Both the position numbers and the translations under genes were made by a program. The notes under the pieces are model-generated. The model was not told the origin of the DNA. It was given only the letters and a program-made list of their open reading frames with translations, and did not search any database. A stretch of 26,699 nucleotides of DNA from a virus, in IMG/VR virus record IMGVR_UViG_3300009149_004804, positions 1 to 26,699 of that record; one strand, written 5' to 3'. Of this stretch, positions 1 through 26,699 are shown piece after piece (the first letter of the stretch is position 1; each line of letters begins with the position of its first letter).

Positions 1-27
1 CATATAAAAAACAAGTATGGGCTGTAA
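1..27 (+). CDS. 3' end of an upstream gene (partial)
   Basis: The first nine codons in frame 1 are open and end in TAA at 25-27. The A/T-rich gap before the next start is 24 nt, like other gene junctions in this phage. Only eight residues are visible, so nothing can be said about the product. It may be chance open frame. Confidence 0.3.
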   Translation, partial: HIKNKYGL

Positions 28-51
28 GTTAATAATATTAAAAATAAAGCA

Positions 52-348
52 ATGATAGAAGTAATCGAGATACCTAGTTTTGGGGAGATAATAAGACAAA
101 ATGTAGTGCAGGCTATAGAGGCGGTATTTTTAACTTACCCTTATTCCATAAGTGGCGACCATTACATTTTAGCTTCTAAAAATACCATGTCGTTATGTAA
201 CTTAATGTATACAAAAGGTGATTTAAGTCGCCTGATTTACAAAATGATAAGGGTGTGTGATAGGCTGGGAGATAACGAAGTAGAATTGATAAGGATTATT
301 GATTTCGACAATCTTCCTTTATTGGTGGCAAAAATAGCAACTACATAA
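52..348 (+). CDS. hypothetical phage protein, 98 aa
   Basis: This is a 98-residue ORF preceded by an A/T-rich leader (AAAAATAAAGCA before ATG) of the kind found before most genes here. The product is mixed alpha/beta in appearance, acidic at the C-terminal half, with no transmembrane segment or signal peptide and no recognisable motif. It is followed 23 nt later by a virion structural gene in the same direction, so it is probably part of the late operon. Function unknown; a small structural or assembly role is only inferred from position. Confidence 0.6.
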   Translation: MIEVIEIPSFGEIIRQNVVQAIEAVFLTYPYSISGDHYILASKNTMSLCNLMYTKGDLSRLIYKMIRVCDRLGDNEVELIRIIDFDNLPLLVAKIATT

Positions 349-371
349 TACCAAATCTAATACAATATATA

Positions 372-1121
372 ATGGCAACTAAAATTTACTTATCAGGAGG
401 AGCAATTAACATTGACGACGGAACAACATTGTCGATCATCAACCCTTCCAAATTTGATTGGAAGTTACTAGGTAGTGAATACATTGCTCGTGATGACATT
501 GATAGGCAATCAGTAAGTTTAGGCGATGCAGCCAATATTCAGGATGAAAACGGGATTGACATTGGAAACGATATTGCGGTAAAAGAGCTATTAAATAGCT
601 TTGTTAATACACCGTCAACAAATCAAATCGACAATGCTACTAATGCAGTTATGACAATAGATTATTCGCATCACGAGATTCATTCTGGTAGCCACTTCTT
701 TCATTTCGAAAACAATCTGTTAGGTAGTGGGGCTGTTCGAGATTTACTTATAATCACCCCTGACACAGCAAGGTGGGCTCATTTTACTCACTATCACAGA
801 TCTACGGGCGAAGCGAATTTTGCTTTATACGAAAATACCGTAACGTCGGCGGACGGAACAGCACTTATTGGCCAAAACCGCAACCGTAACGTAGTAGATG
901 CCTCTATCGTGGCTATTAGTCACACGCCAACAATTACCGATGTAGGGGATTTGATATGCGTTGGGCATTTTGGTAGTGGAAATAATAAAGGAGCAGAAGC
1001 AAGGAGCGAGGCGGAAATAGTATTAAAACAAAATACAAAATACCTCTTAAGGATCAATAGTGAAGTAAATTCAAACGACATTACTACCAATCTTGATTGG
1101 TACGAGCACACGAATAAATAA
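372..1121 (+). CDS. putative virion structural protein (decoration/fibre-like)
   Basis: The 249-residue product has a short variable N-terminal part (1-95) and a beta-rich C-terminal part. The latter contains an HHEIHSGSHFF motif near residue 100, a DLLIITPDT-WAHF stretch near 125, an ENTVTSADGT-GQNRNRN loop near 155-170, and a terminal LKQNTKYLLRI...LDWYEH segment. I recall this combination from structural proteins of many environmental tailed phages, usually annotated as hypothetical. It is predicted to fold as a beta-sandwich on the virion surface. It lies first in a run of closely spaced late genes (23 nt to the next ORF), which fits a decoration or fibre protein. Exact role not established. 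Confidence 0.65.
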   Translation: MATKIYLSGGAINIDDGTTLSIINPSKFDWKLLGSEYIARDDIDRQSVSLGDAANIQDENGIDIGNDIAVKELLNSFVNTPSTNQIDNATNAVMTIDYSHHEIHSGSHFFHFENNLLGSGAVRDLLIITPDTARWAHFTHYHRSTGEANFALYENTVTSADGTALIGQNRNRNVVDASIVAISHTPTITDVGDLICVGHFGSGNNKGAEARSEAEIVLKQNTKYLLRINSEVNSNDITTNLDWYEHTNK

Positions 1122-1143
1122 ATATTAACATAAAAACAATATC

Positions 1144-1521
1144 ATGGCATTAGTAAAACAAGCAACAAAAATTAGCATTGATAGCTCACAAATTCCATCC
1201 GGATACACTAATCCGGGCGGAACAAATTTAGCAAGTTCTCAACCAACATACCTTAATAAGTCTTTTTCGATAATAAAATCAACGGTAGACGATTCAGTAA
1301 AAGCAACAACATTTGATCAGATTCTTTCTGATGTAACAATCGGAATTGAAAAACAAGTTGCGGATATGTTGACGGCTGATGATATCGGAACTACCGCAAC
1401 GGTAAATTACAATATTGATTGGAAGAAGATCGGTAACAATCAAGCTATTTCAGCCGACTTCTACAATGATACAGCTGTTAGTTACGTTGCTGTTGTCGAT
1501 GTTTATTTGAACTTTTCATAA
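1144..1521 (+). CDS. putative structural protein, 125 aa
   Basis: The 125-residue product is Ser/Thr/Asn-rich with alternating hydrophobic beta-strand-like stretches and no Cys, signal or membrane segment, as expected of a small virion protein. It starts at an ATG after a typical leader ending in ACAATATC and is followed by the next gene after only 7 nt. Its 5' part (1170-1198, encoding ISIDSSQIP) is repeated exactly at 3260-3288, outside a coding frame. Family not recognised; late-operon position supports a tail or head appendage role by inference. Confidence 0.6.
   Translation: MALVKQATKISIDSSQIPSGYTNPGGTNLASSQPTYLNKSFSIIKSTVDDSVKATTFDQILSDVTIGIEKQVADMLTADDIGTTATVNYNIDWKKIGNNQAISADFYNDTAVSYVAVVDVYLNFS
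1170..1198 (+). repeat. 29-bp exact direct repeat, copy 1 (coding)
   Basis: This stretch lies inside the 1144-1521 gene and is identical over 29 nt to 3260-3288. The copies are 2090 nt apart in the same orientation. The first copy is translated as part of a SIDSSQIP sequence. Confidence 0.9.
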
Positions 1522-1528
1522 AAAATAA

Positions 1529-2485
1529 ATGGCAGTAACGCTAACAAGCTACCCAGTAACTACAAGTTCCGGTAAAGTTAGAAATATCTTTGCTGGATTT
1601 GATGCTGTGGAGCTTGGTTTTAAGCGTGAAGACACTGCTGTAATTAGCGGAGATGAAAGCTCTGGTGGCAATCTTAGGATTTATGGTACTGGAGACTTTG
1701 TATCTAGTCTTAACGTTGGCGAATGGGTCTATATTAATACATCAGGTGCGACTTATACTTATAATGGTAGTTTTCAGGTAATTGAAGTAGTACTTGATCT
1801 TACAAACACAAGGATTGAGCTTAATTTACCATTTGTAGAAATTACTACAGGAGGGTATTGTAACTACAAGCAGGACTGGTTTTTAGAATCAAAATTAGTA
1901 GATCCAAACAACAATCTAATACTTAAGTACCCTCAGTTGTTGCAAAATGACGGCAACCCTAATGGTGTACTAGAAGTTAATACCTCCATGATTGTCGATT
2001 TTTTAAAGAATGAAATATTGGCCAATAGTGGGGTTGTTGAGAATGCAAGAGAAGAGTGTAAGGTAATGTATAGAGAGGTTTGGCGTGAGGACTCTACTCA
2101 ATCATTTATTTTGGTAGATCAAGAGCCTATTGTGATAATTTATTCTGCCGAAAACTCAGAGATAGAGGACTTTATAAGCGAATTTGATGTACCTAGAATG
2201 TATGAGGGTTATCCATTTTACTTGAATACGTTGCATTCATTGGAGAATCAGGTTGGGCGAATAGCAATTTCATTTGACGAATTAGATATTAATAGCGACA
2301 ATATCAACACTGATAACTTGATAGCAAATTACAACTCAGGAGATTACGGGATTGTTCAAGCAAATTTCAACGACAAAACAAAGGTAATAGAAGAAGATAC
2401 TAGATACATAACGTTCAATGCTTACACCTCAGTGTTAGGAGATTACGATAGTGGTGGGTACGATTCGGCGGGATATGAAATTTGA
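1529..2485 (+). CDS. putative virion/tail structural protein, 318 aa
   Basis: The 318-residue product is acidic and Asn/Asp/Tyr-rich, without membrane segments. The first ~120 residues look like two beta-rich modules (a GxGDFVSSLNVGEWVYI stretch near residue 50). The middle has a long amphipathic segment, and the C-terminal tail is repetitive in Gly, Tyr and Asp (DYDSGGYDSAGYEI). It sits 7 nt after the preceding gene and 12 nt before two fibre-like paralogs, so it belongs to the late operon and may be an adsorption-apparatus component. I do not recognise the family. Confidence 0.65.
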   Translation: MAVTLTSYPVTTSSGKVRNIFAGFDAVELGFKREDTAVISGDESSGGNLRIYGTGDFVSSLNVGEWVYINTSGATYTYNGSFQVIEVVLDLTNTRIELNLPFVEITTGGYCNYKQDWFLESKLVDPNNNLILKYPQLLQNDGNPNGVLEVNTSMIVDFLKNEILANSGVVENAREECKVMYREVWREDSTQSFILVDQEPIVIIYSAENSEIEDFISEFDVPRMYEGYPFYLNTLHSLENQVGRIAISFDELDINSDNINTDNLIANYNSGDYGIVQANFNDKTKVIEEDTRYITFNAYTSVLGDYDSGGYDSAGYEI

Positions 2486-2497
2486 TAATATAAATAT

Positions 2498-3265
2498 ATG
2501 GCAATAAATGACAGAAACGAGGCTATAGCAGAGGTTAATGCTGCTATTGTTGATTCTCCAAAAGTTTCAACAGCTACACATAGAGACTTGCTTAATGACA
2601 AGATATTAAGTAGTGTTCAGTTTAGGAAGGACGTTACTGGAATCGAAACGCCCTCAGGAGGGAATGTAGTAGTTAGTTTTCTGACCAAAGATTTTGCAAC
2701 AATTACTACATCTTCAAACATTTCAATTTCGGTGACAGATTTACCAGATGGAGATATTAAGTATATTGCATTAACAAAAAACGCAGGGAATACGGTTTCT
2801 TTTTCAGGAATAACCGACGTATCAGCAAGGCGTGACTATGTTGATACAGAAGCAACCTATATAGTTTACAGAATTACTAGCAAGAATAGCAATATCTACG
2901 CTGTCACAGTCAATATTGATAATGATGAAAATATTGCTGGACTTACAGGCGATGTGTCGAAAGTGGTTACCACTTATTCAGGTTGGAATATGGACACAAC
3001 ATTGTCTGTATTAGTTAGCTGGCCTTCTGGTGTAACATTTGCTAATTTTTTATCGGCAGAGGTTACAATCAAGAGTAATGCAGGTACTGGCAAGTATCCA
3101 TTGTTGTCTGGATTTGGCGGTTCTGGGTTTCTCTCTGGCTTAGGTGGTTCTTATGTTGCTGAATTGTCCGGCCTTACTTTATACCGGGGTGATGTTGGCG
3201 GATTTTTTGATGATGCGCAATTCAATAATGCAGATGTTGAAATATTTATAAAATATAATAATTAG
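2498..3265 (+). CDS. fibre-like protein, paralog A
   Basis: The 255-residue product is a paralog of the next gene. Shared blocks in the same order are MAIN at the start, ATHRxLLN near 27-33, a FRKDV segment near 42, KDxATIT near 67, DGDxKYxxLTKNAGN near 84-98, and a YxGWNMDTT segment near 160. Both end in a Gly/Ser-rich region followed by a short strand and an IFxKY terminus. The pattern is that of a beta-rich tail fibre or receptor-binding accessory protein. The stop codon lies inside copy 2 of a 29-bp repeat. Fibre function is inferred from composition and position. Confidence 0.65.
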   Translation: MAINDRNEAIAEVNAAIVDSPKVSTATHRDLLNDKILSSVQFRKDVTGIETPSGGNVVVSFLTKDFATITTSSNISISVTDLPDGDIKYIALTKNAGNTVSFSGITDVSARRDYVDTEATYIVYRITSKNSNIYAVTVNIDNDENIAGLTGDVSKVVTTYSGWNMDTTLSVLVSWPSGVTFANFLSAEVTIKSNAGTGKYPLLSGFGGSGFLSGLGGSYVAELSGLTLYRGDVGGFFDDAQFNNADVEIFIKYNN

Positions 3266-3288
3266 CATTGATAGCTCACAAATTCCAT
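3260..3288 (+). repeat. 29-bp exact direct repeat, copy 2 (intergenic)
   Basis: This is identical to 1170-1198. It supplies the stop codon (TAG at 3263-3265) of paralog A and fills almost all of the gap before paralog B. A shorter, degenerate version occurs near 3423-3440 inside paralog B, where it encodes IDSQIP. Confidence 0.9.
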
Positions 3289-3293
3289 GCATA

Positions 3294-4082
3294 ATGGCAA
3301 TAAATAGAACGGAAACAGTGCAACAGGTAAATGTAAAGATTGTGCCTACAGTTTTTACGGCAACCCATAGGGGTTTGCTGAATGTTGATATAATTGATAG
3401 TCTTGTTTTCCGTAAGGATGTAATTGATAGCCAAATTCCAGTGGGAGGTAGTGAGGTTGTTGATTTTTCAGACAAAGATCTTGCTACGATTACAGTAACC
3501 GTAAACACATCAATATCATTTGCCAACATTCCAGACGGAGATACTAAGTATTTGGAGTTAACAAAAAATGCAGGAAACTTAATATCTTTTACTGGATCTA
3601 TAGATGTATCGCAGCGAAAAGATTATATAAATACCACCTCTACATTTATTGTCTACGAGGTAATAAGGAAGGGGTTGGTACTATATGTTAATAGCATTAA
3701 TATAGACAAGGATCGTGAATTAAACAGGCTTACAGGGGAGGTGTTAAAGCAAACGATTGAGTACACAGGGTGGAATATGGATACAACATCATTTGTTTCT
3801 ATGATTCTTCCAGACGAAATCACGTTTGACAAGTTTATTTCTGCCGAAATATCTATAAAATCAAGTTTCAGTAACAAGTTGTATCCATTTCTTAGTGGGT
3901 TTGTAGATGTTGGTGGAAGTACGGGTTTTGGAGGATCTTATACTGCTAGTTTCTACACATCAGGCCCTAATGTAGGGAAGTCAGTTTTATTCTTATATAG
4001 AGGTCCGGATAGTACAAGTGCATTTGATAGCTCTTCCTTTACAAACGCAACAGCATATATTTTTGTGAAATATAGACAATAA
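3294..4082 (+). CDS. fibre-like protein, paralog B
   Basis: The 262-residue product matches paralog A (2498-3265) along its whole length with shared blocks at ATHRxLLN, FRKDV, KDxATIT, DGDTKYLELTKNAGN and YTGWNMDTT. It diverges mainly at the Gly/Ser-rich C-terminal part (residues about 205-250). That pattern, a conserved N-terminal body and more variable distal end, is usual for receptor-binding or fibre proteins of phages, though this is inference. The gene starts 28 nt after paralog A and ends 5 nt before the next gene. No membrane segment or enzymatic motif is visible. Confidence 0.65.
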   Translation: MAINRTETVQQVNVKIVPTVFTATHRGLLNVDIIDSLVFRKDVIDSQIPVGGSEVVDFSDKDLATITVTVNTSISFANIPDGDTKYLELTKNAGNLISFTGSIDVSQRKDYINTTSTFIVYEVIRKGLVLYVNSINIDKDRELNRLTGEVLKQTIEYTGWNMDTTSFVSMILPDEITFDKFISAEISIKSSFSNKLYPFLSGFVDVGGSTGFGGSYTASFYTSGPNVGKSVLFLYRGPDSTSAFDSSSFTNATAYIFVKYRQ

Positions 4083-4087
4083 AATAA

Positions 4088-4516
4088 ATGGCAAGAATAG
4101 CAAGTATAACATGTAAATATATACGCCCTGATTCTTTTACCAATCCAGATGCAGAGGCTTACGAGTATTACATTGTTTGGCTAGGTGTTGATGGTGGAGT
4201 TTACTGTTGGCTTTTTGAAGATTTTAATATTAAAAAAGATATAGATGGTCAGACAATTAACCCTAAAACCGAAAATATATCAAAATTATACCAAAGTGCA
4301 GGCCGGACTATTGAGGTTATTGCCGAAGATTTAGACGAAAGCGAATTTGATACAATATCAAATATTACAAGAGCCTTAGTGGTACGTAGATACTTCAAAG
4401 ACGGCACATTTAGTAATTTAGCTATAGAAACAAATTCTATCGAAAAGCCAAAATCTCAATTTCGGTACAACCTAGAGTTGGAAATAAGAGAAATAGAAGA
4501 TAAAATCATGCGATAA
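4088..4516 (+). CDS. putative tail protein, 142 aa
   Basis: The 142-residue product has a beta-rich N-terminal half with aromatic residues (YEYYIVWLGVDGGVYCWLFEDF near 27-48) and an acidic, probably helical C-terminal half ending in ELEIREIEDKIMR. The gene is packed between the fibre paralogs (5-nt gap) and the large tail-tip candidate, whose ATG follows its stop codon by one base. Tight coupling with the 574-aa gene suggests the two act in the same substructure. Family not recognised. Confidence 0.6.
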   Translation: MARIASITCKYIRPDSFTNPDAEAYEYYIVWLGVDGGVYCWLFEDFNIKKDIDGQTINPKTENISKLYQSAGRTIEVIAEDLDESEFDTISNITRALVVRRYFKDGTFSNLAIETNSIEKPKSQFRYNLELEIREIEDKIMR

Positions 4517-4517
4517 G

Positions 4518-6242
4518 ATGCCAGAATTAACAATAGATGGAAATGCAGTAGATCTTGGTACGTCAAGGCTGGTATTCTCAAAAAAAGGGTACTCGTTCGA
4601 AGATTGGCTAACTAAAGATATACCGTACAGTGAACGAATTACACTGCCTGAAACATCTTTGTTAAATTCAATATTTTTTAGGCCTTTTTCACAGGACATT
4701 CAAGGGCAAAAGTTTTCAAAATTCCACAACTATAAATATAGAGATAACGGAAAAATCGTTTCGTCTGGTATCGCCAAACTTGAAGGATTTAACGAGAGCA
4801 GACAGTACGAATTGCAATTACTTGATGGTAGTTTCGCTCTGTTTCAAAGCATAAATGACAATATAAGTGCATTAGATTTCGAAAGTTCTGATTTTATATT
4901 TGGTACTTCTTCTTATACCGCCATGAAAGTATTGAATGCATCGGTATGGATCTGGGCGGCAAGCTCAATGCATGAAGAGAAAACACTATCAAGAAATATA
5001 TTAGGCGGTAATATATCCTTTTCAAGACCGTACTTATCCACCAAAAGGTTATTGGAAAAGATATTCTTAGTCCATGGGTGGAGTTACGACTTAAATACTG
5101 ATTCAGACCTATTCGACAAACTAATCATATCTGCTAGGAGTGATTTTTTGTTTACTTCTTACGAGAAATCATTTTCCGGATCTCAATCCACTGGCAATAT
5201 AGACTTGACGAGCCCAATATTTATAAAAAGAGACTCTGTAACAAGTAGTGTTACACTTAATCTGACTTATGATTCAGTAATTCGATTTCGTGGTAACATA
5301 GATGCTGATAACGATTTTATCTTACAGCTTACAGTTACAGGAACAGATGCGCAGATCCAAACACTTGGAATAAATAAAGGGTTGGAATATTATGACTTAT
5401 ACAGTAATGATTTCAAGGCGGGTAGTGCGGTTACGATTTCAGTAACTGGTACAGGATCGATTGAATTTGATAATTTTTTGATATACACAATAATAGATGA
5501 AAATGATTTCGGCATAATTGGAAGTGCTGCATTTAACCTTTTCAAAGTAAAAACATATGACAATCTACCTGAAATATCACAAAAAGAATTATTCAAACAC
5601 CTGCTCGTATCGATTGGCGGCTTTTTTACAACCAATAATTTTAATAAAAAAATAACGATTAGCGCATTGTCATCATTAAGCAGAATGTCTGCGATGGATT
5701 GGTCGACTAAGTTTATAGATCAATCCGAAAGCGTATCGCTTTTAAGTGGTTACGGGAAAACAAATTATTACAACTACAATAATTCAAGAGAAAAACTTTC
5801 AAATCTTGGCAGGGGATCGTTTATTATAGTAAACGAAACACTTGATGAGGTCGAGAATATTTATGATTCAATTTTTGCCGCATCATTAGAGGTTGAGATT
5901 ACCGATACTATGATTGATAATACAATTTACAATAATACTGAGCGGATAGAAGATGTGAATACATTGCTTGGTTACTACGAAAATATCTCAGATTACACAG
6001 TTGCAAGATTTGGCCAACTGAATGGCAATAACATTTTGGCGAATTATTATGTTAATTTTTTAAATGCCGTCAAAAAAGGTGAAATGATAGAATGTAAGTT
6101 TAATTTAAATAAATCAGATTTTTTTCTATTCGATTTCACACGATTAGTATATTTACTACAGAAAAAGTCTGTTTTTTATGTCCTTAAGATCGGAAATTAT
6201 ACAGATGGGAAGTTAACAGATGTAACATTGTTGAAAACTTAG
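4518..6242 (+). CDS. putative tail-tip / baseplate-hub-like protein
   Basis: The 574-residue product is the second largest in the tail block. It begins PELTIDGNAVDLG and has a DIPYSERITLPET stretch near residue 34. A later segment, GIAKLEGFNESRQYELQLLDG (about 84-104), resembles the start region of tail-tip proteins in Bacteroidota siphophages as I recall them. The rest alternates beta-rich modules with no hydrolase motif, signal peptide or membrane helix. It lies next to the tape measure block, where distal tail and hub proteins are normally encoded. The specific role is inferred from size and location. Confidence 0.55.
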   Translation: MPELTIDGNAVDLGTSRLVFSKKGYSFEDWLTKDIPYSERITLPETSLLNSIFFRPFSQDIQGQKFSKFHNYKYRDNGKIVSSGIAKLEGFNESRQYELQLLDGSFALFQSINDNISALDFESSDFIFGTSSYTAMKVLNASVWIWAASSMHEEKTLSRNILGGNISFSRPYLSTKRLLEKIFLVHGWSYDLNTDSDLFDKLIISARSDFLFTSYEKSFSGSQSTGNIDLTSPIFIKRDSVTSSVTLNLTYDSVIRFRGNIDADNDFILQLTVTGTDAQIQTLGINKGLEYYDLYSNDFKAGSAVTISVTGTGSIEFDNFLIYTIIDENDFGIIGSAAFNLFKVKTYDNLPEISQKELFKHLLVSIGGFFTTNNFNKKITISALSSLSRMSAMDWSTKFIDQSESVSLLSGYGKTNYYNYNNSREKLSNLGRGSFIIVNETLDEVENIYDSIFAASLEVEITDTMIDNTIYNNTERIEDVNTLLGYYENISDYTVARFGQLNGNNILANYYVNFLNAVKKGEMIECKFNLNKSDFFLFDFTRLVYLLQKKSVFYVLKIGNYTDGKLTDVTLLKT

Positions 6243-6251
6243 TAAAAAAAT

Positions 6252-6264
6252 CCCTATATTAGGG
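6252..6264. other. short perfect inverted repeat CCCTA-TAT-TAGGG
   Basis: A 5-bp perfect stem with a 3-nt loop lies 10 nt after the tail-tip gene. It is preceded by seven A residues and has no T tract on the + side. It would read as a terminator only for minus-strand transcription, and no minus-strand gene lies nearby. It may separate the tail-tip and membrane-protein gene groups, but its function is unknown. Confidence 0.35.
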
Positions 6265-6303
6265 GGTAACAATTGTAATTAAATAGTAATTAATATTAAC
6301 AAC

Positions 6304-6501
6304 ATGCCAGACAAGGGAATTAAGCCACCAAATAAAAGAGTGGTAGAATTAATTGAAGAAGTTAAGAGTGATGTATTTTCAAGATTTGAAAACGTTAAGT
6401 CGGATGTAATTTCAAGCGATAAATGTATAACTTATTTGACGAATGAGCTTGCAAATGCCAGGGCAATAATAGAATTTTATGAAGCCGAAAAGGATAAGTA
6501 A
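6304..6501 (+). CDS. small coiled-coil protein, 65 aa
   Basis: The 65-residue product is mostly helical. It has a repeated phrase, E-VKSDVFSRFE followed by N-VKSDVISSD (about residues 19-38), and a C-terminal ELANARAIIEFYEAEKDK helix, suggesting a coiled coil. It starts after an A/T-rich leader (TAATATTAACAAC) and overlaps the following membrane-protein gene by 23 nt in another frame. The position just before the tape measure is where tail assembly chaperones usually lie, but I see no chaperone family signature or classical frameshift signal here. Confidence 0.55.
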   Translation: MPDKGIKPPNKRVVELIEEVKSDVFSRFENVKSDVISSDKCITYLTNELANARAIIEFYEAEKDK

Positions 6502-6907
6502 ATTTGAAATATTGGCTTATTCAGTGCTTATACTCTCAATTATAGCAGAGTATTTGCACTTGCTTTTTTTTGATAATGGAAAGCCAATTTATCACAGCGA
6601 AAAAATTATAAACGGAATCACTCGAATCTACTACTTAGATGATTTGGTTTATTTTTTCACTAATGAATTGCTTACCTTTTTTTTAGTCGTTATTGCATAT
6701 ACTAAGATAGGTATAGATAGGCAAACAAAGGCACTAATGGTAAGCATTTGTTTTTGGTACTTTATCGAATTGGCGGAAATAACCTTGCAGTTGGCAAAAA
6801 TTAATGATTCACGACTATACATTAATGACGGCTCATGGTTTCAATTATCTACATGCTTAACAGTATTTTTCTTAGTACTGTTTTCGAACAAAAAATCAAC
6901 ATCATAG
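6479..6907 (+). CDS. multi-pass membrane protein, 142 aa
   Basis: The 142-residue product has about four hydrophobic segments: ILAYSVLILSIIAEYLHLLFF (residues 10-30), YFFTNELLTFFLVVIAY (58-74), a third around MVSICFWYFIELAEI (87-101), and a fourth near LSTCLTVFFLVLFS (122-135). The C-terminus is charged. Phage membrane proteins of this size are often holins or accessory lysis proteins, but no holin family can be named and the site just before the tape measure is not a typical lysis cassette. Start overlaps the previous gene by 23 nt, which suggests translational coupling. Confidence 0.6.
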   Translation: MKPKRISKFEILAYSVLILSIIAEYLHLLFFDNGKPIYHSEKIINGITRIYYLDDLVYFFTNELLTFFLVVIAYTKIGIDRQTKALMVSICFWYFIELAEITLQLAKINDSRLYINDGSWFQLSTCLTVFFLVLFSNKKSTS

Positions 6908-7287
6908 GGGGTGTATTTCTTGGTCTATCGATTTATGTATACTTTTATGAAAAATATAAGGTAAAAAAAGAGTTAATAGCACTAAGAAATGATTCTGTAT
7001 TATTTGAAAATTTAATAAGATTAGTAATGAGCGATAATGAGAGGTATACAATAAAAGAGATGGTTGGAAGTTTGGCTGATGATTTAAAATCCTTTAAATC
7101 CGAGGTTAGAGATGACATAAAGGAAGTTCACGGTGTCATTAGTAGATACATGATCGCTAATAATGATAGAATATCATTACTAGAAGGAAAGCAGAAGGTT
7201 ACCGCAAAAACAATAGCTATCTACTTGACTTTTATATCTACATTCGTAATGATAGCGATAAACACTTACATGACTCTTAAAGGATAG
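6835..7287 (+). CDS. membrane-anchored coiled-coil protein, 150 aa
   Basis: The product has a hydrophobic N-terminal segment (about residues 22-38, INIIGGVFLGLSIYVYF), a helical charged middle (40-125) and a C-terminal transmembrane helix (about 127-148, with charged KQK before it). The topology resembles phage holin-like or tail-associated membrane proteins. The frame overlaps the previous gene by up to 73 nt, unusually long for this genome; M7 at 6853 is an alternative start. A run of six A residues near 6890 would join the two frames by a -1 slip, but it lacks an ideal slippery heptamer. Confidence 0.6.
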   Translation: MVSIIYMLNSIFLSTVFEQKINIIGGVFLGLSIYVYFYEKYKVKKELIALRNDSVLFENLIRLVMSDNERYTIKEMVGSLADDLKSFKSEVRDDIKEVHGVISRYMIANNDRISLLEGKQKVTAKTIAIYLTFISTFVMIAINTYMTLKG

Positions 7288-7294
7288 GTCTAAA

Positions 7295-10200
7295 ATGGCA
7301 GCAGATGATCAAATTATAGTCGATATAAAAGTTAAGGACAAAGAGATTAACCAGGCGGAAAAAAGTATTGATAGGCTTACCGACTCAATCGAAGAGCTTG
7401 GTAATTCTATCAATGACACTAGAGCCCTAAATAAAAAATACAAAAAAGATCAGGAAGAGTTAAACAAGCTATATAAGGCTGGTGAAATTTCACTCGAAAA
7501 ATACGAAAAAGAGGTCGATATTCTCAATGCTAAAATCAAGGTCAACAATAAGCAAATTGCAAACTCTACCGTTCAGTTGTCCAAGCAAAAGCAGGAGCGA
7601 TCGGCAAATATTAAGCTCATTAACTCCGAGGTAAATAGTAGAGATAAGTTAAGGCAAAAAATATCAATACTCACCAAAGAATACAATGGATTAAATACTG
7701 AAACAAGAGAAGGGCAAAAGCGTTTTGATGAAATTCAAAAAGAGCTGAAACAGTTAAATAAGGATTTGAACGATGGCTCAATTGCCGCCGGAAATTTCAA
7801 GGACAACATAGGAAACTATCCAGATGCTTCAAATCAATTAGCGGAGATTGGAGATAGACTTAGTGATGTCGGTGGGGCTTCCGCTGGTGCTGTTGGCGGG
7901 ATTCAGTCAATGGGTGCAGCATTCAAGGCATTGTTAGCCAATCCGGTTGTATTAGTAATAGCCGCAATTGTCGCTGGGATTTCTGCCTTGTTCTCTGCAT
8001 TCAAGAGAAGTGAATCAGGATCTAAACTGTTAAGCAAGGCAATGGCAGGACTTAAGGGCGTAATGGCCGTTGTTACCAAGTTAGCCGACTCGATCGGTAA
8101 TGCTTTTTCGGGCTCAATGGACGAGGCCGAAGAGTCCTCAATAAGTTTTTGGGACTTCATAAAACAGACATTTGTCCGCAGAATAGAAGGATTGTTACTG
8201 TTGATGCAGTCAGTTGGCGACGGTATTAGCGCAATATTTACAGGAAGTACAGAAGATTTAGAAAAAGCAGCAACAAAAGCAAAGAACGCACTAATTCAGG
8301 TAGGTACTGGATTGAATGAGGCGGAGTTCGATACTGTTACCGACAAAATGAAGGCATTAGCCGATGAGGCTGCTAGGATTGCGCAGACATTTATCGCACT
8401 GGAAGCAGCGCAGCGATCAAGTCGATCAGCAGCAAGGTTCTTAGAAAAGGATGTTGCAAAATTAAGTGCCACATTCGAGCAGTTAAGCGAGGTTGCTGGT
8501 GACGATACCCGAAATTTGCATGAAATGCGGCAAGCCGCAATTGATGCAGGAGAAGCAGGGGCGCAACTTGCAGAAAAACAAGTTAAATTAGCAAAGGTAA
8601 GACTCGGAATTATCAATCAAGAGGTTTCGGTACGAAGAGGTGCAGGCGAGGCAATTCAGGATCTGCTAGACGAACAAGCGCAGGCGCAAGTCGCATTAAC
8701 CGAAGCAACAAGTCAGGCAGCGATCGCCCAACAAAAGATACTAATCGAACAGCGCAAAATTGAAAGGGATATATTCGAGCAAAACCTTGACATTCTTTTA
8801 GATGTTGGTGATAAGATAAAGACAGCTCAGGAAAAGGCTATACAAAACGAAAGCCTTTCTCTTGATGCCAGGAAAAAGCTGTTAAAGGCAAATCAAGCGG
8901 CACTAAAAGCTAACTTTGATGCAATAAAGGCCGAATATGAGCTGTACGGTGTTACCGCCGAACAAATAAACGAAGTCATTACCGCAAGCGATGCCAAACA
9001 GACTAACGAGAGATTGAAAGCACTTGAATTGAACGAGATAGCAAACAATCGCTTGCGTGAAATAGTCCTCGAAAGGAGACAGGCCGACCTTGATTACAAC
9101 GACTTACAGAAACAGTTAGGAGAGGAAGAGCTCGAAAGAAAAGAAGAAGCGAATGAGATAATTGCCGAAATTGACGAAGAGTTCGCATTATCACAAATTG
9201 AAGATGCCGAAAAGTTAAAGAATCAATTAATTAAGCTTGAAGTAGACAGGTTGGTTGCAAAACTGGAAGATAACACGCTGATCGAGGAAGAGAGAGAGGC
9301 GTTAATCGCCAAGACAGAGGCGAATATAAGAGACATAGAACAAAATTATTCGGTCGAAAGAAGAGCTAGAGACAAAGAAGATACTGAAAATAGAACAAAA
9401 TCATTCCTCGATAGCCTTGCCGCAATATCAGTAGCAACAGAGGAATTTGCCGGAGTTGAAGGTGTGCTATTCGCTGCGATGTCTGCCAGTATTGCCAAGT
9501 CTTTTGAAGATGGCAAGATTTCAATAGAAGAAGTGTTAAGTACTATTGGCGTTCTGTCCAATGCTCTGTTTGACAGTATGGATGCCAGAAGAGCAGAGCA
9601 GTATGAGCAAATACAAAGAGAACGGGATAATGAGCTCAAAAAGTTAGATGAAGACTTGTCGAATAGGCTTCAAATACTTCGTGACGAATCGTTCAGAGAG
9701 GTTGATTTGCTTCAAAAAGAAAAGGATGAAAAGGAAAGAATTGAGCTAAAAGCTCTTGCAGATAGTGGTGATGCTGATGCAAAATTTAAATTAGCTCAAT
9801 TAGAAGCAAATGAAAAATTCCTTAAGGGAAAAGAGGATGCTGAAAGAGCTTCTGCGAAGGAAAAAGAGAGGATTGAAAAGAACTTAAAAAAGAATAGTGA
9901 TCGGCTTAAATTAAAGCAATTTGAAGATGACAAAAAGCGTGCATTGATTCAAGTTGCCATTTCAACTGCTACTGGAGCAGCAAAAGCACTAACTAGTGCG
10001 CCGCCACCGATCTCATTTGCATTAGCTGGAGCTACAATTGTATTTGGCGGAGTACAAGCAGCTCTCATAAATAGATCGAGAGCCCCAAGACTAGGAAAAG
10101 GAACAAGTGATATCGTAAGTATTGGCGACTCTCACGCAAGCGGACGAGATGTTGATGTGTGGGGCACTTCTGGTGGACAGACACAGCACTTCGGTAAAGT

Positions 10201-10474
10201 GGAGAAAGGCGAAGTGATGCCAGTAATTCGGAAAAGTGCTGCCAATGACTATATGGTGTCAAAATTAAACGGGCAGTTCTCTGGTGGTAATGGTCGGAGT
10301 TTTCAGAATGGAACACCAGATGTAACAGCACAACAGCCTGGAGGTGCAGATAGCCAAGAGCTTTTAAACAACATGATCGCTGCCTTTTCTAACATTCAAA
10401 TTGTAGCCAAGATTGAAGACATTACAAAAGAGGCTAACAAGAAAATTCAGATTGTTAACAATTCTAAGATTTAA
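7295..10474 (+). CDS. tail tape measure protein
   Basis: The 1059-residue product sets tail length and is threaded through the tail tube. Evidence: long helical coiled-coil regions (about 10-170, and 340-880 with dense Glu/Lys/Gln/Ala), a hydrophobic segment at about 205-236 (LLANPVVLVIAAIVAGISALF), and a second at about 890-925 (ISFALAGATIVFGGVQAAL). A Gly-rich C-terminal module follows (GKGTSDIVSIGDSHASGRDVD..., about 930-990), as in tape measures of Bacteroidota phages. By the rule of about 1.5 angstrom per residue the tail would be roughly 150-160 nm long. No peptidase or lysozyme domain is evident. Confidence 0.9.
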   Translation: MAADDQIIVDIKVKDKEINQAEKSIDRLTDSIEELGNSINDTRALNKKYKKDQEELNKLYKAGEISLEKYEKEVDILNAKIKVNNKQIANSTVQLSKQKQERSANIKLINSEVNSRDKLRQKISILTKEYNGLNTETREGQKRFDEIQKELKQLNKDLNDGSIAAGNFKDNIGNYPDASNQLAEIGDRLSDVGGASAGAVGGIQSMGAAFKALLANPVVLVIAAIVAGISALFSAFKRSESGSKLLSKAMAGLKGVMAVVTKLADSIGNAFSGSMDEAEESSISFWDFIKQTFVRRIEGLLLLMQSVGDGISAIFTGSTEDLEKAATKAKNALIQVGTGLNEAEFDTVTDKMKALADEAARIAQTFIALEAAQRSSRSAARFLEKDVAKLSATFEQLSEVAGDDTRNLHEMRQAAIDAGEAGAQLAEKQVKLAKVRLGIINQEVSVRRGAGEAIQDLLDEQAQAQVALTEATSQAAIAQQKILIEQRKIERDIFEQNLDILLDVGDKIKTAQEKAIQNESLSLDARKKLLKANQAALKANFDAIKAEYELYGVTAEQINEVITASDAKQTNERLKALELNEIANNRLREIVLERRQADLDYNDLQKQLGEEELERKEEANEIIAEIDEEFALSQIEDAEKLKNQLIKLEVDRLVAKLEDNTLIEEEREALIAKTEANIRDIEQNYSVERRARDKEDTENRTKSFLDSLAAISVATEEFAGVEGVLFAAMSASIAKSFEDGKISIEEVLSTIGVLSNALFDSMDARRAEQYEQIQRERDNELKKLDEDLSNRLQILRDESFREVDLLQKEKDEKERIELKALADSGDADAKFKLAQLEANEKFLKGKEDAERASAKEKERIEKNLKKNSDRLKLKQFEDDKKRALIQVAISTATGAAKALTSAPPPISFALAGATIVFGGVQAALINRSRAPRLGKGTSDIVSIGDSHASGRDVDVWGTSGGQTQHFGKVEKGEVMPVIRKSAANDYMVSKLNGQFSGGNGRSFQNGTPDVTAQQPGGADSQELLNNMIAAFSNIQIVAKIEDITKEANKKIQIVNNSKI

Positions 10475-10485
10475 TTGTATATGCT

Positions 10486-10526
10486 AGTGTATTACGTATA
10501 CACAACATTCATATACACATATGTTA
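10486..10526. repeat. ~42-nt imperfect direct repeat, copy 1
   Basis: The copy at 10486-10526 matches 10751-10793 with one 2-nt indel and a few substitutions. It contains the inverted pair GTGTAT...ATACAC (10487-10503) and two TATACACA boxes, and covers the stop codon of the minus-strand gene at 10524-10736. A further small palindrome, CATAT-ACAC-ATATG, lies at 10510-10523. Confidence 0.85.
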
Positions 10527-10736
10527 GCGTTCATTGCTTAGTAGTACATATTTAACTAAGTCTTTTGCTAACTGCCTTTCTTCATCGTATATTGGGTTTC
10601 TAACTCTTGTAGGATGTTCGCCTCTAATTATCATTAATTTATCAAGTGCTGTTTCAATTTGACTCTCGTGAGGCAACACGCTGATACTAAATAAACCCAA
10701 TAAAATTTTATCCGCTTCATCTATCGTCTTTTTCAT
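10524..10736 (-). CDS. hypothetical protein on minus strand, 70 aa
   Basis: The start is taken at the ATG of MKKTIDEAD; the open frame continues 13 codons upstream through the flanking repeat, which is less likely to be coding. The 70-residue product is mainly helical and charged: an N-terminal helix, a HESQIETALDKLMII helix, and a C-terminal EERQLAKDLVKYVLL helix. No family recognised. It is oriented against the surrounding late genes and bounded on both sides by the duplicated repeat, so it looks like part of an inserted unit together with the helix-turn-helix gene at 10816-11010. Confidence 0.6.
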   Translation of the reverse strand: MKKTIDEADKILLGLFSISVLPHESQIETALDKLMIIRGEHPTRVRNPIYDEERQLAKDLVKYVLLSNER

Positions 10737-10750
10737 AATTAAAATTTTAC

Positions 10751-10793
10751 AGTGTATTACGTTTATACACAACATTCGTATACACAGATATTA
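10751..10793. repeat. ~42-nt imperfect direct repeat, copy 2
   Basis: This is the second copy of the element at 10486-10526, 265 nt downstream. It lies just upstream (in transcription sense) of the minus-strand gene 10524-10736. It carries GTGTAT...ATACAC arms around 7 nt and two TATACACA boxes, consistent with a regulator-binding site in that gene's upstream region. Confidence 0.85.
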
Positions 10794-10815
10794 TAAAGAA
10801 TTAAGAAAACTTATA

Positions 10816-11010
10816 CTACATCAAATATTTTTTCCTAAAAAAATCCAAATCAACATACTTAATTCCCCACTCCTCACGAGCACCGTGCTTTAATTTAGTG
10901 GCCTTTAGCTTCTCTTTTTCGCCTTTTTTTCCAAGTCCCTCTCTTATGTATCTTCGAACGGCAGGTCTTCCAACAAACAAAATTCTTGCAGCTTCTTTAG
11001 TCGTCAGCAT
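10816..11010 (-). CDS. excisionase/MerR-type helix-turn-helix DNA-binding protein
   Basis: The start is at MLTTKEAARIL; the frame is open nine codons further up, but the -7 box lies only 35 nt away and the shorter start matches the family. The 64-residue product shows the usual plan: L-TTKEAA--L-V-RPAVRRYIREG (helix-turn-helix, residues 2-25), a basic linker, and a terminal D-D-F--KYL strand/helix. Such small proteins act as excisionases or transcription regulators by binding DNA. Here a promoter and a dyad lie just upstream in the divergent gap to the protease gene, so autoregulation or control of the late head genes is plausible. That role is inferred. Confidence 0.75.
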   Translation of the reverse strand: MLTTKEAARILFVGRPAVRRYIREGLGKKGEKEKLKATKLKHGAREEWGIKYVDLDFFRKKYLM

Positions 11011-11025
11011 GATTGTTTTTATAGT

Positions 11026-11079
11026 GAATAATTGCAAATAATTGCAAATATACTAATTATTACGTTCATTGCGTAATGA
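11026..11079. promoter_or_regulatory. divergent control region: minus-strand promoter, dyad and tandem repeat
   Basis: On the minus strand a perfect Bacteroidota -7 box, TATATTTG, occupies 11045-11052. A dyad, ATTACG-7 nt-CGTAAT (about 11060-11078), overlaps the expected -33 region; the -33 itself (TTAC) is a poor match. Between the -7 box and the helix-turn-helix gene the phrase AATAATTGCAA is repeated in tandem (11026-11049). This arrangement suggests regulated expression of the 10816-11010 gene. Confidence 0.6.
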
Positions 11080-11116
11080 AAACACCTATTTTCTTCATTT
11101 TACCAGAAAAGTCATC

Positions 11117-11124
11117 TAATTTTG
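11117..11124 (+). promoter_or_regulatory. possible -7 box upstream of the protease gene
   Basis: TAATTTTG matches TANNTTTG and lies 15 nt before the protease ATG. No good TTTG box is found 19-21 nt upstream, so this could be an activator-dependent promoter or a chance match in A/T-rich DNA. Confidence 0.35.
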
Positions 11125-11139
11125 ATGAAAAGTTGATTT

Positions 11140-12258
11140 ATGGCAAAGCCTATTTTATTATTCAAGCCTATATATGAAGATACAGCGCAAGAGATTGTAG
11201 TGCAATTACTCGCAAGCGAAAGTGATGTTGTTGATATATGGATGAATACTCCAGGCGGCGCAATATCTTGCGGTTGGTCAATTCTGGCAACCTTAAATGA
11301 GTTGAACAAACAAGTAGATATCACTGTACTAGGCAATGCCGATTCTTTTGGTTTCTTCATGTTGCTTTTCTCCAGAAAAAACAAAGCATTTGATAGTTCA
11401 AATTTCACAGTACATAGGGCTGCTTCATTTTGGGAGGAAGCAATGACAGAGGAAGAGCTTAAGGTTATAGAAGATAGGAACAAGGTATTTAGGAATAAAA
11501 TGGATTCTAGGCTAAACGAGGCTAAATTCAAAGAGGTTACAGGGGTTTCTTTTGATGATATTTTCACAATGAAAGATCGCTTAGATGTCACGCTTAACGC
11601 TCAACAAGCCAAGGAGATAGGCCTTATTGACGAAGTTGTAACAATAAATACAGCCAGAAGGGAAGAAATTGAGGGCAGATATATTAATGATATTGCAGCA
11701 TTAGCCATTCCCAAAAAAGGAGGAAAGGTAATTTCAAATATTAATACAAACAATAACAATATGGGGAACATATTTAAAGCCATTTTTGGCGAAAAAGATC
11801 CTATCTTACTGGCTCAGATTGGCGAAAACCAATGTTTGTACAGTAAGTTAGAAAAGGGTTCTAAAATACGAGCTGTTGGGGCTGACGAAGTGGCCATTTC
11901 TGGCACATTCGAGGCTGATAACAAGCATATTACCGTGATTGAGAATGAAATAACGGCGGTAGTGGAAGTAAACGCAGAAGTAAAGAGAATTGAAGCTCTT
12001 ACCGCTGAAGTGGCAGAGTTAAAGGCGCTTATCGTTACGCCTAAAGTTGAAGTACCAGTTAATCCAGGAATTACAAAACTCGAAGCAGAGGTAAAGGAAT
12101 TAAAGAATGTTATTGCAACTGCAAAACTTAATGTTTCCAATCCTGAATTACCGAAAGGTGAATTTGACGAGGGAAACAGTCCTGTTAAGGCATTGAGTTC
12201 TTATGAACTTCAAAAAAAGATCGACGCACAAGTTAAAGAAAAAAGGGGGAATAAATAA
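11140..12258 (+). CDS. ClpP-like prohead protease with fused scaffold-like C-terminus
   Basis: The 372-residue protein is a serine peptidase of family S14 as used for capsid maturation. Residues 1-170 align with ClpP landmarks: MNTPGG (35-40), the nucleophile context GNADSFGFFML (Ser69), TVHRA (His92), and DRLDVTLNAQQAKEIGLID (catalytic Asp probably Asp149). Residues about 208-372 are not protease: a FKAIFGE start, a small beta-like part, then acidic heptad-like helices (260-300, 305-330) typical of scaffolds. The stop overlaps the capsid start by one base (TAATG). A nested start at 11761 may produce the scaffold alone. Confidence 0.85.
   Translation: MAKPILLFKPIYEDTAQEIVVQLLASESDVVDIWMNTPGGAISCGWSILATLNELNKQVDITVLGNADSFGFFMLLFSRKNKAFDSSNFTVHRAASFWEEAMTEEELKVIEDRNKVFRNKMDSRLNEAKFKEVTGVSFDDIFTMKDRLDVTLNAQQAKEIGLIDEVVTINTARREEIEGRYINDIAALAIPKKGGKVISNINTNNNNMGNIFKAIFGEKDPILLAQIGENQCLYSKLEKGSKIRAVGADEVAISGTFEADNKHITVIENEITAVVEVNAEVKRIEALTAEVAELKALIVTPKVEVPVNPGITKLEAEVKELKNVIATAKLNVSNPELPKGEFDEGNSPVKALSSYELQKKIDAQVKEKRGNK
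11761..12258 (+). CDS. possible nested scaffold protein (internal start), 165 aa
   Basis: Met208 of the protease gene begins MGNIFKAIFGEKD exactly where the protease homology has ended. The preceding bases (ATTAATACAAACAATAACAAT) look like the A/T-rich leaders before real starts here, for example those at 1144 and 6304. Lambda C/Nu3 and many other phages encode scaffold from an in-frame internal start in the protease gene. The product would be acidic with two coiled-coil stretches. This is inference; no experimental support can be seen in the sequence. Confidence 0.4.
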   Translation: MGNIFKAIFGEKDPILLAQIGENQCLYSKLEKGSKIRAVGADEVAISGTFEADNKHITVIENEITAVVEVNAEVKRIEALTAEVAELKALIVTPKVEVPVNPGITKLEAEVKELKNVIATAKLNVSNPELPKGEFDEGNSPVKALSSYELQKKIDAQVKEKRGNK

Positions 12259-13226
12259 TGGCAGGCACAATCGTTCCGGGCGCAACCAATTACAATGGTA
12301 CATTAGACGAATTCTTTTATTTGTCAATGTATGATGGAATGGAGTTTTTAGATCCTTCTATTGGTGCAGCCTATCAAAAAACAGGGGTTCGAAAAAAAAC
12401 CCAGTTAGACAAAATGATTTACACCGAAAATCCTTTGGAAAATTACACAGAGGGGAATCCAGGATTTGGAAGTGGTGCAACAAAATCAAAAAGAGATGTT
12501 GAACCGAAAAAAATGACATTATCAGGAACATTTACCCCTGATGAGTGGTTGGGGGAATGGGATCGTTACGCCCCCAATGGAGATTTGACTCAATTAATTA
12601 TGAACCCTACTTTTTTACGTAGAGTTATAGAATTAGCCTTGAATGCTTCTTGGGATCAGGTTGAGCGATTGTTTTGGCAGGGCGACTATTCTCTGTACGG
12701 GGCTGGCACATCTCCATTAAGGTTTTTTGATGGGGTTGTAACCAAGCTAATTGCTGACAGTGAAAGTGATGTTAATTTTGTGTCTCCTCAGGGAGTAATC
12801 ACAGAGGCCAATTCAGCTGATATTATTAAAGCTGTTTATCAGGCTATACCTAACAGGTTGAAGCGTGATCCAAATTACAAAATGATGATGTCCCACGAAG
12901 ATTTCGACTTAGCTCAATTCAGAGATATTGACGTAAAGAAAACTACAGACGGCATCCTGGAGCAGAGTGTTAGGAAATTTTACCTAGGTAAAGAACTTGT
13001 TCCTTATAACGGAATCCCAAAAGATCATATCATCGGAGGTCATGGCACTACATCCATTGACAGTAACTTTGTTTTTGCCACCTATTTTGGACTAGATGCT
13101 GAATTTAATAGCATTGAGGTTGCCAAAATCGAAAATCTTGGCAAAAAATATGGTTACAGAGTTGACTTTATGGCTGACTCTAATTATAGAAGTGGCCGTG
13201 ATATTTCTTTATACAAACCAGTCTAA
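12258..13226 (+). CDS. major capsid protein, HK97-fold type
   Basis: The 322-residue protein follows the protease/scaffold gene with a one-base overlap, as usual for HK97-like head modules. It has a short N-terminal arm, a probable E-loop region (about 60-90, Gly/Lys-rich), a central helix (LRRVIELALNASWDQVERLFWQ, about 120-141), and a YKMMMSHEDFDLAQF segment near residue 208. A P-domain-like LGKELVPYNGIPKDHIIGG stretch follows near 245, with a C-terminal YGYRVDF strand. No long cleavable delta domain is present, consistent with a separate or fused scaffold. The assignment rests on context and pattern, not a database match. Confidence 0.75.
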   Translation: MAGTIVPGATNYNGTLDEFFYLSMYDGMEFLDPSIGAAYQKTGVRKKTQLDKMIYTENPLENYTEGNPGFGSGATKSKRDVEPKKMTLSGTFTPDEWLGEWDRYAPNGDLTQLIMNPTFLRRVIELALNASWDQVERLFWQGDYSLYGAGTSPLRFFDGVVTKLIADSESDVNFVSPQGVITEANSADIIKAVYQAIPNRLKRDPNYKMMMSHEDFDLAQFRDIDVKKTTDGILEQSVRKFYLGKELVPYNGIPKDHIIGGHGTTSIDSNFVFATYFGLDAEFNSIEVAKIENLGKKYGYRVDFMADSNYRSGRDISLYKPV

Positions 13227-13244
13227 AAGAGAGGGAAAAAGAGA

Positions 13245-13601
13245 ATGTTTAGAAATCAAAACTTTGCCTCTCAGTTAATTACTGATACGGGCACTATATA
13301 CCTTAATCCAGTTCAAAATCTGGAAGATATATTCGAGGGTAGCATTTTATTTACTGCTACCCCTACAAATGCAACGGGAACTTTTGATGTTGATGCACAA
13401 CTGCAAGGATCGAATAGTGCAGATTTTTCAACAGGTGTTGTTAATTTAGGATCACCCGTTGCGCTGTCTGATACTGTAACAAGTGTAGTTGCATTGTCAG
13501 GAACTCTTTTGGCCTATGCCTATTACAGGGTTGCGATAACTGGTGCAGATACTCAAACGACTAACGTTGTAGGTACTTACACCTCAAAAGGAAGGAATTA
13601 A
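13245..13601 (+). CDS. small structural protein, possible head decoration, 118 aa
   Basis: The 118-residue product is rich in Thr, Ala, Val, Asn and Gly with alternating strands (FDVDAQLQGSNSADFSTGVVNLGSPV and LAYAYYRVAITGADTQTTNVVGTY), suggesting a compact beta-sandwich. There is no membrane segment. It follows the capsid gene by 18 nt and is preceded by a purine-rich GAGAGGGA site, stronger than most in this phage. The position directly after the capsid gene fits a decoration or head-completion protein, by inference. Confidence 0.6.
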   Translation: MFRNQNFASQLITDTGTIYLNPVQNLEDIFEGSILFTATPTNATGTFDVDAQLQGSNSADFSTGVVNLGSPVALSDTVTSVVALSGTLLAYAYYRVAITGADTQTTNVVGTYTSKGRN

Positions 13602-13602
13602 T

Positions 13603-14184
13603 ATGGGATGCTCAATAAATAGAGAATCATTGTTTGATTGCAATGACAAGCCAGTAGGCGGAGTCAACAATTTTGCAATGCTCTACAATTACACACAATG
13701 GCGTGACATGGTAGAAGCTGGCTTAGTAACGTTCGAGGCTGATGGCACAATTAATGACATTGTCAACGGTACTGGAATCCAGGCATATCGATTTGATATG
13801 CCCGATGAAACATCAATGATATTGGGTTCGCCTGACAGACTAGTAGATGGCGGAATTGACGGATTCGATCATGCTTTCAGTATGTCAATTCTTGGAACGA
13901 AGCAGACGAAGAAAAACCTACTTTTAGGGCTTTCATTCGAAAAAGCTGTGGCAGTTGTTTACAAGAAAAACGGAACTGGTGAGGTTTATGGAGGCGAACA
14001 GGGATTGAAGCCAACAGCTAATACTTATAATCCAAACGATCCTTCTATTGGTTCTGTAATTCCGGTTCAGATGACTACGTCACCAAGAACTCCAGCGGAA
14101 AACTTACCTCCAGCGGATGTTTTCAAGACTGATAGTCCGACTACGAAGGCCTTAATATTAGGTCTTAATATCGCAGGTAGCTAA
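13603..14184 (+). CDS. structural protein, possible tail tube or head protein, 193 aa
   Basis: The 193-residue product begins MGCSINRESLFDC and has an N-terminal helix-strand region and a KKNLLLGLSFEKAVAVVYKKNGTGEVYG core (about 106-130). A Pro/Thr-rich tail follows. A GGAAGGA Shine-Dalgarno-like site precedes the ATG by a good distance and the gap to the previous gene is one base. Abundance-type translation signals and placement among capsid genes suggest a high-copy virion protein; tail tube is one possibility. Family not recognised. Confidence 0.55.
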   Translation: MGCSINRESLFDCNDKPVGGVNNFAMLYNYTQWRDMVEAGLVTFEADGTINDIVNGTGIQAYRFDMPDETSMILGSPDRLVDGGIDGFDHAFSMSILGTKQTKKNLLLGLSFEKAVAVVYKKNGTGEVYGGEQGLKPTANTYNPNDPSIGSVIPVQMTTSPRTPAENLPPADVFKTDSPTTKALILGLNIAGS

Positions 14185-14198
14185 TTAAAACAATAGAT

Positions 14199-14498
14199 AT
14201 GTCAAATAAGAATAATAGTAACGCAAAAAAAGTCGAGGCTGCAAAAGCGGAACAGGCAAAGAAGGCGGAGAAGCTCGCAGAAACTAAGGAGGCCAAAAAA
14301 GTCAATGAAGTTTCAGAAACTGATGAGGTCAAAGTTGCTGCAAAAAGATACAGAGTCAAAACCACAGTAAGCTTCAAAAAAAGAAACTATAGTATTGACG
14401 GCAAAAATATTTTGTTAATCGCAGGCGAAGAAGTAACGGAGGCGACTCGAAATAAATTCAAAGCTAAATGCCAAGAGGTATTTTTCGAAGAAATTTAA
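14199..14498 (+). CDS. Lys/Ala/Glu-rich protein with short C-terminal domain, 99 aa
   Basis: The N-terminal half (1-50) is low complexity, made of Lys, Ala, Glu and Asn (AKKVEAAKAEQAKKAEKLAE), and probably one charged helix. Residues 52-99 form a small domain starting RYRVKTTVSF with a GEEVTEATRNKFKAK stretch. It is the last gene before a terminator, 14 nt after the previous gene. The layout resembles small head-tail or tube-associated phage proteins with flexible charged arms, but no family can be named. Confidence 0.6.
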   Translation: MSNKNNSNAKKVEAAKAEQAKKAEKLAETKEAKKVNEVSETDEVKVAAKRYRVKTTVSFKKRNYSIDGKNILLIAGEEVTEATRNKFKAKCQEVFFEEI

Positions 14499-14521
14499 AA
14501 TAAATCTATTGCTTTATTTTT

Positions 14522-14554
14522 AGCCCATCCAAGTACGTATTGGGTGGGCTTTTA
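14522..14554 (+). terminator. rho-independent-like terminator
   Basis: AGCCCATCC and GGGTGGGCT pair over nine positions (one G-T) around an 11-nt loop and are followed by TTTAATTTTA. It closes the protease-capsid group and lies immediately before the portal ATG at 14565. Confidence 0.75.
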
Positions 14555-14564
14555 ATTTTATGTT

Positions 14565-16145
14565 ATGGCAGAATTAGAAGGAAAATTCAAAGACACAAAA
14601 AATAACGACCAGCGAGAGCCGCAATTAGTAATTAACAGCTTAGACTTTTCGGTCGTACCAAACAGGTTGCCAATTCATAGAAGTGTCGCAAATGGCATCT
14701 TTCTATATGGTAATGACAATAATTACCCTCGTAAAATAGTAAATTCAGCGGATCGATGCAGCTCAATTGTGGCAGTTAGAAAAAAACAGGTCGAATTTGT
14801 TGAGGGAAATGGTTTTCCGGGAGCAACGGCAAATGATGTAAAAAACGGGACGGCTGTAGTGATTAATCGGCATGGAGAAACAGCGTATGACTTACATAAA
14901 TTTTGCGCTGAACAGAAGGGTAATATCAATATCGCAATACATGTTAATTACAATGCGCTCGGTATTGCTGCTGAATTTAACTTAATTGAATATGATTTTG
15001 TTAGACGTAAAATTCCATTAAAAAATGAAGAGTATGATCGCTATATTATTACTAATATTTGGCACTTAGAAAATGATTACAGTAGCCAAATTTTTACATC
15101 AAAAATTACGGAGTTCAATGCCTGGGTAAAAGATAAGAAAAAGGATATAAGCTTTGTCGCCCTTGAATGCTTTGGGTACGATCCTAATCCTTTAGTCGTT
15201 CGTAAGCAGATGGAGATTAGTGGAGGTATTCAGAATTATCCAGGGCAATTGTTTTACGCCAAAAGAACTCAGGATATTTACCAAAAAGCACCATATGATA
15301 GCCTTGCAGACAAATTTCAATTTCTTGCAGAATGCGACCTGGCTAGCCTCAGTAACATTCAGAACGGTTATGCTGGTTCGGGGTTCTTGAAATACTTTAC
15401 AAATGCTGACGGTACGGAAGAAATTAAGGCCATAAAAGAGAAGGCAAAAAATGTAAGAGGATCGATTAATCAGGGTCGGTTTTTTACTATTCCGCTATTA
15501 CCGAATTCGGATGGCAAGATGCCTACTAATATGTGGGAGTCAACAGAAATTCAGAATAAGGACAAATTGTATACTGAGCAAAAAAAGGAAGCAAAAGAAG
15601 GGATACAGGAGATTTACGCAACCCCTAATTCTATATTAGGCAACGACTCAGAGGGCAATTTTGCAACCCAGAACATGCAAGATGCTTTTGATTTCTACAA
15701 CTCTATTACCCAGCCAATTAGAACAGAGCTAGAAATTGAGCTAACTACTCTTTTCAAGAACTCAGTTTTTGCGAATCAAATACAGCTGCCCATTGAGATT
15801 GAGCCACTTCAATATATTAGTAGAACTCAATTGAACAAAAACAAGGCCACTGAGGCAGAAGGTGACGGTGAGAGTGCCGAAGACATCGCAACAAGAAAAA
15901 ACGGACAAGCCAAACTAAAAAGCACTGGCACAGGGATTCAATCAATCCTAAGCATACAGGAAAAGGTAAGCACTGGAATAACTCAGTATGATTCTGGAAT
16001 AGAGATGCTTATGGATATATATGGCTATACGGACGAAAAGGCACGCAAAATATTAGGTGAACCGATAGAATTGTTCGACAAAGAGGCGAAAAAAGTAGAC
16101 AAAACAACAAAAACAGAAAGCGATGAAGATACTGATAACGATTAA
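14565..16145 (+). CDS. portal protein
   Basis: The 526-residue protein would form the dodecameric DNA-entry ring. Supporting signs: an early GNDNNYPRKIVNSADRCSSIVAVRKKQVEFVEG segment (about 48-80), a long helical stem region (about 290-345), and the portal-typical phrase PNSILGNDSEGNF-TQNMQDAFDFYNSITQPIRTELE (about 352-388). Near 450-490 a GIQSILSIQEKVSTGITQYDSGIEML-IYGYTDEKA segment follows, as in portal C-termini of Bacteroidota phages. It ends in an acidic tail. It overlaps the connector gene by 23 nt. No terminase gene precedes it, which is unusual. Confidence 0.75.
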   Translation: MAELEGKFKDTKNNDQREPQLVINSLDFSVVPNRLPIHRSVANGIFLYGNDNNYPRKIVNSADRCSSIVAVRKKQVEFVEGNGFPGATANDVKNGTAVVINRHGETAYDLHKFCAEQKGNINIAIHVNYNALGIAAEFNLIEYDFVRRKIPLKNEEYDRYIITNIWHLENDYSSQIFTSKITEFNAWVKDKKKDISFVALECFGYDPNPLVVRKQMEISGGIQNYPGQLFYAKRTQDIYQKAPYDSLADKFQFLAECDLASLSNIQNGYAGSGFLKYFTNADGTEEIKAIKEKAKNVRGSINQGRFFTIPLLPNSDGKMPTNMWESTEIQNKDKLYTEQKKEAKEGIQEIYATPNSILGNDSEGNFATQNMQDAFDFYNSITQPIRTELEIELTTLFKNSVFANQIQLPIEIEPLQYISRTQLNKNKATEAEGDGESAEDIATRKNGQAKLKSTGTGIQSILSIQEKVSTGITQYDSGIEMLMDIYGYTDEKARKILGEPIELFDKEAKKVDKTTKTESDEDTDND

Positions 16146-16848
16146 TGACGTACGAAAATATAGGCAATTAGGTAAGCAAGTTAATCAAGACAACTTCGAT
16201 GGAATAGCTAGAGAAATCCAAGAGAATGAATTAACTGAATTACTTGGTGAATCATTGTCATACGATTTATTTAATTATCTTGATAACGATTGGATTGTTG
16301 AGACTGGAACTTTTACCCGAAATTCAGATTATCAATTCACAGCGACCGCCTTAGACTTATCTTCATGGGCTGGTTACGCAATAAGAGTTAATAGTGACAC
16401 ATTTGTAATTGTAAAAACAGCCGTTTTTGGTGGCACTGATACGATTGTTACAGTAGAGGGGTACGTTTTGCCAGAAACATTAACAACTATCGAATATAAG
16501 ACTGAAAATAATTATATCAAGTTATTGAATGGGGCAAATTACACAGTTAATAGTAGCACAATTAAGTATAATGGATTGCGACCCTATATATCTTGGAAAT
16601 TTCTTGCCATTTATACGACCGAAGGCAGCGTTAAACAGTCTGATGTAGGTAATATTAGTATTATGCCAGAAAATGCCAGACGTCCATCGGGAAACGACCT
16701 GAATAGCGCAAAATCAATCAGGCTACAAAACTCGTTGCGAGAATACAACAGGATAGTAAACTATCTGAATGAGAATAGCGACATTTTCCCACTTTGGAAG
16801 CAAAAAGGCGGTGAAAATATTACTAATTTGGAAATGATCATTATTTAA
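16123..16848 (+). CDS. head-tail connector protein (DUF6712-like)
   Basis: The 241-residue product begins MKILITINDVRKYRQLGKQVN and continues to an ELTELLGESLSYDLFNYL helix (residues 35-52), then a NYIKLLNGANYTVNSSTIKYNGLRPYISWKFLA core (about 129-161). It ends with a helix and a W-Q-G region (YNRIVNYLNENSDIFPLWKQKG). These match the plan I recall for DUF6712 head-tail adaptor proteins of Bacteroidota phages. Residues about 55-125 form an extra beta-rich block between the N-terminal helices and the core. The start lies inside the portal gene, implying coupling. A terminator follows at 16868. Confidence 0.7.
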   Translation: MKILITINDVRKYRQLGKQVNQDNFDGIAREIQENELTELLGESLSYDLFNYLDNDWIVETGTFTRNSDYQFTATALDLSSWAGYAIRVNSDTFVIVKTAVFGGTDTIVTVEGYVLPETLTTIEYKTENNYIKLLNGANYTVNSSTIKYNGLRPYISWKFLAIYTTEGSVKQSDVGNISIMPENARRPSGNDLNSAKSIRLQNSLREYNRIVNYLNENSDIFPLWKQKGGENITNLEMIII

Positions 16849-16867
16849 CATAAAATAATGAACTCAT

Positions 16868-16900
16868 AAAAGCCAGTCACTCAGTCGATTGGCTTTTTTT
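16868..16900 (+). terminator. rho-independent terminator closing the late region
   Basis: AAAAGCCAGTC pairs with GATTGGCTTTT (one G-T pair) around a short loop, followed by a T run. It lies 20 nt after the connector gene and 34 nt before the first early promoter. Confidence 0.85.
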
Positions 16901-16933
16901 ATGCAAAATAATTAAAAATATGTGTAAATAAAC

Positions 16934-16969
16934 TTGTGTAATCAATTAATATGTGTTATATTTGTTACA
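16934..16969 (+). promoter_or_regulatory. early promoter P1 (extended TGTG/ACA type)
   Basis: A TTG box at 16934-16936, 20 nt, then TATATTTG at 16957-16964. The -7 box is embedded in the 18-mer TGTGTTATATTTGTTACA (16952-16969), shared in pattern with three other sites. It follows the late terminator and precedes the gene at 16995. Confidence 0.8.
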
Positions 16970-16994
16970 GATTAATAAACGAAAAATTAGCAAA

Positions 16995-17198
16995 ATGAAA
17001 AATTCAAAAGAAACAATTAAGGCCTCAGCCAACCAAAGTAAAAGAACATTTACAATTACAAAATATATTAATGGTAAATTCTTTGCAAAATACAGAACTA
17101 TTCAAATGAGTAGAGAAGAATTTGAGGTAAAGGAAAACAATACTAAAGGCGACTGGAAAGTGTTTTTAAGGTCAGATGATTATTATGTTGTAAAATAA
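16995..17198 (+). CDS. small basic early protein, 67 aa
   Basis: The start is set at MKNSKETIKAS because an upstream in-frame ATG at 16953 lies within the -7 box of promoter P1. The 67-residue product is basic at the N-terminus and has a strand-rich FTITKYINGKFFAKYRTIQMSREEF core and a WKVFLRSDDYYVVK end. No cysteine, signal or membrane segment. It is the first gene of the early block, a place often used for host take-over proteins, but its function is unknown. A hairpin follows at 17201. Confidence 0.6.
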   Translation: MKNSKETIKASANQSKRTFTITKYINGKFFAKYRTIQMSREEFEVKENNTKGDWKVFLRSDDYYVVK

Positions 17199-17200
17199 CC

Positions 17201-17226
17201 CTGCCAGTTTCTGCTAATTCTGGCAG
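17201..17226 (+). terminator. hairpin, possible weak terminator
   Basis: CTGCCAG and CTGGCAG form a 7-bp perfect stem around 12 nt, directly after the stop codon of the preceding gene. It lacks a T tract, so it may be an mRNA-stabilising or attenuating structure instead. Confidence 0.4.
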
Positions 17227-17272
17227 ATTTCAGCCCTTAACAAAAAAACTTGAAAATTTAAAAAAATAAGCT

Positions 17273-17461
17273 ATGAAAAACTTACTAAAAAGAAGAATTA
17301 AAGAATTGAACAATGTTATAATCGACAATGCATTTAATCTAAAAAAACACCAACAAGATGAGGATAATCTTGATAGAAAATTTAATTGGCTAAAAAATGA
17401 GATTCCAGAAATAAAAGGAACGTTCATTGATAAAGACGGAAACGTCACTTTTAAAATGTAA
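17273..17461 (+). CDS. small charged protein, 62 aa
   Basis: The 62-residue product is basic and helical for most of its length (LLKRRIKELNNVIIDNAF, then LKKHQQDEDNLDRKFNWLKNEI), with a short strand pair at the end (GTFIDKDGNVTFKM). The ATG follows an A-rich leader. It is closely followed (10 nt) by another tiny gene, so both are probably co-transcribed from P1. Function unknown. Confidence 0.5.
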   Translation: MKNLLKRRIKELNNVIIDNAFNLKKHQQDEDNLDRKFNWLKNEIPEIKGTFIDKDGNVTFKM

Positions 17462-17471
17462 AATAAAAAAA

Positions 17472-17624
17472 ATGAAAAACATAAAAGAAGGATTGAAAAC
17501 TTTGGCAAAATCGTTCAAAGGAAATGAAAACTTAGCGATACCCACACCAAAGGAGTACGCTGAAAAGATGCAAAAACTTTCAAAACAAAATAAAAACTAT
17601 GATGAATTACTGGACAACTATTAA
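17472..17624 (+). CDS. very small protein, 50 aa
   Basis: The start is chosen at MKNIKEGLKTL because it follows the previous stop by 10 nt with an A-rich leader; an in-frame ATG at 17427 lies inside the previous gene. The product is a Lys-rich, helical 50-residue protein with a central Pro pair (AIPTPKEYAEKM). No family recognised. It ends just before a strong 10-bp hairpin at 17633. Confidence 0.45.
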   Translation: MKNIKEGLKTLAKSFKGNENLAIPTPKEYAEKMQKLSKQNKNYDELLDNY

Positions 17625-17632
17625 CGGATATA

Positions 17633-17658
17633 TAATTGTGGGGACTTACCCACAATTA
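17633..17658 (+). other. perfect 10-bp stem-loop
   Basis: TAATTGTGGG and CCCACAATTA pair perfectly around the 6-nt loop GACTTA, 8 nt after the preceding stop codon. There is no T tract downstream. It may be a protein-binding RNA element, processing site or DNA operator in the 124-nt gap before 17749. Confidence 0.6.
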
Positions 17659-17748
17659 ACAAGAGTAGTAAATAAAATTAATATAGTAGGTAGTGAATTT
17701 CATAAAATTCCAAGCCTTTAACAACTAAAATTTAAAAAAATTGGAAAC

Positions 17749-17910
17749 ATGTTCAATGAATTAAAAAAGACAAGCACTAATCTTAATAGCACAGGTGATG
17801 CAATATCTAATATTGTACCTACGCTAAAAGAATATTCTGAGATTCAAAAAAAGACAACAAGTGCTTTGCAAAAAATATTTTCAGGGATCAATTTATTACT
17901 TGGAAAATAA
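17749..17910 (+). CDS. very small protein, 53 aa
   Basis: The reading frame from ATG at 17749 to TAA at 17908-17910 codes for 53 residues: an N-terminal Ser/Thr/Asn-rich part (TSTNLNSTGDAISNIV) and a helical C-terminal part ending in a weakly hydrophobic FSGINLLLGK. The leader (AAATTGGAAAC) is A/T-rich like others. It resembles short phage membrane-associated or toxin-like peptides only vaguely, so no function is offered. Confidence 0.45.
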   Translation: MFNELKKTSTNLNSTGDAISNIVPTLKEYSEIQKKTTSALQKIFSGINLLLGK

Positions 17911-17968
17911 ACGTAATGAACCACCATTTATTTTTAATTAAAAAACAAAGTAAATAATTTAAAAAAAA

Positions 17969-18286
17969 ATGATTATTATGGAAAATGTAATTAGTGAAAA
18001 CATTGCTATGTTGTTGATTGGTGTTGTATTAATGAGTATAGTAATATTTCTAGTCTATCGACTAGTTAATGGAATCAAAAAAGAAAACAAAGAATTAAAG
18101 AGTATTGAACCAAGAGACTTAGATAAATACTTAGATGACATACAAAATAAATATGGTATTAGGCGAAAAGTGGCAGATGACGTTATCACAACAATAAAGA
18201 ATCGACTAGATATTACTTCAAGATTGTCAAAAAACGGATTATCAGATGAAGAAATAGCTGAACAGAAATTCTTGAATAGCTTGTAA
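17969..18286 (+). CDS. single-pass membrane protein, 105 aa
   Basis: The product has one N-terminal transmembrane helix (about residues 12-32, AMLLIGVVLMSIVIFLVYRLV) followed by a charged cytoplasmic-type domain with a coiled-coil tendency (KKENKELKS) and helices to the end (LSDEEIAEQKFLNSL). M4 at 17978 is an equally good start. The segment VADDVITTIKNRLDITSRLSKNGLSDEEI could be a small helical bundle. No known family. It sits among other tiny membrane genes of the early block. Confidence 0.55.
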   Translation: MIIMENVISENIAMLLIGVVLMSIVIFLVYRLVNGIKKENKELKSIEPRDLDKYLDDIQNKYGIRRKVADDVITTIKNRLDITSRLSKNGLSDEEIAEQKFLNSL

Positions 18287-18342
18287 TATCAGAACCACCA
18301 ATTATTATTAATTTAAATAATAATAACAAAAAAATACTAATC

Positions 18343-18438
18343 ATGAAAATCAATAAAAAATTATTAATTGAATGTGCTTGGCAAATTGTATGTGCTTGGC
18401 TAGTAATATTTAGTGTGATATTTTTAATTTTAAGTTAA
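18343..18438 (+). CDS. 31-aa membrane peptide
   Basis: A 31-codon frame encodes MKINKK followed by one hydrophobic stretch through to the C-terminus, with a repeated CAW pair (LLIECAWQIVCAWLVIFSVIFLILS). Its stop codon is directly abutted by the ATG of the next gene (TAA then ATG at 18439), which supports translation. Such peptides in phages can be membrane modulators, but no role can be assigned. Confidence 0.45.
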   Translation: MKINKKLLIECAWQIVCAWLVIFSVIFLILS

Positions 18439-18609
18439 ATGAAAAATAGAAAAATGAAAAATCATTGTACAGTGTGCAACGAAGTAATGAATGAAGATTC
18501 AATCATGTATTATTGTGAAGGGTGTGGATGCAATATCCCTAAGCGAGCAGAAGGTGAAGCCCCGAAATCGGTAGGCGATGGGGAATGCTTAGATACTAAA
18601 TCGTTTTAA
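18439..18609 (+). CDS. small zinc-ribbon-like protein, 56 aa
   Basis: The 56-residue product has a CTVC pair at residues 10-13 and a CEGCGC cluster at 26-31, spaced as in a compact zinc ribbon, followed by a basic IPKRAEGEAPK stretch. C50 is a possible further ligand. The ATG immediately follows the stop of the 31-aa peptide gene; M6 at 18454 is an alternative start. The 3' part (18539-18592) is GC-richer than its surroundings and can pair CTAAGC with GCTTAG. Nucleic-acid binding is inferred from the fold guess only. Confidence 0.55.
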   Translation: MKNRKMKNHCTVCNEVMNEDSIMYYCEGCGCNIPKRAEGEAPKSVGDGECLDTKSF

Positions 18610-18646
18610 AACTTGTTACACATCATTAACATCTAAAACATATAAA

Positions 18647-18871
18647 ATGGACGAAATTAAAAGTGTAATTCCTGAATTTGAAAAAGGTCAATTAGTTCAA
18701 TTGGCAAAAGATTTTAAAGACGAAAACATACATCTAAAAAAAGGTTTTAAAGTTTATATAAATGACATTGAATTATATGATGCTAAAAATGCAGAACTTG
18801 ACGAAATATATTTATGTGAATGTATTGAATATGGTTTTTGGTGTTCGGAGGATTTTTTAAATGCCATATAA
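18647..18871 (+). CDS. small acidic protein, 74 aa
   Basis: The 74-residue product is strongly acidic and strand-rich, with KGQLVQLAKDFKD, a KKGFKVYINDIELYDAKNAELDEIYLCECI core and a final EYGFWCSEDFLNAI. No motif is recognised. It has a clean leader (CATATAAA before ATG). Its TAA is followed by CGCTTTTGTAAATG, a post-stop phrase that recurs after other genes in this region (near 22341 and 23667). Confidence 0.55.
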   Translation: MDEIKSVIPEFEKGQLVQLAKDFKDENIHLKKGFKVYINDIELYDAKNAELDEIYLCECIEYGFWCSEDFLNAI

Positions 18872-19018
18872 CGCTTTTGTAAATGTCGTGCAAGCGAAAG
18901 ATTCAAAAACAGAAAAGCCGTGATAATGATAATAAGAATAATAGTAATTCTAATTTTTATATTAATCGCTATTCCAAGTAGAATAGTGCATTTAATAATA
19001 AATTTAATTAAAAAAATA

Positions 19019-19405
19019 ATGAAAAAACTGTTAATAATTTTATTTTTTATTCCGCTTGGAATGAGTGCTCAATCAGACCAGATAGTAATTAAATTTGGTA
19101 AAGATAAATTGTACCACGCTACCGCTGGTGTAACGATTTCGGCAAGTGTAATTCTTGCTAGTAAGTATATATTCAAAAGGGAAATGAACCCGATTGCACC
19201 GACATTAATAGCCGCAACAATTGGAGCAGGAAAAGAAGTATATGATGGACATACAGGTGGCAGGTTTTCAGATGAAGATTTTTTGACTACAGCAATATCT
19301 GCTGTAATAATAAATATCATACCATACATTAAATTCAAAAAAAGAAAGAAAAAAATAAAACAAGATCCATTTGATAAGTGGGAGATAAAAAAGAATCAGC
19401 TATGA
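19019..19405 (+). CDS. exported YfiM/DUF2279-like protein, 128 aa
   Basis: From M at 19019 the protein starts with a clear signal peptide (MKKLLIILFFIPLGMSA, cleavage probably before QSDQ). The mature part has FGKDKLYHATAGVTISASV (residues about 26-44), a hydrophobic stretch, and AATIGAGKEVYDGHTGGRFSDEDFLTTAISAVI (about 65-97). DK-x-x-H and GKE-x-YD with a later D are the pattern I recall for YfiM/DUF2279 envelope lipoproteins, though no lipobox is seen. It ends in a Lys-rich tail. The frame is open upstream to 18920 and would add another hydrophobic helix. Envelope role inferred. Confidence 0.6.
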   Translation: MKKLLIILFFIPLGMSAQSDQIVIKFGKDKLYHATAGVTISASVILASKYIFKREMNPIAPTLIAATIGAGKEVYDGHTGGRFSDEDFLTTAISAVIINIIPYIKFKKRKKKIKQDPFDKWEIKKNQL

Positions 19406-19584
19406 AAAAAACAGAAAAAGAAATAAGCGAAGAAATTGAAGATGTGAGACAAGAATTATTAAATGATCCTACAATTAATGATTTTACAAAAGCGGCGATA
19501 CAGCAATCCAGGGAGTGGTCTAATCAATTTCAAAAGGCGGCATTAGAAATTTTAAACTTAAAAAATAATATTAATTTAAAATAA
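19402..19584 (+). CDS. small helical protein, 60 aa
   Basis: The start is taken at the ATG overlapping the previous stop (ATGA, 19402-19405), giving 60 residues; an in-frame ATG at 19378 lies inside the upstream gene. The product is acidic and helical throughout (KEISEEIEDVRQELL, TKAAIQQSREWSNQFQKAALEILNLKNN). Four-base overlap indicates coupling to the exported protein. Function unknown. Confidence 0.55.
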   Translation: MKKTEKEISEEIEDVRQELLNDPTINDFTKAAIQQSREWSNQFQKAALEILNLKNNINLK

Positions 19585-19591
19585 AAAAAAC

Positions 19592-19813
19592 ATGAACTCA
19601 AAAGGCAAAAGAAAAGCACCCAATGGTATGTATTGGGGGAACGTGATAAATAAATGTGTGATGATTGAGCCGTTAGGCAATGGAGTCTTTCGGGCCTGGT
19701 CAAATAGTGAAAAATTCATTTCAAGTAACGCTTGGACGTTACCAATTGCTAGGCTTGGATGGGGCTACCGAGATTTCCTTGAAGAGGAGGTAAATTTTTA
19801 TGATTGGAACTAA
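19592..19813 (+). CDS. small Trp-rich protein, 73 aa
   Basis: The 73-residue product has five Trp residues and a basic N-terminus (MNSKGKRKAPNGMYWGN), followed by a strand-rich core (VFRAWSNSEKFISSNAWTLPIARLGWGYRDFLEEE). This looks like a small globular phage protein. It starts 7 nt after the previous stop with an A-rich leader and ends 12 nt before the next gene, implying one operon from 19019 to 20035. No family recognised. Confidence 0.55.
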   Translation: MNSKGKRKAPNGMYWGNVINKCVMIEPLGNGVFRAWSNSEKFISSNAWTLPIARLGWGYRDFLEEEVNFYDWN

Positions 19814-19825
19814 AATAATATTAAG

Positions 19826-20035
19826 ATGAAAACTAAAATTAACTTTAGGCTCTTTAGGAGCAGAAAATCAAAAAGAGCTATTGGGTGCTTAGATGTTGAA
19901 ACTGGACAGGTTACCAACGCAAAAGATGGCATTGTGCGCAATATTAATGAGATTGAAAAGTATGATAGTGTCGGCTATTTTGCAACCCACAAGAACGGGG
20001 TTTTGGTCCAGAAAAAGGGAAAATATAGTAAATAA
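19826..20035 (+). CDS. small basic protein, 69 aa
   Basis: The 69-residue product is basic (MKTKINFRLFRSRKSKRAIG) with a compact beta-like remainder (GCLDVETGQVTNAKDGIVRNINEIEKYDSVGYFATHKNGVLVQKKG). The composition allows nucleic-acid binding but no motif supports it. It is the last gene before promoter P2 (20057-20093). Confidence 0.55.
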   Translation: MKTKINFRLFRSRKSKRAIGCLDVETGQVTNAKDGIVRNINEIEKYDSVGYFATHKNGVLVQKKGKYSK

Positions 20036-20056
20036 CATTAAATTGTGTAACAAATA

Positions 20057-20093
20057 TTTGCACAGGTAAATAATATGTGTTACTTTTGATACA
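20057..20093 (+). promoter_or_regulatory. early promoter P2 (extended TGTG/ACA type)
   Basis: TTTG at 20057-20060, exactly 20 nt, then TACTTTTG at 20081-20088, inside TGTGTTACTTTTGATACA (20076-20093). The gene start is 17 nt after the motif. Confidence 0.85.
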
Positions 20094-20109
20094 AATAAAA
20101 TAAAGCAAT

Positions 20110-20358
20110 ATGAAATTCCCAGAGATAGAAGATGCATTAAAAGAAATGCAATATAGGAATGACTTTGAAGGTGCGCTATGTATTCTTGAATTATTAAACG
20201 ATATAAGTAGTAATGATTCAGCAGGAATGAACCTGGAAGATATAAAACATCTTATTTCAAGCGCATACGATTCTGCAAAAAAATTAACAATAATACATGA
20301 ACGTGAGCCAGAGGACGAAATATTTGAGTTTTACTCAGGTGGCATTCTGGATAGTTAG
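20110..20358 (+). CDS. small acidic helical protein, 82 aa
   Basis: The 82-residue product is acidic and predicted all-helical (FPEIEDALKEMQYRNDFEGALCILELLNDI, MNLEDIKHLISSAYDSAKKLTIIHE), with an EPEDEIFEFYSGG end. It is the only gene between promoter P2 and a GC-richer noncoding segment (20371-20516). Such small acidic proteins may bind host enzymes, but this is not supported by any motif. Confidence 0.6.
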   Translation: MKFPEIEDALKEMQYRNDFEGALCILELLNDISSNDSAGMNLEDIKHLISSAYDSAKKLTIIHEREPEDEIFEFYSGGILDS

Positions 20359-20370
20359 CCACATAAAGAA

Positions 20371-20516
20371 ATACGCAGCCGCCTTTTGAAACGGTTACTG
20401 TCTTAACGAACTAGTTTGCATGCCTTGTCTGGGTAGAGTTGTGGCGGCGTGGGTTAACCCCTATATCATAGCGACTTGAAATGCATTCATGACTGACCCC
20501 TGATAATTCGGGGAAT
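20371..20516 (+). ncRNA. candidate structured RNA or leader
   Basis: This gap has no ORF of meaningful length and is visibly GC-richer than its surroundings. GCCGCC (20378-20383) pairs with GGCGGC (20443-20448) to close a 59-nt region; GGGTTAACCC (20451-20460) is a perfect palindrome. CCCC (20497-20500) can pair with GGGG (20510-20513), and AATTC-GGG-GAATT overlaps that GGGG, so two pairings compete. It lies between genes at 20110 and 20539. No known RNA family is recognised. Confidence 0.4.
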
Positions 20517-20538
20517 TTGAAACTTAAATAATAAAACA

Positions 20539-20724
20539 ATGAATGCAGCACAAAAATATTTATTGGAAAATAGAATTGCAGATCTAGTAATCAACCGAAA
20601 TGAATTTCCTGAAAATACAGTAGACAACGCAAAGAAGTGGATTTATCTGAGCGATATAATGACAAAATTTATATCTGAGCAAATGAGTAACGTTAGGTTA
20701 TACACTTTAAAACGTATGAAATGA
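20539..20724 (+). CDS. small helical protein, 61 aa
   Basis: The 61-residue product is helical with mixed charge (NAAQKYLLENRIADLVINRN, then DNAKKWIYLSDIMTKFISEQMSNV). It ends in TGA overlapping the ATG of the Cys-rich gene by four bases (ATGA at 20721-20724), indicating translational coupling. The 5' leader is the GC-richer candidate RNA plus a 22-nt A/T-rich stretch. Function unknown. Confidence 0.6.
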   Translation: MNAAQKYLLENRIADLVINRNEFPENTVDNAKKWIYLSDIMTKFISEQMSNVRLYTLKRMK

Positions 20725-20912
20725 AAAAAGGTGAACATAGATGTGGTGATTACACGGTTACACTTACAAAAGATGTACAATGCTGGTTTTGTGGGAAGAC
20801 AATAAAACGAGGGCAAAAAGCCACCAGAATATACGGAACAGGTAAATCTCCTATATATTGGCACAATTACACTTGTGATGAGATGAAAGAGGCTTTGGGT
20901 GTTCCATTCTGA
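20721..20912 (+). CDS. small zinc-finger-like protein, 63 aa
   Basis: The 63-residue product contains CWFCGKTIKRGQKA (C21-x-x-C24) and WHNYTCDEM (H48, C52), a plausible four-ligand zinc site with 23 residues between pairs, like half of a LIM or PARP-type finger. C8 is an extra cysteine. The start overlaps the preceding gene. Such phage proteins may bind DNA or act as adaptors; the exact role is not known. Confidence 0.65.
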   Translation: MKKGEHRCGDYTVTLTKDVQCWFCGKTIKRGQKATRIYGTGKSPIYWHNYTCDEMKEALGVPF

Positions 20913-20964
20913 AAATTACGCCTAACAATTGATATGTCTAAGTTTGCATATACAATAAATTAAA

Positions 20965-21001
20965 TTTGCAAAATCAAACAATATGTGTTATCTTTAATAC
21001 A
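20965..21001 (+). promoter_or_regulatory. early promoter P3 (extended TGTG/ACA type)
   Basis: TTTG at 20965-20968, exactly 20 nt, then TATCTTTA at 20989-20996 (last base differs from consensus), inside TGTGTTATCTTTAATACA (20984-21001). A 77-nt leader follows in which CCACC and GGTGG could pair. Confidence 0.8.
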
Positions 21002-21078
21002 GGATTAAGCCACCTACCAGCCACGATAAAAATGGACTTTGGTGGTGAAAGTAATTAGTAATTTAAAAATAAAGCAAG

Positions 21079-21420
21079 ATGAATGATTTAAACTGTCCCT
21101 ACTGTGACTATGGATTGGAAGTTTGCCACGATGGCGGAGAAAATTACAGCGAAGATGAAAGACATCAAATGAAGTGCTGCAATTGCGGTGAGAATTTTGT
21201 TTTTTTCACCTCCGTGCTATTTCATTACGAGCCAGAAAAAGCAGATTGCTTAAATGGGGAAGAATGTAATTTTGAGCTAACACACACATTCCCAAAGCCA
21301 TTTTCACGAATGCGTTGCACTATGTGTGGAGATGAAAGGGAATTAACAATAAAAGAGCATAAAGAGTTAGGGATTGAAACTATAGATGAGTATAGAGAGA
21401 GGGTGGGTAGTGAAGATTAA
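21079..21420 (+). CDS. Cys-rich zinc-ribbon-type protein, 113 aa
   Basis: The 113-residue product has CPYC (6-9), a CCNCG cluster (33-37), C57 and C63, and CTMCG (80-84). That gives at least two zinc-binding pairs in ribbon-like order, with acidic linkers (YSEDERHQ, HYEPEKADCLNGEEC). The C-terminal part is acidic and helical. It precedes the RecE-like gene and overlaps it by 11-35 nt depending on the start, so it may be co-translated with it. Nucleic-acid binding or a regulatory role is inferred from the ribbons. Confidence 0.65.
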   Translation: MNDLNCPYCDYGLEVCHDGGENYSEDERHQMKCCNCGENFVFFTSVLFHYEPEKADCLNGEECNFELTHTFPKPFSRMRCTMCGDERELTIKEHKELGIETIDEYRERVGSED

Positions 21421-22333
21421 GCAAATAAACAATCTCTCAAATGACGAGTACCACAACTCAGAGCAGTACTCAGAGTATTGGAGCAGTTCAAATATAAAGA
21501 AGTATCTGACAACTCCAAAAGAGGCTTTTTTTCAAAAATACAATGCCACACCTAAAGAGATTCAAGGTGCTGAATTTGGATCACAATTACATGATTTTTT
21601 GGCATCTAAGCATGTAAATGGACAGCCATTTGAATGGAATGTTTTCGAGCCACCAATCAATCAAACAACAGGCGCGTCGTATGGTGACTCTACGCAGAGA
21701 TATAGAAGTGCCGCAAGCAAGATTGTTAATCCAATTACGCCGCAAAGATTTGAATTAATTAACGACATTTGGCGAATGATGCAAAAGTCGTCATATGGCT
21801 GGTATATCTACGAAAAAATACTAAGACAAGGAATTGCTGAACCGTCTTTTTTTGTCGAAGGCCTTCATAAATACAAATACAGGCCAGATGTTCTGACAGA
21901 TAAATGTATTTTCGATTGGAAGTCAGTTGCCAAAAATTATTGGAGTGAAAAAGGATTAAAATACAGAGTGACCGATTTAGGTTACCATATAAGTGCTGCA
22001 ATGTATCAGTATTTCGAACATCAACGTACCGGAATTTGGAGGCCATTTATAGTTATTTGGATAATGAAAGATCCACCCTTCGATATCCTTATAGATGATA
22101 TTTCAAAGAATTTTGCTTACGAAGTTTCAGGCAATGAGGTAATTGCACATAGCGGAGCTTTGATATTTAAGGACCTAAAAGACCAGCACGAACTTTGTCA
22201 GGTTGCTGGACAGTGGCCAGGATTAGCTAATCAATACGATAGGATTGCAGGTGTCCGTATGGCGGACTATTTGCCTAGTTCGTTTCAAGAACAGGGTTAC
22301 AGTCAATTTAATATTGATGTTGATGGGTTTTGA
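21386..22333 (+). CDS. PD-(D/E)XK exonuclease, RecE-like (DUF3799 type)
   Basis: The 315-residue protein is predicted to resect dsDNA ends to give 3' tails for RecT. Motifs: SSSNIKKYLTTPKEAFFQKY (34-52), GAEFGSQLHDFL (His69), AEPSFF (Glu152), YRPDVL (Asp168), FDWKSV (Asp177-x-Lys179), and YHISAAMYQYF (about 200-210, motif IV Gln/Tyr). This is the order expected of RecE/lambda-exo-like nucleases. GTG at 21410 (V9) is a possible alternative start, since family members tend to begin near MKIKQINN. The partner recT lies 2.8 kb downstream, not adjacent as usual. The post-stop phrase ATAACGTTTGTATG follows. Confidence 0.8.
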   Translation: MSIERGWVVKIKQINNLSNDEYHNSEQYSEYWSSSNIKKYLTTPKEAFFQKYNATPKEIQGAEFGSQLHDFLASKHVNGQPFEWNVFEPPINQTTGASYGDSTQRYRSAASKIVNPITPQRFELINDIWRMMQKSSYGWYIYEKILRQGIAEPSFFVEGLHKYKYRPDVLTDKCIFDWKSVAKNYWSEKGLKYRVTDLGYHISAAMYQYFEHQRTGIWRPFIVIWIMKDPPFDILIDDISKNFAYEVSGNEVIAHSGALIFKDLKDQHELCQVAGQWPGLANQYDRIAGVRMADYLPSSFQEQGYSQFNIDVDGF

Positions 22334-22374
22334 TTCTTTATAACGTTTGTATGTGAATAGTTAAAATTACGGAT

Positions 22375-22524
22375 ATGAAAGGATTAATAATTATAATAGT
22401 AGGACTTGTATTGTTTGCAGGTGGATTAATAAATATACAGAACCAATATTACGGCTTTATTGCTTGTTTTTGTGGTGGTATTTTAATAGGTACTGGAATC
22501 GCTGAAACACTAAGAAGTAAGTAA
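22375..22524 (+). CDS. two-helix membrane peptide, 49 aa
   Basis: From ATG at 22375 the frame encodes 49 residues with two hydrophobic segments (LIIIIVGLVLFAGGLI and FIACFCGGILIGTGIA) joined by a short NIQNQYYG turn and ending in a basic SK tail. This hairpin topology resembles small holin-like or membrane-modulating phage peptides. It is preceded by GATTACGGAT-type A/T leader and followed by a long intergenic region with repeats. Function not assigned. Confidence 0.5.
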   Translation: MKGLIIIIVGLVLFAGGLINIQNQYYGFIACFCGGILIGTGIAETLRSK

Positions 22525-22545
22525 TTTTTATTATTTATATATATT

Positions 22546-22575
22546 GTTGTAAAATTCGTTTTAATGTTTTACAAC
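22546..22575 (+). other. 9-bp inverted repeat downstream of the membrane-peptide gene
   Basis: GTTGTAAAA and TTTTACAAC pair perfectly around a 12-nt loop, 21 nt after the stop codon. The following bases begin the 46-nt intergenic repeat (22577). It may act as a terminator stem or a boundary of a mobile unit. Confidence 0.5.
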
Positions 22576-22576
22576 G

Positions 22577-22622
22577 CTTGAACAAACACAGTGCGAAGTG
22601 TTGTTGTTTTATTTACTGTTAT
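22577..22622. repeat. 46-nt intergenic repeat, copy 1
   Basis: This matches 24114-24159 with one mismatch, and weaker similarity continues a few bases on each side. It contains AACAAACAC...GTGTTGTT (stem with one bulge) followed by GTTTTATTT, so it could be a terminator. Each copy precedes a promoter region. Confidence 0.85.
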
Positions 22623-22665
22623 TCTTCGTTAATTATCAGCTACTTACAAAATAAAGTAAAAATAA

Positions 22666-22719
22666 TCGGAAAATAAACCCGTTTTTATTTGGTAGTTCGG
22701 AAAATAAACCCGATATTTG
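22666..22719 (+). promoter_or_regulatory. twin operator-like boxes and possible -7 element
   Basis: The 16-mer TCGGAAAATAAACCCG occurs at 22666-22681 and again at 22697-22712, 31 nt apart (about three helical turns). Each has CGG and CCG ends in dyad symmetry. The second box abuts GATATTTG (22712-22719), one mismatch from the -7 consensus. This would serve the gene at 22776. The rest of the 251-nt gap (22525-22775) holds the repeat and A/T-rich DNA, with no coding frame. Confidence 0.55.
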
Positions 22720-22775
22720 TATAACAAAACAATCAAATAATACAGGACGTAAATTTTAATTAAAAAACTAAAAAG

Positions 22776-23051
22776 ATGAAAAATTTAAATTTTAAGATTG
22801 CAGTGACAGGTAGAGATAGAATGTATGATTTTATTAATGTTTCTTGCAATACTGAAACAAGAGATATTGAGGCCGTTGCAGTAATAATAAAAGGCAAATA
22901 TACAGGAATATCATTTACAGAGTTTGCCCCTGCTTTTAATAACCTTGATTTAATTTTCAGTACATCAGACTTCGATCAGAATATTTGTGATGAAATCGAG
23001 ACGTGGTTGAGCGAAGATGGTGAATTAGAAGTGTTTTGCTCTATTCCCTAA
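22776..23051 (+). CDS. hypothetical protein, 91 aa
   Basis: The 91-residue product is acidic with a beta-rich N-terminal half (NFKIAVTGRDRMYDFINVSCNTETRDIEAVAVIIKGKY) and an alpha/beta C-terminal half (FDQNICDEIETWLSEDGELEVFCSIP). No catalytic motif, signal or membrane segment. The leader is TTAAAAAACTAAAAAG. It lies downstream of the twin operator boxes and is followed 6 nt later by the next gene. Confidence 0.6.
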   Translation: MKNLNFKIAVTGRDRMYDFINVSCNTETRDIEAVAVIIKGKYTGISFTEFAPAFNNLDLIFSTSDFDQNICDEIETWLSEDGELEVFCSIP

Positions 23052-23057
23052 AAAAAG

Positions 23058-23252
23058 ATGAAAGAACAAATAGAACAAAAAATAAAAGAGCTGTTCAAAA
23101 CTAAGCGGCTCTTTTGCTCAAAATTCGGGTACAAATACAAGGATTTTGCAAGTAAGTTACGAACAGCCCAAAATAGAATTGATTGGCTTAATAAATTCTT
23201 AGAACCATTGAATTTGAAAGTTGAAATTGTTTCATTAGATAATGAAGCATAA
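23058..23252 (+). CDS. small helix-turn-helix-like protein, 64 aa
   Basis: The 64-residue product is helical and basic. CSKFGYKYKDFASKLRTAQNRIDWLNKFL (about 20-48) has the spacing of a small repressor-like helix-turn-helix, followed by a strand (NLKVEIVSL). This could be a DNA-binding regulator, but the match is weak. The next gene starts 11 nt before this gene's stop. The TAA is followed by CGTT, part of the recurrent post-stop signature. Confidence 0.5.
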   Translation: MKEQIEQKIKELFKTKRLFCSKFGYKYKDFASKLRTAQNRIDWLNKFLEPLNLKVEIVSLDNEA

Positions 23253-23670
23253 CGTTAAATATAAATCCATTAAAATGAGTTCATATTTACATAGAAAAAT
23301 GAAGCAAGAGGAATATAATATATTTATTTCATTATGCAAAAATTCAAGTATAGAAACAGATAATAAAAAATTTTATTATTTCTGCAATAGAGCATCTTAT
23401 TTTTATGTTAGGGGTGATAATCGTTTTTATGAATATGCACCATTGGAATTGTGCCACAGACGCAGTTATAGTATTAAAGAAATGTATGATAAGTTCCAAG
23501 CTTGGAACAATGGTAAAAAACATTTTATTTGCTGGAATAGAAAATTCCCAGAATATCCAGAAAGTATAGAAGCAAAAAATAGCAATCAAGCTAAATATAG
23601 ATATTCAAGGTCAAATTCAATAGCCTACATTCAAACAGGTAGTAAAGTTGCTTATCAAAATTGCCTATAA
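23242..23670 (+). CDS. hypothetical Tyr/Arg-rich protein, 142 aa
   Basis: The 142-residue product is basic and unusually rich in Tyr, Arg, Asn and Phe, with RASYFYVRGDNRFYEYAPLELCHRRSYSIKEMYDKFQAWNNGKKHF (about 50-95) and a low-complexity C-terminus (SNQAKYRYSRSNSIAYIQTGSKVAYQNC). M12 (23275) is an alternative start. It overlaps the previous gene by 11 nt. No family recognised. Its TAA is followed by CGCTCAGTATATGA, the post-stop phrase described elsewhere in this region. Confidence 0.55.
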   Translation: MKHNVKYKSIKMSSYLHRKMKQEEYNIFISLCKNSSIETDNKKFYYFCNRASYFYVRGDNRFYEYAPLELCHRRSYSIKEMYDKFQAWNNGKKHFICWNRKFPEYPESIEAKNSNQAKYRYSRSNSIAYIQTGSKVAYQNCL

Positions 23671-23730
23671 CGCTCAGTATATGATTTCGGGCGTGAATAA
23701 GTAGTAAATTTAACATATAAAAGCAGAATT

Positions 23731-24099
23731 ATGATTAAGGAAAAAGACAGTAAAGAAGCAGTAAGTAAATCTGAATTATATACCTTGTTAGGCACTTGCT
23801 GGGTTTCAATTAACGAAGACCAACCAAAACCACAACAAAGAGTGTATATAGTTTGTGAAAATCCTAAATATGGCGGTGGGGTGGTTCGCTTTCAAACGAT
23901 GGCTGAATACATACCTTATATGACTGTAAAGGAGGAAGATTATATGTCTGATGACTTTCAAGGCGAAGGAGATTACAACGAAAAACAAGACCAATTCTAT
24001 GCACCTAAAGGCTTTTATGAATGGCAAAGTGAATCTGAAATTAATTGGAAAGTGTCTGCTAAAGTTACACATTGGATGCCTTTAATAACACTTCCGTAA
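23731..24099 (+). CDS. DUF551-like protein, 122 aa
   Basis: The 122-residue product has the outline of DUF551 proteins: an opening CWVSINEDQPKPQQRVYIVCEN (about 28-49) and a terminal VTHWMPLITLP, where family members carry W-x-P at the start and VTHWMPLPEPP at the end. The middle (about 60-105) is an acidic insertion rich in Asp, Tyr and Gln. DUF551 proteins occur in many phages and prophages; their function is unknown. The gene is isolated between two intergenic repeat-bearing regions. Confidence 0.75.
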   Translation: MIKEKDSKEAVSKSELYTLLGTCWVSINEDQPKPQQRVYIVCENPKYGGGVVRFQTMAEYIPYMTVKEEDYMSDDFQGEGDYNEKQDQFYAPKGFYEWQSESEINWKVSAKVTHWMPLITLP

Positions 24100-24113
24100 G
24101 CTTGTGCCTAACA

Positions 24114-24159
24114 CTTGAACAAACACAGTGCGAAGTATTGTTGTTTTATTTACTGTTAT
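24114..24159. repeat. 46-nt intergenic repeat, copy 2
   Basis: This is the second copy of the element at 22577-22622, in the same orientation, 1537 nt further on. The single internal mismatch falls in the would-be stem and weakens it, which argues against a conserved hairpin. It lies 14 nt after the DUF551-like gene. Confidence 0.85.
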
Positions 24160-24201
24160 CACTTGTTAATTTTTGTTAAAAATACAAATATATCCATTTA
24201 T

Positions 24202-24252
24202 TTTGTAGTATACTCTTTGACTATTAGAAATAGTCACTATATTTGTAGTATA
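24202..24252 (+). promoter_or_regulatory. promoter P4 with dyad operator in the spacer
   Basis: TTTG at 24216-24219 and a perfect TATATTTG at 24238-24245 are 18 nt apart. The spacer is almost filled by TGACTATT-AGA-AATAGTCA (24218-24236), a perfect 8-bp dyad with 3-nt centre. The direct repeat TTTGTAGTATA occurs at 24202-24212 and 24242-24252, bracketing the dyad. It precedes the gene at 24275 by 30 nt and is unlike the TGTG/ACA type. Confidence 0.75.
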
Positions 24253-24274
24253 GAAATCAAAAAAAACACACAAG

Positions 24275-24589
24275 ATGACAACTTTAGAAAATGCAATTAA
24301 CGAAGCAATTAAAGAAAAAAAAGACGGTTTTATTATGGCAATCCCAGAAACAAAAACCATCGATGACAAAGAGTTTGTAGACCTGGTTAGTGCGCTGTAT
24401 GATTACAGTATATCGCTTGATATGGCACGAAAAATCAGAGAGTCCGATAACTATGAATCAAGTATTTGTATTGTTTGGGATGACAGCGAAAAAAGCGAGC
24501 TATTAGAAGAGTGTGAAACAGGAATTAAACAATTGATAGGGGGATACGGATGGAAAGGGATTTCAGGTTATAAATTCATTGCAGAATAA
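24275..24589 (+). CDS. small acidic protein sharing a 32-aa segment with RecT, 104 aa
   Basis: The 104-residue product has an N-terminal helix (TLENAINEAIKEKKDGF), then residues 22-53 (AIPETKTIDDKEF...MARK), which are nearly identical to RecT residues 255-286 below. A C-terminal part (YESSICIVWDDSEKSELLEECETGIKQLIGGYGWKG) looks like a small alpha/beta fold. M20 at 24332 is an alternative start. It has its own promoter with operator. Function unknown; the shared segment may be a helical module or interaction tag. Confidence 0.65.
   Translation: MTTLENAINEAIKEKKDGFIMAIPETKTIDDKEFVDLVSALYDYSISLDMARKIRESDNYESSICIVWDDSEKSELLEECETGIKQLIGGYGWKGISGYKFIAE
24344..24434 (+). repeat. 91-bp near-exact repeat, copy 1
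   Basis: This region and 25922-26012 are identical at 90 of 91 positions (T at 24378, C at 25956), in the same orientation and the same reading frame, changing Val to Ala. Confidence 0.95.
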
Positions 24590-24647
24590 TTAAAACAAAA
24601 AGGCTGAAATCAAACGAAAGTAGGCCTAATTAAAATCTAAAAAAATC

Positions 24648-24851
24648 ATGACAAAAAAAGAAATTAAAGAAGGATTCGAAGACCAGACACGTTACACTTT
24701 GAATTGTGGGATGGAAGTTCCAGAATGCACAAAAATTGCAAGATTAGTAGAGTTCCAAGGGGAACGTTTTGGCTTTTTCGGCACAACGAAAAAGGAAAAA
24801 ATAAACTTCGCATACAGTAATTGTGAATTGCTATCAAAACACGATGTGTAA
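24648..24851 (+). CDS. hypothetical protein, 67 aa
   Basis: The 67-residue product begins MTKKEIKEGFEDQTRYTLNCGMEVPECTKIARLVEFQGERFGFFGTT and ends in a short charged tail. It is beta-rich and contains three Cys without a clear metal site. Its TAA shares one base with the ATG of the next gene (TAATG), so the two are coupled. No family recognised. Confidence 0.6.
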   Translation: MTKKEIKEGFEDQTRYTLNCGMEVPECTKIARLVEFQGERFGFFGTTKKEKINFAYSNCELLSKHDV

Positions 24852-25039
24852 TGATTTGGGCGATAAACAAAAAAGACAATACTCCTTACATTTTTGGGAG
24901 TATTGCCGCTTTATCTGAAAAACTAGAGATTAATTCAGGAACTTTATATAATTATTTTTCTAGAAATAAAAAAAACGAGTACGAGAACGACGATTATAGA
25001 TTAGTAAAATGTAAGGTTATTCGCTCAGTTCGTAATTAG
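24851..25039 (+). CDS. small helix-turn-helix-like protein, 62 aa
   Basis: The 62-residue product contains SIAALSEKLEINSGTLYNYFSRNKKNEY (about 17-44), which has the pattern of a short DNA-binding helix-turn-helix with TLYNYF as recognition helix. A strand and basic tail follow (DDYRLVKCKVIRSVRN). Similar small proteins are common in Bacteroidota phages. It may regulate the nearby recT promoter, which lies 62 nt downstream, but that is inference. Confidence 0.6.
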   Translation: MIWAINKKDNTPYIFGSIAALSEKLEINSGTLYNYFSRNKKNEYENDDYRLVKCKVIRSVRN

Positions 25040-25100
25040 CGATAACATATGTATAAGGCAGATAATCAAAGAATCGAACAATGTTAAAATGGCATTTTAA

Positions 25101-25137
25101 TTTGAAAGATCAAATAAATTGTGTTAAATTTGACACA
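25101..25137 (+). promoter_or_regulatory. early promoter P5 for recT (extended TGTG/ACA type)
   Basis: TTTG at 25101-25104, exactly 20 nt, then TAAATTTG at 25125-25132, inside TGTGTTAAATTTGACACA (25120-25137). Including flanking bases this copy is nearly a full palindrome, TTGTGTTAAATTTGACACAA, with one non-symmetric pair, so it could be an operator as well. The recT ATG follows after 16 nt. Confidence 0.9.
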
Positions 25138-25153
25138 AATAAAAATAGAACAA

Positions 25154-26218
25154 ATGAATAACATAAAAAAAGCATTAGTGCCGAACTTGAAGGACAAGGC
25201 GGTAAAAGATATTGTTGCCCTAATCGACGATGTTTACAAGAGCAACGATCTATCAACTGAATTGGAACTCCAATTTATTCAGCTAAAAATTAGTGAGAGT
25301 CCAGCCCTTACCAGGGCAGCAAAAGTTAATCCAGAAAGCCTGTATAATTCAATACTTCAAGCTGCCGAATGTGGGCTATCTCTTAATCCGCAATGGCAGG
25401 AGGGATATTTTGTCCCGTACATGAAAATTGACGGCAAAGAAGTTCCTACTGTGACATTTTCACCAATGTATAGGGGTAAAAAAAAGCTACTCATTTCAAA
25501 AGGAATTGTGACCAATATTACCACACAATTAGTATATGAAGGTGAATTTTTTGACGAAGATATCATAAATGGAGTTCACGAAATAAAACACAAGCCTAAT
25601 AGCTTCAATAGGGCTAATCACGATAAAATAATTGGCGGATATGCGACCATAACCCTGAACAATGGTAGTATTCAATATGTAGTAAAAGGTCGAGACTACT
25701 TCGAACGATGCAAAGCTGCAAGTGCTCAAAAAATGAACGGCAAAACCTCTCCTGCTTGGAGGAATTGGTATGATCAAATGTGCAAGAAATGTCTTATTAA
25801 TGCTGCTGACTCTGAGATACCAAAAATCGGAGTTAACGCAAAAACGGCTAAGTTGCTTAATGATACCAATACGAATGATATCGACTATGTTGATGTATCG
25901 AACGACAACCAATCAGCCATTCCAGAAACAAAAACCATCGATGACAAAGAGTTTGCAGACCTGGTTAGTGCGCTGTATGATTACAGTATATCGCTTGATA
26001 TGGCACGAAAAAAGTATTCAGGTATTAGTTTCACCGAAATTCAAAAAGCCCAAATAAAAGAGGCGGGAACAATTACACCGGAACGTCTCGACGAAATCAT
26101 AAATTTAGTATTAGAAGATGACAGTTTTGATATTACTAATTTTGAGCTAATATTAGACGAAAAACAATTAAACGAAGTACAACAAGCAATAATTGATAAA
26201 GCGACTAAAAATGGATAA
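25154..26218 (+). CDS. recT: RecT-family single-strand annealing protein
   Basis: The 354-residue protein anneals complementary single strands in recombination, partnered by the RecE-like nuclease. RecT motifs: LYNSILQAAECGLSLNPQWQEGYFVPY (about 60-90), TFSPMYRGKKKLLISKG (about 97-113), VYEGEFF (about 123-130), and WRNWYDQMCKKCLINAADSEIPK (about 203-225). The start is set at MNNIKKAL, because an earlier in-frame ATG at 25121 falls inside promoter P5. The C-terminal tail is unusual: residues 255-286 are nearly identical to part of the gene at 24275, then another 68 residues follow. The 3' end overlaps the next gene by 8 nt. Confidence 0.9.
   Translation: MNNIKKALVPNLKDKAVKDIVALIDDVYKSNDLSTELELQFIQLKISESPALTRAAKVNPESLYNSILQAAECGLSLNPQWQEGYFVPYMKIDGKEVPTVTFSPMYRGKKKLLISKGIVTNITTQLVYEGEFFDEDIINGVHEIKHKPNSFNRANHDKIIGGYATITLNNGSIQYVVKGRDYFERCKAASAQKMNGKTSPAWRNWYDQMCKKCLINAADSEIPKIGVNAKTAKLLNDTNTNDIDYVDVSNDNQSAIPETKTIDDKEFADLVSALYDYSISLDMARKKYSGISFTEIQKAQIKEAGTITPERLDEIINLVLEDDSFDITNFELILDEKQLNEVQQAIIDKATKNG
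25922..26012 (+). repeat. 91-bp near-exact repeat, copy 2 (in recT)
   Basis: This is the partner of 24344-24434, located after the conserved RecT core. The shared block begins and ends abruptly on both sides, so it was copied as a discrete segment. Confidence 0.95.
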
Positions 26219-26378
26219 ATACATGAGCATAGAGGATTATGCCGAATACAACAACATTACAGTATCGGCGGTTCACAACAGGATCTACAGAGGGAAATTA
26301 GAGAGGGTTTTTGTTAATGTTTGGTTGGTGGATACCGAGAGTTATAAGCCAGGGAAATCAGGGAGACCAAAGAAATGA
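26211..26378 (+). CDS. small helix-turn-helix DNA-binding protein, 55 aa
   Basis: The start is chosen at MDKYMSIEDYAEY, overlapping recT by 8 nt. The 55-residue product has MSIEDYAEYNNITVSAVHNRIYRGKLERV, an excisionase/MerR-like helix-turn-helix followed by a strand (FVNVWLVD) and a basic tail (GKSGRPKK), whose RPKK end could contact DNA. It is coupled to recT and to the next gene (ATGA overlap at 26375). Role as regulator is inferred. Confidence 0.7.
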   Translation: MDKYMSIEDYAEYNNITVSAVHNRIYRGKLERVFVNVWLVDTESYKPGKSGRPKK

Positions 26379-26699
26379 CAAAAGAAGTAAACAAGATTCT
26401 TGTTAGCCTAGAGAAGTCAATAGGAAATAGCTACGTGTTAACCGATATGAATAACAACTTTATATCATTAATCTTATGGAAAAGAGCCAGTAAATTAATG
26501 AATTGCAACCCTACAATAAAGGCAACAAATGATTTATTGGAAAAAGGACTTAAGAATACAAGGCTAGTGGTGAATGAAGCGAAAATTAAAGTCGATTCAC
26601 TGGAAGGCGATTTATGTAAACAAATTCACTGGGTTGATGGTTATAAGGCGATTGCAAGGATTATAATGGAAGGCGTTATTGAGGCCTCAATTATAAAAG
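26375..26699 (+). CDS. hypothetical protein, partial at window end
   Basis: The ATG overlaps the previous stop by four bases (ATGA). At least 108 residues are encoded before the window ends, mostly helical with mixed charge (VNKILVSLEKSIGNSYVLTDMNN, KATNDLLEKGLKNTRLVVNEAKIKVDSLE). Direct linkage to recT suggests a replication or recombination accessory protein, but no motif supports this yet. Confidence 0.6.
   Translation, partial: MTKEVNKILVSLEKSIGNSYVLTDMNNNFISLILWKRASKLMNCNPTIKATNDLLEKGLKNTRLVVNEAKIKVDSLEGDLCKQIHWVDGYKAIARIIMEGVIEASIIK

Follow-up and report, generated by a model that had tools for sequence, protein, structure and literature searches.

Several described systems come close to the locus considered here. 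Short non-tandem duplications, whether called templated or ectopic, arise by template switching or single-strand annealing. Researchers have found that Rad52-like phage recombinases carry out relaxed recombination in which divergence is tolerated, and 23-27 bp of identity is cited as enough for Red-beta (PMC3945230). In Red-beta, moreover, the C-terminal domain is required for recombination and for contact with the exonuclease Red-alpha (PMC5052646). The window, a single linear virus contig whose 26,699 bases make up an entire IMG/VR virus record, contains a repeat block that is likewise short, sharp-edged, near-identical and direct, with its candidate donor nearby, in a phage that also carries such a recombinase. 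It differs from the templated duplications in that the event is one that we infer, and from the system of PMC3945230 in that the latter concerns exchange between related sequences, whereas here there is no sign of homology outside the block. We consider that the block probably arose when a short piece of DNA was recently copied over a small distance within the phage genome, most likely from the C-terminal coding region of recT into a small gene 1.58 kb upstream.

The first-pass annotation had reported a 91-bp block shared in frame by a small early gene and the C-terminus of recT, and this was confirmed: 90 of the 91 bases are identical between the two copies (Table 1), on the same strand and in the same codon phase, and 32 residues (AIPETK...MARK) are common to both proteins when two codons 5' of the block are included. 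The sole mismatch, T at 24378 against C at 25956, exchanges Val and Ala, and the exact runs within the block are 34 and 56 nt long. The self-match of the block within the window gave a BLASTN E value of 1.4e-40, and the longest chance repeat in 40 first-order Markov windows was 44 nt at no less than 80% identity. The edges are sharp, identity dropping to random level at both ends: the two codons just 5' of the block read GCA ATC in one copy and GCC ATT in the other, both differences being synonymous, so that four of the six upstream bases match, and further upstream and directly downstream the identity is that of chance. The pair thus combines near-identical DNA, sharp edges and unrelated flanks, as a templated duplication does. 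Across the 30 whole codons inside the block there is not one synonymous difference and a single amino-acid change, which therefore points to recent copying at the DNA level, or to wrong assembly, rather than to an old shared domain.

Table 1 Features of the window discussed in the text
Feature	Position	Strand	Remark
Bacteroidota-type promoter match (TTTG-N-TAnnTTTG) before the small gene	24216..24245	+	GACTATT/AATAGTC inverted repeat in spacer; suggestive only
Small early gene, 104 aa, no detectable relatives	24275..24589	+	
Repeat block, small-gene copy	24344..24434	+	codons 24-53 plus one base
Bacteroidota-type promoter match before recT	25101..25132	+	overlaps TGTGTTAAATTTGACACA palindrome
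recT, predicted RecT-family single-strand annealing protein, 354 aa	25154..26218	+	ATG at 25154; C-terminal extension about 100 aa
Repeat block, recT copy	25922..26012	+	codons 257-286 plus one base
Second dispersed repeat, copy 1	22573..22634	+	intergenic, 62 nt, 90% identical to copy 2; before gene 22776
Second dispersed repeat, copy 2	24110..24171	+	intergenic, before the 104-aa gene
Third dispersed repeat, copy 1	1167..1198	+	coding, KISIDSSQIP; exact over 29 nt (1170-1198)
Third dispersed repeat, copy 2	3257..3288	+	exact 3260-3288; stop of gene 2498-3265 and leader of gene 3294-4082
Further direct repeat	10486-10526 / 10751-10793		88%, 43-nt near repeat; flanks minus-strand gene 10524-10775

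Wrong assembly would mean that one copy is chimeric or wrongly joined, an artefact of assembling or amplifying metagenomic DNA. In favour of this, the record is one linear contig, and a second contig with the segment was looked for and not found. We nevertheless regard this as very unlikely, because the copies differ by one base, each lies in a complete open gene, similar repeats occur elsewhere in the record, and any k-mer longer than 56, the length of the longest exact run, would let an assembly graph keep the two copies apart. Extremely improbable is the idea that the block serves as a DNA-level element, a site or structure needed in two places; the identity does hold at the DNA level, wobble positions included, but neither strand folds better than its shuffles (z -0.43 and -0.62), there is no third copy in the window, and both copies fall within coding regions.

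The 354-aa protein is, by family profile and predicted fold, a RecT-family annealase: it scored 85.7 bits against Pfam RecT PF03837 (cut-off 24), E 4e-39 against phrog_148 and 59.5 bits against TIGR00616 (cut-off 52.65), and its predicted core fold was matched by Foldseek to 7ub2, the RecT of Listeria phage A118 (E 5.1e-7, TM 0.69 by target). This likeness to the RecT/Red-beta family covers the core, residues about 15-243. In contrast to the family, the protein carries some 100 additional C-terminal residues with the block inside them, and alignment scans of about 100 distant RecTs showed that none of those examined has this tail. A regular expression for the tail motif, applied to other loci, gave nothing useful, but it missed the window's own copy too and so has no evidential weight. 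Just past the block, the recT peptide KYSGISFTEI resembles KYTGISFTEF of the gene at 22776-23051, but their DNA has diverged and we attribute the similarity to chance. The RecT and the head proteins have their nearest relatives, about 22-34% identical, in Bacteroides and Cellulophaga phages, and a tape measure protein, a portal and a head protease were recognised in the window. The record thus comes from a distant siphovirus-like phage, probably of a Bacteroidota-type host, the host being judged from these relatives and from promoter-like TTTG/TAnnTTTG sites; matches to the Bacteroidota-type promoter numbered 4 in the window against 1.6 expected, which is suggestive only. Because such a promoter-like site lies just upstream of each, the small gene and recT each appear to be a true early gene with expression of its own.

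Relatives of either gene proved scarce. The 104-aa protein had no significant match in phages, plasmids, IMG/VR, Pfam, PHROGs or NCBIfam, and about 1200 Bacteroidota genomes returned only noise when searched with the small gene and only distant RecTs when searched with RecT. A search of IMG/VR found no close relatives of the small gene, RecT, the major capsid-like protein, the portal or the exonuclease. Closing up the small protein over the removed block and searching again for relatives brought up weak PHROG matches (E 0.03-0.3), but arbitrary excisions elsewhere matched equally well, and we therefore set these matches aside as evidence. The first-pass annotation had proposed that related phages would tell which copy is ancestral. 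In this comparison the RecT relatives (at most about 34% identical) had no extension and the 104-aa protein had no detectable relatives; the modelling that it also proposed leans towards recT as the donor. Since neither gene is seen in its pre-copying state in any relative, the direction is read from internal evidence, namely the models, the composition and the ATC-bounded unit, and on these we lean, weakly, to recT as the donor.

In the RecT model (mean pLDDT 80, 61-65 around the block), the block supplies the helices at residues 264-276 and 281-287, which are followed by a helix at 293-304 outside the block. The small protein was modelled from its single sequence (pLDDT 52); there the block forms a helix between two strands and its second half is unstructured. 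The block may therefore fit a predicted helical mini-domain in RecT, yet this is cut midway in the small protein, a weak indication given the low confidence of both models in these parts. The GC3 of the block (0.37) is like that of the recT core (0.36), and the small-gene flanks have 0.22 and 0.31; this would weakly favour recT as the donor, the composition being taken from 90 bases, but the recT tail after the block, at 0.22, is unlike the block. In the small gene, finally, the block is a 30-codon unit with an ATC codon on either side. The opposite direction, in which the small gene had the block first and the C-terminal extension of recT received it as a patch, seems to us rather unlikely. 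The placement of the block between two strands in the small-protein model would suit it, as would the missing extension in every RecT relative examined, which implies that the extension, or part of it, was added to RecT; against it, the predicted RecT helices continue past the 3' edge of the block as one mini-domain, and the composition of the block is nearer to that of the recT core.

A different reason for the two copies would be a shared functional peptide, the same helix pair in both proteins binding a common partner (the exonuclease, the host SSB or each other), so that the small protein would serve the RecT recombination complex as an adaptor or act on it as a decoy. Since Red-beta requires its C-terminal domain to contact its exonuclease (PMC5052646), it is reasonable by analogy to regard the RecT tail as a possible interaction module; the phage also encodes an exonuclease VIII-like DUF3799 protein, and both genes keep the reading frame. 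Nevertheless, we find a functional peptide quite unlikely, as persistence by selection is not demonstrated when synonymous drift is missing, the small protein has only a cut version of the predicted RecT mini-domain, and the segment is absent from every family model and relative. Searches with the segment in phages, PHROGs, Pfam and NCBIfam gave no match, and it was not found to recur elsewhere as a complete unit; the one viral pattern match lay in a large unrelated protein and was due to chance. The suggestion of an exchangeable interaction tag, made in the first-pass annotation, is thus left unsupported. Highly improbable, in our view, is the specific form of this idea in which the annealase gave its C-terminal partner-binding helices to the small early protein as an adaptor or decoy for the recombination complex; if true, such a donation would be a natural example of a recombinase that itself spreads an interaction module.

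The alternative offered in the same annotation, a recent recombination product, agrees with the evidence: there are no synonymous changes, the edges are sharp, and the record holds other short dispersed direct repeats, of which one is clearly not conserved at the peptide level. This is the 29-nt repeat, whose second copy falls between two tandem paralogous genes and takes in the stop codon of the first and the leader of the next; its reading context there is unrelated, and the copying process therefore acts on DNA. Such nearby short direct repeats favour local template switching or annealing errors over selection for the peptide. The partners of all four direct-repeat pairs in the record, the block included, lie at most 2.1 kb apart, and the probability of this under random placement in the record is about 5e-4 (a post hoc calculation). 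Among other loci totalling about 1 Mb, repeats that reached 60 nt and 90% identity were rare, the few found being mostly at contig ends or in tandem. Some of the other repeats in the record may be operator or promoter copies; the 62-nt intergenic repeat has no stable fold.

For the recent local copy that we prefer, a single strand from the recT region, newly synthesised or processed, would anneal, or switch template, at the small gene, where the 5' edge of the block offers microhomology (GCnATnCC, for example). A patch of 90 nt (30 codons) would be left in the small gene and tolerated because the reading frame is kept. The phage's own annealase could be the copying agent, which is plausible, though unproven, as enzymes of this kind can pair sequences that are short and divergent (PMC3945230). 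Conservation of the frame on both sides speaks against this account to the extent that it needs luck or selection, and the block is probably an accident without function. If the reading is right, the block would be a recent example of short in-frame DNA patches moving between unrelated genes within one phage genome, and such movement would be one way to new protein chimeras. By itself, the block leaves current views of RecT and of phage evolution unchanged.

Some further features of the record were also observed. The adjacent genes at 2498-3265 and 3294-4082, in the structural region, are paralogous, with 49% protein identity. A 122-aa protein encoded at 23731-24099 matches Pfam DUF551 (28.4 bits; cut-off 22). 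Four related, partly palindromic promoter-like stretches (TGTGTTAnnTTTGanACA) at 16926-16970, 20050-20094, 20958-21002 and 25094-25138 stand before different genes, recT among them, and look like an operator family of one phage regulator. At 22667-22712, before gene 22776, TCGGAAAATAAACCCG occurs twice, close together, around a promoter-like site.
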